NCBI GenBank assembly: GCA_904830895.1
Contig: LR882958.1
Span: 124,001-188,000 of the forward strand
Direction: 5' to 3'
DNA length: 64,000 nt
Source: Planktothrix rubescens CCAP 1459/22
Lineage (GTDB): Bacteria > Cyanobacteriota > Cyanobacteriia > Cyanobacteriales > Microcoleaceae
Shown here: positions 1 to 64,000 of the stretch, one piece after another
Position numbering within the stretch: the stretch's first letter is position 1
Layout of the letters: every line of letters starts with the position of its first letter
Notes under the pieces: generated by a model
What the model was told of the DNA's origin: nothing
The model's input: only the letters and a program-made list of their open reading frames with translations
The model's database searches: none
Translations under genes and position numbers: made by a program

Positions 1-175
1 CCCCTCGTAAAACTGTTTAACTACTAACGACAGAGCCAGGGACTAGCTTCGCATCCAACAGGGTGTCATGACTCAAAAAACGTAGTCAGTTAAGACTTAG
101 GCTGGTCAACTAACTGAAGTTAGAGGCACGAAGCCCCGTCACTTCAGTGCGGGGTGCTGACATCACTTGATTACA
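1..175 (+). mobile_element. 3' end of an IS200/IS605-type (TnpB) element, omegaRNA-like
   Basis: No long reading frame is present here, but the stretch ends in a strong hairpin typical of the right end of cyanobacterial IS200/IS605 elements: CCCCG (134-138), CACT (140-143), loop TC, AGTG (146-149), CGGGG (150-154), followed by TGCTGACATCA. In active elements of this family the same region is the 3' part of the TnpB guide RNA. The transposase gene, if it exists, lies left of the window. Orientation is inferred from hairpin position only. Confidence 0.5.
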
Positions 176-242
176 ACTTCTCTATCTATTTTAGCAATTT
201 TTTCAATTAAAATAGAAAAACCTCTGTCATATCTTAAATTTT

Positions 243-641
243 ATGTCCATGTTGTTTGATATTTTTCCCTTCCAATTCCATTTTGACCCCAAATTGATTG
301 CCGGGGCAACCCTCTGGTCTTTAGCATTGTATTGGGGTTTTTCTCCCGTGGGTGAATGGGTTACCCATCAATTAAACCGTTGGTTTAACTATGCAGAAAG
401 AATGTTATATACCTCGGAAGCTGAATATGAACGGACTCGCAAAAATCGAGAATCTCAAAATGCTTTTTATGCGTCTTTATTTAGTATTGTTCCTTTTTTA
501 ATTATGGGATTTTTATGTAATTGGGGTATTGAGATAGGTTTAGATAAAAGTTGGTCAATTAGTGTGGGAATCATTGCTTGTATGAGTGGGGGAATTTATG
601 AATTAGGGCGACAAGATGGCAAAAAAGGCATTAATTCTTAA
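243..641 (+). CDS. Small membrane protein of unknown function
   Basis: The product has 132 residues and no family that I recognise. It shows an N-terminal hydrophobic stretch (about residues 18-35), a charged middle rich in Glu, Arg and Lys (about 55-72), then two hydrophobic segments (about 75-95 and 103-120). This suggests two or three membrane helices with a short basic C-terminal tail. A second ATG lies two codons in, so the start is uncertain by two residues. Its stop codon overlaps the stop of the convergent pentapeptide gene by a few bases, which argues that both ends are real. Confidence 0.6.
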   Translation: MSMLFDIFPFQFHFDPKLIAGATLWSLALYWGFSPVGEWVTHQLNRWFNYAERMLYTSEAEYERTRKNRESQNAFYASLFSIVPFLIMGFLCNWGIEIGLDKSWSISVGIIACMSGGIYELGRQDGKKGINS

Positions 642-1633
642 TCATGAATTTCACCATTAGGCATCATTGCACCATGCAAAATGGCTCCGGCGGTATTAGC
701 ACTACTAATTTCTACGCGAGTTAAATAGGTATAACTTAAATTCGCATTTCTTAAATTAGTTCGAGCAACGGAAGCATCGGTTAAATCCGCTTGAGTGAGA
801 TTGGCTCCATTCATATTAGTTCGGGTTAAATCGACACGAACTAAATTGGCTCGACTCAAATTGGCATTACTTAAATTAGCATTACTTAGTTGAGCGTCGG
901 GGAGAATGGCATCACACAATTCTACCCCGGGTAATTGAGCATCAATTAAAATCGCCCGTTCTAATTTAACTTTTTTTAAATTCGCTCCAATTAAGTTAGC
1001 TTCGGTGAGATTTGCTTCGGTTAAAAATGCAGATTGTAAGTTGGCTTGACTTAAGTTCGCTTGACTTAAAATTGCTCCTTTTAAGACGGTTTCTGTTAAA
1101 TTAGCTCCGCTTAAATTCGCCCGAGTTAAATCAGCCCCGGTCAAATTTACCCCTTGTAAATCGGTTCCTCGTAAATCAGCCCCGCGCAAATTCACGCTTT
1201 CATAAATTCTGGGTTCATAGCGCAGATTAGCCCCCCGTAAACAGGCTCCTCTCAGGTCAGCCCCTTGTAAATTTGCCCCTCTTAAATCCGCTTGAATCAG
1301 GTTCGCATCTAATAAGGTTGCTAAGGCTAAATTGGCTTTCCGAAAATCTGCTCCTTGTAAATTTGTGCCATGAAATTCGGCATCATTCAGGTTAGCACTG
1401 CTTAAATTGGCTTTATTTAAAATAGCGCCATTAAACCTAACTCCCCTCAGATTAGCCCGGGAAAAATTAGCCCCATTCAAATAGGCTAAAACAAAGTTAG
1501 AGCCTTGCAAATCTGCACCACTTAAATTAGCACCAATTAAGTCCGCACGACTTAGTTCAGCACTCCTTAAATTAAGCCCTTTAAAATTTTTTTGTCCGGC
1601 TCGATACTGTTCGAGTAGTGTTTCCTCATCCAT
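638..1633 (-). CDS. Pentapeptide-repeat protein
   Basis: Nearly the whole 331-residue chain is made of A(D/N)LXX pentapeptides, starting around residue 20 (NLRSAELSRADLIGANLSGA) and ending about 15 residues before the C-terminus. Such repeats fold into a right-handed quadrilateral beta-helix. A short non-repeat interruption occurs near residue 145 (RYEPRIYES). There is no signal peptide or membrane segment, so a cytoplasmic location is likely. Cyanobacteria carry many of these proteins and most have no known function. It lies 6 bp downstream of the 549-residue gene on the same strand, so the two are probably co-transcribed. Confidence 0.85.
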   Translation of the reverse strand: MDEETLLEQYRAGQKNFKGLNLRSAELSRADLIGANLSGADLQGSNFVLAYLNGANFSRANLRGVRFNGAILNKANLSSANLNDAEFHGTNLQGADFRKANLALATLLDANLIQADLRGANLQGADLRGACLRGANLRYEPRIYESVNLRGADLRGTDLQGVNLTGADLTRANLSGANLTETVLKGAILSQANLSQANLQSAFLTEANLTEANLIGANLKKVKLERAILIDAQLPGVELCDAILPDAQLSNANLSNANLSRANLVRVDLTRTNMNGANLTQADLTDASVARTNLRNANLSYTYLTRVEISSANTAGAILHGAMMPNGEIHD

Positions 1634-1639
1634 GATTAA

Positions 1640-3289
1640 TTATCTTTGAGTTCCCGTATAGGTAAATTCTTGAACCCAAGCCATTGACTTACTACCAGGA
1701 GTTCGAGCGTAAACTTTAACCTTCTGAATCAATTGAATGTTCAAATCCAGCAATTTTTGACGGATAAATTGACTCATAGAGGCTTGATTTGGCACTTGAT
1801 CTGACTCTAGTATAATGTGCAGACAGCCCTCTTTTGACTTGGTGAGAGTGTTAATTCCTTTCGGTTTCAGGGATTGACTAATCACCGTTGCGATCGCTTT
1901 TGCATGGCCCTGCTTGGCCAGTTCTAACAATTGGCCATGGGTTAGTCGAGGTTCCAGTTGTTCTGGGTCTTCCTCCTCAACGGCTATTGTGGTCTTATGC
2001 TGGGATAATCGTTGCTGTTCTTCCACTTCCGATTGATGAATGACCCCCGCTAAATCTCCGACTTTAGCTTGCAGGACATGAATAAACCGTCTTAAAGATT
2101 TATATTTAATCTCTAATTGAATTTCAGGAGGATGATTTTTTAATTGTTGATTGAGGGCAAGTTCTAAATGTTTCAAAATAGTGGTTAATGGCACCAAGGT
2201 ATCTGCTACACTGTTTCCAACAATCTGTTCAACTTCTTGCTCCAGAATGAGCTTTTTTCTGAGATCATCACTCATTTCTCCTGAGTCTGTGGGCGGGATA
2301 TCAATATTACTAAAGGCGGTGGCGGAAGTAAAATCAGAAAAACTACTCTCGCTAATTGTCGTAAAATGTTGAGTTTTTGGTAAACCTAATCCCAAGTTCG
2401 GAGGATTAGGGGATAATAAATGCACGGTTTCACTTTCATTAATATCAATGGCATTATCAGTTAAAAAATGCTGCTGCAAAATTGAAGAACGGGGGGGGGT
2501 TGTATTCCCAGGAGAATGATTCAACCCCGAATCTGAACGGGATTTAGCTTTAGTTTCATAATAGGGGTTCAGGGCATCTAAAATCACCGTTACTGCTTGA
2601 ATATTTTCGTCCGTATCTTCTAAATATTCTGCCATCTTATAAAGATGGGATTTTAGTCGATCTACGTTAGGAAAGGTTTGTAATAGTTCGTGAAGTAAAT
2701 CATCGAGACTCTGATTTTTTAGTTGTGACCAATCTTCTTCTCGATAGTTAAATTCCCGTTCTAAACTCGAAAAAATTACCAGTTTTGCCCGTAAAGGATT
2801 GGTGTGTTGCATGATTTTAAATCGCACATCAAATAAATTCGATATGTTGCGAATCTGATGGGCGGGAACACCTTGACTAAAATAGGCTGAAGATAGAGAA
2901 TTTAACTCCTCTGGACTAATTTTTATAGTTTCTGAAGCAGTAATTGATAGTTGATTTAGTTCGGGAATTTCTTCGACATCAGACTGAATATAAAATTGAC
3001 TAATCTGAGCTTCAATCCTCTCTAAAACCAGATTATATTCATTTTTTTTATTCAGACGAGATAGAATATTATTCAGAATAATTTTAAGCGGTTCAAATTG
3101 GGGATGTTTTTGATAAATATTTTGGAGTAAAACATTCAAATTAATACTATCTAGGACATGGGAATCATTCTCCCATTTTCCACTATAGGCACATAACAGA
3201 ACTTTCTTAATCCGAGTGATATTCGGATCAGTTTCTAAATTTTGAGCAATCTCATTTAGACGGGATGGGGTCGGCATTTGGGTCTCCAA
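1640..3289 (-). CDS. Conserved cyanobacterial protein of unknown function, multi-domain
   Basis: This 549-residue protein is not one I can name. The N-terminal 240 residues look helical. A low-complexity linker rich in Ser, Pro and Asn follows (about 250-330), then a helical region (about 340-420). The last 100 residues, from LTHGQLLELAKQGHAKAIA, resemble a C-terminal module seen in other cyanobacterial unknowns. No catalytic motif or membrane segment is visible. It is the first gene of a likely two-gene operon with the pentapeptide protein. The start ATG is followed closely by a second Met at residue 5, so either could be used. Confidence 0.6.
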   Translation of the reverse strand: METQMPTPSRLNEIAQNLETDPNITRIKKVLLCAYSGKWENDSHVLDSINLNVLLQNIYQKHPQFEPLKIILNNILSRLNKKNEYNLVLERIEAQISQFYIQSDVEEIPELNQLSITASETIKISPEELNSLSSAYFSQGVPAHQIRNISNLFDVRFKIMQHTNPLRAKLVIFSSLEREFNYREEDWSQLKNQSLDDLLHELLQTFPNVDRLKSHLYKMAEYLEDTDENIQAVTVILDALNPYYETKAKSRSDSGLNHSPGNTTPPRSSILQQHFLTDNAIDINESETVHLLSPNPPNLGLGLPKTQHFTTISESSFSDFTSATAFSNIDIPPTDSGEMSDDLRKKLILEQEVEQIVGNSVADTLVPLTTILKHLELALNQQLKNHPPEIQLEIKYKSLRRFIHVLQAKVGDLAGVIHQSEVEEQQRLSQHKTTIAVEEEDPEQLEPRLTHGQLLELAKQGHAKAIATVISQSLKPKGINTLTKSKEGCLHIILESDQVPNQASMSQFIRQKLLDLNIQLIQKVKVYARTPGSKSMAWVQEFTYTGTQR

Positions 3290-3560
3290 TACAGAAAGTC
3301 AACACTATGAGAAGTGACTTAGGGGTATTCAGCACGAGGGTCTTGAAAATAACGGATTACATCCGGTTACAGGAATATTCAAAACAAAACACAAAATCCC
3401 TGATGATCCGCTCAAACACATTTTAATTCTAAAAACCAAAATTTATATTTTTGACTGACCATTTTTGATTCTCCCATCTTAGAATACAATTTTAATCGTT
3501 AGCACCCTAATATACTATTTTACGCTATTTTTTATCGGAATAGCTGTAGGATTTTTTGCT

Positions 3561-3600
3561 ACTCCCCTACCCCCCCGTGGGGGATAGGGGGGAGGGAACA
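3561..3600. repeat. GC-rich palindrome, partial copy of the GTTCCC/CCCC repeat family
   Basis: CTCCCCTACCCCC and its imperfect complement face each other around CCGT, followed by GGAGGGAACAGGG. The same C-run/G-run hairpin with flanking GGGAACAG or CTGTTCCC forms the core of the MITE-like copies at 11.5, 21.8, 47.1, 49.5 and 59.4 kb. The 578-bp gap 3290-3867 otherwise holds only AT-rich sequence and one small possible ORF. Confidence 0.5.
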
Positions 3601-3671
3601 GGGTGGAGGATGTGTAATTAATTTTGTTTAGGTACTTATTGACCATTATGCTTTTTTGTCAAAAAATCTGT

Positions 3672-3788
3672 TCAATCTAGCCAACTACCATTATCGTCCA
3701 TCAGCAATAAAGCCGGAGGCAGAAAAATCCAAGCCATGATAGCATCTTGATCCAAAAGCTGTTTCTGAGAACCCGGTGAAGAAGCCAT
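3672..3788 (-). CDS. Possible 38-residue hydrophobic small protein
   Basis: An ATG-to-TGA frame of 38 codons lies in the gap between two genes. The sequence starts MASSPGSQKQLLDQDAI and has a central hydrophobic stretch (AIMAWIFLPPALLLM) followed by an acidic tail. The upstream match to a ribosome binding site is weak (CAGGTT directly before the ATG). I do not recognise it as any known small photosynthetic subunit. It may be a real small membrane protein or chance. Confidence 0.25.
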   Translation of the reverse strand: MASSPGSQKQLLDQDAIMAWIFLPPALLLMDDNGSWLD

Positions 3789-3867
3789 AACCTGAATAAA
3801 TTTTGATAAAGTTTCTTAAAAATATTTTACAATAGTTTGGTTAATTTATATTTAGGTAAAAGCTTGA

Positions 3868-4533
3868 ATGGATAAGAAAATGACCAAAATTGACCCCACC
3901 TCCTGTTTAATTTCTCCCGCGATTCCCTCGCCTTTATTTGTAGAGGGATCTCCGGTAAAAATTGGAGTTTTAGCATCTGGAAGTGGCACGAACTTTGAGG
4001 CGATCGCACAAGCCATAAAAGATCAACAACTCAATGCCAAAATTCAGGTTTTAATTTATAATAACCCCGATGCTAAAGTCATAGAACGGGCGGAAAGGTT
4101 CGGAGTCAAAACCATTCTTTTAAACCATCGTAATTATAAAAAACGGGAAGATTTAGATCAAGCCATTGTTCAAACCTTAAAAGAACATGATGTGGATTGG
4201 ATTGTTTTTGCTGGATGGATGCGAATTGTTACCCAAGTTTTAGTGGATGCTTTCCCCCATAAAATCATTAATTTACATCCGAGTTTATTACCGAGTTTTC
4301 CGGGGATTAGAGGAGTAGAACAGGCATTAGAAGCTCAAGTAAAAATTACAGGCTGTAGTGTTCATTTAGTCGAGTTAGAAGTCGATAGGGGCCCAATTTT
4401 GATGCAAGCCGCGGTTCCGATTTTACCTGATGATACTCCCGAAACTTTACACGCTCGAATTCAAATTCAAGAGCATAAAATTTTGATTGGGGCGATTTCT
4501 TTGGTGAGTCAGTGGCAAAATGCGATAAATTAA
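3868..4533 (+). CDS. purN: Phosphoribosylglycinamide formyltransferase
   Basis: PurN transfers a formyl group from 10-formyl-tetrahydrofolate to GAR in the third step of purine synthesis. The 221-residue product has the phosphate-binding loop ASGSGTNFEAI (36-46) and the catalytic block INLHPSLLPSFPG, in which N135 and H137 match the family's Asn and His; D173 in VDRGPI matches the catalytic Asp. Length is normal once about 28 extra N-terminal residues are allowed for, so translation might start slightly inside. It converges with the URC4-like gene, overlapping it by 4 bp, and is not part of that minus-strand group. Confidence 0.93.
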   Translation: MDKKMTKIDPTSCLISPAIPSPLFVEGSPVKIGVLASGSGTNFEAIAQAIKDQQLNAKIQVLIYNNPDAKVIERAERFGVKTILLNHRNYKKREDLDQAIVQTLKEHDVDWIVFAGWMRIVTQVLVDAFPHKIINLHPSLLPSFPGIRGVEQALEAQVKITGCSVHLVELEVDRGPILMQAAVPILPDDTPETLHARIQIQEHKILIGAISLVSQWQNAIN

Positions 4534-5771
4534 AATACAGTGCCATCACTCTCTAATTTTAGGGGAGGAGAACCATCAAAACGTTGTTGTTTAGCAATTT
4601 CCCGTCCAGCATTCCAGGTACCTCCTTGTAAGACTTTAACTAGGGGAAATTCCTGGGAGGTAAGATTTAATTTTTGGCGAAGGATTTCCGCAATTTTATC
4701 GAGTATAATAATCGTGAGCGATCGCCATTCTATAATTATATTAGAATCGGGTTTGTGTAGTTTTTCCGATAAATTATTATCTTTTAATTCCAATAATCCC
4801 AAATCTAAAATTAATCCCCCGTTGCGATATTCTGCTAATCCAGTTAATTGATCTAAATCAATAATTTCTAATCCTAAATCCTGTAAAGGTTCAAGTAAGG
4901 AATAGGTTAACCATTGGGATAATTTATGGAAAGGAACAAAGGGATATTCTGAGTCTAGGGTTTCTAACCCTGAATAATACCAAACATCTCCTAAATTGAC
5001 TTGATTTAAAGTTAATCGTCCCGGCCAAATTTCTCCTAATCCTTCTAAAATAGCGTTTAAAACAATCACAGCACTGAGTTGATTGTTTTGGGTTTGGGTT
5101 AAAAAATAATTCGCTAATTTCCCAGGTCGAGGATGAATTTCTCCAAATAAATGAGGATAATTAGATAGGGTTTCACCGAGTTTTTTTAAGAGTTCTAATC
5201 TACCTTTTACTCCGGTTAAAGAATTATTTTCATTAACTTGAAATCCGGTGATTAATTGGGATTCCGTCAAATTCATTAATCCCTGGGCGTCGGCTTGAAA
5301 TTGATATTTACTCTGACTAGAAAATAAACCCTGACCAAACATCTCATAACTGGCAATTGCTAACCCCTCAGAACGTCGCCAAATTAACCCGGTTTCTGAT
5401 TCTTGATAATGCCATTTTTCCCCGGCTCCGGCATCCAGTAACACACTAATAATGGCTAAATCAAGTTTAGCTTGGGTTTGTTCTAACTGGGATAAACCAT
5501 TTAATTGTTTTTGTAAGTTTGCAATTCTAGGAATATTACCGACTTCAAAATGTCGCCAACGAGAATGAAAAGGGACATTGAGATCGGGATAGTTTTGAGT
5601 AATATTATCTAAAACAAAATTAGCCACTAATTCTAACTTTTCTGGATGATAAACAAAATGTTCTAGTTGATTAGATAGGGCTAAATCAAAGATAAAATTA
5701 CAACGTTCTCGAATTGCTTGAGGAGAACGAAAATAGGCGATCGCATTTGAATAATTTTCTCGATTTTGCAT
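4530..5771 (-). CDS. URC4/Urg3-family protein (DUF1688), uracil catabolism
   Basis: The 413-residue product resembles the DUF1688 family, whose fungal members URC4/Urg3 are needed for the reductive-pathway-independent breakdown of uracil. Supporting segments are the N-terminal LRSPQAIRERC-like region (here YFRSPQAIRERCNFIFDLA), SRWRHFE around residue 65, and the C-terminal GTWNAGREIAKQQRFDGSPP, which matches the conserved end of the family. The biochemical step is not established. It sits 159 bp downstream of the GTP-cyclohydrolase-II-like URC1 homolog on the same strand, the usual bacterial pairing, which strongly supports the call. No membrane segment or signal peptide is seen. Confidence 0.82.
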   Translation of the reverse strand: MQNRENYSNAIAYFRSPQAIRERCNFIFDLALSNQLEHFVYHPEKLELVANFVLDNITQNYPDLNVPFHSRWRHFEVGNIPRIANLQKQLNGLSQLEQTQAKLDLAIISVLLDAGAGEKWHYQESETGLIWRRSEGLAIASYEMFGQGLFSSQSKYQFQADAQGLMNLTESQLITGFQVNENNSLTGVKGRLELLKKLGETLSNYPHLFGEIHPRPGKLANYFLTQTQNNQLSAVIVLNAILEGLGEIWPGRLTLNQVNLGDVWYYSGLETLDSEYPFVPFHKLSQWLTYSLLEPLQDLGLEIIDLDQLTGLAEYRNGGLILDLGLLELKDNNLSEKLHKPDSNIIIEWRSLTIIILDKIAEILRQKLNLTSQEFPLVKVLQGGTWNAGREIAKQQRFDGSPPLKLESDGTVF

Positions 5772-5866
5772 TTTAATATTAAGGGAATAGGGAATAGAAA
5801 AAAGTGATTGGCTACCTGATCAAGTATTTGTAGCAAACATGAAAGAATGGAATATAACTATCCCCA

Positions 5867-5887
5867 ATTCGTAATTCGTAATTCGTA
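5867..5887. repeat. Heptanucleotide repeat, ATTCGTA x3
   Basis: Three perfect tandem copies of ATTCGTA lie between the URC4 and URC1 homologs. The same heptamer, in either orientation, occurs at 8318-8331, 42584-42618 and 43103-43130. Confidence 0.8.
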
Positions 5888-5907
5888 ATTCCCATTAACT
5901 TGGGATT

Positions 5908-5923
5908 TTGCGCTGAAGCGCAA
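5908..5923 (-). terminator. Hairpin downstream of the URC1 homolog
   Basis: TTGCGC (5908-5913), loop TGAA, GCGCAA (5918-5923) form a perfect 6-bp stem just after the URC1 stop codon. No clear U-run follows, so it may instead protect the mRNA 3' end or do nothing. Confidence 0.4.
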
Positions 5924-5930
5924 CAACGGG

Positions 5931-7190
5931 TTAATAGTCTCGACCTTTAATACCGAGTAAACCTTCTGGGTCTAAAATTGCCCCTTCCGTATAATATCCG
6001 GCGGCTTTTTTCGCTTCAATTTCCACCTGAGCATCCGCCGGAATTAAATCATCAGGAATCGCAATTCGTCTAACTACTTCAATCCCAGAATTAACAATCG
6101 CATCATATTTCATATTACTCATGGAAACTAACCGATCAATTCGAGTAATTCCTAACCAATGTAACACATCCGGCATTAATTCTTGAAACCGCATATCTTG
6201 TACCCCAGCCACACATTCTGTCCGTTCAAAATAGGCATCCGCGCGATCGCCTCCAGTTTGACGTTTCCGGGCATTATAAACTAAAAACTTCGTGACTTCT
6301 CCTAAAGCTCGTCCCTCTTTTCTATAGTATATAATTACTCCTGCGCCGCCTGACTGGGCTGTTTTAATACATTCTTCAATCCCATGCACTAAATAGGGGC
6401 GACAGGTACAAATATCTGAGCCAAAAACATCAGATCCATTACACTCATCATGGACTCTAACTGCAACCGGAAGATCGGGATCGGTAATCGCTGCAATATC
6501 CCCCATAATATAAACCGTAACTCCCCCAATCGGAGGTAAAAATACTTGTAAATCAGGACGAGTAATTAACTCAGGAAACATTCCTCCGGTCTGTTCAAAT
6601 AATGCCTGACGTAAATCACTTTCTGTCACCTTTAAACGATCGGCAATTCCGGGTAAATACCAAACAGGTTCAATTGCGGCTTTTGTTACTACTAAATCAC
6701 CATTTTTCTTCATAATTTTGCCATCAATTTCTAACCGTCCTTTCATGGCTGCATCATATAATTCTGGCATATTAATATGGGCTTTTGTAATCGCAATGGT
6801 GGGGCGAATATCATAGCCTTTTTCCAAATATTCAGTAAATGCTTCCCCAATAATCGCGCCAAAGGGATCGAGGGCGACAATTTTATCGGGATCTGACCAA
6901 CTGGGGTAAGGGCCAATTTTTACGAAGGGGGAAGTGTTGGTTAAGTCGGCGCGGTGGTCGGTTTTCAGATTCCCCTGGACGACGGCTAAGGCGCGATAGA
7001 TAGCGTAAGAACCCGAATGGGTGCCAATGACGTTACGATGGCTAGGATCGGTCAGGGTTCCAATCAGGGGGCCACGTTTGCCGGGATCGGCATTTCCCCA
7101 ATGGACGGGGATGGGTTTGGCTCCGTAGGAGGTGGGGTGAGAGGTCAGAACAATATGCCTCAGTTTTGGATCTTGCTTTTGGCCAGCCAT
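5931..7190 (-). CDS. URC1-type GTP cyclohydrolase II homolog, uracil catabolism
   Basis: The 419-residue protein carries the GTP cyclohydrolase II fold in its C-terminal half: zinc-binding C250, C261 and C263 in ECNGSDVFGSDICTC, and RKEGRALGE (290-298), equivalent to the RQEGRG motif of RibA. It differs from riboflavin RibA by an extra N-terminal domain of about 200 residues with the motif SHPTSYGAKPIPVHWG. That architecture is the one of URC1, the first enzyme of the URC uracil-degradation pathway, and not of the riboflavin enzyme. The URC4 homolog follows on the same strand. No uracil phosphoribosyltransferase or urease gene is in the window. Confidence 0.82.
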   Translation of the reverse strand: MAGQKQDPKLRHIVLTSHPTSYGAKPIPVHWGNADPGKRGPLIGTLTDPSHRNVIGTHSGSYAIYRALAVVQGNLKTDHRADLTNTSPFVKIGPYPSWSDPDKIVALDPFGAIIGEAFTEYLEKGYDIRPTIAITKAHINMPELYDAAMKGRLEIDGKIMKKNGDLVVTKAAIEPVWYLPGIADRLKVTESDLRQALFEQTGGMFPELITRPDLQVFLPPIGGVTVYIMGDIAAITDPDLPVAVRVHDECNGSDVFGSDICTCRPYLVHGIEECIKTAQSGGAGVIIYYRKEGRALGEVTKFLVYNARKRQTGGDRADAYFERTECVAGVQDMRFQELMPDVLHWLGITRIDRLVSMSNMKYDAIVNSGIEVVRRIAIPDDLIPADAQVEIEAKKAAGYYTEGAILDPEGLLGIKGRDY

Positions 7191-7250
7191 TGTTGTCTCC
7201 CATGCGATTCGGATATCCCTATTATGGGCATATTAGGGGTATTTTATTGT

Positions 7251-8291
7251 TCAACAAGATCCCTGGACGGCATTTTTTATTTCAGAGATTTGTAAGTTTT
7301 TACCAATAAAAACTAACTGGGTTTGACGGGACTCGGTGGGTTTCCAGAGACGATCATAAAAGGTTTCAATTCGATCGCCAACTCCCTGTAATACTAACCG
7401 CATTGGTTTATTTGGAACTGAAACAAACCCTTTAATTCGGTAAATTTCCTGTTGTTTCACCATGGTTTTTAACCGTTGAATTAAATCTTCTGGTTCAAAA
7501 TCTTGGGTTAAAATCACCGGAACTGAATTAATATTATCATCATGGTCGTGTTCTTCTTCAGTATCATGATGACTGGGACGGGCTTCTAAATTATCCTCAA
7601 CCGCCGCATTAAACCCTAAAATTACATCGGGATGAATATTTCCCTGTTGACAAGGAACAATTTTAACTCCTGCTCGCAATTCCTGTTTTAACCAGGTTTC
7701 AACTTTATGTTGATGATCTCGATCAACATGATCGGTTTTGGTTAATAAAACTAAATCCGCACAGGCTAATTGATCTTCAAATAATTCTTCAATTGGGGTT
7801 TCGTGATCTAAATTGGGATCGGCTTGACGTTGGGCTTCTACGGCCTCAATATCCCCAACTAAAGTACCATTAGCCAAGGCTTCACAGTCTACTACAGTTA
7901 TCACACCATCCACCGTTGCCCCCGTGCGAATTTCCGGCCAGCGAAAGGCTTGAATTAGGGGTTTAGGTAATGCTAACCCAGAGGTTTCAATCACAATATG
8001 ATCGATTTTATCCCGTCGTTTGAGTAGGGCTTGCATGGCGGGGAAAAATTCTTCCTGCACCGTACAACATAAACAACCATTAGTCAGTTCTACGAGGTTC
8101 ACTTCTTCGGTTTCATCGTCACAAACTTGACAGGATCGAATTAATTCACCATCAATTCCAACTTCTCCAAATTCATTGACTAAAACGGCAATCCTTCGCC
8201 CATGATTATTTTGTAATAAATGACGAATTGTGGTGGTTTTTCCACTTCCTAAAAATCCAGTAATCACTGTAACGGGAATTTTGGCAGACAT
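7251..8291 (-). CDS. CobW/COG0523-family metallochaperone GTPase
   Basis: This is a G3E-family GTPase of 346 residues. It has the Walker A loop TGFLGSGKTT (11-20), the metal-binding CxCC motif NGCLCCTVQ (C73, C75, C76), a Walker-B-like IETSG, the guanine-recognition TKTD, and a His/Asp/Glu-rich stretch HHDTEEEHDHDDN near residue 240. The C-terminal CobW domain begins around residue 260. COG0523 proteins insert or deliver zinc, cobalt or iron; CobW itself serves cobalamin synthesis. Position next to a B12-riboswitch-controlled cobalt transporter favours cobalt, but zinc or a role for the URC1 zinc enzyme just downstream cannot be excluded. Confidence 0.85.
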   Translation of the reverse strand: MSAKIPVTVITGFLGSGKTTTIRHLLQNNHGRRIAVLVNEFGEVGIDGELIRSCQVCDDETEEVNLVELTNGCLCCTVQEEFFPAMQALLKRRDKIDHIVIETSGLALPKPLIQAFRWPEIRTGATVDGVITVVDCEALANGTLVGDIEAVEAQRQADPNLDHETPIEELFEDQLACADLVLLTKTDHVDRDHQHKVETWLKQELRAGVKIVPCQQGNIHPDVILGFNAAVEDNLEARPSHHDTEEEHDHDDNINSVPVILTQDFEPEDLIQRLKTMVKQQEIYRIKGFVSVPNKPMRLVLQGVGDRIETFYDRLWKPTESRQTQLVFIGKNLQISEIKNAVQGSC

Positions 8292-8317
8292 AATATTTAT
8301 AAGAGGGAGTAGGAAAT

Positions 8318-8331
8318 TACGAATTACGAAT
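8318..8331. repeat. Heptanucleotide repeat, TACGAAT x2
   Basis: Two copies of TACGAAT, the reverse complement of the ATTCGTA units at 5867 and 43103, lie just upstream of the CobW gene. Confidence 0.6.
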
Positions 8332-8407
8332 GGGGGGAAGACTTGGCCGTGAGCTTTGTTGGATCAATCTTTATTCGGGTTGTTATAATTCAAAGTTTCA
8401 AGGATAA

Positions 8408-8438
8408 AAGTAGAGATATTTTATTAATATCTCTACTT
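8408..8438 (-). terminator. Terminator hairpin downstream of hupE
   Basis: AAGTAGAGATATT (8408-8420) and AATATCTCTACTT (8426-8438) form a perfect 13-bp stem with a 5-nt loop. On the minus strand it is followed by CTTTTATCC, a short U-tract. It should end the hupE message before the CobW gene, so the two are probably separate transcription units. Confidence 0.65.
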
Positions 8439-8456
8439 AATTCTAATTAGGATCAA

Positions 8457-9125
8457 CTAGCTAATAATGGCGGAAGATAAAGCTACTACACCAACAGCTA
8501 AAACGGCAAAACCCGAATATTTGATTAGGGAAAATTGGCTATTTTCTAAGGTTTCTTTAAAGGATTGAGTTAGTTTCATTGTGGCTCCAGCAATCATTAA
8601 TTGAATGGCTGTAAACCCAACTAAATAGGAGATTAAGGGGGTCATTTCGGCTCCCATAATTGATTCTCCGTAGGCATAACCGTGAAACAAACCCGCTACA
8701 CTAGCTAAACTAATTAATACTGCTAGGGGTAACTGTTTTTTGAGAACTAATAAAATCCCAATTGTAATCACAGAAAGGGCGATCGCAATTTCAGGAATGG
8801 GTAAATTAAAACTCATTAAATGAATTCCGGTTCCCAACATTGCGGTTAATAGAAAAGCCATAATTATCCAACTACCGCCCACAATTCCGGCTGCAATTAA
8901 ACCAACGGCAATCACAAAAGCTAAATGATCAATTCCAATAATTGGGTGAGCAAGTCCGGCTAGAAATCCTTGAAAAAAGTTTTCCGGGCTTTTCCCTCCA
9001 AAGGCATGATGAGCCTCTGCGGGTTGCGCCATTAGGAGTAATAATAAACTCACCCCTAAAACCAAGATGCGAGTGCTATTTTGTAGCGAAAAATTTTGAA
9101 AAGACTTTAACATTTTAAACACCAT
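8457..9125 (-). CDS. hupE: HupE/UreJ-family metal transporter, probably cobalt
   Basis: The 222-residue product has a cleavable-looking signal sequence (hydrophobic LVLGVSLLLLLMAQPAEA, about 29-39 plus flanks) that leaves a mature start at HHAFGG. Six further hydrophobic helices follow. The family's HPIIGIDHLAFVIAVG block and the GLFHGYAYGES segment with their histidines are present. HupE/UreJ proteins move nickel or cobalt; control by a cobalamin riboswitch directly upstream points to cobalt. The first ATG (9125) lies inside a hairpin of the riboswitch region, and an in-frame ATG at 9113 is an alternative start with GGTG upstream. Both give a signal peptide. Confidence 0.88.
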   Translation of the reverse strand: MVFKMLKSFQNFSLQNSTRILVLGVSLLLLLMAQPAEAHHAFGGKSPENFFQGFLAGLAHPIIGIDHLAFVIAVGLIAAGIVGGSWIIMAFLLTAMLGTGIHLMSFNLPIPEIAIALSVITIGILLVLKKQLPLAVLISLASVAGLFHGYAYGESIMGAEMTPLISYLVGFTAIQLMIAGATMKLTQSFKETLENSQFSLIKYSGFAVLAVGVVALSSAIIS

Positions 9126-9135
9126 CTGTACCGCG

Positions 9136-9285
9136 CAGATGTGCGAAAGAACAATCTGATTTCGGTGGGTGTTCTGACTTAGAGATTAATATTCTCATCA
9201 CAGTTGCGGGACAGTGTTGGATTTGCGCCAAACTTTCCCCTTGCTTCTAGCGACTGTTCCCCGCTAGAACCGATTCAGACCTTTC
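9136..9285 (-). promoter_or_regulatory. Cobalamin (B12) riboswitch controlling hupE
   Basis: Read on the minus strand, the leader contains GCGGGGAACAG, then GGGGAAAGTTTGGCGCAAATCC, the B12 box ACTGTCCCGCAACTG (complement of 9201-9215), and later AGTCAGAACACCCACCG. These match, in order, the conserved core of cobalamin riboswitches. A following hairpin CATCTG (9123-9128 complement) / CAGATG (9136-9141 complement) with a 7-nt loop covers the first hupE ATG, which suggests that B12 binding blocks translation. Repression of cobalt uptake when cobalamin is plentiful is the expected logic. Confidence 0.9.
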
Positions 9286-9335
9286 ATTGTATCATAATTT
9301 CTCCCAATATTCAATCGGTAGAAATACTTAAATTA

Positions 9336-9779
9336 TTACCATTTTTTATAGGAAAGGAATTTTCCAGACATCGTAATTTTAACGCGATCGCCATTGGGGT
9401 CTTCGATTTTATCCACATCTAAGGTAAAATCAATCGCACTCATAATTCCGTCGCCAAATTTTTCATGAATTACGCTTTTAAGAGGCATTCCATAGACCTG
9501 CATAATTTCATAAAATCTATAGATTAAGGGATCGGTTGGAATCATGGGATCAAGTGATCCTTTGACGGGATAATCGGTTAAGAGTTCAATATATTCTGTG
9601 CTTAAACCTAGGGCTTCAACTAATTTTTTGGCTTCCTCATAGGAAGCACTCGCTTGTCGATAAATAACCGCAGCAATCCAAACTTCATCGCGCCCCAGCA
9701 GTTGCTCTAAATCTGAAAAGGTGACTCCTTTAGATTTTTTAGCCGATAATAACTTTTCTGTAATTTCTGAAATAGCCAT
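9336..9779 (-). CDS. cynS: Cyanate hydratase (cyanase)
   Basis: Cyanase converts cyanate and bicarbonate to ammonia and carbon dioxide, so it supplies nitrogen and detoxifies cyanate. The 147-residue length is standard. The N-terminal helical domain is followed by the catalytic domain with R88 and E91 ([13 protein letters not shown]) and S114 (DGIMSAIDF), the family's Arg-Glu-Ser triad with the usual Arg-to-Glu spacing of three. AGGAGG stands 8 nt before the ATG. A sigma-70-like promoter is visible upstream. No other cyn gene is adjacent. The cobalamin riboswitch starts about 50 bp downstream. Confidence 0.96.
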
Positions 9780-9822
9780 TGAAAGTTCCTCCTAGAATTT
9801 ATTGGTTGATAACTTGTCTCAA

Positions 9823-9850
9823 ATTATAAAATATTTTGCTGATCATGCAA
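9823..9850 (-). promoter_or_regulatory. Likely sigma-70 promoter of cynS
   Basis: On the minus strand TTGCAT (complement of 9845-9850) and TATAAT (complement of 9823-9828) are separated by 16 bp, 44 bp upstream of the cynS start codon. I saw no full NtcA site (GTA-N8-TAC) here. Confidence 0.5.
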
Positions 9851-9886
9851 CGGAAGTATTTGATTTTTAGGCCGGGGCGATCGCCA

Positions 9887-10729
9887 TTAGGATTGGGAAT
9901 TTTTAGGGAGAGGTTTAGGGGGAATAGGTAAACTCCGGGGATGATTGGTTTGTAATTGTTTAACAACGGATAATAACCGTCTTAAATGAGGTTTAATTAC
10001 CTCTTGATGTTCTTGGGTAAGTTCATCTAATCGGGTTTGAATCTTGGATAGATGAAGATCAGAAGCAGAGTCTCCAGATTTTTCCTGTTGTAATTGATCA
10101 ATCACAACTTGAATTTCTAAAAATCGCCCTTGAAAATCCGCTTGTAAAGACTCTAAATGAGCCGTTTCAGTTGAGGAAAATGTTTGTAATTCTTGCCGAA
10201 ATTCCGCTCTAATTTCTGCCAATGCTAGGGAAATATGTTCGGTGCTTGAAGTTACTGCTTGTCCTAAAGCTGCTACTTGTTTACTCCGATAGGCGGAGTC
10301 CAAGGCTTCAGTAGTAGGAAAAGCCTCTAATTTTTGCTGGAGGGATTGAATTTCTTCTAAAAGTTGTTTCCTCAACCCCATAACTACTTTAACCGTATTT
10401 TTTTCTAACTTTTCAACGGAGTCTTGAGCTTGAACAATTTCAATTTGATTTTGATGGGTTTGTTGTTCTAAACGATAACGGTTGGCAACATTCAGCGATA
10501 GGGCTAAGGTTAGGGGGGCAACTCCATAAAACGCTTGACCCGAAAGGGCCACTACTCCCGAACCGACAGCCGAACTGATCAGAGAAACATACTCTGCTAA
10601 CTCTAACCAATGCCGTTGTTTCAGGGAAGAAAAAACCGTTTTAGGAAGAATAGAGTTAGACATCGGCATAGGACTAGAAGTTATAGCATGGGGTCGATTG
10701 GGATGGGCAGAGGACGCTGGTGGAAACAT
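9887..10729 (-). CDS. Membrane-anchored coiled-coil protein of unknown function
   Basis: The 280-residue chain has an N-terminal polar part, one hydrophobic hairpin (about 46-78, LISSAVGSGVVALSGQAFYGVAPLTLALSL, two short membrane-embedded segments), then long heptad-rich helices (about 85-250) full of Gln, Glu and Leu, and a short Pro-rich tail. This suggests a coiled-coil domain attached to the membrane. An internal Met at residue 21 or 23 could also be the start. No enzymatic motif is present and I cannot assign a family beyond the cyanobacterial conserved unknowns. Confidence 0.55.
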   Translation of the reverse strand: MFPPASSAHPNRPHAITSSPMPMSNSILPKTVFSSLKQRHWLELAEYVSLISSAVGSGVVALSGQAFYGVAPLTLALSLNVANRYRLEQQTHQNQIEIVQAQDSVEKLEKNTVKVVMGLRKQLLEEIQSLQQKLEAFPTTEALDSAYRSKQVAALGQAVTSSTEHISLALAEIRAEFRQELQTFSSTETAHLESLQADFQGRFLEIQVVIDQLQQEKSGDSASDLHLSKIQTRLDELTQEHQEVIKPHLRRLLSVVKQLQTNHPRSLPIPPKPLPKNSQS

Positions 10730-10923
10730 AATAATCTATTCTACTAGGGATATTGGGACACAGTGGTTAACTCCAGAATACAAAAAATTATGGCTATCCG
10801 CACTAGGAATTAAAAATTTGATGATCGGTTCGGCGAGTCCTTAACTGTTAAGATGTTTTGGGAGTACAAAATTATCTTAATTTCTGGTTTGATATTGGAG
10901 TTGTCTGAATTTTAACACCCTTA

Positions 10924-11082
10924 ATGCCTAGATTCAATATGAAACCAAATCAAAATCCCAAATTCGATCAATTGAGATCAATTTTTAGTATTACTGCTTT
11001 TGTGGTTTTAGTCCTAGGAGTTGGGTTTTTGAGTCTGAATTTTATTTTGGCTTTATTTCATAAATTCTCATCAACAATTTAA
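10924..11082 (+). CDS. Small single-span membrane protein, unknown
   Basis: From ATG 10924 the frame codes for 52 residues; an in-frame ATG at 10939 would give 47 (MKPNQNPKFDQLRSIFSITA...). The sequence has a basic, polar N-terminus, one strongly hydrophobic helix (about 16-42 in the shorter form) and a short tail ending KFSSTI. The composition is typical of cyanobacterial small transmembrane proteins. It ends 8 bp before the convergent stop of the next gene. I do not recognise a named subunit. Confidence 0.45.
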   Translation: MPRFNMKPNQNPKFDQLRSIFSITAFVVLVLGVGFLSLNFILALFHKFSSTI

Positions 11083-11089
11083 CCTGTTT

Positions 11090-11383
11090 TCAGTGCATAA
11101 ATTTTCTGATTTGATAGGTTCGACTTTCTAAAATAGGTATTTTTAATTCTCCCATTTTTTCGTCAAGTTTTTGAATTGTTTGTTCAGGAAAGCTGGCAAG
11201 TTTTTCCTGGGATTCCCAGCGAATTACCATGACAATTTCCTGATTTTTTACATCTAACCAAACTTCTTTTCCGAGAAATCCAGGAAAATTCTTGAGTCCG
11301 GCTGTCCAAACTTCTTCATCCTTTTGAATAAATAGCTCCCATTGTTCTGTGGGAACTTTGAATTTCAACCACTCAATAACCAT
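11090..11383 (-). CDS. TIGR03792-like small protein (dimeric alpha/beta barrel type)
   Basis: The 97-residue protein starts MVIEWLKFKVPTEQWELFIQ and includes FPGFLGKEVWLD and VIRWESQEKLASFPEQ. This pattern fits the TIGR03792 family of cyanobacterial proteins related to antibiotic-biosynthesis monooxygenases, which fold as ferredoxin-like dimers. The substrate or role is unknown. It is complete, without signal peptide, and stands alone, with a small membrane protein converging on it and a MITE upstream. Confidence 0.7.
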   Translation of the reverse strand: MVIEWLKFKVPTEQWELFIQKDEEVWTAGLKNFPGFLGKEVWLDVKNQEIVMVIRWESQEKLASFPEQTIQKLDEKMGELKIPILESRTYQIRKFMH

Positions 11384-11449
11384 GATTTTTATTAAGATTA
11401 ATTAAACCACAAAGACACAAAGAAGTTTTAAAAACGCTCTGCATTGCTA

Positions 11450-11571
11450 TATAGCAACCGCCAAGGCAGTTAGGACACCAGACGGATCTTGGAACCCAGA
11501 AAGTGAAGTATTTCCCCCCTGTTCCCTCCCTGCCGTGCACGGGGGGCTAGGGGGGGCTGTTCCCTGCTATA
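11450..11571. mobile_element. MITE-like element, family A copy 1
   Basis: The 122-bp segment starts TATAGCAACCGCCAAGGCAG and ends CTGCTATA, so it has short inverted TATAGCA/TGCTATA termini. Inside is a C/G-rich hairpin (CCGTGCACGGGGGG) flanked by GTTCCC units. The first 60 bp are almost the same as the copy at 21774 and, inverted, the copy at 47078. It carries no gene. Confidence 0.75.
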
Positions 11572-11626
11572 TTTTGCAGAAGTAGAGAACCAGAAACAAT
11601 CTCTAATTCCCTACGCCCGATTCCTT

Positions 11627-12151
11627 TTAACCTTTAAAATATTGTCCCCCTAAACGCATGGCATCAGCAATATCCACATCTCCATCTCCATCCGCATCTA
11701 AAAAACTATTTAAAACCGAATTAGAAGCTGATGCAGATTGTTGTTGATTGGTTCCTGTTTTCAGCAAGTTTAATACTAAAGGAACCACCATGGGTAAAAC
11801 CGATTGAATGGTTTGGGCACTAACCCCCGTATGTTGGGAAACGGTTTGAATCAATTGCTGTTGCTGAGTCGAAGAAAATAACATTTCTACCGCCTGGGGG
11901 TTAGAAGTGATTCCAGCAAATTGATTGACTAGATTTTGTACCCCATCATTTCCGATTTCGGTTTGTTTTTCTTGCAAAGAAGACCGCACGGAACTCCCCA
12001 CCATTGACATCACCATTTGACTGGTTTCAGGGGCAATCCCTAATTGATTACCAAGCTGTTGAGCGGTATTCAGAATCCCTCCGATTTGGTCGGTGTTTCC
12101 TACTGTATTGGGATCATTCAAAGCTGTTAAAATTTGATCAAATAGTCCCAT
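11627..12151 (-). CDS. DUF937-type protein with a C-terminal EF-hand/dockerin-like loop
   Basis: The 174-residue protein begins MGLFDQILTALNDP, typical of DUF937/YidB-like proteins, with helical Gln- and Val-rich sequence through about residue 140. The tail contains DADGDGDVDIADAMRLGG, a classic calcium-binding loop of the EF-hand/dockerin type. No signal peptide is seen. The function is unknown; YidB-like proteins are small helical domains found widely in bacteria. The calcium loop is inferred from motif only. Confidence 0.7.
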   Translation of the reverse strand: MGLFDQILTALNDPNTVGNTDQIGGILNTAQQLGNQLGIAPETSQMVMSMVGSSVRSSLQEKQTEIGNDGVQNLVNQFAGITSNPQAVEMLFSSTQQQQLIQTVSQHTGVSAQTIQSVLPMVVPLVLNLLKTGTNQQQSASASNSVLNSFLDADGDGDVDIADAMRLGGQYFKG

Positions 12152-12395
12152 ATTGTTAATGAACCTTTTATGCAGATGAACTACACTCTAGTTTATCCTA
12201 TATCTGATCCATTGGCTTAATTAAGTCGATAAAAAGGTGAAAAAACCTTAATTGAATAGGGATAATTTGTTATAATTACTAATAAATTATCAGAAAAATA
12301 ATCCAAGATAATTCAATATAGAGATGAGATGATAGAACTGCTTACTTATTTTGGTTGTCTAGCTATATTTATGAGTAACTTTGAGTAAGTTTAGA

Positions 12396-12839
12396 TCAGT
12401 TTTTTGTTTCTGTATTTACCCCCGTTAACTCAATCAGTCTTTTCAGGGTGGTTACTTTTTCCCGATGAATGGGTGCAAACCATTCTAGGTTCATAACCAT
12501 TACTTCCAGAGTATAACTATCTGGATTTAAGTAAATTCCTGCTGCCCGATTTAGATCTAGTTCCACTACCCAATATTCTATCCCATCTACCAAATGCAGT
12601 TTTCCCCGTTTTTCTAACTCTAAAAGGGCATGATCTTTAGGACTAGCCCAATTTGCATCCACCATTAACCGGGCTTGAGAAATACGATGCTCGATATTTT
12701 CCATTTTCCACTGATTGTGTTCAGCGATTCTATACAGTTGTTCTAGCTCAATCTCACCAAATTTTGTCGATAGGGGAATCGGTTTGAGTGAACCATTTGC
12801 ACTGAGAAAGGTTTGAGTTGATTTGGTAGCCACAATCAT
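12396..12839 (-). CDS. Conserved protein of unknown function
   Basis: From ATG 12839 the product has 147 residues (MIVATKSTQTFLSANGS...); a GTG five codons further upstream is possible but less likely. It is soluble, with a mixed alpha/beta look, and includes WASPKDHALLELEKRGKL and YLNPDSYTLEVMVMNLEWF. No signal peptide, metal motif or known domain is apparent to me. It stands alone with AT-rich flanks of about 250 bp on both sides. Confidence 0.5.
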   Translation of the reverse strand: MIVATKSTQTFLSANGSLKPIPLSTKFGEIELEQLYRIAEHNQWKMENIEHRISQARLMVDANWASPKDHALLELEKRGKLHLVDGIEYWVVELDLNRAAGIYLNPDSYTLEVMVMNLEWFAPIHREKVTTLKRLIELTGVNTETKN

Positions 12840-13137
12840 GTTCGTTATTCTCACGGATAAAATATTTTAACTTGTGTTCCTATAATCTAACAATTTCTGG
12901 TAAATGTCAGTGATTGTAAAAGGGTTATGGTTGTGATGTGTCGATCTGATCTCCGTGATAACACGTAGAATCTGTTCTGACTGAATTAACATTGCCAGAG
13001 TGACATAGATCACAAACCAGGGTTAGTTGGGATAATATGGATAATGATTATTTTTTATATTAATCTTAATAAAAAAAGGTTGCAATTTGGAGAGTTAAGA
13101 AAGGCTATTACGAGTTAAAAAATTAATTATTCCATGT

Positions 13138-13368
13138 TTATTGTGAATTATATACCTGTTCCATAATTGCCAATTGATAGATTTCACGGGATTCCTGCTT
13201 AACTTTTCCTGACATGGCAGCCAACTGCAAATTAGCAAAGGCATGGACATCCTCAGAATCATAATGGGTAGTTTGTAGCATTCGTCTTAATTGGTTTTCC
13301 TTATGCAAGGTCAGATAGCCCGCAGCCATCACTTCTTGAACCACATCACGAACACGAATACAAGTCAT
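13138..13368 (-). CDS. Short conserved cyanobacterial protein
   Basis: The 76-residue protein (MTCIRVRDVVQEVMAAGYLT...) is predicted to be helical and soluble. The segment LRRMLQTTHYDSEDVHAFANLQLAAMSGKV, with a 16-residue acidic/hydrophobic helix, looks like those small cyanobacterial proteins of unknown role often found as single genes. There is no signal peptide and no catalytic motif. The start is supported by an AGGAATGT stretch upstream. Confidence 0.5.
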   Translation of the reverse strand: MTCIRVRDVVQEVMAAGYLTLHKENQLRRMLQTTHYDSEDVHAFANLQLAAMSGKVKQESREIYQLAIMEQVYNSQ

Positions 13369-13537
13369 AGTACATTCCTACCGTTGAAAAGTTCTGATAA
13401 TACCTAGTGTCAGGGAGTTTTACAAAATTTGCCGTGATCCCAATACATTGACTCTACTGATATTTAGCATCAGAGTGGGGTGATAAGGAATAGGGTTTAA
13501 TAGTGATCTTGATCAAAGTTGTCAAGATGATTGATTG

Positions 13538-15715
13538 CTAAGGGGTACACTGTCCTTTGTCTTGACCCACAGGGGAAAAGTTAGGGATCAGACGGCTATT
13601 GATTTCCTGTTCTGTCAACCAACCCTGGTTCCCTGCTTCTAGGGATGGGGCAACTGGGGTATTGGTCGGCGATGGTGGTGTGGCATCAACCGGAGATAAC
13701 TCCCCATTAGTCGATGCTTTGGGAGTCGAACAAATTTTGACTTGCACCCAGATTCCCCCTTGAGGAGTAGACTGTTTTAGCTGAACCTGAAATACCGATC
13801 CCTGTGGAACAGTTCCCTTAACAGTGTTTTTACCAAATTCGGTGAGCAGAGTAATTCGCTTGGAATTGGCGGTTGGATTTCCCAATTGAATCAAGGATTG
13901 CAATTTTAACAGACTGGGCGCAGAGGCTTGAGGAGTCGCAATTGGAGGAATAGAAGGACTATCCGTAGGGGTGGGAGTGTCTATTAGTTGCGCTTGGGGA
14001 TCATGGTTGAACACCCCTAACCCATAGAGTAATGCCCCTAGAATCCCTAATAAGACGGCAATACCCAGGGATAGGAACCAAATCTTATTCACCCCCGACT
14101 GAGCCGGTCTAGGGCGACCAATTACTGTTTCCATAGATGAATCTTCGGCATCACTGGTATCGGAAGAATCATCCCCTAAATCTTCGGTTAAAGGAACCAC
14201 AGGAGGGATACAAACCTCTTTCTGGGCATCGGGATCATCCTTGGGAACTACCGTAATTAATAACAAGGCAATGGTGACGTTATCATGGCCATTTTGAGTA
14301 TTGGCAATTTCAATCAGACGATCCCGAACCGTTACTAAATCCACTTCTTGACGCAAAACGGGTAAAATTTCCGCTTCCCAATATTGTTCCACCCGATCGC
14401 GATCGCTTAATCCATCAGAACATAATAAAAACACACAATCTTCATCCAGGGGAAACCGTTGTACCGTCGGATGCAGCGTCACCGATGACGTAATCCCCAG
14501 AGCTTGAATTAAAGCCCCAGAAGCCCCCTGTTGCAGAGCATCGCGATAGAGGGCGCAACCCAAACGCACCTGGCGAGAAGCCACATCATCATCCACCGTC
14601 ACTTGATGACAACCACTGGAACTAATCCAATAAACCCGACTATCCCCTAAATGGGTTAAATAAACTTCATGAATATGGGCTAAAGCCATCACCAAGGTGG
14701 TTCCCATCCGTTCCCTACCTTGACGGTTTTCATCATCGTTGCGTTGACAAATCACGTCATTGGCGATGCAGATTGCCCGTTTTAATTTAGGCGTTAAGGA
14801 TAATGGATCCCAATTGGCTTGATGCAGAGGCATTTTTTCCACCTCCTGACGCAGAACATCAATCGCTATCGAAGATGCTACTTCTCCGCCATCCTGCCCC
14901 CCAATTCCATCACAAACAATAGCCAAAGCGGGTTCGCTGGGAGGAACTTCGATCGGTTGATCACCATTGGGATAGCAGGCATCCTCATTATGGGAACGAG
15001 TGGGGCCAGCATCGGTTCCAGCAGCAATCTCAATCTGACGATGATAACCCCGTCCACAAATAGAAAGGGCTTGATCCAATTGTTGGATCAGTTGGGTGGA
15101 GGTGCGTAATTCCCCTGATATCATTTGATGGGTCAGTTGTCGGAGGAATTTTTGGATTTGAGGCTGTGCGGTCGGAACCCACTGTTGCCAAAAATTACCC
15201 AACTGTTTGAGGGTGGCATTATGGATATCTGGGTCTAACTGCAATAACCGAACTAATCTTCCCTGAACCATGAGCAAATGGGAATTAAGCAAACTGGAAG
15301 CGACATTTTGACGGCAAAAGGGTTGCCAAATTTGAGCGATTTGCCATAACCAATTCAGTTGGCGCATTGCCGTTGCATCGGGCCACAGAGCCGCCAGTGT
15401 GGGCATTAGGGTTTCCCCATGGTCTGCAATCGGCCCTTTTTCTAAAAGGATGATCGGTTTATTAATTCCTCCCTTAGCTGGGGAGATAATTCCATAGACC
15501 TGCGGAATGTGCAACCGATAGGCAAATAATTTTAGATAGGGAGAAATCTGATCAGAAATCTCACTGGGTATTTCCGGCAACAGTTCTGGTCGCGTATCTA
15601 CTACAATTCGATTGGTTTTGACCAGGTAGCGATCTGCGATCATCGTTCCCGAAGGCTGATCTTCGATCCCCTCGCCTACCGTCCACAGATATTGTTTTGC
15701 CACAGGATTTTGCAT
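13538..15715 (-). CDS. Large membrane PP2C-type serine/threonine phosphatase
   Basis: At 725 residues this is far longer than a bare PP2C domain (about 240). Residues 1-220 form a domain I do not recognise. The PP2C core starts at AAGTDAGPTRSHNED (231-245) and has VCDGIGGQDGGE (268-278), GTTLV, THLGDSRVY, CSDGLSDRD and GHDNVTIALL, all the metal-binding aspartates included. An acidic linker is followed by one transmembrane helix (about 548-572) and a Ser/Thr/Pro-rich region. The C-terminal 100 residues (SVFQVQLKQSTPQGGIWVQVKIC) look like an SH3-like sheet outside the membrane. It probably reverses Ser/Thr kinase signals. Confidence 0.9.
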   Translation of the reverse strand: MQNPVAKQYLWTVGEGIEDQPSGTMIADRYLVKTNRIVVDTRPELLPEIPSEISDQISPYLKLFAYRLHIPQVYGIISPAKGGINKPIILLEKGPIADHGETLMPTLAALWPDATAMRQLNWLWQIAQIWQPFCRQNVASSLLNSHLLMVQGRLVRLLQLDPDIHNATLKQLGNFWQQWVPTAQPQIQKFLRQLTHQMISGELRTSTQLIQQLDQALSICGRGYHRQIEIAAGTDAGPTRSHNEDACYPNGDQPIEVPPSEPALAIVCDGIGGQDGGEVASSIAIDVLRQEVEKMPLHQANWDPLSLTPKLKRAICIANDVICQRNDDENRQGRERMGTTLVMALAHIHEVYLTHLGDSRVYWISSSGCHQVTVDDDVASRQVRLGCALYRDALQQGASGALIQALGITSSVTLHPTVQRFPLDEDCVFLLCSDGLSDRDRVEQYWEAEILPVLRQEVDLVTVRDRLIEIANTQNGHDNVTIALLLITVVPKDDPDAQKEVCIPPVVPLTEDLGDDSSDTSDAEDSSMETVIGRPRPAQSGVNKIWFLSLGIAVLLGILGALLYGLGVFNHDPQAQLIDTPTPTDSPSIPPIATPQASAPSLLKLQSLIQLGNPTANSKRITLLTEFGKNTVKGTVPQGSVFQVQLKQSTPQGGIWVQVKICSTPKASTNGELSPVDATPPSPTNTPVAPSLEAGNQGWLTEQEINSRLIPNFSPVGQDKGQCTP

Positions 15716-15986
15716 TTGGGTTCCTCACGCCTGGCGTTGCCACTCAAAAGTGATCTTCTAAAATTAGGATGGTTTATCGTTGTTATCTACCCCATAGGTT
15801 GAGGGCGATAACACCAGAACCACAATAGATGTCCAGTCCTGTCCAATTTTGATAACTCACCCTAAAAATTAGCACCAATTGGCAATCAAGATCAGGTAAT
15901 CTGAACTATTGTAGCCTTTGAGCATCACCATCTGCTTGACCATTTGTTGTTAATTTTTCTTGGCTCTGGGCAAGGATGCTTACAGC

Positions 15987-16247
15987 ATGAGTGATTCTCC
16001 CCCTAACCCCTCCGATGACCCTAATTTATTACCTTATTTGGAAATTAATGAACGCTTGACTCAACTCAAAAAGTCTCACGGTCACTATTACCAGATGATT
16101 AATTTAGAGGTTTGGGCTTTAATTGAAACCATGGATCAGTTTTTTCCAGGTTCTTGGAATCGATTTATGAATAACCGTCAACTTTCCATGAAACAATTCT
16201 TACGGCGTCAGCGATCGCAAAAACAATCCCCAGCACCCGATGAGTAG
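15987..16247 (+). CDS. Small conserved cyanobacterial protein
   Basis: I place the start at ATG 15987, 10 nt after AAGGA, giving 86 residues (MSDSPPNPSDDPNLLPYLE...). An upstream TTG would add nine. The N-terminus is disordered and Pro-rich; the rest is helical with aromatic residues (HGHYYQMINLEVWALIETMDQFFPGSWNRF) and a basic tail. It lacks any known motif, and its function is unknown. It converges with ndhM across an unusual double hairpin. Confidence 0.55.
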   Translation: MSDSPPNPSDDPNLLPYLEINERLTQLKKSHGHYYQMINLEVWALIETMDQFFPGSWNRFMNNRQLSMKQFLRRQRSQKQSPAPDE

Positions 16248-16287
16248 GCTGATTTGAGGGTGATCATAAGGTTTAGGGTATATACAA

Positions 16288-16328
16288 ACTCACCATCAAG
16301 AGTCTGTATATGGTGAGTACAGACTCTT
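16288..16328. terminator. Interlocked double inverted repeat between convergent genes
   Basis: Two inverted repeats overlap in an A-B-A'-B' order: ACTCACCAT (16288-16296) pairs with ATGGTGAGT (16310-16318), and AAGAGTCTGTA (16298-16308) pairs with TACAGACTCTT (16318-16328). The two stems exclude each other as simple hairpins or could form a pseudoknot. The 11-bp B stem could end transcription from both sides. Confidence 0.6.
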
Positions 16329-16344
16329 AATGGTCATAATTTTA

Positions 16345-16677
16345 CTAATTGCCGACTCGGGGTAATCCCATACTATAGTTTACCGCCCGACAGTCGAGGT
16401 TATAGCTAATTTCACCTTTTTGGATCAGCGATCGCACTAAATGCTCTAAATCTGATCCAATTCGACGTAAATTATATTCGGTGAGGTCTTCGCCACTGAA
16501 AGCCTCGACTAAATCATCAAATTTGCGATAGACTTTTTGCACAGCCTGATCATTCCAGTTAAATTCGTTATCGGGATCAATATCCAAGGTCAATACTTGT
16601 TCATTGTCCACTAACTCCTCATCTTTAATTTCCGCCGTATAAATATGAATATGGCGAGTTGTTGATTTCAGCAGCAT
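16345..16677 (-). CDS. ndhM: NAD(P)H-quinone oxidoreductase subunit M
   Basis: NdhM is one of the oxygenic-photosynthesis-specific subunits of the thylakoid NDH-1 complex, which supports cyclic electron flow, respiration and CO2 uptake. The 110-residue length and the sequence MLLKSTTRHIHIYTAEI, the central NEFNWNDQAVQKVYRKFDDLV and the C-terminal GEISYNLDCRAVNYSMGLPR match the family along their whole length. It is a peripheral, soluble subunit with no membrane helix, and stands as a single gene, divergent from the neighbouring phosphatase gene. Confidence 0.95.
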   Translation of the reverse strand: MLLKSTTRHIHIYTAEIKDEELVDNEQVLTLDIDPDNEFNWNDQAVQKVYRKFDDLVEAFSGEDLTEYNLRRIGSDLEHLVRSLIQKGEISYNLDCRAVNYSMGLPRVGN

Positions 16678-16741
16678 AAGCGGTTTAACTGAATAGATTT
16701 TATCTGGATTGTTTTTTATTTTGCCATTACTTTAGGAAATA

Positions 16742-17554
16742 ATGACTAATTTTTGGGATCAAATTTTTGACTTTGCACTTACCACGGCCACCGACGTTGG
16801 ACAACAGTTAATCCTCGATTTTGGCACAGTCCAAGCCTCGGAAAAAGCCGATGGTAGTTTAGTTACCCAGTCTGATCAGTGGGCTGATCAGGAAATTCGC
16901 ACGCGCATTGCTGATACTTTTCCTGATCATGGGGTGATTAGTGAAGAAGCTGAACATATTTTTCCCAATACGGACTGGTGTTGGGTGATTGATCCTTTAG
17001 ATGGTACAACTAATTTTGCCAGAGGTATTCCAATTTGGGGGATTTCTCTAGGATTACTTTATCAAGGTACTCCGGTATTTGGTTTGATTCATTTACCGCC
17101 TCTACATCAAACTTTTCATGGGTTTTGGTATGGTGCATCGGGATTAACTGGCCCAGAAGGAGCTTTTTTAAATGGTAAACCCATTCATGCTAGTTCTGAT
17201 ACCTTGAGTTCTAATCACTTTTTTAACCTCTGTTCTCGAAGTATTGCGATCGCTCCCCAAATTCCTTGTAAAATTCGGATGTTAGGCATGGCGGCTTATA
17301 ATTTCCTCACGGTTGCCTTCGGTGCAACATTAGGGGGAGTGGAAGCTACTCCTAAAATTTGGGATATCGCCGGAAGTTGGGTCATTGTTAAAGCGGCGGG
17401 TGCGGTTTGGTGTCCTCTCTCTCCCGAACCCTTTCCCTTAGAAGTGAGTCGAGATTATGGTACTCAATCCTATCCTACATTAGTTGTCAGTCAGGCTGAA
17501 TTATTATCGGTATTTCAACCATTTGTTAATGATTTTATCAACAACAAAACCTAA
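16742..17554 (+). CDS. Inositol monophosphatase family protein
   Basis: The 270-residue protein has the metal-binding motifs of the Mg-dependent, lithium-sensitive phosphatase superfamily: GVISEE (64-69), WVIDPLDGTTNF (81-92, with D84 and D87) and WDIAGSWVIVKAAGA (207-221, with D208). It could act on inositol phosphates, histidinol phosphate or 3'-phosphoadenosine 5'-phosphate; sequence alone does not decide. Residues 167-192 are encoded by a 77-bp stretch that recurs at 20507-20583 beside a pseudogene. A perfect-looking HIP1-centred hairpin follows the stop codon. Confidence 0.9.
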   Translation: MTNFWDQIFDFALTTATDVGQQLILDFGTVQASEKADGSLVTQSDQWADQEIRTRIADTFPDHGVISEEAEHIFPNTDWCWVIDPLDGTTNFARGIPIWGISLGLLYQGTPVFGLIHLPPLHQTFHGFWYGASGLTGPEGAFLNGKPIHASSDTLSSNHFFNLCSRSIAIAPQIPCKIRMLGMAAYNFLTVAFGATLGGVEATPKIWDIAGSWVIVKAAGAVWCPLSPEPFPLEVSRDYGTQSYPTLVVSQAELLSVFQPFVNDFINNKT

Positions 17555-17560
17555 AATTAG

Positions 17561-17586
17561 GGTGCGTAAGCGATCGCTTATGCACC
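17561..17586 (+). terminator. HIP1-centred hairpin after the phosphatase gene
   Basis: GGTGCGTAAGCG and CGCTTATGCACC form an almost perfect palindrome with GCGATCGC at the centre, one mismatch per arm. It follows the stop codon by 6 bp and lies between two convergent genes. Confidence 0.5.
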
Positions 17587-17616
17587 TTATAAACATTAAA
17601 AATAGATAATTTTTTA

Positions 17617-18249
17617 TTATAATTTGATCCCAAAATTTACTTTTAAATAGTATAAAATTGCTACACAAAACTGTTTATAATGTTTCTCGTCGTCTAATTG
17701 ACTACATAATTGAGCCTCTTTTTGAGCTTCTTCGTCAGTCATTTCTTCTAATAGAAGGAATTCTTCACTTCGCCTTTGTTTAAGATCATAGTGATTCAGG
17801 TTAAGGATCTCAATTGTTTCTTTTGCTTTCTCTTGTAATTCTAAATTATTAGTAGGAATAATTTCACCCTCTCCAGTATATCTAAAATACTCTTCACAGT
17901 TAGTTTGTAGGGGTGAGACGGGAATCGGATGATTTTCCCTTTGATTACCACAATGTTTAGGCCAATGTTGAGAACTACCACAGGAGGCTAACAGATTAGA
18001 GTAGGTTACAGATAATTCTGCATCGGTTTTACTTTGAGGTGAAAAATGCTCAATATGGCTAGTTTCTTTCTCTATCTTCTGACAACAGTAACAGCAAATA
18101 TATCCTTGTTCACTAAGTAAAGCCGAATGTACTAATCTCTTTTCTGGATTTTGAAAACTTTCATAATTATAGTTAATACCAGTAGACTTTTGTTGCTGTT
18201 TCCAGTCTTTGAATTCTTGCGGTTCTTCCGATTTTTTAATATGTTTCAT
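17617..18249 (-). CDS. ptuB: Septu system HNH nuclease PtuB
   Basis: The 210-residue product matches the TIGR02646-type HNH nucleases that pair with an ATPase in Septu defence and some retrons. The finger is visible: GYICCYCCQKI with paired cysteines (about 49-57), SHIEHFSPQS as the HNH histidine core, SNLLASC, and HCGNQREN. The basic N-terminus (MKHIKKSEEPQEF) is typical of the family. It overlaps ptuA by four bases (ATGA), so translation is coupled. In Septu, PtuA and PtuB assemble into one complex that degrades DNA on phage infection. No reverse transcriptase is near, so it is not a retron accessory pair. Confidence 0.88.
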   Translation of the reverse strand: MKHIKKSEEPQEFKDWKQQQKSTGINYNYESFQNPEKRLVHSALLSEQGYICCYCCQKIEKETSHIEHFSPQSKTDAELSVTYSNLLASCGSSQHWPKHCGNQRENHPIPVSPLQTNCEEYFRYTGEGEIIPTNNLELQEKAKETIEILNLNHYDLKQRRSEEFLLLEEMTDEEAQKEAQLCSQLDDEKHYKQFCVAILYYLKVNFGIKL

Positions 18250-19511
18250 GATTTTAGAATTTCTTTGCGTCGAATTAAGCCATCAGCCCTAACAAATTTA
18301 GGATCTTCTTCTCCCAATTTATCTCGCAGTTGTTGAAGTGATCTTTTGGCTTCTTCCAATTGATCACTATCAATAAGGCGAAATAGTTTCAGAAAATCTT
18401 GTTGAATCTCAACGGGACGTTCTGAAGAATCCATCAAGGTTTCCAGAATTCGGTTACTATCTTTGCCATAGGATCTTAACCGTTCCACAATTATATCATT
18501 AGGTGTAACACACAATAAATGAACCCAGTCAACATGACTAATTACTAAAGGTGAATGAGTTGTAACAATAAACTGGCAATTAGGAAAGGTTTGGGTTAAA
18601 GCAGGAATAATCTTTTGTTGCCATTTCGGGTGAAGATGAAGCTCTATTTCATCAATAAGAATCACCCCTTCTCCCTCTAAAGGTTCTGATAAATTAGGAT
18701 TAGCGATCGCTAAACGCCTTGCTAAATCACCGACCACAGCTAACAAACATTTTTCTCCATCAGAAAGTTGATTAATAATCAGTTCCTTTCCATTTTTATC
18801 TAATGTCATGCGTAATGGTGAGTCCTGCACTCGTAAGTTAGAAAACTCATTCATAAAAAAAACTTCATAAGATTTTCTGACTGCTTTTAATTGAGGATCT
18901 CGATAACTTTGATCATGATTAAACTTGCGTTCATTTTCCAAATCTCCCCGATGTTGAAACCATTCAAAAAAGCGTCTAAAATCAATTTTTCCTCCGGTTA
19001 AATCTTCTTCGTCGGTTTCAATTTGTGCCAAATAAGGTTTATTTTCCATTTTTAAAGAAATATCAAGAACAGCCCGATTTGTCGGATAGTAGACAACTAC
19101 AGGTAATGATAAATTCTCCCCCTTTACTGAACTGTGAATTTTATCAATGATTTGTTTTAGCTCTACATCTACAACAAATGAATCATCAATATAAAGAACT
19201 CTACTATATTCCTTCTTAACACCAAAAACAGACCACTCAACTCCCTGTGAATTACAGAAATCCACAGTAATAGTATTCTGAGTTCGTACCTCGTAATTTT
19301 TAATATCAGTTTCTTGAAAAGAACGTCCTGAACTTTGGGGGTTTTGAATTCGTGCTGTAAACCAGGATAACAGAATTGATAAACATTCAAGAATACTCGA
19401 CTTTCCAGAACCATTAGTCCCAATCAAAACAGTAGGTGAATCTGTTTCAAAATGTAGCTCTAAATTCTTAATGCCTCTAAAAGAATCGATTTGCAATTTG
19501 GTGATTTTCAT
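18246..19511 (-). CDS. ptuA: Septu system ATPase PtuA
   Basis: The 421-residue protein is an SMC/ABC-like AAA ATPase of the overcoming-lysogenization-defect (OLD) type. It has FRGIKNLELHF at the start, Walker A GTNGSGKSS (31-39), the ABC signature NQLSDGEKCLLAVVGDLARR, Walker B GEGVILIDEIELHLHP, and the switch TTHSPLVISHV. The helical insert between the two halves is where the partner nuclease is expected to bind. It lacks a TOPRIM domain, which separates it from OLD nucleases. It is the first gene of the two-gene operon with ptuB. A MITE lies directly upstream. Confidence 0.88.
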   Translation of the reverse strand: MKITKLQIDSFRGIKNLELHFETDSPTVLIGTNGSGKSSILECLSILLSWFTARIQNPQSSGRSFQETDIKNYEVRTQNTITVDFCNSQGVEWSVFGVKKEYSRVLYIDDSFVVDVELKQIIDKIHSSVKGENLSLPVVVYYPTNRAVLDISLKMENKPYLAQIETDEEDLTGGKIDFRRFFEWFQHRGDLENERKFNHDQSYRDPQLKAVRKSYEVFFMNEFSNLRVQDSPLRMTLDKNGKELIINQLSDGEKCLLAVVGDLARRLAIANPNLSEPLEGEGVILIDEIELHLHPKWQQKIIPALTQTFPNCQFIVTTHSPLVISHVDWVHLLCVTPNDIIVERLRSYGKDSNRILETLMDSSERPVEIQQDFLKLFRLIDSDQLEEAKRSLQQLRDKLGEEDPKFVRADGLIRRKEILKS

Positions 19512-19539
19512 AATTCATCATTTTTTATTAATTATATTA

Positions 19540-19749
19540 TATAGCGCTACGCGCTCTTAAGCTGTTACGCATTTAAACTTGATAACCTAGCGAGCGAGGA
19601 CGCTCGCACTACAAGGGTTTTACGATTTCCGAATCACCAATTTAGGTGCTTAACAGCTTAGAACAGGGAACACCTTAACAGGGAACAGTAGGTTATGACT
19701 CTTGTTACAAGGTTTAGTATTGTCAAACACCTTAATTGGTAGTGCTATA
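19540..19749. mobile_element. MITE-like element, TATAGC...GCTATA ends
   Basis: The 210-bp segment begins TATAGCGCTACGC and ends AGTGCTATA. It contains GCGAGCGAGGACGCTCGC, a tight 7-bp hairpin, and two GGGAACA units. The termini match those of the 49432 copy (TATAGCACTACGC...) better than those of the CCGCC-type copies, so it may be a second subfamily. It separates ptuA from the ArsA pseudogene. Confidence 0.6.
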
Positions 19750-19773
19750 TCCTAGAAACCCGGTTTCTGAAAT

Positions 19774-20506
19774 TTACACCTTCACCCCATTGGCAAACTT
19801 AATTTTCAAATAATCATCTTCCATTTTTGCCCCAGAAGGTTGCAACATAGCTAACGCTTGAGGCAACACTAAATTCCGACGATGATTACCAATTCTAATA
19901 TTCAATTCATCCCCGGTTTTATTCAATTGAACTTGTTCTTTAGGAATACCAGGTAAATACAATTCTAGCGTATATTCATTATTGTCTACCACCACTCTAA
20001 GTGTATTTTCTTTATAGTAAACTTGACTGGGATCTTCATCCTTATATAGCACTTCTTTTAATCTTTCCAATGCTTCAAACCCACACAACTCCTCAGAAAA
20101 TAACGGCACTCCCTTAACAGGTAAGGGGATAAAATTATCATGGATTTCTTGACAATATTGTTTTTGATTATCTTTCCATTTTTTGAAAAAAGGATCGGTA
20201 ACTTCTTCAGGAATAATCCGATTAGAAATAACTAAATCCGTAGAAACATTATACAAACTTAAATAGGCATGGGTGCGTCCATGACTTCTTTATCAGGTAA
20301 AGAAAACCCGGTCAAAGGTCTAAAAATCGGTTCAAATAGAGGACGTAAAGCCACCGACATTCCTTGTAACGGTTTGTAAAATTTTCTCATATACCAGCCA
20401 CCCACCCACTTCGGGTAAACTTAACAGTCTCAACGCGGTTCCCGTTGGGGCTGAATCAATAATTAAAACGTCAAAATCGACTTCATCATAATAATGGCGC
20501 TTCAAT
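19774..20506 (-). pseudogene. Decayed ArsA/GET3-family ATPase
   Basis: Pieces of one gene are readable in different frames. The upstream piece gives [19 protein letters not shown], the Walker-B/switch II region of ArsA-type ATPases; a later piece gives [18 protein letters not shown] and [16 protein letters not shown]; the 3' piece (19774-20256) gives [17 protein letters not shown] and a C-terminal HSP20-like ArsA domain ([16 protein letters not shown]). Lesions: the N-terminus with the P-loop is gone; a GGGT duplication near 20400-20408 shifts frame; codons between KEVMD and [10 protein letters not shown] are missing near 20277-20285. It cannot encode a working ATPase. Confidence 0.85.
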
Positions 20507-20583
20507 GTATTGCGATCGCTCCCCAAATTCCTTGTAAAATTCGGATGTTAGGCATGGTGGCTTATAATTTCCTCACGGTCGCC
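20507..20583 (+). repeat. 77-bp duplicate of an inositol-phosphatase gene segment
   Basis: This stretch matches 17241-17317 inside the phosphatase gene in the same orientation with two mismatches (C to T near the middle, T to C near the end). It abuts the truncated 5' end of the ArsA pseudogene. The direct repeats bracket the phosphatase 3' end, the Septu operon and the pseudogene. Confidence 0.9.
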
Positions 20584-20752
20584 TAATGTAATCCTTGGTG
20601 CTATAACTGGACTCTTCAGAAATCCCCTTGTCTTCAGAATGGGGAAGCTTAACCTTCCCTTTTCAACTTTTTGTTACGATCCCTTCCCAAAATGCCCAAA
20701 TTAGTTGACATTAGTTAACGATTATCTCAATTTATGAAGGAGCTATTCAACA

Positions 20753-20848
20753 ATGGCATTAACAGATACTCAGGTGTACATTGCCCTGGTTGTTGCCTTG
20801 ATCCCCGGAATTTTGGCCTTCCGTTTGGCGACCGAACTGTATAAATAG
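20753..20848 (+). CDS. psaM: Photosystem I reaction centre subunit XII
   Basis: The 31-residue product, starting [16 protein letters not shown] and ending FRLATELYK, matches PsaM in length and sequence. PsaM is a single-helix thylakoid protein at the monomer-monomer side of photosystem I that helps hold chlorophylls and the trimer. AAGGAGC lies 9 nt before the ATG. It is too short for ordinary gene finding thresholds and is easily missed. It is a stand-alone gene; an AGTGAA-AA-TTCACT hairpin follows about 15 bp after the stop. Confidence 0.95.
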
Positions 20849-21099
20849 AAACTTTCAAACTTATTAGTGAAAATTCACTGATAACGGGTCAATTTATAAA
20901 TCTGTCTCGACAAAAACAAACCAAATAGCAGACAATTAACCCCAAATGGGATATAATATTGTGTGTTAACTCGGTAACGGTGTCGGGACAGTTTTTTTTG
21001 GAATCCGCATCGGATGTTAATTCTTAACCCGTTTTGGGGAAAGCTAGAACCCTCTCCTGCTGTTGGTGTTCCGTTGGTTGTGACGTTAGTAAAAAGATC

Positions 21100-21540
21100 A
21101 TGTCTGCGATTCGACCTGTTCCCCAAATTATTCCATCTATTTCCCCTTCTCGCCGTCCCCGTGCGCGTCGAGCCGCCAAACGACGAACAATTCATAACCC
21201 GGGTCTACTTACGATTGAAACGACCATCAAGTTAGGTGTTAATCTAATTTTATCTGCTTTTGCCCTCTCTGCATTAATTCAGATTTTGCCCCAACATCGT
21301 TCGGCTTCAGAAAAACTTCAGGATATTCGGGCTGAGGTGAAAATGACAGAAGAAAGAGTAATCAAAGAAAGGGAAGAATTTACTCGCTATTTTGATCCCC
21401 AGCAAACTAAAAGTATTATGCAGGAACAGGGGAATCTGATTGATCCCACTCAAAAGCCGATTATTTTCTTAGAAAAACGTCCAAGCACCATCGCAGAATC
21501 AACGGAGGAACCAACAACCACTTACGCAGGTTTAGAATAG
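21100..21540 (+). CDS. Bitopic coiled-coil protein, FtsL/DivIC-like topology
   Basis: I choose ATG 21100, giving 146 residues; an upstream in-frame start at 21034 would add an unlikely Cys-rich leader. The protein has a basic cytoplasmic tail (SRRPRARRAAKRRTIHN), one transmembrane helix (about 51-72, LGVNLILSAFALSALIQIL), then a heptad-like stretch (SASEKLQDIRAEVKMTEERVIKEREEF) and a disordered acidic end. This resembles small division proteins such as FtsL, but the similarity is only in layout. It is followed 45 bp later by another small membrane protein. Confidence 0.5.
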   Translation: MSAIRPVPQIIPSISPSRRPRARRAAKRRTIHNPGLLTIETTIKLGVNLILSAFALSALIQILPQHRSASEKLQDIRAEVKMTEERVIKEREEFTRYFDPQQTKSIMQEQGNLIDPTQKPIIFLEKRPSTIAESTEEPTTTYAGLE

Positions 21541-21585
21541 AACCTAGAAAAACTTTGTGCGGTGAAAATAGGGAGAATCAGATTT

Positions 21586-21816
21586 ATGGAACGTTCAAAA
21601 ATTGTTGCGTATATTACGGGTGGGATTTCAATTATTTTGGCGTTGGCTTATTTATTACTTGTCTCTGTATTAGATTTCCGAGGTGAAATGTTACCCGCAC
21701 CCGTAAGTCAAATTCCATCGACTGTATTAGTTGAAAATATAGCAGGGAATCTAAGTGTCAACTTCCAAGCTGTTATAGCAACCGCCAAGGCAGTTAGGAC
21801 ACCAGACGGATACTAG
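21586..21816 (+). CDS. Small membrane protein with its 3' end replaced by a MITE
   Basis: ATG 21586 follows GGGAG; a GTG at 21562 is in frame. The first residues MERSKIVAYITGGISIILAL and the next ten form one membrane helix, followed by a short exported or cytoplasmic segment. From position 21774 (codon 64) onward the frame reads into the MITE, so the last residues (ATAKAVRTPDGY) are MITE-encoded and the stop codon is too. The original protein was probably close to this length, but whether it still works is unknown. Confidence 0.45.
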   Translation: MERSKIVAYITGGISIILALAYLLLVSVLDFRGEMLPAPVSQIPSTVLVENIAGNLSVNFQAVIATAKAVRTPDGY

Positions 21817-21959
21817 AACCCAGACGGTGAAGTATTTCCCCCTGTTCCCTGCGCGGCCTGTTCCGGCGTTCCCTCCCCCCCTAGCCCTGCGTGCACGGGG
21901 GGTTTGGGGGGCTGTTCCGGTGTTCCGGTGTTCCCTATTCCCGGTTCCCTGTTCCCTTA
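21774..21959. mobile_element. MITE-like element, family A copy 2, lacking the far terminus
   Basis: It starts TATAGCAACCGCCAAGGCAG and runs through a CCGTCTGG-like region into the C/G-rich hairpin and a run of GTTCC(G/C)(G/T) units. The closing GCTATA seen in other copies is missing. The GTTCC units are expanded compared with the copy at 11450. Confidence 0.65.
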
Positions 21960-21975
21960 TTTGTCCCACTTTAAC

Positions 21976-22182
21976 TTAGTTTAATTTTAAAGCACTCACA
22001 GGGACATCATCCCAAGATTCAACGCTTCTTAGTACAGCAACCCAACCTTCTTGTTTTTGGGTTTCGGTTAGGTCTTTTTGAAAGGATTCATGACAGTCTT
22101 GAGCTTGCTTTTCATCGGAACAAGCAATACAAGAGTAAACAATTCCCATCGGATCAAGTTGTTCATTTACCCAAATTATCAT
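21976..22182 (-). CDS. Small conserved protein of unknown function
   Basis: From ATG 22182 the product has 68 residues (MIIWVNEQLDPMGIVYSCIACSDE...); a GTG six codons upstream is less likely. It is soluble and contains two nearby cysteines (YSCIACSD), an amphipathic helix (KQAQDCHESFQKDLTETQ) and a beta-like end (WVAVLRSVESW). The pattern of strand-helix-strand suggests a small ferredoxin-like fold. I know of no function. It is followed downstream by the MITE copy at 21774-21959. Confidence 0.5.
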   Translation of the reverse strand: MIIWVNEQLDPMGIVYSCIACSDEKQAQDCHESFQKDLTETQKQEGWVAVLRSVESWDDVPVSALKLN

Positions 22183-22250
22183 TGTAAATCTTCTTCTCAC
22201 CCCATATTAGTAAATTGCTTTCATTTTATATTAAATTGGGAAGAATTTGC

Positions 22251-22784
<534 letters not shown>

Positions 22785-22822
22785 TCATTATTGTACCACA
22801 ATTTTAATCAATAATCAATTGA

Positions 22823-23848
22823 TTATCTGATCCAACCTTTTAAGCGTTCAGCAACATTAGGACGGCGTAATTTTCGCATGGCTCGGGCTTGAATTTGTCG
22901 AACTCGTTCCCGGGATAAATTATAGACTCCACTGACTTCTTCTAAGGTGTAAGGAACGCCTGTAACTAATCCAAAACGCAGGGCTAAAACATCTTTTTCC
23001 CGTTCAGTTAAAACCGTTCCTAAAACCTCTAATAAATCCTGTCGCATCATCATTTCATTCATTTGAGCTTCAGGGGTTTGGGTTTCTTGATCTTCTAAAA
23101 TATCCATTAATTCCGAGGTTTCTTCAGAACCAATTCGATGATTTAAAGATAGGGATTTACGGTGAACTTGTTCGAGTAAAATCACTTGTTCGGGGGTAAT
23201 TCCCATCGCCTCCGCTAGTTCTGCTTGGGTGGGCTTTCGATGGAGCGATTGCTTTAAATCTCGATAGGTTAACTTCATTTTATTCAACTGTTCAACAATA
23301 TGAACAGGTAAGCGAATTGTTCTCCCTTGATTAGCAATTGTGCGGGTAATTCCTTGACGAATCCACCAATAGGCGTAGGTCGAGAATTTATAGCCTTTAT
23401 CGGGATCAAATTTTTCGGTGGCGCGGTTGAGTCCCAAGGCTCCTTCTTGAATTAAATCTAATAATGGAACTCCTCGATTAATATAACGTTTAGCAATAGA
23501 TACGACTAACCGTAAATTAGAACTAATCATCCGGTTTTTTGCAGCATTTCCTGATTGTAAACGATGTTTTAGTTCTGTTTCAGTTACTCCCACTAAAGTT
23601 GCGAGTTCTGGGGGAGTAGGTAAACGTCCTAATTCCAGGGTAAGTTGAGTTTGTTGGGCTTCGATTTTAACTAAACTTTGAATATGACGAGCGAGTTCGA
23701 TTTCTTCATCGGGTTTGAGTAAAGGATAACGCGCCATCCGTTTAAACAGTGCGGCGATGGCGTCATCTCCAGATGCAGTCGCTTCTATAATCGGGAAAAA
23801 TGTGGCATTCTGTGGATTCATTGTATCCTCCAGGTTAAGATTCGCCAT
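22823..23848 (-). CDS. Group 2 RNA polymerase sigma factor (SigA/RpoD-like)
   Basis: The 341-residue protein has all sigma-70 regions except the long N-terminal 1.1 part: region 1.2 (DDAIAALFKRMARYPLL), region 2 with RLVVSIAKRYINRGVPLLDLIQEG and KFSTYAYWWIRQGITRTI, region 3 (RPTQAELAEAMG-like), and region 4 with YTLEEVSGVYNLSRERVRQIQARAMRKLR. Cyanobacteria use several such non-essential sigma factors for stress, nitrogen and carbon responses. I cannot decide between SigB, C, D or E. It is a single gene without an adjacent anti-sigma factor. Confidence 0.93.
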   Translation of the reverse strand: MANLNLEDTMNPQNATFFPIIEATASGDDAIAALFKRMARYPLLKPDEEIELARHIQSLVKIEAQQTQLTLELGRLPTPPELATLVGVTETELKHRLQSGNAAKNRMISSNLRLVVSIAKRYINRGVPLLDLIQEGALGLNRATEKFDPDKGYKFSTYAYWWIRQGITRTIANQGRTIRLPVHIVEQLNKMKLTYRDLKQSLHRKPTQAELAEAMGITPEQVILLEQVHRKSLSLNHRIGSEETSELMDILEDQETQTPEAQMNEMMMRQDLLEVLGTVLTEREKDVLALRFGLVTGVPYTLEEVSGVYNLSRERVRQIQARAMRKLRRPNVAERLKGWIR

Positions 23849-24021
23849 GACAGAATGGTTTTGACGATCTAGAATTTGAGCAGTCTACTTTTAGTTTTCC
23901 CCATCCTTAAAATCTTGAGTCCGATTTAAAGATCAGGAAATACTATCCATCACTACTTGATGCTGGTTCTATTATAGAAGACTTGTTGAAAAGACAGGGA
24001 AATCCTTGGTATGGTTATAAT

Positions 24022-25326
24022 TTACTCATTCATATTTCTTAATGTTGCTACCGCAGAAGGGGAAATTCGACTGAGGTAACGGAAAATCCAATATTTCATA
24101 ATGGTATCCAAAATCACGGGAAAAGTGGCAATGAACAAAAAGATAAAGCTACGATTCGGCGCAATTCCAAGGTGATTAGAAAATCCCTCTAATAGAACTT
24201 CCCAACCATGGGGAGAGTGAAAACCGACAAAGATATCCGTGAGTAAAATAATAATAAATGCCTTAGCACTATCACTCAAATCATACATGACCGTATCGAG
24301 CAAGGATTTTAAGGAGGCTAACCCTTGGCGATTGAAAATAATTACTAACGCAAAGGCAATTAATCCCACGAAATCCGCAAAAATATTACTAATCGCTTCA
24401 CTGCTTCTGTGATTAAAGTCTTGGGCAATTTCCTCGGCTTTTTCTGCCATTTTCTTTTCAACTTCTTCGGCTTCAATAGCGGGAGTTTTGTAAAGTAAAC
24501 TGCTCATTTGCAGTTCTTCTTGATATGATTTTAACTCATGAAGGGCTTCTTCTTTCATTTCTGGGTTAAGAAATAAAGCCACTTGATGGGTTTGTCGATA
24601 GTGTTCTACTAGGGGAATAAAGACAAAGTTTTTAGATAGTTGTTGTGATAAAAGGGGAATTAAAATAAGCAGCAATAGGAAATTAATCGCTGATTTTGTT
24701 TTTTTTCGGGATGCTCGGTAACTATTCATTAACCGTTCTTCGGAGCCATCATCTAATTCCGTTTGGATCTTTTGGAACGTGCGTCCAATCGAACGGGGTA
24801 AAGCCCCACTTTTTTTTCCTTTAAACATTTCTTCAGAGGCTTGAACTTCTACAAAATCCAGAGGGGATAAACCCGATGGGTCATTAGATTTTCCGTTGTT
24901 TAGTTTGTTTTCAGATGTAAACCGAGAGTCATCAGATGATAAGGGGAAACCGGAAGAATCATATTGATATTTATCAACAACTTCATCAATAAATCTTAAT
25001 TTATCAATAAATTCTATGTTTCCCGAATTGTCTAAACTCCGGGTTAGTTTAAATTCATTTAGTTTGAATTTAATCGTGTTTAAATGCCGCTCAACATCCC
25101 TGATAAAGCACTCTAAAACACTGGGACTATATTGGGGTGCGTCTTCGGAAACTTTTCGACCCCCAAAACGCTGATCTTCTATGGTTTTTATCGCTAAAGC
25201 AGCTTGATAGGCTTGTTCTAACGCCCGTTCTGGGGTTTTATGAAACCATTGATTACTGGATTTAAACACATTCGAGAATCGAGTGCCTAAACTACCTTTT
25301 TGAACTTTGATAATAGAATTACTCAT
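24022..25326 (-). CDS. pcxA: Proton extrusion protein PcxA (CemA family)
   Basis: The 434-residue protein has a long soluble N-terminus (about 1-215) beginning with a segment MSNSIIKVQKGSLGTRFS, followed by the CemA domain: a hydrophobic stretch SAINFLLLLILIPLLSQQLS (about 212-231), a helical loop, and two to three further membrane segments near the end (IFADFVGLIAFALVIIF; ILLTDIFVGFHSPHGWE). Cyanobacterial PcxA mediates light-induced, sodium-dependent proton release that aids CO2 and bicarbonate uptake. It is the last gene of the carbon-concentrating cluster, 38 bp after the carbonic anhydrase, consistent with that role. Confidence 0.92.
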   Translation of the reverse strand: MSNSIIKVQKGSLGTRFSNVFKSSNQWFHKTPERALEQAYQAALAIKTIEDQRFGGRKVSEDAPQYSPSVLECFIRDVERHLNTIKFKLNEFKLTRSLDNSGNIEFIDKLRFIDEVVDKYQYDSSGFPLSSDDSRFTSENKLNNGKSNDPSGLSPLDFVEVQASEEMFKGKKSGALPRSIGRTFQKIQTELDDGSEERLMNSYRASRKKTKSAINFLLLLILIPLLSQQLSKNFVFIPLVEHYRQTHQVALFLNPEMKEEALHELKSYQEELQMSSLLYKTPAIEAEEVEKKMAEKAEEIAQDFNHRSSEAISNIFADFVGLIAFALVIIFNRQGLASLKSLLDTVMYDLSDSAKAFIIILLTDIFVGFHSPHGWEVLLEGFSNHLGIAPNRSFIFLFIATFPVILDTIMKYWIFRYLSRISPSAVATLRNMNE

Positions 25327-25364
25327 CTGGATGGTGTTGGCTAGAACAGAATAATAACAGGACT

Positions 25365-26039
25365 TTAACTTGGATTTATTATCGCCAAGAGGTCAGGGAC
25401 GGGAAAGGGTTCTTGTTCAAGAGGAACAAACTGATTTTGTTTAACATCATACGCTAAAATTCGTCCAGTTTCAATTTCATAAACCCAAGCATGAAGGTGG
25501 AGTTTTCCAGCGTGTAACCTAGACCTAACAACTGGATAGGTTTCTAGGTTGGCAATTTGATTTAAAACATTAGTTTGGGTGGCAATACTTAACAATTCTT
25601 CTCCCGAATATTCTGAATAATTCTCTCGAATGATCCGACGAATAGATTCTCCATAAAGTTTTAACCAATCATAGACTAATGGCATTTCATCACACAAACT
25701 TTGGAGTTGAAGTAATCCTTTGATACTACCACACAGGGAATGTCCACAGATGATAATTTCTTTAATATTCAAGGCTTGAACTGCATATTCAATTCCGGCT
25801 CCTTCACTACTGTTTGAAGTTCCGTAAGGAGGAATAATATTACCCATATTGCGAATAATAAAGATTTCTCCGGGTTCAGTCTGAGTCAGCAAGTTGGGAG
25901 CAATCCTAGAATCACAACAAGTGATAAATAAAATCTCAGGGGTTTGACCGCGAGAGAGGCGTTGAAATAAGTCTTGGTGGGCTTTGAAATAATTCTGTTG
26001 AAAATCATTCAAACCACTAATAATGCGTTTAATCGGCAT
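25365..26039 (-). CDS. Beta-class carbonic anhydrase
   Basis: I start at ATG 26039 (MPIKRIISGLND), which has GAGGA 9 nt upstream; six further codons are possible. The 224-residue protein carries the zinc-binding set of beta-carbonic anhydrases: CCDSRI (Cys and the Asp-Arg dyad) near residue 40 and GHSLCGSIKG (His and Cys) near residue 98. It interconverts CO2 and bicarbonate. No signal peptide is seen, so a cytoplasmic or carboxysomal location is possible. It sits between PII-like regulators and pcxA on one strand, which suits carbon uptake. Confidence 0.92.
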   Translation of the reverse strand: MPIKRIISGLNDFQQNYFKAHQDLFQRLSRGQTPEILFITCCDSRIAPNLLTQTEPGEIFIIRNMGNIIPPYGTSNSSEGAGIEYAVQALNIKEIIICGHSLCGSIKGLLQLQSLCDEMPLVYDWLKLYGESIRRIIRENYSEYSGEELLSIATQTNVLNQIANLETYPVVRSRLHAGKLHLHAWVYEIETGRILAYDVKQNQFVPLEQEPFPVPDLLAIINPS

Positions 26040-26130
26040 AAATATGTCCTCAATCACTAACCATTCGAGATCCGGTCAACTGCTAACTGATAACTGATTC
26101 GGTGTCAATGTATACTGTCCTAAAATCCCT

Positions 26131-26424
26131 TTAGTGGATTACCCATTTGGCATCACCCACTAAACACATTCCACCGACTTTTTTGAGTAAAGGTGTGATT
26201 AACTCAACCAGGACATTAAGTTGTTTTTCATCGATACAAACGGTCATGATATAGCTGCTCGTAAAATTGCAGTCTAAATCAGAACAGTAAATACCCCGAT
26301 CCCCTTTCCCAGAGGTATCTTTAATCACGGTATATCCAGAGACTTTGACCTGATCTAAAATATCCAGGGCATCCTGAACATGAAATGTATCAATAATGAT
26401 TTCTACTTTTCTGATATCTTGCAT
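26131..26424 (-). CDS. PII-like protein, SbtB type (second copy of the pair)
   Basis: The 97-residue protein has the ferredoxin-like PII trimer pattern: KVEIIIDTFHVQDALDIL, then GYTVIKDTSGKGDRG, the start of the T-loop seen in PII-like proteins, and YIMTVCIDEKQLNVLVELITPLLKKVGG. It ends without the Cys-Gly-Pro-x-Gly-Cys redox tail known in some SbtB proteins. PII-like proteins bind cyclic AMP or adenine nucleotides and act on the paired transporter. It lies 15 bp downstream of its paralogue, and the pair probably arose by tandem duplication. Confidence 0.8.
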   Translation of the reverse strand: MQDIRKVEIIIDTFHVQDALDILDQVKVSGYTVIKDTSGKGDRGIYCSDLDCNFTSSYIMTVCIDEKQLNVLVELITPLLKKVGGMCLVGDAKWVIH

Positions 26425-26439
26425 ACTAAATTAACAATT

Positions 26440-26733
26440 CTAGTAGTGAATCCAAGTTGCATCGTTAACTAAACACACTCCTCCCAATCGCTTCAGCAGA
26501 GGGGTGACGCTGGAAATAATTTGCTCAAGTTGTTTTTCGTTGGTGCAAACCGTCATAATATAAGTGTTGCTAAATACTTCTCCGAAATCATCATTAGCAA
26601 AACCGCGATCGCCTTTTCCAGACGTATTTTTGATCACGGTATATACTATAACTTTCGCTTGGTCTAGTTTTTCTAAAACTTGATTAACTTCAAAACTACC
26701 AATGATGATTTCAACTTTTTTTACCGCTTGCAT
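26440..26733 (-). CDS. PII-like protein, SbtB type (first copy of the pair)
   Basis: Of equal length to the next gene (97 residues), it keeps the same plan: KVEIIIGSFEVNQVLEKL, VYTVIKNTSGKGDRG and YIMTVCTNEKQLEQIISSVTPLLKRLGG. The glycine before YTV in the partner is replaced by Val here, and the T-loop (FANDDFGEVFSN) differs completely, so the two could bind different ligands or faces. It starts 3 bp after the transporter stop codon, so it is translated right behind it and is likely its direct regulator. No redox tail is present. Confidence 0.82.
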   Translation of the reverse strand: MQAVKKVEIIIGSFEVNQVLEKLDQAKVIVYTVIKNTSGKGDRGFANDDFGEVFSNTYIMTVCTNEKQLEQIISSVTPLLKRLGGVCLVNDATWIHY

Positions 26734-26736
26734 TCT

Positions 26737-27714
26737 CTAGGCTCCAATGAGTTTGATGAGTTCTAAATACAGGGGAATTCCCACAATAATATTGAAAGGA
26801 AATGTCAAAGCTAGTGCCATGGAAACGTAAATACTAGGGTTGGCTTCGGGAATAGTCATTCGCATGGCGGCGGGAACAGCAATATAGGAAGCACTGGCAC
26901 AGAGAACCGTAAAAAGTAATGTGTTTCCTTCACCAAATCCTAAGACTTTACCAATAACAATACCTAAAATTGCATTAGCAACGGGAATAAAAACAGAAAA
27001 AGCAATCAAAAATGATCCGGCTTTTTTCAATTCTCGAATTCGCTTGGCGGCCACTAATCCCATATCTAAAAGGAAAAAGGTTAAAGCACCATAGAAAATA
27101 CCTTGAGTAAAGGGTTGTAATTTTTCCCAGCCTTTGTCTCCGGTTAATAGTCCGATAATTAAACTACCGACCAATAGAAAAACGGAACCATTTAAAAAGG
27201 ATTCATGTAGAACTTTTCCCCAAGAAAAAGCCTCATTTTCACCCTCTTTAGCCGGGGCAAAAACCCGTACCAAAACAATCCCAATAATAATTGCTGGAGA
27301 TTCCATTAAAGCTAAGGCCGCCACCATGTGTCCGCCATATTCAATGTGTAATTTTTCTAGGAAGGAACTGGCAGTAATAAATGTCACGGCACTAATGGAA
27401 CCATAGGTCGCTGCAATCGCCGCCGCATTATACGCATCCAATTTTAGGCGCAAAATAAAAAAGCTATAGGCAGGAACCACAAGAGCCATGATAATCGAAG
27501 CCATCAGGGTTAAGGCAATTTGGGTATTAATTCCACTTTCTGATAACTCGTAGCCCCCTTTAAATCCAATTGCCAATAACAAATATAACGAAAACAGTTT
27601 GGGTAAAGGCGGAGGAATTTCTAAATCCGATTTACAAAAGACGGCTAACACCCCCAGAAAGAAAAACAGTACCGGAGGGTTAAGGATATTAAATAAAATC
27701 AGGCTTCCATCCAT
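26737..27714 (-). CDS. sbtA: SbtA-like sodium-dependent bicarbonate transport permease
   Basis: The 325-residue protein has about ten hydrophobic helices in two inverted halves, as in the SbtA (DUF897) superfamily. Supporting segments are LYLLLAIGFKGGYELSESG, ATYGSISAVTFITA in the centre, LALMESPAIIIGIVL, and ASASYIAVPAAMRMTIPEANPS near the end, the second copy of the substrate-site loop. SbtA imports bicarbonate with sodium at the plasma membrane. It starts a cluster followed by two PII-like genes, a carbonic anhydrase and pcxA. It is a divergent SbtA relative, so bicarbonate is very likely but not proven. Confidence 0.85.
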   Translation of the reverse strand: MDGSLILFNILNPPVLFFFLGVLAVFCKSDLEIPPPLPKLFSLYLLLAIGFKGGYELSESGINTQIALTLMASIIMALVVPAYSFFILRLKLDAYNAAAIAATYGSISAVTFITASSFLEKLHIEYGGHMVAALALMESPAIIIGIVLVRVFAPAKEGENEAFSWGKVLHESFLNGSVFLLVGSLIIGLLTGDKGWEKLQPFTQGIFYGALTFFLLDMGLVAAKRIRELKKAGSFLIAFSVFIPVANAILGIVIGKVLGFGEGNTLLFTVLCASASYIAVPAAMRMTIPEANPSIYVSMALALTFPFNIIVGIPLYLELIKLIGA

Positions 27715-28575
27715 AAATTAGAGTTTGGGTGTAGATGATATAAAAAATCTTAATCAAGATTAAATAGAATATACTCAGAGAAGGGTAAAAAAATTCTAAG
27801 AATCTTCTTAATTAAGACTTTAGCACTAAAATTTAGTTTATAAATAATTCTGGCAAGATTTTATATTCAAAATATAGGCTTAAAAGGGAACACCGGATCT
27901 GGGGTAATACTTCTGGCTGTTTCATGTCAGTATTAAAATGTTACAACCTATTTAGGATTGCTATATATCTAAAATCATCTTCTACCAGTAAAACGTGCAT
28001 TGCTTCTGATTCCTATTTCACCCTAGTCAACTCAACTTAATTCTATAAAAGATTTTACCTTGAATTAGGTTATAAAACATAGTGACTTTTTTAAGGTTGT
28101 TGCTCTTTTGGCAATTCTGATCAAATTCCTAGGGGAATTATTAAGATTTGTTACAATTGACAATGATTGTCACCTTTACTTGTTTGATGATTAGTTGTTG
28201 GTGGTAAATTTTTTTTTGACCAAAAATCCCCCTTGAAAGAGGACGCTAAATTTAGGTAGCTTTCCTTTGAATTTTTTTTGCTAACGTCCTCTCTAATATG
28301 GATAAAGCAACTTTTTGGCCCATTCATCACTCCTAAACCCATCAACACCTCAAAGAATTATTGATTCTGTGCATCCATCCTAGAGTTGAGTTGTGAAGTT
28401 CAACAAAAGGTTGAGAATATTACGATTCCAGGCAGAAATAAAAAGATTATGAGTATCAGACCTTTATAGAAGGTTCAACCTGTTTTGGATTCAGGCATTT
28501 TTACTCATTTCAACAGTTAAACATCCAGACTCATTGAGTTGAAAACTTTCCTCAATCTAAGGAGCATCCAGTTTT
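27715..28575. other. 861-bp gap with repeats and relics
   Basis: No convincing gene is present. The first 330 bp are AT-rich and probably hold the sbtA promoter. A relic of the polysaccharide deacetylase 3' end lies at 28045-28141. TGACAA-TGA-TTGTCA forms a small palindrome near 28159-28173. AGAGGACG (28238-28245) pairs with CGTCCTCT (28285-28292) as a long hairpin containing T-runs. AAGGAGC before 28576 is the ribosome binding site of the next gene. Confidence 0.6.
28045..28141. repeat. Relic copy of the deacetylase gene 3' end
   Basis: About 97 bp match 38537-38633 in the same orientation with five or so mismatches and one T-run indel. The source is the last 23 or so codons of the polysaccharide deacetylase gene plus its downstream sequence. 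Similarity stops abruptly after GGGGAATTAT. Confidence 0.85.
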
Positions 28576-29718
28576 ATGACGAGCAGCGCAACAGCATCAC
28601 TGCTGTATTTTAACGGTACAGACGATAAGATTGATGTGGGCTACAACAATGAATTAAATCCCCAAACTTTTACAATTGAAGCTTGGGCATATTCCCGCAC
28701 CTCAAATACAGGAATTGAGCGCTCTGTATTAACTTCCCGTCCCGATAGTTATCGGTGGGGGTATATGTTTTATCAAGCTTGCTATCAAGATAATTGGGAA
28801 TTATGGCTGTTACCTCCAAATGGTGATTATCAAAAAATTCGCGGGCCAAAAGTTCAAGCCAATGTCTGGACTCATTTAGCCGCCACTTATGACCCAGGTT
28901 CGTCGGTAGCCCGGTTTTATATTAATGGCCAACAAGTCGCCCAACAAAACCTAAACTATCAACCTTCTGGGCCAACGGGTTCTAATCGTCAGAATATCTT
29001 ACGCATTGGGTCAGGTTCTACGGAGTCGGGCTATTGTGTTGGGGGGAATTATTTCTTTAATGGTTATATTGATGAAGTTCGCGTCTGGAATAGCGTTCGC
29101 AGCGCACAAGATATTCAGGCGAAAATGAATCAACGCCTCACGGGTCAAGAAGCCAATTTAGTCGCCTATTGGCGGTTAAGCGATATTTCGGGCGCACAAG
29201 TTTCTGACCTCACAGGTCATGGTCATAATGGCAATATTTGTAAAGGTTCCATGGGTTCTCAGACTATTAACCCACCCTTTCCAGTACCCACTCCAGTACC
29301 TACTCCAGTACCTACTCCAGTACCTACTCCAGTACCCACTCCACCTCCTCCAACTTCAGGTCAATTTGATGTGATCAGTACCTCAGAAACGGGCTATAAC
29401 TTCACGAATACATCGGGTCGGGATATGACCTTTACCTTTTACCCGTCAGGAGAATGGAAACCTGCCTATTTTCTTCCTTATTATACTGCCGCAGGAGAAA
29501 CGGGTTTTCCCTATCAACAATACATGGTTTATCCTCAACAGACATCCTTTGCACTGTTAGCAATTGACCTACAAACTAATACGGTTTTAGCCGAAATTAA
29601 CGGGACAACTCAATTCGTAATTAAACCCGGACAAACTGTTGCTTTCCGCATCAATGATGTTGTGGGTTGTTATGCCGATAATTATGGGACTTTAACCGTT
29701 CAATGGTCAGCCGTTTAG
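28576..29718 (+). CDS. LamG domain plus LecA (PA-IL)-like lectin protein
   Basis: The 380-residue protein begins directly with a LamG/concanavalin-type domain (about 8-225: LLYFNGTDDKIDVGY, FTIEAWAYSR, WTHLAATYDP, GYIDEVRVWNSVRSAQDI, LVAYWRLSD). A linker of five PVPT units leads to a C-terminal domain of about 115 residues that resembles Pseudomonas LecA: GEWKPAYF, FALLAIDLQT and the calcium/sugar loop INDVVGCYADNYGTLTV, with Asp and Asn residues at the positions of LecA Asp100, Asn107 and Asn108. No signal peptide is visible. It may bind galactose-like sugars; target unknown. 338 bp of its 3' end recur in the next gene. Confidence 0.8.
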   Translation: MTSSATASLLYFNGTDDKIDVGYNNELNPQTFTIEAWAYSRTSNTGIERSVLTSRPDSYRWGYMFYQACYQDNWELWLLPPNGDYQKIRGPKVQANVWTHLAATYDPGSSVARFYINGQQVAQQNLNYQPSGPTGSNRQNILRIGSGSTESGYCVGGNYFFNGYIDEVRVWNSVRSAQDIQAKMNQRLTGQEANLVAYWRLSDISGAQVSDLTGHGHNGNICKGSMGSQTINPPFPVPTPVPTPVPTPVPTPVPTPPPPTSGQFDVISTSETGYNFTNTSGRDMTFTFYPSGEWKPAYFLPYYTAAGETGFPYQQYMVYPQQTSFALLAIDLQTNTVLAEINGTTQFVIKPGQTVAFRINDVVGCYADNYGTLTVQWSAV

Positions 29719-29831
29719 GTTAATCTTAGAAACGGTAAATATTGAAGGAAAAGAGACGCTAAACAGTAGAAATATTATTGAGGTATTTCTACAAATTTGA
29801 AATTTATTTTGAACAACAGGAGAAGCAGCAG

Positions 29832-30656
29832 ATGATTGTCGATTTGCAATTTCGCACGATCTTAAATGGGAATACTTTTGGAACAGGAACATTTAGTTAT
29901 AACGGACAATATGCACCTGTTACTATTCTGCATCAAGGAGATTTAATTTCGTTTACTTATCAGGATGAAATTGTTGGGTCGCTTGACTTAAGCCACTTAG
30001 CAAATTTTGATTTTGTCTATCAAAGTGTTGACAATATTTGCGCTTTTAATATTGTTGTAGCCTCTGCGGATCGCACGCGATCGCTAACGGCTGGCCCCGC
30101 CCAACCTCACCTGACCCGACCCGGAACATCAGCCGATGTCGCTAAACCCCGTTCTCAAGTCGTAGAATTAGAGTGGCCTACCCCCAAAACCTCACCCCTA
30201 ACACCTCCACCTACCCCAGTCCCCACTGAAATCCCAACACCTCCACCTACTCCAGTCCCCACTGAAATCCCAACACCTCCACCTATCGAACTTTATGGTC
30301 AATTTGATGTTGTCAGTACCTCAGAAACGGGCTATAACTTCACGAATACATCGGGTCGGGATATGACCTTTACCTTTTACCCGTCAGGAGAATGGAAACC
30401 TGCCTATTTTCTTCCTTATTATACTGCCGCAGGAGAAACGGGTTTTCCCTATCAACAATACATGGTTTATCCTCAACAGACATCCTTTGCACTGTTAGCA
30501 ATTGACCTACAAACTAATACGGTTTTAGCCGAAATTAACGGGACAACTCAATTCGTAATTAAACCCGGACAAACTGTTGCTTTCCGCATCAATGATGTTG
30601 TGGGTTGTTATGCCGATAATTATGGGACTTTAACCGTTCAATGGTCAGCCGCTTAG
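29832..30656 (+). CDS. Lectin protein with a LecA-like C-terminal domain
   Basis: I start at ATG 29832, which follows AGGAGAAGCAG; an earlier in-frame ATG at 29778 lacks a binding site. The 274-residue protein has an N-terminal beta-rich domain (about 1-85, MIVDLQFRTILNGNTFGTGT) that I do not recognise, a Pro/Thr linker made of two 36-bp repeats, and a LecA-like domain that is the same as in the upstream gene, except for an Ile-to-Val-type change at its start and its last residue. Identical DNA from 30314 to 30651 shows recent duplication or gene conversion. No signal peptide is seen. Confidence 0.75.
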   Translation: MIVDLQFRTILNGNTFGTGTFSYNGQYAPVTILHQGDLISFTYQDEIVGSLDLSHLANFDFVYQSVDNICAFNIVVASADRTRSLTAGPAQPHLTRPGTSADVAKPRSQVVELEWPTPKTSPLTPPPTPVPTEIPTPPPTPVPTEIPTPPPIELYGQFDVVSTSETGYNFTNTSGRDMTFTFYPSGEWKPAYFLPYYTAAGETGFPYQQYMVYPQQTSFALLAIDLQTNTVLAEINGTTQFVIKPGQTVAFRINDVVGCYADNYGTLTVQWSAA

Positions 30657-30913
30657 GTCAACCCCAAATCTAGCTGTTAAACTCTTTCATCATTATTAAT
30701 TGATAACGGTCAGTAGGTTCTAGGTAAAATCCTGCATGAAGGAGAGTTAATTCTCTAGTTTTTTGTGATAAATTTGTCTTGAAATTCTACTTTATTTTCA
30801 TAAAAAATGTTGACAACATTTCATAATTGAATATAATGGTAGAATGGATTAATCCAATCAACTATGAGTTTCGTTCTGGTCTATCCATTGATTAATAATT
30901 AGGAGTAAAAACG

Positions 30914-31402
30914 ATGTCTGCTGCCGCAAACTGGCCTTTTCCATTGCCTAATACTAAAGATTTAGTCAGTTTGTTAAATTGGCTATATCTTCAAGGAAAA
31001 CGGGATTTTCCCTATAGCTATCTGTATGAAGCTAATCTAATTAATGCCAAACTTCCCTCGGTCGATCTTAGCTTTTCTTATATGTACAAAGCTAATTTAT
31101 TAGGTGTGGATTTAATGGCAGCTAACTTAGGCTATAGCTTTTTTGCCTATAGCTATTTGGGTTATGCTAACCTCACCTATGCCTATTTTGGCTATGCCTA
31201 TTTAGCTTATTCCAACTTAAATCATGCCAATCTCACCTACGCAAATTTGAGTAATTCTGATTTGAGTAATTCGGATTTAAGTTATGCAGATTTAACCAAT
31301 GCCGATCTAAGTAATTGTGATTTAAGTTATGCGAATCTAACAGGTGCAAATCTAACCAATACTAAAATGACAGGTGTAACGATGGTGGGAGTTATTAAGT
31401 AA
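30914..31402 (+). CDS. Tyrosine-rich pentapeptide-repeat protein
   Basis: After a 35-residue N-terminal helix (MSAAANWPFPLPNTKDLVSLL) the 162-residue chain is almost all pentapeptides. The early ones are unusual, with Tyr and Phe at the inner position (SYLYEANLI, YSFFAYSYLGYANLTYAYFG), and the later ones are classical (ANLSNSDLSNSDLSYADL). Aromatic residues stacked along one face of the beta-helix could bind sugars, but this is speculation. AGGAG lies 9 nt before the ATG. It sits between two lectin-type genes on the same strand and could belong to their unit. Confidence 0.8.
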   Translation: MSAAANWPFPLPNTKDLVSLLNWLYLQGKRDFPYSYLYEANLINAKLPSVDLSFSYMYKANLLGVDLMAANLGYSFFAYSYLGYANLTYAYFGYAYLAYSNLNHANLTYANLSNSDLSNSDLSYADLTNADLSNCDLSYANLTGANLTNTKMTGVTMVGVIK

Positions 31403-31567
31403 GTTATCCCCTAGGGTTTAAGCTGCACTTTACTTTCATCAGTTAGGTAGTTTGACCTTTAATCCTTGCCGAAAATAGAGTATGGAGAAACAAAAATTAT
31501 TTTTTATTTCTCCCTCTCTCCCCAATTTTAATTCAGTCTAACTTATTGAAAAGGATGGCAAATTATT

Positions 31568-32665
31568 ATGACCAGCAATAATCCTCAAACCTCTCTCTTG
31601 TACTTTGATGGTGTTGATGACTATGTAGAAATTCAATACCAAACTCAATTAAATCCTCCCACTTTTACGCTAGAAGCTTGGGTTTTAGATTTGAGTATTC
31701 CTGATACAAACTTAGGAATTATCACTTCAGCACCGTCCACGAAAAATAACTTTAAATGGGGATATGATTTTGCCGAACAGACCGGACGTTCATTTTTTGC
31801 ACTTCATGTTCCTGGAGGCAGTACCAATGCTCAGGTCAATAATTCTTTACCCAAAAATGTTTGGACTCATCTGGCAGGAACTTATGATCCAGCAACTAAA
31901 AGCCAACTTTTTTATATCAACGGTAAACTTATAAAATCTTATACAAGTAGCTATAAGCCAGAACCCCCCCCATCTGCTGACATTTATAACCTGTTGCGAC
32001 TAGGAACAGGATACATTGATCGATCAGGTTTTGGGGGTTGCTTCAAAGGATATATTGACGAAGTTCGTATCTGGAATATCGCTCGAACTGAACAACAAAT
32101 TCAAGAAACCCTCAATAAACAATTAACAGGTAAAGAACCAAATTTAGTTGGATATTGGCGCTTAAGCAATATTTCTGGGAATAAAGTTACTGATTTAACT
32201 GGGAAAGGGTTAGATGGAATCATTCATGGTAATCCTACCTCTCAATTAATTGATAACCCACTATTTACCACTCCCCAGCCAGAGAAAACGACAACCTTTG
32301 ATGTTGATATCAAATCCCCCTCTGGTACGCCCTTTAAAAATGCTTTTGCTCAGGAAGTTAGCTTCAAAGTTTCTGCTACTGGAACCTGGAAACCCGCTAA
32401 TTGGGAAGGTGTCGATTGTACGACCGCCGGATGGGAGGGTTTTGAATATCAAAATCTGATGAAATATCCTAACAATAATTCCTTTGCCTTGTTAGCAGTT
32501 GATGTGGAAACTAACACCGTTTTAGCAGAATTAGGGAGTGAAACAACTTTAGTCTTAAAACCCAGTCAAACCATTACCTTTGTTGTCAATGACATTCCTG
32601 GTAATGATGGCTATCAAGATAATACAGGACATCTCAGTGTCACTTCTGTTGCACAGATTCCCTAA
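31568..32665 (+). CDS. LamG domain plus LecA-like lectin protein, divergent paralogue
   Basis: The 365-residue protein has the same order of domains as the gene at 28576: LamG (about 8-220, LLYFDGVDDYVEIQYQTQLN, FTLEAWVLD, WTHLAGTYDP, GYIDEVRIWNIARTEQQI) and a C-terminal LecA-like domain (TWKPANWEGVDCTTAGWEG, FALLAVDVETNTVLAEL, VNDIPGNDGYQDNTGHLSV). The linker is short and not Pro-Thr rich. The metal loop has a two-residue insertion. At DNA level it is clearly diverged from the other two, so it is an older copy. No signal peptide is visible; a ribosome binding site AAGGA lies about 14 nt upstream of the ATG. Confidence 0.8.
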   Translation: MTSNNPQTSLLYFDGVDDYVEIQYQTQLNPPTFTLEAWVLDLSIPDTNLGIITSAPSTKNNFKWGYDFAEQTGRSFFALHVPGGSTNAQVNNSLPKNVWTHLAGTYDPATKSQLFYINGKLIKSYTSSYKPEPPPSADIYNLLRLGTGYIDRSGFGGCFKGYIDEVRIWNIARTEQQIQETLNKQLTGKEPNLVGYWRLSNISGNKVTDLTGKGLDGIIHGNPTSQLIDNPLFTTPQPEKTTTFDVDIKSPSGTPFKNAFAQEVSFKVSATGTWKPANWEGVDCTTAGWEGFEYQNLMKYPNNNSFALLAVDVETNTVLAELGSETTLVLKPSQTITFVVNDIPGNDGYQDNTGHLSVTSVAQIP

Positions 32666-32679
32666 AATTAGGTTGGGGA

Positions 32680-32711
32680 GAGTTGACTGTTGAAATGTTA
32701 ACAGTTAACTC
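32680..32711. terminator. Hairpin between convergent lectin and SCP2-like genes
   Basis: GAGTTGACTGTT (32680-32691) and AACAGTTAACTC (32700-32711) form a 12-bp stem with one G-U pair and an 8-nt loop, followed by TATTTGT. It may end transcription from both sides. Confidence 0.5.
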
Positions 32712-32732
32712 TATTTGTCCCCTTATCTTCCC

Positions 32733-33272
32733 CTATTCAAGATCAACTCGAAGCACATCCTCTGGTATATTATCAATCAAATAACTGTAGATTGGATGCT
32801 GTTGTTCTATGGTTGCAGGAATCGGAAAAACAGAAGTAGGCAACCAAGTTTGATCAAATTTGTTCCATAAATCTTGTAACTCTGGACGAATGGCACTATC
32901 CGCCAAAAAATTCATCACAATCCCATAAATTGCGGTTAAATTTGGTAAAGTTCCTTGAACATAAATTTTACCGATAACAACCGCAGCATCTAACGATAAC
33001 CGTCCCTGAATAATCGCCCTTAAAGTTTCAGCATCAGTACAAAAATCGACGGTCGAAACGTCAAAGAGAGGTTCAATTTCAACTTGTAATTGTTCACCCC
33101 CATGCGCCTTTAATTGTAAAGGAATGCCATCTAGTTCAATGACTGCGGATTTTCCTGAAACTGCCAGGACAAAACCATCCCAAGTTGAGCCTCCCTGAGT
33201 GCGAACTATAAATACTAATTCCTCTAACCATTCCTTTAATTGTTGCTGACGTTCTCTCAATAAATCAACCAT
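32733..33272 (-). CDS. SCP2-like (sterol carrier fold) protein, unknown ligand
   Basis: The 179-residue protein starts with a helix (MVDLLRERQQQLKEWLEEL), and its centre resembles an SCP2 domain: VDFCTDAETLRAIIQGRLSLDAAVVIGKIYVQGTLPNLTAIY, with the typical D/A-L-x-G-x-L-x-x-x-x-A-x-x-x-G-K-I-x-x-x-G line. SCP2 domains bind hydrophobic molecules such as sterols, acyl chains or isoprenoids. The C-terminus is unfamiliar. It is divergently arranged 126 bp from a prenyl-diphosphate synthase, so it might carry the product of that pathway. The family call is moderate. Confidence 0.6.
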   Translation of the reverse strand: MVDLLRERQQQLKEWLEELVFIVRTQGGSTWDGFVLAVSGKSAVIELDGIPLQLKAHGGEQLQVEIEPLFDVSTVDFCTDAETLRAIIQGRLSLDAAVVIGKIYVQGTLPNLTAIYGIVMNFLADSAIRPELQDLWNKFDQTWLPTSVFPIPATIEQQHPIYSYLIDNIPEDVLRVDLE

Positions 33273-33398
33273 CTTTAGGAGTTAAAAATGAATTTTATTT
33301 GAACCGGAATCTATGGCTAATATAGCATAAAAATTGATCGATTAAAACCCTAGCAACCCCTATCACCTATTTGAACGGCAACGAGTGAGTAAGAACCG

Positions 33399-34496
33399 AT
33401 GTTTAATCAAACTATTATTAATGAAGCCTTACAAAATTCCCGTTCTGCTATTGTTAGTAAAATTCAGGAATTTGTGGATAGCAAACGTCAAAGCACAGGT
33501 GCTTATACTCCTTTATATGATTTATTAACCGATTATCCCTTCCGCATGGGAAAAATGCTCAGACCCACTATTTGTATTAGTGTAGCTCGTGCTGTTGGAG
33601 GCATGGGACAATCTGCTTTAGCAACTGCTGCCGCCTTAGAACTTTATCATAATGCGTTTTTGATTCATGATGATATTGAAGATGGCTCAGAATCTCGACG
33701 GGGAAAAGAAACATTACATTCTAGGATTGGGATTCCTCGCGCCATTAATGTCGGAGATGCGACTAATGTTTTAGCTGTGGGTTTATTATTAGAAAATCTA
33801 TCTTTCTTGGGAGTGACAAAAACCCTAAATATTCTCCATGAAATTGAAGTTATGGCACAACAATCCGTTGAAGGACAGGCAATGGAATTAGATTGGGTAG
33901 CCGATAATGCCGCCTATTTAACGGATCAAGATTATTTTACCATGTGCGTTAAAAAAACCTGTTGGTATTCGTTCATGACCCCTTGTCGAATTGGGTTGAT
34001 TATTGGAAATCCTAATGCTAACGCCAGTGAATTAATCAAACCTTTAGCCGAGTTAACTCGATTTGGAATGCTACTAGGAATTGCCTTTCAAATTCAAGAT
34101 GATCTCTTAAATCTAGTGGGAGAAATCGAAACCTATGGCAAAGAAATTGGAGGAGATATTTATGAAGGAAAACGCACGGTGATGTTAAATCACGTCATTA
34201 CCCATAGCAAACCCCAAGAAGCAGAAAAAATTCTCAATATTTTAGCAATTCCAAGAGAAAAGAAAACTCCAGATCAAATTGAGTTTATTTTGCAATTGAT
34301 GCGAAATTATGGCAGTATAGAACATGGTTGGGATTTAGCTCGTTCCTATGCGAATCAATCCGCAGAACTGTTCGAATCTCTGGATTTCCTTCAAGCTGAA
34401 ACTCCCGTCCATCCAGAGGAAAAATTAATTTCAGAATATCATGATCGACGATTCTTAGAAGAATTGATAAATTATGTAATTTATCGCAATTTATAA
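33399..34496 (+). CDS. Polyprenyl synthetase family protein (isoprenyl diphosphate synthase)
   Basis: The 365-residue protein has the GKMLRPT region, the first Asp-rich motif DDIED (91-95) with RRGKETLHSR following, and the second motif QDDLLN (233-238), in which Asn238 replaces the usual Asp of DDxxD. It also keeps the KR/KRTV basic pair (GKRTVML). Such enzymes condense isopentenyl and allylic diphosphates; product length is not decided by sequence. The extra C-terminal 60 residues are longer than in the housekeeping CrtE type. It is the first gene of a same-strand group of three and is probably specialised, not the primary GGPP synthase. Confidence 0.88.
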   Translation: MFNQTIINEALQNSRSAIVSKIQEFVDSKRQSTGAYTPLYDLLTDYPFRMGKMLRPTICISVARAVGGMGQSALATAAALELYHNAFLIHDDIEDGSESRRGKETLHSRIGIPRAINVGDATNVLAVGLLLENLSFLGVTKTLNILHEIEVMAQQSVEGQAMELDWVADNAAYLTDQDYFTMCVKKTCWYSFMTPCRIGLIIGNPNANASELIKPLAELTRFGMLLGIAFQIQDDLLNLVGEIETYGKEIGGDIYEGKRTVMLNHVITHSKPQEAEKILNILAIPREKKTPDQIEFILQLMRNYGSIEHGWDLARSYANQSAELFESLDFLQAETPVHPEEKLISEYHDRRFLEELINYVIYRNL

Positions 34497-34518
34497 TCAA
34501 TAAAAATAGGATAAAATC

Positions 34519-36090
34519 ATGAATTTAGAATTAAAACAAACTGACAATTTCCCGATATTAATTCAGGGTAAACTCGGATTAAATGTGATCCTGAATTTAT
34601 CCTGTTGTAATCATCAGTTGGAAACCTTACTCATTCGTCCGATTTTAGAAGATGGGTTCACCGATCAACAACAGGTAGTATCTTGTTATTATCAAGTTAA
34701 TCCAGCCTATCTTTATTTATTATCAGGAAAAACGGCAAATCTGACTTTAACCTTCCAAATTCCCGAAACTATTCCTGATCATCCGGTGAAAATCGGGTTA
34801 AGATTTCCAGGGATAGAAGCAGAAGCGATTCCCATTCTCATCACTCCTGTATCTCCTCAACCTGATTCTGAAACGAACTCAATTCAGATTTATCTTCAAG
34901 TCACCTTTCCTTTTTCTAACCAGAATATTCAATCCCCAACTCATTTTTCTAGTCAAAAAACAGGCGCAATTTGGGGATTAATTTCAGGGTTAAACGATTT
35001 AGATACAATTCCCTCTCGTTGGTTTATTGCTGAAATTATTACGCTTTTAGCGATAATTGGAAATGATTATTCTCAGACTAAATTTGGAAATAAAATACTT
35101 CATAAACTTAAAAAAACAGATTTTTTCAAAGTAGGTATGAAGGCATTTAATTCAGCTAATATTTCTCACTGGCTGATCACAAGTTTATCTACGATTCAAA
35201 CTTATTTAGGTAAAAAATTAGGATTAGAAGTTTGGGAACAGTGGTTATATAGTTTGGAAAAAACTGATTTAGAAACCGAAAAAAAATCAGAAACTATTTT
35301 AATTTCTCCCCTGATATCTTCTGATGGGGTTTCTCAACAGAATATCCCAACAGAAGACTGGTTTTGTTATATTATTTTGGGTTTAAAACAGATTTCTCCC
35401 ACTTTTTCTAATCAATTAGAAACTCTAATTTTTCCAGCTTCAGCACAGCTTAACAATTCTTCTTTTGGGTCGAGGTTATTTAAGTTTATTCCCCCTAAAA
35501 CTAACCCAGAAAACCAAGCTATTACCCTCGAAAAAATTATCACTTTAACCACAGGAATATCTAGTTTTGATACCTTACCTGCTCGCTGGTTTATTGTAGA
35601 AGTGCTTTTGATTTTAGCCGATCATGGAAATCAGTATTCAACCCAAAAACAGGGGATAGAATTATGTTCTAAACTACAACGGACTCGATTTTTTAAAAAT
35701 GGGGTTATTGCTTTAGCTTCCGCACAATTTCCCCGGTGGTTAATTGTCAGCCATCAAGCAGCATCAGCCTTTCATACCGATACAGGAGAAAGCTTAGAAA
35801 CCCAAGGATTACTCTATTTTTGGGAAAAATGGTTATGGAGTTTAAATTCTCAGCCCTTGCCAAATATTTTAAATTATCATACCCTAACGGAAAACCTAAT
35901 TCAAAAAAATGGGATGAATGCTGAAAAATGGTTCGTTGATATTATTTTAGGACTGACTTTAATTTCGCCTAGAATAGCAGCATTTGTCCATTCCATGGCC
36001 GAGACAGCACCAGCAATTTCCCTCGAATCCGCAAGTGTTAAAACTCCATTAGAAAATATTCTCAATTCTAATCTATCTTTACAACGATGA
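34519..36090 (+). CDS. Unrecognised protein with two internal helical repeats
   Basis: I do not recognise this 523-residue family. Residues 1-130 are beta-rich. Two related helical units follow: about 155-292 (LDTIPSRWFIAEIITLLAIIGNDYS ... WEQWLYSL ... DWFCYIILGL) and about 345-484 (FDTLPARWFIVEVLLILADHGNQYS ... WEKWLWSL ... KWFVDIILGL), joined by a Ser-rich linker. The repeats have no DDxxD, DxDD or NSE motif. Together with the prenyl synthase 22 bp upstream and the CrtC-like gene overlapping its stop by 4 bp, it could be a new kind of terpenoid-processing protein. That is an inference from context only. Confidence 0.55.
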   Translation: MNLELKQTDNFPILIQGKLGLNVILNLSCCNHQLETLLIRPILEDGFTDQQQVVSCYYQVNPAYLYLLSGKTANLTLTFQIPETIPDHPVKIGLRFPGIEAEAIPILITPVSPQPDSETNSIQIYLQVTFPFSNQNIQSPTHFSSQKTGAIWGLISGLNDLDTIPSRWFIAEIITLLAIIGNDYSQTKFGNKILHKLKKTDFFKVGMKAFNSANISHWLITSLSTIQTYLGKKLGLEVWEQWLYSLEKTDLETEKKSETILISPLISSDGVSQQNIPTEDWFCYIILGLKQISPTFSNQLETLIFPASAQLNNSSFGSRLFKFIPPKTNPENQAITLEKIITLTTGISSFDTLPARWFIVEVLLILADHGNQYSTQKQGIELCSKLQRTRFFKNGVIALASAQFPRWLIVSHQAASAFHTDTGESLETQGLLYFWEKWLWSLNSQPLPNILNYHTLTENLIQKNGMNAEKWFVDIILGLTLISPRIAAFVHSMAETAPAISLESASVKTPLENILNSNLSLQR

Positions 36091-37154
36091 CTTTAGATCT
36101 TTCACTGATTAACCAGATTGAATCTTTACGGATTCCTTTAGATGATTCTGAATCTCCTTTAGATTGGAAAGATTGGTATCATTATATTCTGATTCATCCT
36201 AAAACCGGGATGCGAATTTTAGTGAATATTACTCTCATGGGTAGACCCCAACGGGGAGAAATTCAAGTCAGTTTGATTATTAATAGTCCCAATTATTTAT
36301 TACCCCTATCCCTACAAACACCGGATTTAATTGCGACCTTTGCTGCGGCTGTTTCTATTCCTTGGAAATCTAATCAGGTCTGTTCTCAACCCTTAGAAAT
36401 TCAAGTCAAAGGGGTACATTTACAAATTAATGGTGAACAATCTAAAATCCGAGTTTTTGACGAGCCATCGCAACTTTCTATTGATTTTAAAACTCAAGCC
36501 AAGGCTACTCCTTTATTAGTTACAGAAGATGCTCAATTTGGCAGTGGTTTTATCGGCTGGGGATTAATTCCTGGGTTAGAAGTTGTAGGAGAATTAGACG
36601 TTGGTGAAACCAAATTTAACTTAAATTCCGATTGGTTTTGTTATCACGATCGCAATTTTGGCCGATTCCGATGGGGAGAGGATATTGGTTGGGAATGGTT
36701 TGTGATTTTTGCCCAAACCGAAACTAAAATTCCCCTCACCCTAATCTTAGACTGGAGAACCAATAAAACCCATAGTCAAGGCGGTTTACCTTATATTTTT
36801 ATCTATCAAAATCATCAGTTAAGGAAAATCTTTTTAGGGGAAACCTTACGCCTTAATTGGAATTGGTCTACAGTTTCCTATCAACCCTTACGTTTACCTG
36901 GAATTATGGCTTCTTTATTTAGCGATCGCTGCCTAAAAATGCCCCAAAGCTTGCAAATTGAAGCCCAAGATGAACAGGATCATTTGTTGTTAAATCTCAA
37001 CTTTGATGCTACCCTAGAACTGATTGTCCCCGATAATCAATCCCGTCAATATACCTTTATTGAAGAACTCTCTGGAACTGTGGAAATGCACCTAAACCTT
37101 AACGAAACCCAATTAACAGCCCAAGGATTTGTTTATGCAGAATATGTGCAGTAA
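36087..37154 (+). CDS. CrtC/AttH-like lipocalin-fold protein
   Basis: The 355-residue protein has the marks of the double-lipocalin superfamily that includes carotenoid 1,2-hydratase CrtC and AttH: a front half with WKDWYHYILIHPKTGMRILV and the central catalytic-like block YHDRNFGRFRWG (186-197) followed by WEWFVIFAQT. In CrtC this His-Asp region hydrates the end of an acyclic terpene; related proteins act as cyclases. It overlaps the preceding gene by 4 bp, so it is translationally coupled to the two-repeat protein. The reaction and substrate are unknown. Call strength is moderate because it rests on the central motif. Confidence 0.65.
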   Translation: MTLDLSLINQIESLRIPLDDSESPLDWKDWYHYILIHPKTGMRILVNITLMGRPQRGEIQVSLIINSPNYLLPLSLQTPDLIATFAAAVSIPWKSNQVCSQPLEIQVKGVHLQINGEQSKIRVFDEPSQLSIDFKTQAKATPLLVTEDAQFGSGFIGWGLIPGLEVVGELDVGETKFNLNSDWFCYHDRNFGRFRWGEDIGWEWFVIFAQTETKIPLTLILDWRTNKTHSQGGLPYIFIYQNHQLRKIFLGETLRLNWNWSTVSYQPLRLPGIMASLFSDRCLKMPQSLQIEAQDEQDHLLLNLNFDATLELIVPDNQSRQYTFIEELSGTVEMHLNLNETQLTAQGFVYAEYVQ

Positions 37155-37168
37155 ACTCCCAACACCGA

Positions 37169-38512
37169 TTAACAAGACTTCAAATAGGTTTCAATAATAT
37201 CAATAGCTTTGTGGTTTCCCTGTTCGGCCGCGATATAGTGGCTGACTTCAGTGACACGGGTAGCATAATTTGGATCACCTAATAACACTTTAAGTTCTGC
37301 TAAAACCGTAGACGCTTGATAAAGATTGCGGTCTAATATTCGTCCAACTCCCATTTTTACCACTCTCGCCGCATTGTCCGGTTGATCATAATTAAAAGGA
37401 ACAATCAACATCGGATGCCCTGCGCGTAAGGCTTCTGCCGTTGTTCCCATCCCCCCATGATGGACAATTGCCGCCGCATGGGGAAAAATAGCCGCATGGG
37501 GCGCGTAGTCAACAGCAATGATTCCTTCGGGTAAACCCAAAGCGTTCAATTGGTGTGCCGCCTTTCCCATCATCAAAATTGCCCGATATCCTAACTCTTG
37601 GGCGGCTATCATCCCCTCCTGATAAAAGTTGCCAGGAGCTAAAACAGCCGTTGACCCCAAGGTAAATACAATCGCAGGTGGCCCATTATCCAAAAAGGCC
37701 TGAAGTTCTGGGGATAACCCCGGCCCAGAATTGGGACGGTAAAAGGGAAAACCCGTAATCTGGGTTTGTGGGGGCCAATCTGGTTTGGCCGTGGCGAAGG
37801 TTTGGGAAAATAAACCTAATACCAGCGGCGCAAATTGTCCTTCAAACAAAGGATCAAGCCCGCCTTCTAACCCTAATTCTGCTTGTAATTGTTCCAAAGG
37901 AGCGCTCCAAAGTTGAATACTCCAGCGCAATAGACGCAGGAGTGAATCTCTAGCCACCACAGCCATTGCCTGTTGATGGCGAGATTGAGTGCTTTTTTCC
38001 TGGGTGGTATCATAGACTGAGATCAAAGAAGCACCGGGAGATAAAATCGTAGAAACCCAGGGAATTGCTATTTTTTCAGCGACTAAAGATGCCACTAAAA
38101 TTAAAGGATGGGTTAAGAGTAAATCTGCTCCTTGACAAGCCTTGATTAAGTCACAATAACTGGTGCGTAAATAGGGCATTAATAAATAATTGATAATGTA
38201 TTCTACGCCCCGTTGGGAGTCCATCATCATTGAAATAAATTCTCCCTCATTGGGATCTTGGGGTAAACCACCATTGGGTCTGAGGGGATGAAATTCTATT
38301 CCTGCTGTTTCTAGGGTCTGTTGATATTGTTCACAGGTGGCAATACTGGGAGAATATCCTCGACTTTGCAATTCCTGAGCCAACGCCATATAGGGATATA
38401 AATCCCCTAAAGATCCAAAGGTTGCTAAAACAATTCTCTTTCCAGAGCCGTTTGAAGTTTGATCTTTTAATCTACTGTCCATGGGATTGAATTTACAAAT
38501 ACCTGATTCCAC
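37169..38512 (-). CDS. Family 1 glycosyltransferase (MGT/sterol-glucosyltransferase type)
   Basis: The 447-residue protein has an N-terminal acceptor domain starting RIVLATFGSLGDLYPYMALAQELQSRG (about 26-52) and a C-terminal donor-binding domain with FTLGSTAVLAPG and the PSPG-like motif HHGGMGTTAEALRAGHPMLIVP near residue 350, then NYDQPDNAARV. These proteins glycosylate small hydrophobic acceptors: sterols, macrolides, carotenoids. ATG 38482 (MDSRLKDQ) is an alternative start 10 codons in. It faces the terpenoid-like genes and ends 14 bp from the CrtC-like gene, so a terpenoid acceptor is plausible, though unproven. Confidence 0.85.
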   Translation of the reverse strand: MESGICKFNPMDSRLKDQTSNGSGKRIVLATFGSLGDLYPYMALAQELQSRGYSPSIATCEQYQQTLETAGIEFHPLRPNGGLPQDPNEGEFISMMMDSQRGVEYIINYLLMPYLRTSYCDLIKACQGADLLLTHPLILVASLVAEKIAIPWVSTILSPGASLISVYDTTQEKSTQSRHQQAMAVVARDSLLRLLRWSIQLWSAPLEQLQAELGLEGGLDPLFEGQFAPLVLGLFSQTFATAKPDWPPQTQITGFPFYRPNSGPGLSPELQAFLDNGPPAIVFTLGSTAVLAPGNFYQEGMIAAQELGYRAILMMGKAAHQLNALGLPEGIIAVDYAPHAAIFPHAAAIVHHGGMGTTAEALRAGHPMLIVPFNYDQPDNAARVVKMGVGRILDRNLYQASTVLAELKVLLGDPNYATRVTEVSHYIAAEQGNHKAIDIIETYLKSC

Positions 38513-38562
38513 ATTATTAAATGTATCATGAGCTAATAAAATATTTTGCCTTGAATTAAGTT

Positions 38563-39453
38563 CTAAAACATAGTGACTTTTTTTAAGGTTGTTGCTCTTT
38601 TGGCAATTCTGATCAAATTCCTAGGGGAATTATCACGATTAACTGTGATTCGAGAAATTCGATATTTATTGGTATAGCGATTAATTCGTGTCATATTTCC
38701 ATCATAGATATATCCGGTTAAATAATAGGGAGGTAAGGATTTTTCCACTCTCCGGTTAACTTTTCCAAAGGGATAAGCAAAATGAGCAGCCACCCATTTA
38801 TTTTTATCTAAATCTTCCATACAGGTTCTTAGATCGAGTTTAGCTTGTTCGAGTTCAAATTTTAAATCTTTCCCTTTGATTAAGGTTAATTGTTTATGGG
38901 TTTGACCATGGGATTGAATATCATAATATCCGCGTTTATAGCCATCCCGTAGTTCTGCACAACTTACATGGGGTAAAAAATCCTTTAACCTCACTCCCAT
39001 TAAGCCTGGATTTACAAACCAGACAATTTTGATTTTTTTGTTGTATTCTTTTTCTAAGTCTTTTAAAATCGGTAAAACATTCTCGTGAACACCATAATAA
39101 CCATCGTCAAAGCTAATCATTATAGGTTTTTGCCCGATTTTTTCTGAAGGAATGGGCTGGGATTTTTCAATAAAATAGATAAATAAATCTTGAGTTGTTA
39201 AAAACCAATAGTTATTTTTAGCTAAATAATTAAGAAAAGTATAGAAATCTTGTTTTAAATAATCATTTTCAAATTGGGTTCTTCTTTCAGGACTTTGATC
39301 AATATTAGATTCGTCAATAATATCATGTAATCCAAAAATGGGGATTCTGATACTGGCGGTTCTGTAGGTAGCTCCCAGGGCGGGAATACTTAACAAAATC
39401 ACACAAAGTAAGCCAATTAGGAAACTAAGCAAAATCCGATTTTTTTTTGCCAT
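38563..39453 (-). CDS. Secreted polysaccharide deacetylase (CE4)
   Basis: The 296-residue product has a signal peptide (LLSFLIGLLCVILLSIPALG, cleaved near residue 28) and the NodB homology domain: PIMISFDDGYYG (motif 1, Asp pair), SHGQTHKQL (motif 2, the histidines) and AAHFAYPFGKVNRRVEKSL (motif 3). Such enzymes remove acetyl groups from chitin-like or peptidoglycan chains or from exopolysaccharide. It would act in the periplasm or cell wall. The last codons plus downstream DNA recur as a relic at 28045-28141. It is a single gene. The acidic substrate is unknown. Confidence 0.88.
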   Translation of the reverse strand: MAKKNRILLSFLIGLLCVILLSIPALGATYRTASIRIPIFGLHDIIDESNIDQSPERRTQFENDYLKQDFYTFLNYLAKNNYWFLTTQDLFIYFIEKSQPIPSEKIGQKPIMISFDDGYYGVHENVLPILKDLEKEYNKKIKIVWFVNPGLMGVRLKDFLPHVSCAELRDGYKRGYYDIQSHGQTHKQLTLIKGKDLKFELEQAKLDLRTCMEDLDKNKWVAAHFAYPFGKVNRRVEKSLPPYYLTGYIYDGNMTRINRYTNKYRISRITVNRDNSPRNLIRIAKRATTLKKVTMF

Positions 39454-39529
39454 TTCTGTTGTATAATAGAGAGATTAAAACCACAAAGACACAAAGACAC
39501 GAAGAAAGATAAAGAGAATAATTTTAATT

Positions 39530-40069
39530 TTAACTGAATCCGATTTCTGTCCCCTTTCCGGCATGAACCAGGGCTAATTTTTCATAGCGTTGAGCGTGTT
39601 CAATTAAATCTGCCGCAGCTTCCGGGGACACATCCCGCAGACGTTTGGCGGGAACACCCACAACTAGGGAAAACGGCGGCACATCTTTGGTGACCACCGA
39701 ACCCGCTCCAATTATACTTCCGGTTCCCACCCGTACCCCGTCTAATACAACGGCCCCAATCCCAATTAAACTTCCCCGTTCGATATGGGCCGAATGAATC
39801 ACCGCCCGATGACCCACAGTAACACAATCTTCTAAAAGGGTAACTTTCCCCGGATCACCGTGCAGAATCGCACCATCCTGTATATTAGTTTTGGCACCAA
39901 TAATAATTCGTTCCACATCCCCCCGAACCACCGCCCCATACCAAATACTCGCCCCCGCCCCAATTTCTACAAACCCCATAACAACTGCATTGGGGGCAAC
40001 AAAAGCAGCCTGGGAAATATCGACATCGGGCCAGTAAGGTTGATCATTCTGTGGAGATGGATGAGACAT
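39530..40069 (-). CDS. Gamma-carbonic anhydrase family protein
   Basis: The 179-residue protein is a left-handed beta-helix trimer of the gamma-class type: FVAPNAVVMGFVEIGAGASIWYGAVVRGDVERIIIGAKTNIQDGAILH, the His-containing GHRAVIHSAHIERG, and GIGAVVLDG. The three zinc-binding histidines appear in HGD, GHRAVIH and SAH. Family members include carboxysome CcmM-type and the mitochondrial-complex-I-type proteins, and many are not active. It lies away from the carbon uptake operon and is not linked to a carboxysome gene. No C-terminal RuBisCO-like repeat exists, so it is not CcmM. Confidence 0.87.
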   Translation of the reverse strand: MSHPSPQNDQPYWPDVDISQAAFVAPNAVVMGFVEIGAGASIWYGAVVRGDVERIIIGAKTNIQDGAILHGDPGKVTLLEDCVTVGHRAVIHSAHIERGSLIGIGAVVLDGVRVGTGSIIGAGSVVTKDVPPFSLVVGVPAKRLRDVSPEAAADLIEHAQRYEKLALVHAGKGTEIGFS

Positions 40070-40180
40070 GGGTATTAGATTCCTTCAAAAACGAACAAGC
40101 CAGAATTAACAAGAAAGGTTAAAATTCCTATAGCTATAATACAAGCCTTGGTCTAACACCATTTAATATTGACACTCTCA

Positions 40181-41601
40181 GGTCTGAAGACACGCTCGAT
40201 TCTGCGGACAGAATTAGTTTAATCTAATTCTCGCTACGACTGCCGCATATCGTCTACTGAGTTGATTAAGCGACAAACCTAATCTTCCCGATACTTTTTT
40301 TAAAATATTAGCTGCACCATTTAAGTCAGCATTAACAACAAAACCATCAGATGTCCGATAAAGACCACGCTTAATTCTATTCCCAGATGCTTTCCACCCC
40401 ATCGGTTTTTCACCGTATTTGGGTAGGGAGTCCCCATCTAAGAAACTAGCTTTTGAAGTGTAGGCTTCCTCGGTTTCAATAAACCTAATCCCGTGTAAAT
40501 CACAAAGTTGTTTTACACGGGATTTTAATTTACCCAAAGGCATTTGAACAAACTTTTGATTATTCAAATTCCCTAAATTTGCATCAACTTTAAACCCTTC
40601 ATTCCAACCCATTACCAAAGTTCCAATACCGTATTTCAGGCAATGGTTGATAATGTGTTTAGCTGCTTTATTAATCCCGTCACGCATTTGGTGATTACGC
40701 TTACGAGTTACACAGTCTAACCAATTATCCCAATATCCTTGGGGTTTACCTTCTTGGCGGGTTGATACCTTTTTATTCCAAAGTTGATTTTTAGCTTTCA
40801 AATCTCTAGCATCAATCAAAAAGGAATTCCCTAAAGTATCAACACAAGCTGCCAAATTATCAGCAGTTCCTAAATCAATAGACAACGCTTGGTTAATATC
40901 TAACTCATGGTTTTGTTTCTCTACTTCGTAGGATACGTCTAAATAAAAAGCACCATTTTTAGGAAGAATCGTGAACTCTTTAACTTTGGAATAGTCAAGA
41001 TTTGATGGCATAGGTAAGAAAAATTCAGATACGCCAAACCATCTTTTAACTGTTAATCCCAGAGAAAATCTAAGTTGACCATTAATTAATGCTGGTCTTT
41101 GCCCTCCAGAATTAGGATAGGCAACTTTAAATAGTTTAGAACCTTTGAGATAACCGGGAGGTTTAGGTCTAAAATGTAGCTGACCTTTCTTGTGTGAATC
41201 TCTCAAGTTTTTGAAAGATTTGAATGCTTCTGTCACCGACATTAAGGTTTGTTGCATCGGTGTTGATGGCATTGATTGTGCTAATAAAGATTTTGATACC
41301 GATGGTTCAAAAGCTAAATCAAACTTTCCTGTTAGTAATTTACCTGTCTTAAACAATGTTTGACGGGCAAAATAAATTCCCGTGTTGTACAATTTACCGG
41401 ATTGTTGACAAAGGTATTCTAGTAACGCACAGGTTTCTAGGTCGGGAGACAACAAGATTTGCTGTACTCCGATTGTTTTACTTGCTTTAGTCATTGACTC
41501 GACTATTACGACCATGTTGGTTTCTTTATGATAGCATTACTAAATATTTCTAGGGGAATAAATTCCCCTGGGTCGTGTTTCCTCTGGTGGTCTGAAGACA
41601 C
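40181..41601. mobile_element. TnpB-only IS200/IS605-type element
   Basis: The tnpB gene is flanked by two copies of GGTCTGAAGACAC in direct orientation (40181-40193 and 41589-41601). A hairpin ATTCTG-CGGA-CAGAAT (40199-40214) overlaps the tnpB stop codon, as expected for the right end, and AGGGGAA-TAAA-TTCCCCT (41552-41569) lies upstream as a candidate left-end hairpin. No tnpA is present, so it depends on a partner in trans or is immobile. The boundaries are not certain to the base. Confidence 0.6.
40214..41515 (-). CDS. tnpB: TnpB (IS200/IS605 OrfB) RNA-guided nuclease
   Basis: The 433-residue protein has the RuvC-like catalytic set SIDLGTADN (D214), FIETEEAYTSKAS (E347) and NADLNGAANIL (D397). 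Unlike typical TnpB it has no four-cysteine zinc finger between the second and third motif; the sequence there reads FLDGDSLPKYGEKPMGWKASG, a Cys-free version seen in some cyanobacterial relatives. The N-terminal HTH-like and WED regions are complete. TnpB cuts DNA guided by an RNA from the element's 3' end. No frameshift is seen, so it is likely intact. Activity is not shown. Confidence 0.93.
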   Translation of the reverse strand: MVVIVESMTKASKTIGVQQILLSPDLETCALLEYLCQQSGKLYNTGIYFARQTLFKTGKLLTGKFDLAFEPSVSKSLLAQSMPSTPMQQTLMSVTEAFKSFKNLRDSHKKGQLHFRPKPPGYLKGSKLFKVAYPNSGGQRPALINGQLRFSLGLTVKRWFGVSEFFLPMPSNLDYSKVKEFTILPKNGAFYLDVSYEVEKQNHELDINQALSIDLGTADNLAACVDTLGNSFLIDARDLKAKNQLWNKKVSTRQEGKPQGYWDNWLDCVTRKRNHQMRDGINKAAKHIINHCLKYGIGTLVMGWNEGFKVDANLGNLNNQKFVQMPLGKLKSRVKQLCDLHGIRFIETEEAYTSKASFLDGDSLPKYGEKPMGWKASGNRIKRGLYRTSDGFVVNADLNGAANILKKVSGRLGLSLNQLSRRYAAVVARIRLN

Positions 41602-41629
41602 TGAGTTTCCACACTCCCATCCTTTTCTT

Positions 41630-42136
41630 ATGAATTCTGCCTTGCAGTACCCAATTTTTGGCCCGGAAATTAATTGTCCCCATTGCCGTCAGCCTATTCC
41701 CGCCCTGACGCTGACGGATACCTATTTGTGTTCTCGTCACGGTGCTTTTGAGTCTGACCCAAATACAGGGGAGTTGGTTCACTTGCAATCGGGCCGTCAT
41801 TGGCGACGATGGCAAGACGAATGGTATCGACAACATACCCATCCCGACGGGATTCGGTTTGAAATCCATGAAGCCCTAGACCGACTATACACCCAGGGCT
41901 ATCGGGCAACCCGTGTAATTATTGCTAAACGCTATCAGGATTTAATTAGTAGCTATTTAGAAGGGAACACTCCCTGGTGCAATCCTACAGAGGGAAACGA
42001 ACCAAAATTGTATGGTTTACCTGTGGAATTTAGTCCCGATATTGGGGATGAACCCCGTTGGAATGTGATTAATTTTGATTTGGAAAAAGAACAGGGCGCT
42101 CCTGTACGTTATCCCTATTTTCGATTATTTGAGTAG
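41630..42136 (+). CDS. TIGR02652-type cyanobacterial protein with a zinc-ribbon start
   Basis: ATG 41630 gives 168 residues and starts MNSALQYPIFGPEINCPHCRQ; an upstream in-frame extension runs through the TnpB element's end and is artificial. The N-terminus has CPHC and LCSRHG, a probable metal-binding knuckle. Then comes HLQSGRHWRRWQDEWYRQHT and HPDGIRFEIHEALDRLYTQGYRATRVIIAKRY, typical of this conserved cyanobacterial family of unknown function. The insertion end stands only 29 bp before the ATG, so its native promoter may have been replaced by the element. Confidence 0.82.
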   Translation: MNSALQYPIFGPEINCPHCRQPIPALTLTDTYLCSRHGAFESDPNTGELVHLQSGRHWRRWQDEWYRQHTHPDGIRFEIHEALDRLYTQGYRATRVIIAKRYQDLISSYLEGNTPWCNPTEGNEPKLYGLPVEFSPDIGDEPRWNVINFDLEKEQGAPVRYPYFRLFE

Positions 42137-42147
42137 GGGGAAATTTT

Positions 42148-42579
42148 ATGCACCATATATCAATTCGTACCGCTAATATTCATCGCGCGATCGCATTTTA
42201 TGAAATCCTAGGATTTACGGTTTGTGAACGCTTTACAACTGGATATACTTTAGCCTGTTGGATGGAAGGTTTAAATGGCAGGATTGAATTAATTGAAATT
42301 CCCCAACCCCAACCCGCCCCCGATGCTTTTGGCGATGAACATTATGTCGGTTACTATCATATTTCTTTTGATTTAACTAATCAGGTTTCTGATCTAGTTA
42401 GTTGGTTAAATCATCTCAAAAATCAGTTTGATCAAGCTATTATCAAACAGCCTAATTTATTGCAACCCCTCAATATTTTATTAGAACCGATTCAACAAAT
42501 GATCGGAGATCAGGTTTATGAAGTCATGTTTATTGCCGATTCAGATGGTTTACCCTTGGAATTTATTCGGATTTTGTAG
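42148..42579 (+). CDS. VOC (glyoxalase/dioxygenase fold) family protein
   Basis: The 143-residue protein has the VOC pattern: MHHISIRTANIHRAIAFYEILGFTV, with a first metal-type His, then GRIELIEIPQP (Glu), VGYYHISFDLTN (His) and the terminal FIADSDGLPLEFIRI with Glu. These could ligate a metal in the manner of glyoxalase I, but the sequence is too diverse to name a substrate. It starts 11 bp after the preceding gene on the same strand, so they are probably co-transcribed. No signal peptide is visible. Confidence 0.82.
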   Translation: MHHISIRTANIHRAIAFYEILGFTVCERFTTGYTLACWMEGLNGRIELIEIPQPQPAPDAFGDEHYVGYYHISFDLTNQVSDLVSWLNHLKNQFDQAIIKQPNLLQPLNILLEPIQQMIGDQVYEVMFIADSDGLPLEFIRIL

Positions 42580-42583
42580 GAAT

Positions 42584-42618
42584 TACGAATTACGAATTAC
42601 GAATTACGAATTACGAAT
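42584..42618. repeat. Heptanucleotide repeat, TACGAAT x5
   Basis: Five perfect tandem copies of TACGAAT follow the stop codon of the VOC gene directly. It is the same unit as at 8318 and, inverted, 5867 and 43103. Confidence 0.95.
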
Positions 42619-42737
42619 GGGTAAGGGACTGACTCAAATCGACTGAATAATTTAAGTTAAAACCTAGTTTTCCTTGTGCAAATGAGTCAGCTTAACGGTA
42701 TATTGATATTTCGTTGATTTAGTTTAAGGAGATTAAA

Positions 42738-42983
42738 ATGCAATCCAAAACCATTCAGTTATTTCTCGCCGTTGGTTTAGCTACTACTTTAGGGGCTTGT
42801 GGTGCAGCAGATCAAGGAGGAGAAGGTGCAAAACCAGAGGAAACCACTGCACCCACTCCCGCAGTCACATCTAGTCCAACCACCGCACCCACTCCCACAA
42901 CTACATCTAGTCCGTCTTCATCTTCAGATGATGACAAAAAAAAGGATAAGGATAACGAAGGAGGCGAAGGGGGCGAAGGCTAA
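42738..42983 (+). CDS. Small low-complexity lipoprotein
   Basis: The 81-residue product has a lipoprotein signal: LFLAVGLATTLGAC with Cys at about residue 21 (lipobox LGAC). The rest is low-complexity: Thr/Pro/Ser repeats (APTPAVTSSPTTAPTPTTTSS), then Asp/Lys-rich and Gly/Glu-rich runs. Many cyanobacteria have such short lipoproteins of unknown role in the outer or plasma membrane. AAGGAG is 7 nt before the ATG. It is not linked to the neighbours. Confidence 0.75.
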   Translation: MQSKTIQLFLAVGLATTLGACGAADQGGEGAKPEETTAPTPAVTSSPTTAPTPTTTSSPSSSSDDDKKKDKDNEGGEGGEG

Positions 42984-43102
42984 AACGCTTTCCCAGTAGA
43001 GATATTCCCAAGAATGTCTCTACAGTTATAGCAGTAGCCATAACTATATTTAACCCACATCCCCCCATTACCCTGTTACTGAGCGAAGTCGAAGTATTAC
43101 CC

Positions 43103-43130
43103 ATTCGTAATTCGTAATTCGTAATTCGTA
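43103..43130. repeat. Heptanucleotide repeat, ATTCGTA x4
   Basis: Four perfect copies of ATTCGTA lie 2 bp from the stop codon of panB. They are the reverse complement of the array at 42584, 500 bp away, so the two arrays form an inverted pair around the lipoprotein gene. Confidence 0.95.
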
Positions 43131-43131
43131 A

Positions 43132-43920
43132 TTATCCATTCCCCGGCGGAAATTTCCCCTCACGAACTTCGGTACAAAACTCCTGCACAGCCTGGGTAAT
43201 AGTTTGTTGTAAATTAGCATAGGTTTTAGCAAAGGGGGGTTGCCACGCAGATAACCCTAAAATATCAGAAGTCACTAAAACCTGGCCATCGCAACCGCCC
43301 CCCGCCCCGATACCAATGGTTGGAATGCCTAATTTTTGGGTGATATTTTGGGCCAAATCCGAGGGAATATGTTCTAAGACAATACTGAAGGCTCCAGCTT
43401 GCTCTAAAGCGATCGCCTCTGCAATAATTCGTTCAGCCTGATCCAATGTTTTGCCCTGTTTGCGATATCCGCCAAATTGATGCACCGATTGTGGGGTTAA
43501 TCCCACATGACCCATCACCGGAATTCCCACTTGGACTAACTGACCAACGGTTTCCGCCATCGCTGGATATCCGCCCTCAAGTTTCACCCCTTGAGCACCC
43601 GTTTCCTTGAGAATTCGTCCGGCGGAATGAATCGCTTGTTGGGGACTTTCTTGATAAGTTAAAAAGGGTAAATCAACTACTAATAACGCCTGTTTTACCC
43701 CCCGTCGTACTGCCTTGGCATGATGAATAATTTCATCTAAAGTTAGGGGTAAAGTGGTATCGTAGCCTAACCCAACCATCGCCAGAGAATCCCCGACTAA
43801 AACAATATCAATTCCGGCTTGATCAATCAATTGAGCGATCGCATATTCATAAGCTGTTAATACCGTAATCCGTCGCCCTTGATGTTTCCATTGACTTAAT
43901 TGTTGCGTTGTAACTGGCAT
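43132..43920 (-). CDS. panB: 3-methyl-2-oxobutanoate hydroxymethyltransferase
   Basis: PanB makes ketopantoate from ketoisovalerate with methylene-tetrahydrofolate, the first step to pantothenate and coenzyme A. The 262-residue length is standard. It has [44 protein letters not shown] at the start, with metal-binding [12 protein letters not shown] near residue 110; and [22 protein letters not shown], the typical central block. The gene is single; panC is not beside it. The stop codon lies at the border of a heptamer array. Confidence 0.96.
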
Positions 43921-44128
43921 TTACTAATTTTAGATAATTTCATAAGGATTGAATAGTTGACAATCTGGATTTACAATTAAACAAGATTTGATGTTCTTCA
44001 TATTTCACCCCGTTAAATTTACCACATCTTCTACCCGATAACGCCCAGACCATATCAGTAATCAGCCCTTGGAGGGAGAAGTTTTGCCCACAACCATCGC
44101 TGTAAAAAAACCTATAGGGGGAATTATC

Positions 44129-45859
44129 ATGAAAATTTTATTAGTAGAAGATGATCCACTCACCCGCACCACCTTATCGGAAATTTTACTCGCTCATCAA
44201 TACACCGTAAATACTGCCACCGATGGACTAACAACCTTAGAAATGGCTGGATCCTTTCTCTATGACTTAATTCTATTAGATATTGGCATTCCTAAGCTAG
44301 ATGGAATCAGTGTTTGTAAACAGTTACGCAGCAAAGGATATCAAAATCCCATTCTACTCTTAACAGCCAGGGATAGCAGTACCGACCGGGTGATGGGATT
44401 AGATGCAGGAGCCGATGATTACGTCGTTAAACCCTTTGATATTAACGAATTAATGGCAAGAGTCCGGGCTTTATTACGCCGAGGAAAATCCGTTTCTACG
44501 GCGGTCATGACCTGGGAAAATCTGAGTTTTGATCCGATTAATAACGAGGTAAAATCTGGAGAGAGATTAATACATCTGACCTCAAAAGAATACTGTTTAC
44601 TGGAATTATTTTTACTCAATCCTAAGCGAATTTTTAGCCGGAGGGCAATTTTAGATCGCCTATGGGATTTTGCCGAATCTCCAGGGGAAGAAACTGTCAG
44701 TACCCATATTAAATGTTTACGACAAAAACTCAAAGCTGCTGGCAGTGCAAACCCGATTGAAACGGTACATGGTTTGGGCTATCGTTTACGATCGCCAGTT
44801 AGCCCATCCGCCTCCGATGCTACCGAGTCCCAAACTGCAACCAACTCTAGTAACTCTCGACAAGAAATCGCCCAGATTACCTCTAGGATTTGGGAAAATT
44901 TTAAGGACAAGGTGAAAGTCCAAATTGAGATTTTAGAACAAGTCGCCCCAGCCTTACTCCAAAGAAAGCTGACTCCCGAACTCCATCAACAAGCCAGAAA
45001 CGAAGCCCATAAATTAGCGGGATCTCTAGGGATTTTTGGTCTGCGGGAAGGTTCACAAGTGGCCAGAGAACTGGAATGTTTACTGGAATTGCCCAAAATA
45101 GAGGTTAATCAAGCTCAGTTAATTTCGGATTTAGTCGTTAGCCTGAGTCTTGAAGCCAGTCGCGAAACCCTATTAACGCCCCTGTCTTCCGAACCTGTAG
45201 CCTATTCCCCCTTAATTTTAATTGTCGATGATGACTTAATGCTGGCGGAAAGAATTAGGATAGAAGCGATCGCCTGGGGATTAAGAATTGAAATGGCGAC
45301 GGATCTCTCGGTTGCCCGTAAAATGATTGCTCAAAACCCTCCTAATATTATTCTACTGGATTTGACCTTTCCCAGTGTCTCTACCGAAGATGGTATCACC
45401 CTGCTCAAAGAACTCAGGCCTATGATTCCTCAAATTCCAGTTATTACTTTAACCGGAAGGCAAAGTTTAAGCGATCGGGTCACTGTCGCCAGTTTGGGAG
45501 TTAAGAGGTTTTTACAAAAGCCTTTACCTGCTTATGAAATCCTGAAAGCGATCACCGAGGTCTTATCCCAGTCTCGGTCAGTCCAAGGGAATCGGGTTTT
45601 GATTGTGGATGATGATCCTACGCTTTTGATCTCTGTTTCTAGCTTGTTAGAAGCCAAGGGATTAAGTGTAAATACTCTACAAAACTCAGAACAATTTTGG
45701 GATGTGTTACTCGATTGTCGTCCCGATCTATTAATTTTGGATTGGGAAATATCGGGTTTCACTGGCTTAGATCTCTGTCAAGCGGTGCGAACTGATCAAC
45801 GGTGGTGTCATCTCCCGATCATCTTTTTTTCTGTTTTTACGTCGCCTGCAACCCGTTGA
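44129..45859 (+). CDS. Multi-domain response regulator (REC-DNA binding-HPt-REC-truncated REC)
   Basis: ATG 44129 follows AGGGGG; a longer in-frame start at 44069 is less likely. The 576-residue protein starts with an OmpR-type regulator: receiver with D51 and K101, then a winged-helix DNA-binding domain (about 125-222; VSTHIKCLRQKLKAAG). An HPt-like domain carries H294 (EAHKLAGSLGIFGL). A second receiver has D411 and K464. A third receiver has D538 but ends at SVFTSPATR before its conserved Lys and last helix. It likely works in a phosphorelay with an unlinked sensor kinase. The truncation could be a recent frameshift or real. Confidence 0.9.
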   Translation: MKILLVEDDPLTRTTLSEILLAHQYTVNTATDGLTTLEMAGSFLYDLILLDIGIPKLDGISVCKQLRSKGYQNPILLLTARDSSTDRVMGLDAGADDYVVKPFDINELMARVRALLRRGKSVSTAVMTWENLSFDPINNEVKSGERLIHLTSKEYCLLELFLLNPKRIFSRRAILDRLWDFAESPGEETVSTHIKCLRQKLKAAGSANPIETVHGLGYRLRSPVSPSASDATESQTATNSSNSRQEIAQITSRIWENFKDKVKVQIEILEQVAPALLQRKLTPELHQQARNEAHKLAGSLGIFGLREGSQVARELECLLELPKIEVNQAQLISDLVVSLSLEASRETLLTPLSSEPVAYSPLILIVDDDLMLAERIRIEAIAWGLRIEMATDLSVARKMIAQNPPNIILLDLTFPSVSTEDGITLLKELRPMIPQIPVITLTGRQSLSDRVTVASLGVKRFLQKPLPAYEILKAITEVLSQSRSVQGNRVLIVDDDPTLLISVSSLLEAKGLSVNTLQNSEQFWDVLLDCRPDLLILDWEISGFTGLDLCQAVRTDQRWCHLPIIFFSVFTSPATR

Positions 45860-45994
45860 GTGAAATTTAGTGAAAATCAGGGATCAGAAATAGTTCACGC
45901 CTTTGAATTGTCACCCCAAACCTGATACATGATATGATCAAAGATCCTTGCTTCTAAATTCAGAAGCCCCGTTGTCCACAAGGAGAATAACAGC

Positions 45995-46342
45995 ATGAAG
46001 CCTTTTGTTTACGAAACAACGTATATTTTGCGCCCCGACCTCAACGATGAGCAGGTGGGTCAGTCTATCGGCAAATACGAAACCCTCCTCAAAGACCAAG
46101 GCGGACATAATATCCAAATCCAAAATCGGGGTAAACGACGTCTAGCCTACGATATTGACAAGCATCGGGAAGGAGTTTATGTCCAGATGAATTATGAAGG
46201 CCCTGGAGCCCAAATCGCTGTTTTAGAAAAAGCCATGCGAATTAGCGATGAGGTTATTCGTTATCTAACGATTAAGGAAGAAGTAACGATAGAGCCGACC
46301 GAAGCCACGGAAGCAGAACCCGAATCTCAAGAAGTTGAATAA
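45995..46342 (+). CDS. rpsF: 30S ribosomal protein S6
   Basis: The 115-residue product has the S6 pattern: [27 protein letters not shown], then [28 protein letters not shown] and a C-terminal [11 protein letters not shown] followed by an acidic tail ([16 protein letters not shown]). It binds S18 and 16S rRNA in the small subunit. AAGGAGAATAACAGC precedes the ATG. In most bacteria rpsF pairs with rpsR and ssb; here it stands alone, as is usual in cyanobacteria. A hairpin follows the stop codon. Confidence 0.96.
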
Positions 46343-46350
46343 ATTGGGCA

Positions 46351-46394
46351 AACAGGGGGAAGGATAGAAGCAAATTCTACTCTTGACCCCTGTT
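46351..46394 (+). terminator. Hairpin downstream of rpsF
   Basis: AACAGGGG (46351-46358) and CCCCTGTT (46387-46394) form an 8-bp stem with a long loop holding a smaller AGAA/TTCT pairing, followed by ATTGTTGT. Confidence 0.4.
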
Positions 46395-46493
46395 ATTGTT
46401 GTACCCGGTTTTCTTAGCTATTGCCGATTGGGAACAACAGAGATATTTTAGAGACACATATACAAAATAAATTTATAGGAGCCGTTAGTCACC

Positions 46494-47048
46494 GTGAGCC
46501 AACTCAAAAGTCAAACGCCACAGGAGTTACAAGCTGAAGTTACTCGTTTGAACGAGGAGCTACAAATGCGGGAACAGTTGATTCAACAGTTATCTCAGGA
46601 ACTATTCCGTTTGGTCAAAGGAGATGCTAACTTATTACCCAGTCCAGAGGTTTCTGAGCGTCATCAAGCTCAAATGGTAGCCTTGCGAGAACAACTTCAA
46701 GAGATGGAGCAGCAAGTTAAGTTTTATCAAGGACAAATAGCCGAACGAGATACGGAAGCCTATCAACTCAGACAGTCAGTTGAGGAGTTAACAGACCGTT
46801 CTCGAATGTTGGAACAGGTAGTTCAGGAGTTACCCGGAGTCTATCGTCAGAAGTTCTCAGAACGTCTGAATGAAGTCATGGAAAAAGTTGAATTACTCCA
46901 ACGGGAAAATAAACAACTTAATGCAGAATTACAAAGTGTGAGCTATCGTTTAGCTCAGAAAAGTCGCCGTCCCAGTGGCTTAGATTTACCCAGTTTTCAG
47001 AATCGAGCTTCGGGCTCTGTTGAGATTCCAACTTTGGGTAATGCTTGA
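46494..47048 (+). CDS. Coiled-coil protein of unknown function
   Basis: Translation starts at GTG 46494, with AGGAG 12 nt upstream. The 184-residue protein is nearly all heptad repeat (about 5-155), rich in Glu, Gln and Leu: EVTRLNEELQMREQLIQQLSQEL and LREQLQEMEQQVKFYQGQIAER. A short basic tail with SRRPSGLDLPSF follows. No membrane segment is seen. It could be a scaffold or filament protein. It is conserved among cyanobacteria as far as I can recall, without known role. A strong terminator follows 170 bp downstream, after a MITE copy. Confidence 0.6.
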   Translation: MSQLKSQTPQELQAEVTRLNEELQMREQLIQQLSQELFRLVKGDANLLPSPEVSERHQAQMVALREQLQEMEQQVKFYQGQIAERDTEAYQLRQSVEELTDRSRMLEQVVQELPGVYRQKFSERLNEVMEKVELLQRENKQLNAELQSVSYRLAQKSRRPSGLDLPSFQNRASGSVEIPTLGNA

Positions 47049-47077
47049 TTATTGATAGCTTAAAAATTATCCCCTAT

Positions 47078-47215
47078 TATAGCGGGGAACACCGGAACAG
47101 CCCCCCCAAACCCCCCGTGCACGCAGGGCTAGGGGGGGAGGGAACAGGGGGAAAATACTTAACTGTCTGGGTTCCAAGATCCGTCTTTATCCTAAATGCC
47201 TTGGCGGTTGCTATA
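47078..47215. mobile_element. MITE-like element, family A copy 3 (inverted)
   Basis: The 138-bp segment starts TATAGCGGGGAACACCGG and ends TTGGCGGTTGCTATA. On the other strand it reads TATAGCAACCGCCAAGGCA..., the same start as at 11450 and 21774. It lies between the coiled-coil gene and its terminator, so it is transcribed with that gene. Confidence 0.75.
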
Positions 47216-47220
47216 AAATT

Positions 47221-47254
47221 TAAGGGGCTATTCTTGGTCAAGAATAGCCCCTTA
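47221..47254 (+). terminator. Strong rho-independent-like terminator
   Basis: TAAGGGGCTATTCTTG (47221-47236) and CAAGAATAGCCCCTTA (47239-47254) form a perfect 16-bp stem with a two-base gap, followed by ATTGTTTTT. It should end the upstream plus-strand gene. Confidence 0.8.
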
Positions 47255-47344
47255 ATTGTTTTTCAGTCATATCAGTTGAAAGCATCAAAGTTGCACCCGA
47301 ATTCACCTAATCTTAATTCAAGTATCAACCTCCGTTCTGATGGA

Positions 47345-48211
47345 TTAAGATTGACGTTTGCTCAGTCGGCTACCACCGAGTAAAGTTAAACCAACCAAAG
47401 CTAAACCAGCAAGACTACCGGGTTCGGGAACAGAAACTCCGCCAGCGAGAGAAACACCATCATTCCCACATTCTAGGAACAGACTGGCCATATAGTCATA
47501 GTTGCCATCGGCGAGCCCTAAATCGGCTTTATTGAGGCTAAAACCAAGGGTTTCTGTTCCACTAGCACCGAAGAATCCAAAGTTAAGTCCTTGACCCGTT
47601 AAGGAGGCAGCGGACAAATTTTGAATACCACCTAATTTGGTCGCACCGGAGTCAATCACATTCAGGATTGTTCCTTGACCGAAATAATTGTAAGCAGCAG
47701 CTTTTGTAGCAATGTCAGTACCTTGGGTATCGGCGCTATCAAATCCATGATCGTAATACTGTTTTAAGCTACTGTAGCCGGAATTATCAAGTGTAACGTT
47801 GGCACCTTTGACGTTCCCATATAAACCTGTGGTGGCAACTTTGGAGTCATTTGTTCCCGCAAAACGAACTCCTAATAAGCTTTTTTGATTACTAGCGGTT
47901 GTGAAGTTTTGGTTAGTAAAGTTTAAGAATAAATCTCCCCAACCAATATTTCCATCGGCTGCTCCACCGTAAGCCACACCCGTCAGAGGAGTTCCACCCG
48001 TGAGAGCAACAAAAATGCTATTGCTGGTTTCTTTAATTGCAATTCCTCTGATATTAAAGGATTCACCGCCAGAGCCATCGTTAAAGGAATCAATTCCATA
48101 ATTCCATCCATTGTGAAGTTTTCCAGCCATCGCCGGAAGGCCGTTTACAGATACTAAACAAAGACTGGCTAATGTCGTTCCAATTAATTTTTTCAGTGTT
48201 GAAGTTTTCAT
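47345..48211 (-). CDS. PEP-CTERM secreted surface protein
   Basis: The 288-residue protein has a signal peptide (LIGTTLASLCLVSVNGLPAMA, cut near residue 29) and a C-terminal PEP-CTERM tail: VPEPGSLAGLALVGLTLLGGSRLSKRQS, that is the VPEP motif, a hydrophobic helix and a basic end. Such tails are sorted and probably cleaved by an exosortase. The body is rich in Gly, Asn and Ser with GWNYGIDSFNDGSGG, resembling the XDD3-type exosortase-dependent surface proteins. No exosortase gene is in the window. It may be part of the sheath or envelope. Confidence 0.85.
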   Translation of the reverse strand: MKTSTLKKLIGTTLASLCLVSVNGLPAMAGKLHNGWNYGIDSFNDGSGGESFNIRGIAIKETSNSIFVALTGGTPLTGVAYGGAADGNIGWGDLFLNFTNQNFTTASNQKSLLGVRFAGTNDSKVATTGLYGNVKGANVTLDNSGYSSLKQYYDHGFDSADTQGTDIATKAAAYNYFGQGTILNVIDSGATKLGGIQNLSAASLTGQGLNFGFFGASGTETLGFSLNKADLGLADGNYDYMASLFLECGNDGVSLAGGVSVPEPGSLAGLALVGLTLLGGSRLSKRQS

Positions 48212-48582
48212 AAGTTTGCTCCTGGGTGGTTCGAGTTAGGGCTTTTTTTCTTTTCGATAAATATACTATAGTGGATGGGTGTTAAAGATATGATGTTAAA
48301 AACTCCTTAATTTGTAAAGTATTTGTAAAAGGTTTGAAAGCCTGATTGTATAGAGTTTTTACTTTTAGTAACCTACCTAAAATATGTAAAATCAAGTAAA
48401 AATACTGATCATTTTTATTAAAATTCAAAATCTAAACAACAAGGATAGATTTTCTCAGTGTTATTACCGAGATTAAAAGTATAAATAAACGGTGAAAAGT
48501 ATGAATTTTATAGGATTAGCTCCTTGACTAATAGATGAGTTAGTTCTAAGATAGTAATTAGATTATTGTGGAGATCTAATTA
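48212..48582. other. 371-bp AT-rich divergent intergenic region
   Basis: It holds the promoters of the divergent PEP-CTERM and MOSC genes. AT-rich runs such as TTTGTAAAGTATTTGTAAAAGG are visible, but I could not assign a specific site, repeat or small gene. Confidence 0.4.
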
Positions 48583-49425
48583 ATGAATCTGGTTGAACTA
48601 TTTATTTATCCGATTAAATCCTGTGGCAAAATAGCCCTGAACCAAGGAGAAGTAAACCTGAAAGGATTAGACTGGGATCGGGAATTTATGTGGGTTGATG
48701 AATCCGGTCAGTTTGTTACCCAGAGAACTCATCCTCAATTAGCAAAAATTCAAGTTCAACAGTCAGGGGAATTAATAGAATTATCCGTTGAGGATCGGGA
48801 AATTAAACCTTTTCAATTGCAACCTATATTAATAGGAACTTCCAAAACTGTACAGGTTTGGAGAGATGAAACTATTGCAATTGATCAAGGGGATGAGGTT
48901 GCTGATTGGTTGAAAAATGCTTTAAAAATAGATAATCAATTCCAGTTTCGGTTAGTGCGACAATCTCCTAATTTTATTCGATCTGTTGATCCGAATTATG
49001 CTGTTAATATTAATAATCAGGTGAGTTTTGCCGATGGTTATCCTTGTTTATTAACTAATACTGCTTCCTTAGCTGAATTAAACCGAAAACTATCAGAAAT
49101 CTATCCAATATCATCACAAGAAGTTCCGATGAATAGATTTAGACCTAATCTTGTGATTGATACAGATCAACCTTTTATTGAAGATCAATGGAAAGTGATA
49201 TTAATTGGAGAGGTTTATTTTGATTTAGTCAAACCCTGTAGCCGTTGTATTGTAACAACAACAGATCAAAATATTGGGGAACGTAATCCATTAAAAGAAC
49301 CTTTAAAAACCCTAGCTACCTTTCGACAACAACCAGGTGGGATTATGTTTGGTATGAATATTATTCCTAGGAATACCGGGACAATTCATGTCGGAGATTC
49401 TGTTGAGGTCGTGGAAACCTATTAA
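48583..49425 (+). CDS. MOSC domain-containing protein
   Basis: The 280-residue protein has the MOSC N-terminal beta-barrel (NLVELFIYPIKSCGKIALNQGEV) and the core MOSC domain from about residue 130: PMNRFRPNLVIDTDQPFIEDQW and the conserved Cys block PCSRCIVTTTDQNIGERN. Members act with molybdenum cofactor and on N-hydroxylated compounds (the mARC type). The Cys at PCSRC is the Mo ligand in mARC-like proteins. It lacks the cysteine desulfurase domain of the Moco sulfurases. It is a single gene. Confidence 0.9.
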   Translation: MNLVELFIYPIKSCGKIALNQGEVNLKGLDWDREFMWVDESGQFVTQRTHPQLAKIQVQQSGELIELSVEDREIKPFQLQPILIGTSKTVQVWRDETIAIDQGDEVADWLKNALKIDNQFQFRLVRQSPNFIRSVDPNYAVNINNQVSFADGYPCLLTNTASLAELNRKLSEIYPISSQEVPMNRFRPNLVIDTDQPFIEDQWKVILIGEVYFDLVKPCSRCIVTTTDQNIGERNPLKEPLKTLATFRQQPGGIMFGMNIIPRNTGTIHVGDSVEVVETY

Positions 49426-49431
49426 AGCGTT

Positions 49432-49589
49432 CTATAGCACTACGCATTACAGTTAGGACATTTGTAAATTCTGAAACCATTTCACAGCTTACTGTTCCGG
49501 TGTTCCCTCCCCCCCTAGCCCCCCGTGCACGGGGGGTTTGGGGGGGCTGTTCCGGTGTTCCGGTGTTCCGGTGTTCCCTAGCACTATAG
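49432..49589. mobile_element. MITE-like element, TATAGCACTACGC type
   Basis: About 158 bp start CTATAGCACTACGC and end TAGCACTATAG, with inverted ends that match except for one base pair. The interior holds the CCCCCCGTGCACGGGGGG palindrome and tandem TGTTCCGG units. It lies in the 318-bp gap between the MOSC gene and radC; the remaining gap has no other feature that I can see. Confidence 0.6.
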
Positions 49590-49743
49590 TGAATTTTTGT
49601 TACAAGTGCGAGTCAGAAATACTGAGACTAATCTGATAGAAACGGCTAATCCTAGGTAACTTAACGCCCTATTGAACTTGAAATTATGGAAAAAATTGGG
49701 TAAAATTTAATACTAAATATTGCGTTGGTGGGGTGTAGCCTAA

Positions 49744-50475
49744 ATGACCTATAGCCTGAGAATTGCTGATTTACCCAGTGATGAGCGTCCCCGCGAGCGA
49801 CTGATGGCCATTGGTTCCAGAAATTTAGCCACGGCTGAATTGATTGCAATTTTGTTAGGAACAGGTCAGGGAAAGGGGAAATTATCGGCCGTTGGTTTAG
49901 GACAATATATCTTAAATCAGTTGGGTCAACATCAACGAGATCCCCTAGCGGTATTGCGGGATATTGGGGTTCATGAATTGACTCAAATTCATGGTATTGG
50001 GCCAGCAAAAGCCACCACAATTCTAGCGGCCATTGAGTTGGGAAAACGGGTTTTTCAGTCCAAACCCCCCGATTTAGCCGTTATTGAGACCCCCCAAGCC
50101 GCCGCAGATGCCTTAAGCCATGATTTGATGTGGCAACCCCAAGAACGCTTTGCGGTGTTGCTATTAGACGTTAAACACCGTCTATTGGGAACTCAAGTAA
50201 TTACGATTGGAAGTGCAACGGAAACCATCGCCCATCCTAGGGATATTTTCAGAGAAGTCTTAAAAAGCGGCGCAACCCGGGTGATTATTTCCCATAACCA
50301 CCCATCGGGGAATGTTGAACCCAGTGCGGCAGATATTACTTTAACTCGTCAATTGTTGCAAGGGGCACAACTTTTGTCTATCCCGATTTTAGATCATATT
50401 ATTTTAGGAAATGGTAATTATTTAAGTTTAAGAACTACCACATCTTTATGGGAAGAATATCCCCAAGCGGAGTAA
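49744..50475 (+). CDS. radC: RadC family JAB/MPN-domain protein
   Basis: The 243-residue protein has the N-terminal helix-hairpin-helix region ([30 protein letters not shown]) and the JAB/MPN domain with the catalytic-type metalloprotease pattern [15 protein letters not shown] near residue 180. RadC was named for a repair role that has been disputed, and its real function remains unsettled. Length is complete. It starts 4 bp after the start of a run without an obvious promoter; the MITE upstream might supply one. It converges with the Hpt gene. Confidence 0.92.
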
Positions 50476-50502
50476 AAATTTACCCTTTTGTTGTTTTCTG
50501 TT

Positions 50503-51456
50503 TTAGGATTTAACGTGCTTAATTAACAACTGAGCGATCGCTTGTAATTGTTGTTTATTAAAGGTTTTTAATAGAACTTTAACTACCTCTTTCGGATCAG
50601 CCGGAATTGTGATTTCTTGAGTCGCGGGTTTAGCGGTGGCTTTTGCACCCGCCAAGGAAGATAAAGCCGCACTGGGGGCAATGGTACTGGCTTTTCCTGC
50701 TTGTAAGAGTTCGGCTCCTTGCTTTAACTCATTAATAATTGGGGTCGCTAAAACCTTAAAAGAATTTTTAGGATTTGCGATCGCACCATGGGCCGTTTTA
50801 ACTAATGTTTGCCAGGGTTCAATTCCTACCCCAACCTTCGTTAACCGAGCGCATAAACCCGCCAATTGTTTACGAGTTTCCGGGGAGTCCGCCTGTTTAA
50901 ATCCCTGCAACATCGGTTTGAGAACCGTCATCACTTGATTAACGGCATTGGCAACCCCAGGTGTTGCTGTAGCTGTTGGTGTTGTCGCTTTTGGAGTTGC
51001 CACGGCTACCTTACCACTAATTAAATCCTTCAAGTGGTTTTCTAACTTGTCATACAGAGGTAGAGAAGCCTGGAGAATTTTTTCCCCTATTTCTTCTGAA
51101 AGTCCGGCGGGACTGGCGGCTCGATCAATAAGATTTTTCAATACTTCAAACCCCTTACTATAAAGGGTTTGAGTTGTGGCATCAATTTTTAAAGGCGTGT
51201 CTTTAACCAGCTTAAAACAATCTTCTAGGCGTTTAGACACCTTATTAATACTGGCCAGACTGGGCATATTCTCCATCAACATCGCTGCCGCCCCTTTAAT
51301 GGAGTGAGCAGCCCGATAGATAGAGGCCACTTCTTCCCGGTCTGGATCGGCCATAATTGCGGGGAGCTTTGTTACCCCCATTTGCAGGGTTTCGAGACGC
51401 TCCTCCGCTTCTTCCATGAAGATAGCAAATATTTTTTGGTCTTGGTTTGTTGGCAC
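50503..51456 (-). CDS. HPt-domain protein, phosphorelay
   Basis: The 317-residue protein starts with an HPt domain: FAIFMEEAEERLETLQMGVTKL and the phospho-accepting AAHSIKGAAAMLMEN with H51. The middle (about 140-170) is Ala/Thr/Pro-rich, and the rest is a second helical region (about 170-317, LKPMLQGFKQADSPETRKQLA) ending HVKS. No kinase or receiver domain is present. Such free-standing HPt proteins pass phosphate between hybrid sensors and regulators; cyanobacteria use them in motility and chemotaxis. It is a single gene upstream of a heptamer repeat. Partner unknown. Confidence 0.85.
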   Translation of the reverse strand: MPTNQDQKIFAIFMEEAEERLETLQMGVTKLPAIMADPDREEVASIYRAAHSIKGAAAMLMENMPSLASINKVSKRLEDCFKLVKDTPLKIDATTQTLYSKGFEVLKNLIDRAASPAGLSEEIGEKILQASLPLYDKLENHLKDLISGKVAVATPKATTPTATATPGVANAVNQVMTVLKPMLQGFKQADSPETRKQLAGLCARLTKVGVGIEPWQTLVKTAHGAIANPKNSFKVLATPIINELKQGAELLQAGKASTIAPSAALSSLAGAKATAKPATQEITIPADPKEVVKVLLKTFNKQQLQAIAQLLIKHVKS

Positions 51457-51477
51457 AGCAGCCCTCCTAAACCCTTG

Positions 51478-51512
51478 AATCAGTAATCAGTAATCAGTAA
51501 TCAGTTATCAGT
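51478..51512. repeat. Heptanucleotide repeat, AATCAGT x4 plus one variant
   Basis: Four perfect tandem AATCAGT units and a TATCAGT variant lie between the HPt gene and the ftsI stop. The array overlaps the last codons of ftsI (51501 onward), so the C-terminal residues INSYTDN of that protein are coded by repeat sequence. Confidence 0.9.
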
Positions 51513-53456
51513 GTAAGAGTTGATCTGCGATTGGTCAACCGGAATATCTGAGGGGGGGAGTTTTTCCAGATGAATGAGTGCTTCCATCACCGATTTCACA
51601 ATGGGTGCAGCCACAATTCCTCCGGCGCGACCTTCTAAGGGTTCATCCACCACTGCCACAACCACATAACGGGGATGGTCAACACTTAAAATTCCGACAA
51701 AACTGGTAATGAGGGCGTTAGAAGAATAGCCTCCATCAGCCGATGCTTTTTGAGCCGTCCCGGTTTTGCCAGCAACCCGATAATTTTCTATGGAGGCTTG
51801 GGTTCCAGTTCCTCCTTCTTTAACCACAGTTTCCATCATTTTTAAAACGGAATTAGCTGTTTCAGATGAAAACACTTGTTGGGGTTCACTCAGGGGCAAT
51901 TTCCAATAGAGTTGGCTTTTGCTGTTATATAACCCTTGAACAACGTGGGGAGTTACCAGTTTACCGCCATTAGCTAAAAGACTATGGAGTTGGGCTAACT
52001 GAATGGGAGTAATGGAAAATCCTTGGCCAAAAGCTGTGGTAGCGGGTTCAATTGGGGCAGAAACAAATTGTTCTTTAGATTTTAGGGTACTGGTGGCAGC
52101 AAAGGGTAAATCAATGCCCATGGTTGTTCCTAACCCCAAACGTTTTAAGCCTTCATAAAATACCTCCGGCTCCATCCGTTGCATAATTCGCACCATGCCC
52201 ACGTTACTGGAATATTTGACCACATCGCTGATATTAATTGCGCCTCGAGCGGAACCATCGTAATTTTGAATCGGCCAACCCCCAACTTGAATATGACCCT
52301 CATCATTAACAACAGTATCCGGTTGAATTGCTCCCGCTTCTAAGGCTAAAGCAATGTTAATGGGTTTGAAGGTTGAACCGGGTTCATAAAGATCCGTTAA
52401 AGCCCAATTTTTAAACCGTTCTAAGTCAAATTTATAGTATTGATTCGGATTATAGGTCGGTTCATTGGCCAGGGTTAGTACGGAGCCATCGGTGGCATCC
52501 ATGACAATTACTGTTCCCCGTTTGGCTTTGTATTCTTTAAGGCTTTTCTGGAGGGCTTGATGGGCAACTCGTTGTAGGGAGGAGTCAATCGTTAGCCTTA
52601 ATTCTAAATCATCAATGGGGATAAACCCTGTGGCGATTCGTTCAGGAACCCAAGCACCATTAGCAGCCCGTTGAAAGGACAAGGATGGCATGGTACGTTC
52701 TAGTAAGTTTTCCTGACTATATTCAATTCCAGCTTGACCTTTACCTTCAAGATTGACATGACCCACAACATCTGAGGTGTTTTCCTGTTGCGGATAAAGT
52801 CGTTGACGACTTTCTAATAGTTCTAATCCATCTAATCCCAAATTTTGGATATGATTGGCGACTTGTTCGGAGATTGAATCTGCAACTTTAATTCCACTTG
52901 GAGATGTACCAAATAGGGTTAAAAGTTCGCTCTTGAGTGGGGTAGTTGAATCTTCTCGCAATAATACAGGGGCTAACTTTTCGGCAATTTCATTGGGAGT
53001 TTGTTTAAAGAGTTTAGGGTGAACATAAAGGGTATAAACTCGCTGATCTAAAGCCAGAATATCTCCTTTGTGATCGGTAATTGAACGTCTGGGAACAAAC
53101 GGTAGGATTTTTTGTTGTTGTTGAGATAAAGCCTGTGCTTTTAGGAAGGAAGATTCTTGACCTATTTGTAAGCGGAATAAATTCAGGGACAGACCAACAA
53201 TTCCCCCTAATATTAATAACCAAACTAATATTAAACGCCTGCGATCGGCTCTTACTGGGGCAGAGCGATCGCGCTTTCTAGGATAGGCTACAAAGGGAAG
53301 ATCAACCGAGCTTTTCCTTAAAGGAGTAGAACCTGAGTTCCGAGATGGGGAATTTTGACCTTTACCTCCCCAGACGGTTCTTTTTCGCCCACGCTGACCA
53401 GGAGAAGAACGCTGTCGTTGAAAACGAGAACCCGAAGAATAGTCTGAAGAAGCCAT
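51501..53456 (-). CDS. ftsI: Penicillin-binding protein 2 / FtsI transpeptidase
   Basis: The 651-residue protein has a basic Ser/Arg-rich N-terminus, one membrane anchor (about 79-99, LILVWLLILGGIVGLSLNLF), the PBP dimerisation domain, and the transpeptidase domain with YEPGSTFKPINI (the SxxK motif STFK), YSSNVGM (SxN) and VAGKTGTAQKA (KTG). It crosslinks septal peptidoglycan. The last residues are encoded by a heptamer repeat array. An FtsL-like protein is encoded 100 bp upstream. There is no PASTA domain. Confidence 0.93.
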   Translation of the reverse strand: MASSDYSSGSRFQRQRSSPGQRGRKRTVWGGKGQNSPSRNSGSTPLRKSSVDLPFVAYPRKRDRSAPVRADRRRLILVWLLILGGIVGLSLNLFRLQIGQESSFLKAQALSQQQQKILPFVPRRSITDHKGDILALDQRVYTLYVHPKLFKQTPNEIAEKLAPVLLREDSTTPLKSELLTLFGTSPSGIKVADSISEQVANHIQNLGLDGLELLESRQRLYPQQENTSDVVGHVNLEGKGQAGIEYSQENLLERTMPSLSFQRAANGAWVPERIATGFIPIDDLELRLTIDSSLQRVAHQALQKSLKEYKAKRGTVIVMDATDGSVLTLANEPTYNPNQYYKFDLERFKNWALTDLYEPGSTFKPINIALALEAGAIQPDTVVNDEGHIQVGGWPIQNYDGSARGAINISDVVKYSSNVGMVRIMQRMEPEVFYEGLKRLGLGTTMGIDLPFAATSTLKSKEQFVSAPIEPATTAFGQGFSITPIQLAQLHSLLANGGKLVTPHVVQGLYNSKSQLYWKLPLSEPQQVFSSETANSVLKMMETVVKEGGTGTQASIENYRVAGKTGTAQKASADGGYSSNALITSFVGILSVDHPRYVVVAVVDEPLEGRAGGIVAAPIVKSVMEALIHLEKLPPSDIPVDQSQINSYTDN

Positions 53457-53555
53457 ACTAACTTACTCAATACCAATCAATAACTGATTACTGTTAACTG
53501 TTAACTAATGACTGTTACAGACGCGCCAGGGCAGCGTCTCTACACTGATGACCAT

Positions 53556-54137
53556 TTAATATCCTAAAGGTCTTTTTACTGTGGACACCGGAACAGGATC
53601 TAATTCGATCACAGCACTGGGTTCTGGAGATGGGTGGGGACGGGGTTTCGCCGGTTCAACATAAATCATATCACCAGGTTGGGGAACCACAAGACCTGTG
53701 GTGGGCCCGTCGGCGGTGATCGCAATTTCATTTTTTAACATTTCTTGAGCCGTCCGTAGTTGTTGTTCCGTGGCTCGTAACTTTTCTAATCTGGGATATT
53801 CCTGTGTCCAACTCGACTCTCCATAAACCGTTAACCCATAAACTGTTAAAGTTGAACCAATAATCAAAGAGGTGATAACCGATGAAACCTTTTGTACCGC
53901 AATTATAGAACCAAGCCATAAAGGTTTGGGTTGAGGTTTAGGGAGAGCTTTAACAACAGTTGATCTCGGCAGGGAAGAAGGGGGATTAACCAAAGGTACA
54001 GCATTTGTCAAGGAGGCTTTAACCCGTTTTTTCCGAGCCTGATCAAAGGGAACAACCTTACTTTGTACCCAAGGAAGATCAACGGTACTAGAAGTTCTGC
54101 GTCTAGGAGAAGGTGTCGATTTGAACGCAACAGTCAT
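53556..54137 (-). CDS. FtsL-like bitopic protein upstream of ftsI
   Basis: The 193-residue protein has a basic, Pro-rich cytoplasmic part (about 1-90), one membrane helix (about 98-118, VSSVITSLIIGSTLTVYGLTV), and a short coiled-coil (YPRLEKLRATEQQLRTAQEML) ending in a Pro-rich periplasmic tail. Size and location directly upstream of ftsI match the FtsL position in division gene order, although direct sequence similarity is too weak to be sure. The Pro-rich tail is unlike E. coli FtsL. A similar layout is seen in the 146-residue protein at 21100. Confidence 0.55.
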   Translation of the reverse strand: MTVAFKSTPSPRRRTSSTVDLPWVQSKVVPFDQARKKRVKASLTNAVPLVNPPSSLPRSTVVKALPKPQPKPLWLGSIIAVQKVSSVITSLIIGSTLTVYGLTVYGESSWTQEYPRLEKLRATEQQLRTAQEMLKNEIAITADGPTTGLVVPQPGDMIYVEPAKPRPHPSPEPSAVIELDPVPVSTVKRPLGY

Positions 54138-54349
54138 ACTAAATTTACCTATCTTGACTTGAGATCAACGGTGGGGGGAAAGGGAACGGCGAGGGGGATC
54201 GGAAAGTCGGCGTCGTTAGGAATCATCCTCAGCCAAAAAATCTAACCTTTAAATGATCAATCTAACTTAGTAACTATCTAATCACAAAAAAACCTAAAAT
54301 ATTGTTAAATTTCAGTTTTGTATATTAATTCAATCCATTTTAGTTTTTT

Positions 54350-55021
54350 ATGCTCCTATTGCAGTTTAGTACGTCCCATTATTGTCGAAAAGCCCGTTTA
54401 GCATTGGGGTATAAAGGGATTTCTTATCAAGTGGAAAATCTCACCCCCGGACTTCATACCCTGAAACTCAAACCCCTAACGGGACTGACAACGGTTCCGG
54501 TTTTATTACCCCAAATAGAAGGTCAACCCCAGGCGATCGCCGACTCCACTGAAATTTTTAAGTATTTAGAGCATAATTATCCTGATCCCCCCTTATTTTT
54601 TGTTGATCCCCACCTACAAACCCAAGCCGCATTATTAGAAGATTGGTTAGATGAAAGTATTGGCACAGCCACTCGATTTGTTTATTATCAGTTTCGGTCT
54701 GGAGAGGGGAAACAAATTGATCCGTCCCTATCGAGTTTATTGGTAATTCGGGTTGTGTGTTGGCAATATCAGATTAATACGGCTGCCGTTGAACTGGCTA
54801 AAACTCGCTTAAAAACGGCTTTTGAGGTGTTGGAAGTCTGGAAAGAACGGCCCTATTTAGTAGGCGATCGCATCAGTATTGCGGATATTGCTGCGGCGGC
54901 CTTGCTCAGTCCCCTGGCCTTAATTCCCGAATACCGCCAAAGTTACCCCTGGATATTTGACCGTATTACCGAAATTCACAATACTTGCGGTGAACCTTTA
55001 CCGCCGGGATTAGGAGATTAG
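54350..55021 (+). CDS. Glutathione S-transferase family protein
   Basis: The 223-residue protein has an N-terminal thioredoxin-like domain (LLQFSTSHYCRKARLALGYKG, with CRKA at the family's active-site turn; TGLTTVPVLLP with the cis-Pro; and DSTEIFKYLE) and an all-helical C-terminal domain (AALLEDWLDES, and YLVGDRISIADIAAAALL with the capping motif). The Cys near residue 13 suggests an omega- or beta-like thiol chemistry. The substrate is not indicated. It stands alone, divergent from the FtsL-like gene. Confidence 0.9.
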   Translation: MLLLQFSTSHYCRKARLALGYKGISYQVENLTPGLHTLKLKPLTGLTTVPVLLPQIEGQPQAIADSTEIFKYLEHNYPDPPLFFVDPHLQTQAALLEDWLDESIGTATRFVYYQFRSGEGKQIDPSLSSLLVIRVVCWQYQINTAAVELAKTRLKTAFEVLEVWKERPYLVGDRISIADIAAAALLSPLALIPEYRQSYPWIFDRITEIHNTCGEPLPPGLGD

Positions 55022-55228
55022 GGGAAGTGAGGAAGTCGGAAATGGGGAAAGTGCGAATATACGTTCAAAATCTAGTACCATTATCCCAAATCTAAACCTC
55101 GCGTCAGCGTAGGATTTTCCCGAAAATGCGGAGGGTAGGGGAGAGGTTTCCTCGCCCTAAAAATGTAAGTTGAAGCACCATTCCCATCCGTATTAGACCT
55201 GTTTTGTAATCGTAGAGCAGTAGAATCC

Positions 55229-57547
55229 ATGACGACCATCGCAATTGATCAGATTGATAAGATTGTTTGGAACCATCACCAAGATCCCTTTGAAGTGTTG
55301 GGTTCCCATCAAATTGAACACGAGGGTAAAACGGTATGGGTAGTAAGAGCATACCTCCCTAATGCGGAGGCGGCATGGGTTCTGTTGCCCGAACAACGAC
55401 AGGAATACCCCATGCAGTCCGTCCATAATCCCCATTTCTTCGAGTGCATCATTGAGACTCATGAACTCTCCAACTATCAACTGCGAGTCAAAGAAGGGGA
55501 ACATGAAAAGGTGGTTTATGACCCTTATGCTTTCCGTTCTGCCCAATTTACCGATGTAGATGTCCACCTGTTTGCAGAAGGGAACCACCACCGGATTTAT
55601 GAAAAATTAGGTGCCCACCTAATGACTGTCAATGAAGTGGCTGGGGTGTATTTTGCCGTTTGGGCTCCCAGTGCACGGAACGTTTCGATTATTGGTAACT
55701 TCAACAATTGGGATGGCCGCCAACACCAAATGCGGAAGTTGGGCAATGGAGTTTGGGAAATGTTTGTCCCAGGACTCGGAGTGGGTGAACATTACAAATA
55801 TGAAATTAAAAACTGGGAAGGACATATCTATGAGAAAACTGACCCCTACGGGTTTTATCAAGAAGTTCGCCCTAAAACCGCTTCCATTGTTGCCAATTTG
55901 GATGCCTACCAATGGCGCGATCAAGATTGGTTAGAGGAACGACGTCATAAAGATCCACTAAAATCCCCGATTTCAGTTTATGAATGCCATTTAGGGTCTT
56001 GGAACCGCGCTCCTTTTGATCAACCCCATGTTTTACCTGATGGCACCGTTGAACCTGCTGTACAAGCCACTGAGCTTGATCCAGGGGGTCGTTTTTTAAC
56101 CTATCGGGAACTCGCGGATCAGTTAATTCCCTACGTCAAGGAATTAGGCTTTACCCATATTGAATTATTGCCGATTGCTGAACATCCCTTTGATGGATCT
56201 TGGGGATATCAAGTCACCGGATATTATGCCCCGACTTCCCGGTTTGGCAGTCCCGAAGATTTCATGTATTTTGTCGATCAATGCCATTTGAATGGTATTG
56301 GGGTGCTTGTGGACTGGGTTCCGGGACATTTTCCTAAAGATGGACATGGTTTGCCTTTCTTTGATGGCACCCACCTTTATGAACACGCCGACCCCCGCAA
56401 AGGCGAACATAAAGAATGGGGAACCTTAGTCTTTAACTATGGTCGCAACGAAGTTCGTAATTTCCTGGTTGGTAACGCCCTATTCTGGTATGACAAGTAT
56501 CATATTGATGGAATTCGGGTGGATGCGGTCGCCTCGATGCTGTATCTGAACTATTTACGTCCCGATGGTGAATGGGTCGCCAACGAATACGGCGGTAGCG
56601 AACATATTGAAGCGGCGGACTTCCTGCGTCAAACTAACCATGTTCTGTTTAGTTACTATCCGGGGACGTTATCCATTGCAGAAGAATCAACTTCCTGGCC
56701 GATGGTGTCCTGGCCCACTTACGTTGGCGGGTTAGGGTTTAACCTGAAATGGAATATGGGATGGATGCACGATATGTTGGATTATTTCAGCATGGACCCT
56801 TGGTTCCGTCAGTTCCATCAAAATAACATCACTTTTAGTATTTGGTATCACCACAGCGAAAACTTTATGTTGGCGCTCTCCCATGATGAGGTGGTGCATT
56901 GTAAGAGTAGTATTGCTAACAAAATGCCGGGGGATGATTGGCAAAAATTTGCTAATGTTCGGTGTTTGTTTACCTATATGTTTACTCACCCGGGTAAGAA
57001 AACTTTGTTCATGGGAATGGAGTTTGGTCAGCGTCAAGAGTGGAATGCTTGGGGAACTTTGGAATGGGAATTGATGCAATATCCCGCCCACCAAGGGATT
57101 AAACGGTTATTCCAATCTTTGAATGGACTGTATCGCAGTGAACCTGCATTGTATGAACAGGATTTTGCTGAAGCTGGGTTCCAGTGGATTGATTGTACGG
57201 ATACTCGTCACAGTGTGGTGTCGTTTATTCGACGGGCAAAAGATCCAGAAGAATTTGTGGTGGTGGTCTGTAATTTTACGCCCCAACCCCATAGTCATTA
57301 TCGCGTGGGTGTTCCTGAATTGGGATTCTATACCGAAATATTCAATAGTGATTCCGGTGAATTTGGCGGCAGTAATATGGGGAATTTAGGGGGTAAATGG
57401 ACGGATGAATGGTGGTTCCATAATTATCCTCATTCCTTGGATTTATGTTTACCACCTTTGGGAGTTTTAGTGCTCAAATTAGACCGACCGAAAACGGAAG
57501 CCGCCCTCCAAGCTACTGCGGTGGAAGTTCCTGCTTTAGAGGCATAG
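55229..57547 (+). CDS. glgB: 1,4-alpha-glucan branching enzyme
   Basis: GlgB forms alpha-1,6 branches in glycogen. The 772-residue protein has an N-terminal CBM48-type beta-sandwich ([10 protein letters not shown] and [24 protein letters not shown]) and the GH13 catalytic barrel: [34 protein letters not shown] with the nucleophile Asp, IAEESTSWP with the acid Glu, and [12 protein letters not shown] with the third Asp. The C-terminal beta domain is complete. A HIP1-based hairpin follows the stop. No other glycogen gene is adjacent. Confidence 0.97.
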
Positions 57548-57574
57548 TTAGCTTGAATTAAGTTGATGAAAAAC

Positions 57575-57607
57575 AGCGATCGCTATTTTTTAAAAGTGGC
57601 GATCGCT
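57575..57607 (+). terminator. glgB terminator built on two HIP1 sites
   Basis: AGCGATCGC (57575-57583) and GCGATCGCT (57599-57607) form a 9-bp stem around ATATTTT-like loop sequence and are followed by TCAATTTTTTAT. Two HIP1 octamers are thus used as terminator arms. Confidence 0.65.
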
Positions 57608-57645
57608 TCAATTTTTTATATATGGGGAACAGGGAACAGGTAACA

Positions 57646-57687
57646 GGTAATAGGTAATAGGTAATAGGTAATAGGTAATAGGTAATA
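57646..57687. repeat. Heptanucleotide repeat, GGTAATA x6
   Basis: Six perfect tandem copies of GGTAATA are preceded by a variant GGTAACA (57639-57645) and GGGAACA units. This is the third heptamer unit in the window. Confidence 0.95.
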
Positions 57688-57753
57688 GGGATAAAGCATT
57701 TTTATAAAAATAAATTCTTAAATTATATCAATTTTAAATTAGGTTATATATCC

Positions 57754-57862
57754 AGGACTTACGCACCCAACCAAAGAAACCGGGTTTTTTTACGAAAATA
57801 CTTTGTTGTCACCGACATATTATCTAAAACACCCGGTTTCTGGGTCAACCTGCGTAAGTCCT
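57754..57862. mobile_element. MITE with AGGACTTACGCA terminal inverted repeats
   Basis: AGGACTTACGCA (57754-57765) and TGCGTAAGTCCT (57851-57862) are perfect 12-bp inverted termini of a 109-bp element with no gene. Inside, AAACCGGGTTTT and AAACACCCGGTTTCT add a second palindrome. These ends are typical of non-autonomous elements common in cyanobacteria. Together with the heptamer array it fills the 375-bp gap before the EamA gene. Confidence 0.85.
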
Positions 57863-57922
57863 AATATCGTTATTTTAATTGAATTTCTATTATAATATAA
57901 TCAGCTTATTTAAAATCTTACA

Positions 57923-58846
57923 ATGTCAATTCATGCAACTTCAGGACGATGGCGATTAGGGTTAGGTTTAGCACTATTAACAGCATTTTTATGGGGGATT
58001 CTACCGTTAGCATTAGCGATTATTTTACAAGGTTTAGATGTTTATACCGTAACTTGGTATCGATTTTTCATTGCTTTTGTCCTGTTAGGCGGATATTTAA
58101 CCATTCGTAAACAACTTCCTAATCCAGAAACAATCCGTTTAATTCCTTGGGGTCTATTAGGAATCGCCGCAATATTTTTAGCAGGTAACTATATCCTATT
58201 TGTGCAGGGTTTAGCCTTAACTTCTCCCACTAATGCTGAAGTTTTAATTCAAACATCTCCGGTTTTAATGGGATTAGGAGCATTAGTTATTTTTAAAGAA
58301 CATTATACTCGCTTACAATGGTTAGGGTTAGGGGTATTAACCTTGGGATTTAGTTTGTTTTTTAATGAACAATTAAAAGTGCTAGTTACTGCTTCCAATC
58401 AATATTTATGGGGAAGTTTTTTACTAGGAGTTGGAGCTATATGCTGGGCAATTTATGCCTTAGCTCAAAAACAACTGTTACAATCCCTTTCCTCCTCTCA
58501 AGTTATGGCATTTATTTATGGAAGCTGCACAATTTTATATTTACCCGTAGCCACGCCCACCGCAATTTTTAGCCTCACTCCATTTCAGGTATTAATCCTA
58601 CTATTTTGTGGAATTAATACCTTAATTGCTTATGGGTGTTTTGCCGAATCTTTAGAACATTGGGAAGCTTCAAGGGTCAGTGCTGTTTTAGCCTTAGCTC
58701 CGATTATTACTCTAATTTCTGTTGATAGTATTGCGGTATTATTTCCCCATTTAATTGAACCGGAAAATTTAACTATTTTTGCTGTGATAGGAGCGATTAT
58801 TATAGTTACAGGTTCGATGATGATTGCATTAGGAAAAAAAACATAA
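57923..58846 (+). CDS. EamA/DMT-family transporter
   Basis: The 307-residue protein has ten hydrophobic helices in two related five-helix halves, as in the drug/metabolite transporter superfamily. The first half includes LTAFLWGILPLALAIIL and TSPTNAEVLIQTSPVLMGLGALVIFKE; the second repeats the pattern with GAICWAIYALAQKQLL and VSAVLALAPIITLISVDSIAVLF. It sits in the plasma membrane and may export amino acids or other metabolites; no substrate can be assigned. It is a single gene with a strong bidirectional hairpin after the stop. Confidence 0.92.
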   Translation: MSIHATSGRWRLGLGLALLTAFLWGILPLALAIILQGLDVYTVTWYRFFIAFVLLGGYLTIRKQLPNPETIRLIPWGLLGIAAIFLAGNYILFVQGLALTSPTNAEVLIQTSPVLMGLGALVIFKEHYTRLQWLGLGVLTLGFSLFFNEQLKVLVTASNQYLWGSFLLGVGAICWAIYALAQKQLLQSLSSSQVMAFIYGSCTILYLPVATPTAIFSLTPFQVLILLFCGINTLIAYGCFAESLEHWEASRVSAVLALAPIITLISVDSIAVLFPHLIEPENLTIFAVIGAIIIVTGSMMIALGKKT

Positions 58847-58859
58847 TAGGAAATTATTA

Positions 58860-58896
58860 AACCGGGTTGGGTGAATATTTCCCAAAAAACCCGGTT
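58860..58896. terminator. Bidirectional terminator between EamA gene and msrB
   Basis: AACCGGGTT (58860-58868) and AACCCGGTT (58888-58896) pair perfectly, with an inner GGG/CCC pairing in the loop. T-runs exist on both sides. Confidence 0.65.
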
Positions 58897-58908
58897 ATTA
58901 TTTCAGAA

Positions 58909-59310
58909 TTAACCTTCTGATTTCTCGAAATTTAACGCGGCAGAATTCATACAATAGCGTTGTCCGGTGGGTTTGGGGCCATCATCAAAAACATGACCTA
59001 AATGGGCATCACAAGCCGCACAAAGAACTTCAGTTCGACGCATGAAGAAACTGACATCACTTTTGCAACTAATATTATCTTCTTTGATAGGTTGCGAAAA
59101 ACTCGGCCATCCGGTTCCCGAATCAAATTTTGTTTCGGAAGTAAATAACTCCGTGCCACAACAAACGCATTTATAAATACCCTTTTCTTTATTATCATGG
59201 TATTTTCCTGTAAATGGGCGTTCCGTGCCTTTTTTGCGAGTTACAGAGAACTGTTCATCGGTTAATTGTTGTTTCCATTCGGCATCGGTTTTCTTGATTT
59301 TATCTACCAT
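58909..59310 (-). CDS. msrB: Peptide-methionine (R)-S-oxide reductase
   Basis: MsrB reduces the R-form of methionine sulfoxide in proteins. I start at ATG 59310 ([16 protein letters not shown]), which follows AGAGG; an upstream frame is repeat-derived and not used. The 133-residue protein has the two zinc-binding CxxC pairs (CVCCG and [15 protein letters not shown]), [10 protein letters not shown] in the core and RYCMNSAAL with the catalytic Cys. Length is complete. The upstream DNA is a triple tandem copy of the GTTCCC repeat, close to the promoter. Confidence 0.95.
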
Positions 59311-59330
59311 AAGACCTCTACTAAAGTAAG

Positions 59331-59482
59331 CTGTTCCGGTGTTCCAGTGTTCCCTATTTAGCCCCCCGTACACGGGGGGTTGGGGGGGCTGTTCCCTATT
59401 TAGCCCCCGTACACGGGGGGTTGGGGGGCTATTCCCTATTTAGCCCCCGTACACGGGGGGTTGGGGGGGCTGCTCCCTACTA
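59331..59482. repeat. Tandem triplication of the C/G-rich hairpin unit
   Basis: Three consecutive copies of a unit of about 45-50 bp (GTTCCCTATTTAGCCCCC, then GTACACGGGGGGTTGGGG) lie between the msrB start and the next gene. Each unit holds a CCCC...GGGG hairpin, as in the interior of MITE family A, but without the TATAGC ends. Confidence 0.8.
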
Positions 59483-59483
59483 T

Positions 59484-59939
59484 TTAGTTACGAGTTAACC
59501 ATTTTTGTGCATTTAAACGCTGAACTACGCCAAACACTAATAAATCAAGATTGATTTTTCGTTCATCTCCTAAAAATGGCTCAATTGTAGAAGGTTTAAT
59601 CCCGTTTAAAGCACAGGTAAATAACTTTAAAGAACTAATATCTTCATTGGGAAAATAGACATTAAACTGTCGTTTTCCCTGTTGCCATTGACCAACTACT
59701 TGCCAACAATCTTGATTTTCTCCTAAGCTAGAAGGCAATTTTTCTTTGGCAAATTTGAGGTCTAAATTCTCAACACCTTGACTATTTAATGCTTTTTGTA
59801 AGGCGGGAATATAGTCCTGTTGGATAAACTCACCGAAAGGTTTATCTTCTAATGCTGGGGCTTTGGCTTTCTTCTCGGCCGGTTTTTCGCCTGGTGTTTC
59901 TGGGGTGGCTTCAGGGTTGGGTTTTGTTTCTTCAGACAT
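59484..59939 (-). CDS. DUF2996 family cyanobacterial protein
   Basis: The 151-residue protein has a disordered, Pro/Lys/Glu-rich N-terminus (about 1-30) and the DUF2996 domain: DKPFGEFIQQDYIPALQKAL, CWQVVGQWQQGKRQFNVYFPNEDISSLKLF and INLDLLVFGVVQRLNAQKWL. This family is restricted to cyanobacteria and plastids, and no function is assigned. No membrane segment is seen. A tandem repeat follows the stop codon, and it does not overlap msrB. Confidence 0.85.
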   Translation of the reverse strand: MSEETKPNPEATPETPGEKPAEKKAKAPALEDKPFGEFIQQDYIPALQKALNSQGVENLDLKFAKEKLPSSLGENQDCWQVVGQWQQGKRQFNVYFPNEDISSLKLFTCALNGIKPSTIEPFLGDERKINLDLLVFGVVQRLNAQKWLTRN

Positions 59940-60051
59940 GGAGACTTCCTTACTTTAATTTCAACAACAATTTACCAGAATATTCAAGCTATTTTAACGG
60001 ATGATTGATTTCTGTGCAGGGGTGGGAAAACCCTACCCCTGATTTTTTTAG

Positions 60052-60951
60052 TTAAATTTCGGCGGCGGCTCGTTCAATTAAACGACGGGCTAAGGTTTGA
60101 GTTCCGGTATGGGTATAATAGTTAGTAGTCATGTCCAAAAATGCTGCAACATAATCTAACTTATCATTGGTAATATCGACAAACCCTTGGAGATTTTTAA
60201 CTACTTTTTCGGGGGTTAAATCATGTTGAGAAACAAAATCTCCCATCCAACCCTTGACGGAATCAAAACTTTCTTGCACAAATTGTAATTTTCCTTCAGA
60301 AGTTTTACCCGGAATGACATCATTAATCCGTTTAAAGCCTTCATTTTGTTCTAATTCTTCCGTGGTTAAGTTTCCAATAGTTGATAACGCCGAACTAATA
60401 AAATCTGGCCCCAAAGGAATTAAACCATCTAAACAAACTAAGGCGGTCATCCGCATTAAAGATTCTCCGCCATAATCTCCTAATGCAGCTAAAAAGTCTC
60501 CAATACCATCACCTGGGATGCCATTAATTAAACAAAATCCGACTAATTCTGTAACTAATTTCAGAGATAAATCAATCGCTTGGGCTTTATTTGGTTTGGG
60601 GGTTAATTGATTTAAGAAGCCTAAAAAGTTGACACTTTCTCCGATTTTATTGGCTAAAGCGGCTGCTCCTAAAGCTGTTCCAGTGCTATCAATAGTTTGA
60701 TATAACCACAGTGCCCGTTGATAATCCTGTTCTTGTTTTTTGTCATTATAGAGCCATAAAGCCCGTTCACTGACCTGTTGAATATAGGCGGGGTCATCTT
60801 CTCCGGTAATGGTTTTAACCGTATTTTCAAACCCAACTAAATTATTCCATTGACCCGGAATTACAAAATCTAACCCGCGTAAAACCATGACGGTAACGCC
60901 ACCTGTCGGTAATTCATCAACTAATTGAGTGATAGGTTTACTCACAGTCAT
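60052..60951 (-). CDS. Conserved cyanobacterial helical protein, unknown
   Basis: The 299-residue protein starts MTVSKPITQLVDELPTGGVTVMVLRGLDF and is mostly helical and soluble, with Gly-rich turns (NGIPGDGIGDFLAALGDYGGESLMRM) and no transmembrane segment of full length. I recognise no domain or catalytic motif. AGGAGAATG places the ribosome binding site too close to the ATG for certainty. It lies as a single gene beside a lipoprotein on the same strand, 46 bp away. Confidence 0.55.
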   Translation of the reverse strand: MTVSKPITQLVDELPTGGVTVMVLRGLDFVIPGQWNNLVGFENTVKTITGEDDPAYIQQVSERALWLYNDKKQEQDYQRALWLYQTIDSTGTALGAAALANKIGESVNFLGFLNQLTPKPNKAQAIDLSLKLVTELVGFCLINGIPGDGIGDFLAALGDYGGESLMRMTALVCLDGLIPLGPDFISSALSTIGNLTTEELEQNEGFKRINDVIPGKTSEGKLQFVQESFDSVKGWMGDFVSQHDLTPEKVVKNLQGFVDITNDKLDYVAAFLDMTTNYYTHTGTQTLARRLIERAAAEI

Positions 60952-60997
60952 TCTCCTAGAATAGTACAGTTATTGTTGCTAGAAATGCTAACTAATA

Positions 60998-61504
60998 TTA
61001 TTTGATTCGGGATAACCCATTCAAATTGAATTTTCCCAGCCATTCTTCTCGGTCATTGGCGGTAAAAGATTCTGCCCGAGATTGGACTTTGACTTGATGG
61101 CGGTTTGCCACTAAAATAGCAGTAGTATTTTTACCTTGAGTAACGGCTGGATATCCACTAATAGTTTTACTACTTTGTTGATATTTTGTCGCCGCACTGG
61201 GATTATTCGCTAGGTCATTAATTGAAAACATGGCTACATTTTCTCCTCCTTGATTCAATTTGGCTTCGGCAAAACCAGTTTTTTCCTGAGCAAAAACCAC
61301 TTGATAACCGTCTTGACCTTTGGGGAAAAACTTATTAAATTGGCTGCCAGAAACAGCTTTCTGTGCCACAGTAGTTGGGGCAGATTTATTAACAGATTGA
61401 TTCCCCGACGGAGGTGTAGAAGCTTTGCCCCCGCAAGCCGATATTAATAACGACATTGCTAGGGTTAAGGCGATTAAAACTTTAGGTAATTGTTTAAAAT
61501 TCAT
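60998..61504 (-). CDS. Lipoprotein of unknown function
   Basis: The 168-residue protein has a lipoprotein signal: LIALTLAMSLLISACGG with Cys24 as the lipidated residue. A Ser/Thr/Pro-rich linker (to about residue 50) leads into a small mixed domain (FFPKGQDGYQVVFAQEKTGFAEAKL ... ISGYPAVTQGKNTTAILVANR) that resembles those of cyanobacterial envelope proteins. It should be anchored to the plasma membrane or outer membrane from the periplasmic side. Function unknown; it may be co-expressed with the neighbouring helical protein. Confidence 0.75.
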   Translation of the reverse strand: MNFKQLPKVLIALTLAMSLLISACGGKASTPPSGNQSVNKSAPTTVAQKAVSGSQFNKFFPKGQDGYQVVFAQEKTGFAEAKLNQGGENVAMFSINDLANNPSAATKYQQSSKTISGYPAVTQGKNTTAILVANRHQVKVQSRAESFTANDREEWLGKFNLNGLSRIK

Positions 61505-61615
61505 ACTTTAGGCAAAAAAAAGGTAAAAATCGGCGATTATTCCCCTATAGTTGGGGAAAATAACCCTTATTTCCCCTAGTATAAGCTTTTTAGAGGAAAG
61601 GAGAAGCCAGAAGTT

Positions 61616-62035
61616 CTACAAGTTTGACTTCATAAAGGATTGAAGATATTTATACCATCGGACGGCTAGAGAAATTTCAGTAAAGGGAATTTGGACAATT
61701 TTAGCAGTATCGGTGAATCTAAATTCTAACGCGATCGCTTTTCCTTTTTCTGGGGGAATATTCGGGTCAACGGCCTGATTTTCCACTAATAACCCCAAGG
61801 ACTCCACCTGTTTGAGAGAAAAGGTTTCTAAATTAATCGGGCCTTTGCGGGTAGGTTTTCCCCAGGTTAGGTCGGTTTCCTTGAGGCCCAAGACCGCATA
61901 AATGTCATATTTAGCCTTATCAAAATGGGTCGCCCAGGCTTGATAGGCCTCCAATTTTTGGTATTCATTCCAACCCGACCAAGCTAAACCAATAAATATC
62001 GCCAGCAGGGGAAGCCATAATAAACCACGTTCCAT
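61616..62035 (-). CDS. Membrane-anchored small protein, unknown
   Basis: The 139-residue protein has one N-terminal membrane helix (LLWLPLLAIFIGLAWSGW, about 5-22) and a soluble domain outside (KYDIYAVLGLKETDLTWGKPTRKGPINL ... KAIALEFRFTDTAKIVQIPFTEISLAVRWYKYL). Aromatic residues and beta strands suggest a small sheet. No family recognised. It is a separate gene, with divergent orientation relative to the protease and an AGAAACCCGGTTTCT palindrome between them. Confidence 0.55.
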   Translation of the reverse strand: MERGLLWLPLLAIFIGLAWSGWNEYQKLEAYQAWATHFDKAKYDIYAVLGLKETDLTWGKPTRKGPINLETFSLKQVESLGLLVENQAVDPNIPPEKGKAIALEFRFTDTAKIVQIPFTEISLAVRWYKYLQSFMKSNL

Positions 62036-62188
62036 AATAGTTTTTTCTGTGTGTTAATTTAGGATCTATGATCCTCTATTTTGAGGATGATAGATAGAAT
62101 AGAAACAAGATTGTATGTTCTGACCCAAGAAACCCGGTTTCTCCGGTTTAGATGTTAACCTATTATCAACCTTAACCGTTGAAAAACG

Positions 62189-64000
62189 ATGAAAAAATTT
62201 TTCCTATTCTGCTTATTTTTAATTGGTTTGGGCTGGGCAGTTTCTAACTTCTCCGGTCTTGCCAATCAAGGCAGTTATGACAGTATTGTACTTGATTTTA
62301 GAGAATCTTTAGGAAAACAAGAAATTGCCAATCAAGTTCGGACAATAGCCGAAAAATATCAAATTGTTCCCTATCTCAATAGTGAATTTTCCCAAGCAGA
62401 TAATGTTTATGTGGTTAGAGGGGATGCTAAACTACTCAAATCCTTGAGAAAATCTTTGGGTAAACAAACAGAATTTATTGAACCCAATTATATCTATAGT
62501 GCTGACGAAATCCCAGGGAAAAATTCCCAAGCTGCGATTATTTATGATACGGCAAATGCCATTCCTAATGACCCTTTATATGGAAAACAATGGAATTTTC
62601 GCAGTATTAATTTAGAAGGAGCCTGGAGTGAAACCCAGGGAGAAGGAGTTACCGTTGCCATTATTGATAGCGGAGTTAGTCTAGTTCCCGATTTAGAACA
62701 GACCCAATTTGTGGAAGGCTATGATTTTGTAAATGATAAAATTGAAGCCTTTGATGATAACGGACATGGAACCCATGTTGCCGGAACTATTGCCCAATCA
62801 ACTAATAATAATTATGGTGTAACAGGCATTGCTTACAAAGCCAAAATTATGCCCTTAAAAGTATTAAGTTCCGGGGGCGGAGGCACGATTTCTGATATTG
62901 CCGAAGCGATTAAATTTGCTGCTGACCATAACGCCGATGTGATTAACATGAGTTTAGGCGGTGGTGGCGAAAGTAACTTAATGCAAGAAGCCATTGATTA
63001 TGCCTATTCTAAAGGAGTTGTAATTATTGGCGCGGCGGGAAATTCCGGGGAAAATTGCGCCGGATATCCTGCCCGTTATCCTAAAGTTTTAGGTGTGGCT
63101 GCGTTAGATGCGGCCGGAAATAAAACCCCCTATTCTAATTTTGGGGCTGGGGTTGATATTGCCGCCCCAGGAGGATTAATTGAAGGAGAAAATCAAGTCG
63201 GAGGTATCCTACAAAATACCATTGACCCGGCAACGGGTGAGGCGGTTTTTGCAGCTTTTCAAGGTACAAGTATGGCGGCGCCGCACGTTGCTGGGGTAGC
63301 TGCATTAATTAAAGCTAGTGGAGTTACCGAACCAAATCAAGTAATTAATATTCTCAAAGAATCTGCCCGCAAAGTTGCAGAAGACCCCCTAAATCATTTT
63401 GGGGCGGGTCATTTAGATGCTACAAATGCCGTGCAAATGGCATTAAAAGGACAAATTACTTTCCGAGATTTCTTTCGTTGGTTACGCGATAATGGCTATC
63501 TGAGTCCTCGATTTTGGGTTGATGGCGGGGCGGTAGCATTATTACCTAAATTAGCGATGGTTTTGGGTTCCTATTTATTAGCTTGGTTTCTGAGAAATTA
63601 TTTTCCGTTTCAATGGGGTTGGTCTTTGGCTGGAGGATTAGTTGCTGGAAGTAGTGGTTTATTTTTTCTGCGGGGTTTCTATATCTTTGATTTACCCCAA
63701 TGGCCGATGCGAATGATGGGTAGTTCTCTCCCCGAATTAGGGGGAGCAATTCAAGGAAGTTCTACCTTAAATCCCATTTTTGCTAGTGTATTAATTCCAG
63801 TAATTTTAATCCTATTATTCCTGGGACATCCCCAGTGGAAATGGGTAGCGATTGGAATAACAATTGGAACAGCAAGTTGTTTAGGAATTAGTGCAATAGT
63901 CTCTCCTACTGTTTGGGGATTAGGCACAGGTTTCGTCTCTCAATTGTTTTTAGTTACCAATGCTTTGTTATGTTTTGGGTTAGCTCGTTTAGCGATTAAA
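62189..64000 (+). CDS. Subtilisin-like S8 serine protease with membrane C-terminus (partial)
   Basis: The frame is open from ATG 62189 through the end of the window (604 codons), so the 3' end is missing. It has a signal peptide (FLFCLFLIGLGWAVSNFSG), an N-terminal inhibitor-like propeptide (about 30-115) and the catalytic triad D160 (VAIIDSGVS), H193 (NGHGTHVAGT) and S361 (QGTSMAAPHVAG). After the catalytic domain (about residue 420) come a charged stretch (FRDFFRWLRDN) and at least five hydrophobic helices, an unusual extension for a subtilase. It is probably a secreted or membrane-bound protease. Confidence 0.9.
   Translation, partial: MKKFFLFCLFLIGLGWAVSNFSGLANQGSYDSIVLDFRESLGKQEIANQVRTIAEKYQIVPYLNSEFSQADNVYVVRGDAKLLKSLRKSLGKQTEFIEPNYIYSADEIPGKNSQAAIIYDTANAIPNDPLYGKQWNFRSINLEGAWSETQGEGVTVAIIDSGVSLVPDLEQTQFVEGYDFVNDKIEAFDDNGHGTHVAGTIAQSTNNNYGVTGIAYKAKIMPLKVLSSGGGGTISDIAEAIKFAADHNADVINMSLGGGGESNLMQEAIDYAYSKGVVIIGAAGNSGENCAGYPARYPKVLGVAALDAAGNKTPYSNFGAGVDIAAPGGLIEGENQVGGILQNTIDPATGEAVFAAFQGTSMAAPHVAGVAALIKASGVTEPNQVINILKESARKVAEDPLNHFGAGHLDATNAVQMALKGQITFRDFFRWLRDNGYLSPRFWVDGGAVALLPKLAMVLGSYLLAWFLRNYFPFQWGWSLAGGLVAGSSGLFFLRGFYIFDLPQWPMRMMGSSLPELGGAIQGSSTLNPIFASVLIPVILILLFLGHPQWKWVAIGITIGTASCLGISAIVSPTVWGLGTGFVSQLFLVTNALLCFGLARLAIK

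Follow-up and report, generated by a model that had tools for sequence, protein, structure and literature searches.

A conserved gene set of some filamentous cyanobacteria that looks built for isoprenoid glycosides and usually adjoins genes for sugar-binding-type proteins

Some filamentous cyanobacteria carry a conserved gene set that looks built for making an isoprenoid, modifying it and adding a sugar, and this cluster usually adjoins genes for sugar-binding-type proteins. We analysed it in the window, i.e. the whole stretch of 64,000 nucleotides from Planktothrix rubescens CCAP 1459/22 (genome of 5.7 Mb in 5 contigs), where ORF reading confirmed five open reading frames between positions 32733 and 38512. 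They encode an SCP2-like carrier, a prenyl synthase (PPS), a two-repeat protein (REP), a CRTC-like protein and a glycosyltransferase (GT), as listed in Table 1 together with the genes upstream. We give about even chances to a pathway dedicated to an isoprenoid glycoside and acting jointly with the carbohydrate-binding-type proteins. The gene set occurs rarely and patchily: of 388 genomes of the class, the own one included, 2 have REP and 2 have CRTC, and in a sample of 20 relatives CRTC is present in four of the nine genomes that belong to the window's genus. No description of the set was found among the matches listed in the open-licence literature, and the accessible portions of a survey of Planktothrix metabolites (PMC6784222) and of a survey of cyanobacterial terpenes (PMC12271159) do not mention it.

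Table 1. Features of the gene set and its upstream neighbours (positions in the window)
Feature	Position	Strand	Basis or occurrence
LamG protein, C-terminal PA-IL(LecA)-like domain	28576..29718	+	PF13385 E 9.6e-27; profile A12
Protein with C-terminal PA-IL(LecA)-like domain	29778..30656	+	profile A12; no Pfam match at E ≤ 0.1
Pentapeptide-type repeat protein	30914..31402	+	repeat pattern read in sequence; blastp
LamG protein, C-terminal PA-IL(LecA)-like domain	31568..32665	+	PF13385 E 3.3e-24; profile A12
SCP2-like hydrophobic carrier	32733..33272	-	PF02036 in homologues; 12/17 loci
PPS, trans-prenyl diphosphate synthase, cluster-specific clade	33399..34496	+	PF00348 E 5.4e-57
PPS first Asp motif, DDIED	33669-33683
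PPS second Asp motif, DDLLN	34098-34112
REP, Ig-like N-terminal domain (about residues 12-130) and two helical repeats	34519..36090	+
REP helical repeats	34978-35409 and 35545-35979
CRTC-like protein, CrtC/AttH/kievitone hydratase/Diels-Alderase fold	36087..37154	+
Motif Y186-H-D188 ... W202-E-W204, candidate catalytic site	36642..36698	+	YHD...WxW in 19/19 members
GT, family 1-type glycosyltransferase; likely start ATG at 38482	37169..38512	-	PF06722, PF00201

Conservation of the gene set

Genome contigs were scanned with the CRTC-like alignment by short exact peptide patterns, so that only close relatives were recovered. The scan yielded 17 loci, all cyanobacterial, which do not represent 17 independent events because near-relative pairs are among them (L015/L017, L021/L024, L022/L023 and L026/L028). 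REP adjoins CRTC in every locus, and PPS lies upstream of REP in 15, the contig stopping there in the other two (L019, L027); the order and strand of PPS-REP-CRTC are thus kept in 15 of 15 loci where the contig allows. The REP and CRTC genes of the window share a 4-bp overlap (ATGA), which confirms the overlap reported in the earlier note, and ORF coordinates place the same overlap in at least eight of the 17 loci (L014-L018, L025, L026, L028). The GT gene is present in 11 loci, or 12 if the remainder of the L027 contig, which is L012, is counted, and all five genes occur together in nine; two further genomes of the same genus (L010, L011) have the full set. With full flanks, L015 is without GT and L018 and L025 are without SCP2, and in L016, which is cut upstream, no GT is visible. 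The side and strand of the SCP2 and GT genes vary among the loci.

Moreover, the pairwise distances of the five proteins are correlated (r 0.82 to 0.98, permutation p 0.001 each, 10 to 19 taxa), partly as a result of the species' common descent. Taken together, synteny counts and co-divergence set the five-gene set described in the earlier note beyond chance and support PPS-REP-CRTC as a conserved unit. That note had regarded freely varying neighbours as evidence against a cluster; by the same two measures, the neighbours within this core do not vary freely in other cyanobacteria.

Beside the GT gene lies a polysaccharide deacetylase gene (38563-39453, PF01522 E 5.6e-12); the ORFs of L010 and L011 do not include this neighbour, and an ORF that reads like AroA (EPSP synthase) takes its place. 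Close to the cluster, the ORF at 40214-41515 reads like a TnpB/IS200-IS605-type transposon protein. No RNA family reached its gathering score between positions 28000 and 40000, and neither promoter patterns (17 vs 18.3 expected) nor terminator patterns (2 vs 5.1 expected) gave a signal. A role in anti-phage defence was rejected (no PADLOC match at E ≤ 0.01 for seven proteins), as was carriage on plasmids, since a tblastn search of a plasmid collection with the CRTC-like protein returned no match.

The proteins of the set

PPS is a trans-prenyl diphosphate synthase, as proposed before, with the PF00348 domain and both Asp-rich motifs; the first reads DD[IV][EQ]D in 17 of 17 members and the second is invariant in all of them. 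The earlier note had drawn an argument from an altered second Asp motif. However, DDxxN is not unusual: the best solved relative of PPS, the GGPP synthase of Thermus thermophilus (1wmw, E 1.3e-50), carries DDVLNL, i.e. the same DDxLN motif, and the argument was therefore dropped. Sequence identity of PPS is 68-76% with the 14 members from outside Planktothrix but 28 and 32% with its two paralogues in the own genome, and at E ≤ 1e-30 it has a match in one of 145 class genomes, the own one; hence its assignment to a cluster-specific clade. From the family and a general rule, its product is guessed to be C20. Unlike 1wmw, the relatives outside Planktothrix have a hydrophobic N-terminus and a long linker. 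In all 14, an N-terminal extension starts with a hydrophobic segment, the best 17-residue Kyte-Doolittle mean ranging from 1.36 to 3.37 and being at least 1.91 in 13 of them; the value of 1.36 in L016 is no better than that of the enzyme core (1.19-1.34, from three complete Planktothrix-type PPS without extension). The linker is of low complexity, spans about 40 to more than 450 residues and is absent in Planktothrix. The family 2 encapsulin cargo prenyltransferase (NF041169) was rejected as an identity for PPS, which scores 157.8 bits against a cut-off of 450.

Within REP, the two repeats share 40% identity over 151 aligned positions (E 8.5e-29), in agreement with its earlier description as a two-repeat protein. 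Pfam searches with 20 REP members gave weak, scattered matches (best HTH_45, E 0.0027, with five members at E ≤ 10), and the best match to a solved structure by sequence (E 0.32) was taken as chance. A structural search returned no clear relative; its rows (VIA) lie mostly within residues 2-115, so that the helical part was barely covered and no family is excluded. The absence of cyclase motifs stated in the earlier note holds for REP, where DxDD, DDxx[DE] and NSE-like motifs occur in none of the 20 proteins, and among 19 CRTC-like proteins DxDD occurs in none, DDxx[DE] in two and an NSE-like motif in one. The proteins thus do not qualify by motif as class I (DDxx[DE] together with NSE/DTE) or class II (DxDD) terpene synthases.

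The model of the CRTC-like protein has a two-barrel lipocalin-like fold across the whole chain, which clearly indicates membership of the CrtC/AttH fold superfamily. In this respect the former label CrtC/AttH-like stands at the level of the fold, but none of the 19 members matched a CrtC-type Pfam model at E ≤ 10, among them PF07143, the CrtC family proper. The own genome contains no PF07143 match either, and the best match of the CRTC-like protein to solved structures by sequence (E 0.057) was taken as chance. By fold, the nearest known systems are CrtC (PF07143/PF17186), AttH and kievitone hydratase. Kievitone hydratase hydrates the double bond of a prenyl group, forming a tertiary alcohol (PMC5805349, in part), and CrtC hydrates carotenoids (PMC4717167, in part). 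In contrast to these systems, the CRTC-like gene sits beside prenyl synthase and REP genes. In a search of BFVD with the model, a single match at E ≤ 0.001 was obtained, the Catovirus giant-virus protein A0A1V0SB04, which has the same fold (Foldseek E 4.5e-11).

The invariant motif of the CRTC-like proteins was compared with the catalytic residues Tyr266, Asp268, Trp283 and Trp285 of CrtC, as given in the accessible portions of PMC4717167 and PMC12402844. The putative equivalence was assigned by spacing rather than superposition, the distance from Asp to Trp being 14 in the CRTC-like protein vs 15 in CrtC. The essential His239 of CrtC has no evident partner, as the corresponding stretch of the window protein contains no His, and W158 could stand in for Trp241. 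For profile comparison, 15 PF07143 loci were considered, of which seven yielded an ORF by the filter; alignment A11 consists of four rows after removal of L035 and L038 (apparent wrong frames) and of the fusion L045 from A10. Using hhalign, the CRTC-like proteins aligned weakly with cyanobacterial PF07143 (probability 1.9%), the Trps coinciding and the Asp lying two positions off, and with a fusion protein of genome G088 (probability 4.0%), where the Asp and the Trps aligned across a gap.

This 751-aa protein (L049:9518-11773) joins PF07143, PF17186 and PF00348 and is followed on the same strand by genes for a KshA-like Rieske oxygenase, a P450, a GT and an FkbM methyltransferase. The cluster resembles that of the window in combining a CrtC-type domain, a prenyl synthase (31% identical to PPS) and a related GT (49% identical), but differs in the fusion, the genuine PF07143/PF17186 match and the additional Rieske, P450 and FkbM genes. 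The CrtC part matches 39 of 376 class genomes at E ≤ 0.001, and tblastn at E 1e-3 gave no match to REP or SCP2 in G088. We consider this fusion cluster an independent parallel to the window set. The cluster of Arthrospira sp. PCC 9108 is flanked by a P450 (L024:14156-15553) and an FkbM methyltransferase (L024:12528-13238), the same two types as in G088.

The GT is of family 1 type, as the earlier note had it, with PF00201 and PF06722 matches and a C-terminal HxGGxGT in 13 of 13 proteins; its start may be the internal ATG, as in the relatives of L010 and L011. Window-type GTs at E ≤ 1e-60 occur in 19 of 145 class genomes, the own and G088 included, and the other family 1-type GT of the own genome is 24% identical to that of the window. 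Five such GT neighbourhoods (L084-L088) contain no other core gene at E ≤ 1e-5. Since the family is broad and these neighbourhoods lack the core, the likely acceptor is suggested by gene position alone. The SCP2-like label is plausible but weak for the window copy, because nine of 14 homologues match PF02036 at E ≤ 10 (best E 1.7e-5) whereas the window protein is not among them and has no SCP2 match at E ≤ 1.

Lectin-type neighbours

Immediately upstream of the cluster are three PA-IL-like genes, of which two also encode LamG; this stretch holds three of the four PA-IL-like domains of the genome. The likeness to LecA comes from a weak profile match (1l7l, E 0.0052, over the ND..G.Y..N.G stretch), and one of the four sequences matches PF07828 (E 3.2e-7, not the first row). 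In L010 and L011, blastp relatives of the pentapeptide-type protein extend into a PA-IL-like domain.

Such neighbours recur. When neighbours were typed by blastp against seeds, with Pfam supplying the names of the seeds and representatives, 14 of the 17 loci had some of LamG, PA-IL-like, ricin-B, ILEI or DUF642 type. By these searches, L021 and L024 have a pentapeptide-type relative and no lectin-type neighbour, and L019, likewise without one, is a 3.9-kb contig. The coordinates of the earlier note omit these recurrent neighbours, which in the window occupy 28576-32665. In two loci, L014 and L025, the core itself encloses a PA-IL-like gene, and in a Spirulina CS-785/01-type contig (L012:14335-18864) a 1509-aa protein that matches the H-type lectin domain PF09458 (E 1.3e-8) ends in the cluster-type GT. 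Near this cluster, a 1121-aa protein (L012:10931-14296) combines LamG domains with a long stretch of no assigned type.

ILEI domains were sought in the genomes behind 10 of the 17 loci and found in eight, those of L020 and L024 having none. By contig coordinates and ORFs, 14 of the 18 copies in these eight genomes were assigned to the inside of a locus or to within 0.5 kb of its end, with at least one in each genome. Apart from the cluster genomes, the domain is very rare in the cyanobacteria searched: 8 of 10 cluster genomes compare with one of 291 drawn class genomes (a partial match, E 6.4e-9), the sets not being matched for kinship and the draw including the window genome, which has the cluster but no ILEI. 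ILEI (FAM3-like) proteins at the cluster are encoded at L018:3603-5327, L026:3425-5167, L028:3461-5176 and L029:9323-10990, and those of L018 and L029 carry FG-GAP repeats. The flanking genes thus appear to encode domains of carbohydrate-binding types, namely FAM3/ILEI, PA-IL(LecA), ricin-B and LamG. We know of no carotenoid or terpene pathway that would predict a link to lectins, and among the matches listed in the open-licence literature no isoprenoid pathway linked to these domains was found. FAM3C and the stem of POMGnT1, which belong to the same domain family as ILEI, bind GlcNAc according to the accessible part of PMC9802357.

A putative pathway and its alternatives

The core is best read as an isoprenoid pathway in which a prenyl chain is formed, undergoes cation chemistry and is glycosylated. 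From the observed gene associations we infer functional steps as follows. PPS, as judged from its family, would make a short-chain all-trans prenyl diphosphate, perhaps C20, and would be tethered to the membrane in most species by its hydrophobic N-terminus. The CRTC-like protein, by its fold and motif, may then bind the far end of the chain, where D188 would protonate the terminal double bond and the tryptophans would steady the tertiary cation, addition of water giving a tertiary alcohol. REP, always beside the CRTC-like protein, could assist this step as a partner, as a scaffold or by presenting the substrate. Judging from gene position, the GT would glycosylate the product and the SCP2-like protein would carry it. 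Finally, the flanking lectin-type proteins may have the glycoside as their ligand or be active at the same surface. The earlier reading of a set that makes, modifies and glycosylates an isoprenoid thus gains from the conserved unit, the CrtC/AttH fold and the G088 parallel, but loses its Asp-motif argument.

The same cation chemistry would also permit ring closure. The protonated terminal isoprene could be captured by the next double bond instead of water, and the CRTC-like protein, alone or with REP, would be a non-canonical terpene cyclase whose cyclic product is then glycosylated. In line with this, the ring-forming Diels-Alderases Fsa2, Phm7 and CghA share the fold, REP has no canonical terpene synthase motif and Pfam names no terpene synthase among the five proteins. 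However, the solved relatives nearest in chemistry are a hydratase and a lyase, and Diels-Alderases are not known to use cations; we regard cyclisation as rather unlikely. A somewhat lower probability is given to a role at the cell surface, in which the prenyl product is a lipid that anchors or carries surface glycans or lectin-type proteins and is not a secreted metabolite. The frequent lectin-type genes, their position within the core in two loci, the fusion of GT and H-type lectin and the hydrophobic N-terminus of PPS would agree with such a role, but the CRTC-like fold points to modification of the terminal isoprene, for which an anchor has no need, and the lectin types vary among the loci.

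The hydration of carotenoids by CrtC and the presence of a GT are compatible with a carotenoid-tailoring set that yields a carotenoid glycoside, e.g. a myxoxanthophyll-like pigment. This is improbable, as the cluster has a prenyl synthase from a separate clade of its own, reading of the window ORFs gave none that could be named as a carotenoid synthase or desaturase, and the set is rare in the class (2 of 388 genomes). That the genes are chance neighbours without joint function is hardly credible: the SCP2 and GT genes do switch side and strand, but the constancy of REP and PPS, the co-divergence and the ILEI enrichment stand against it, and for the PPS-REP-CRTC core locus counts and co-divergence rule it out.

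We tentatively suggest that the isoprenoid glycoside and its own lectins form one device for surface recognition or grazer defence, composed of a membrane-tethered prenyl synthase, a CrtC-fold hydratase or cyclase, a new two-repeat protein and an exchangeable lectin-type set including FAM3/ILEI. If true, the cluster would provide a further route to tertiary-alcohol or cyclic terpenoid glycosides by an enzyme that Pfam and NCBIfam models miss. REP, for its part, is conserved and has two helical repeats. The cluster occurs in genera that can be grown, and the connection of a lipid pathway with sugar-binding-type proteins, not seen in the earlier note, is testable at once. Moreover, the concentration of ILEI in the cluster genomes offers a starting point for finding out what bacterial FAM3/ILEI domains do.
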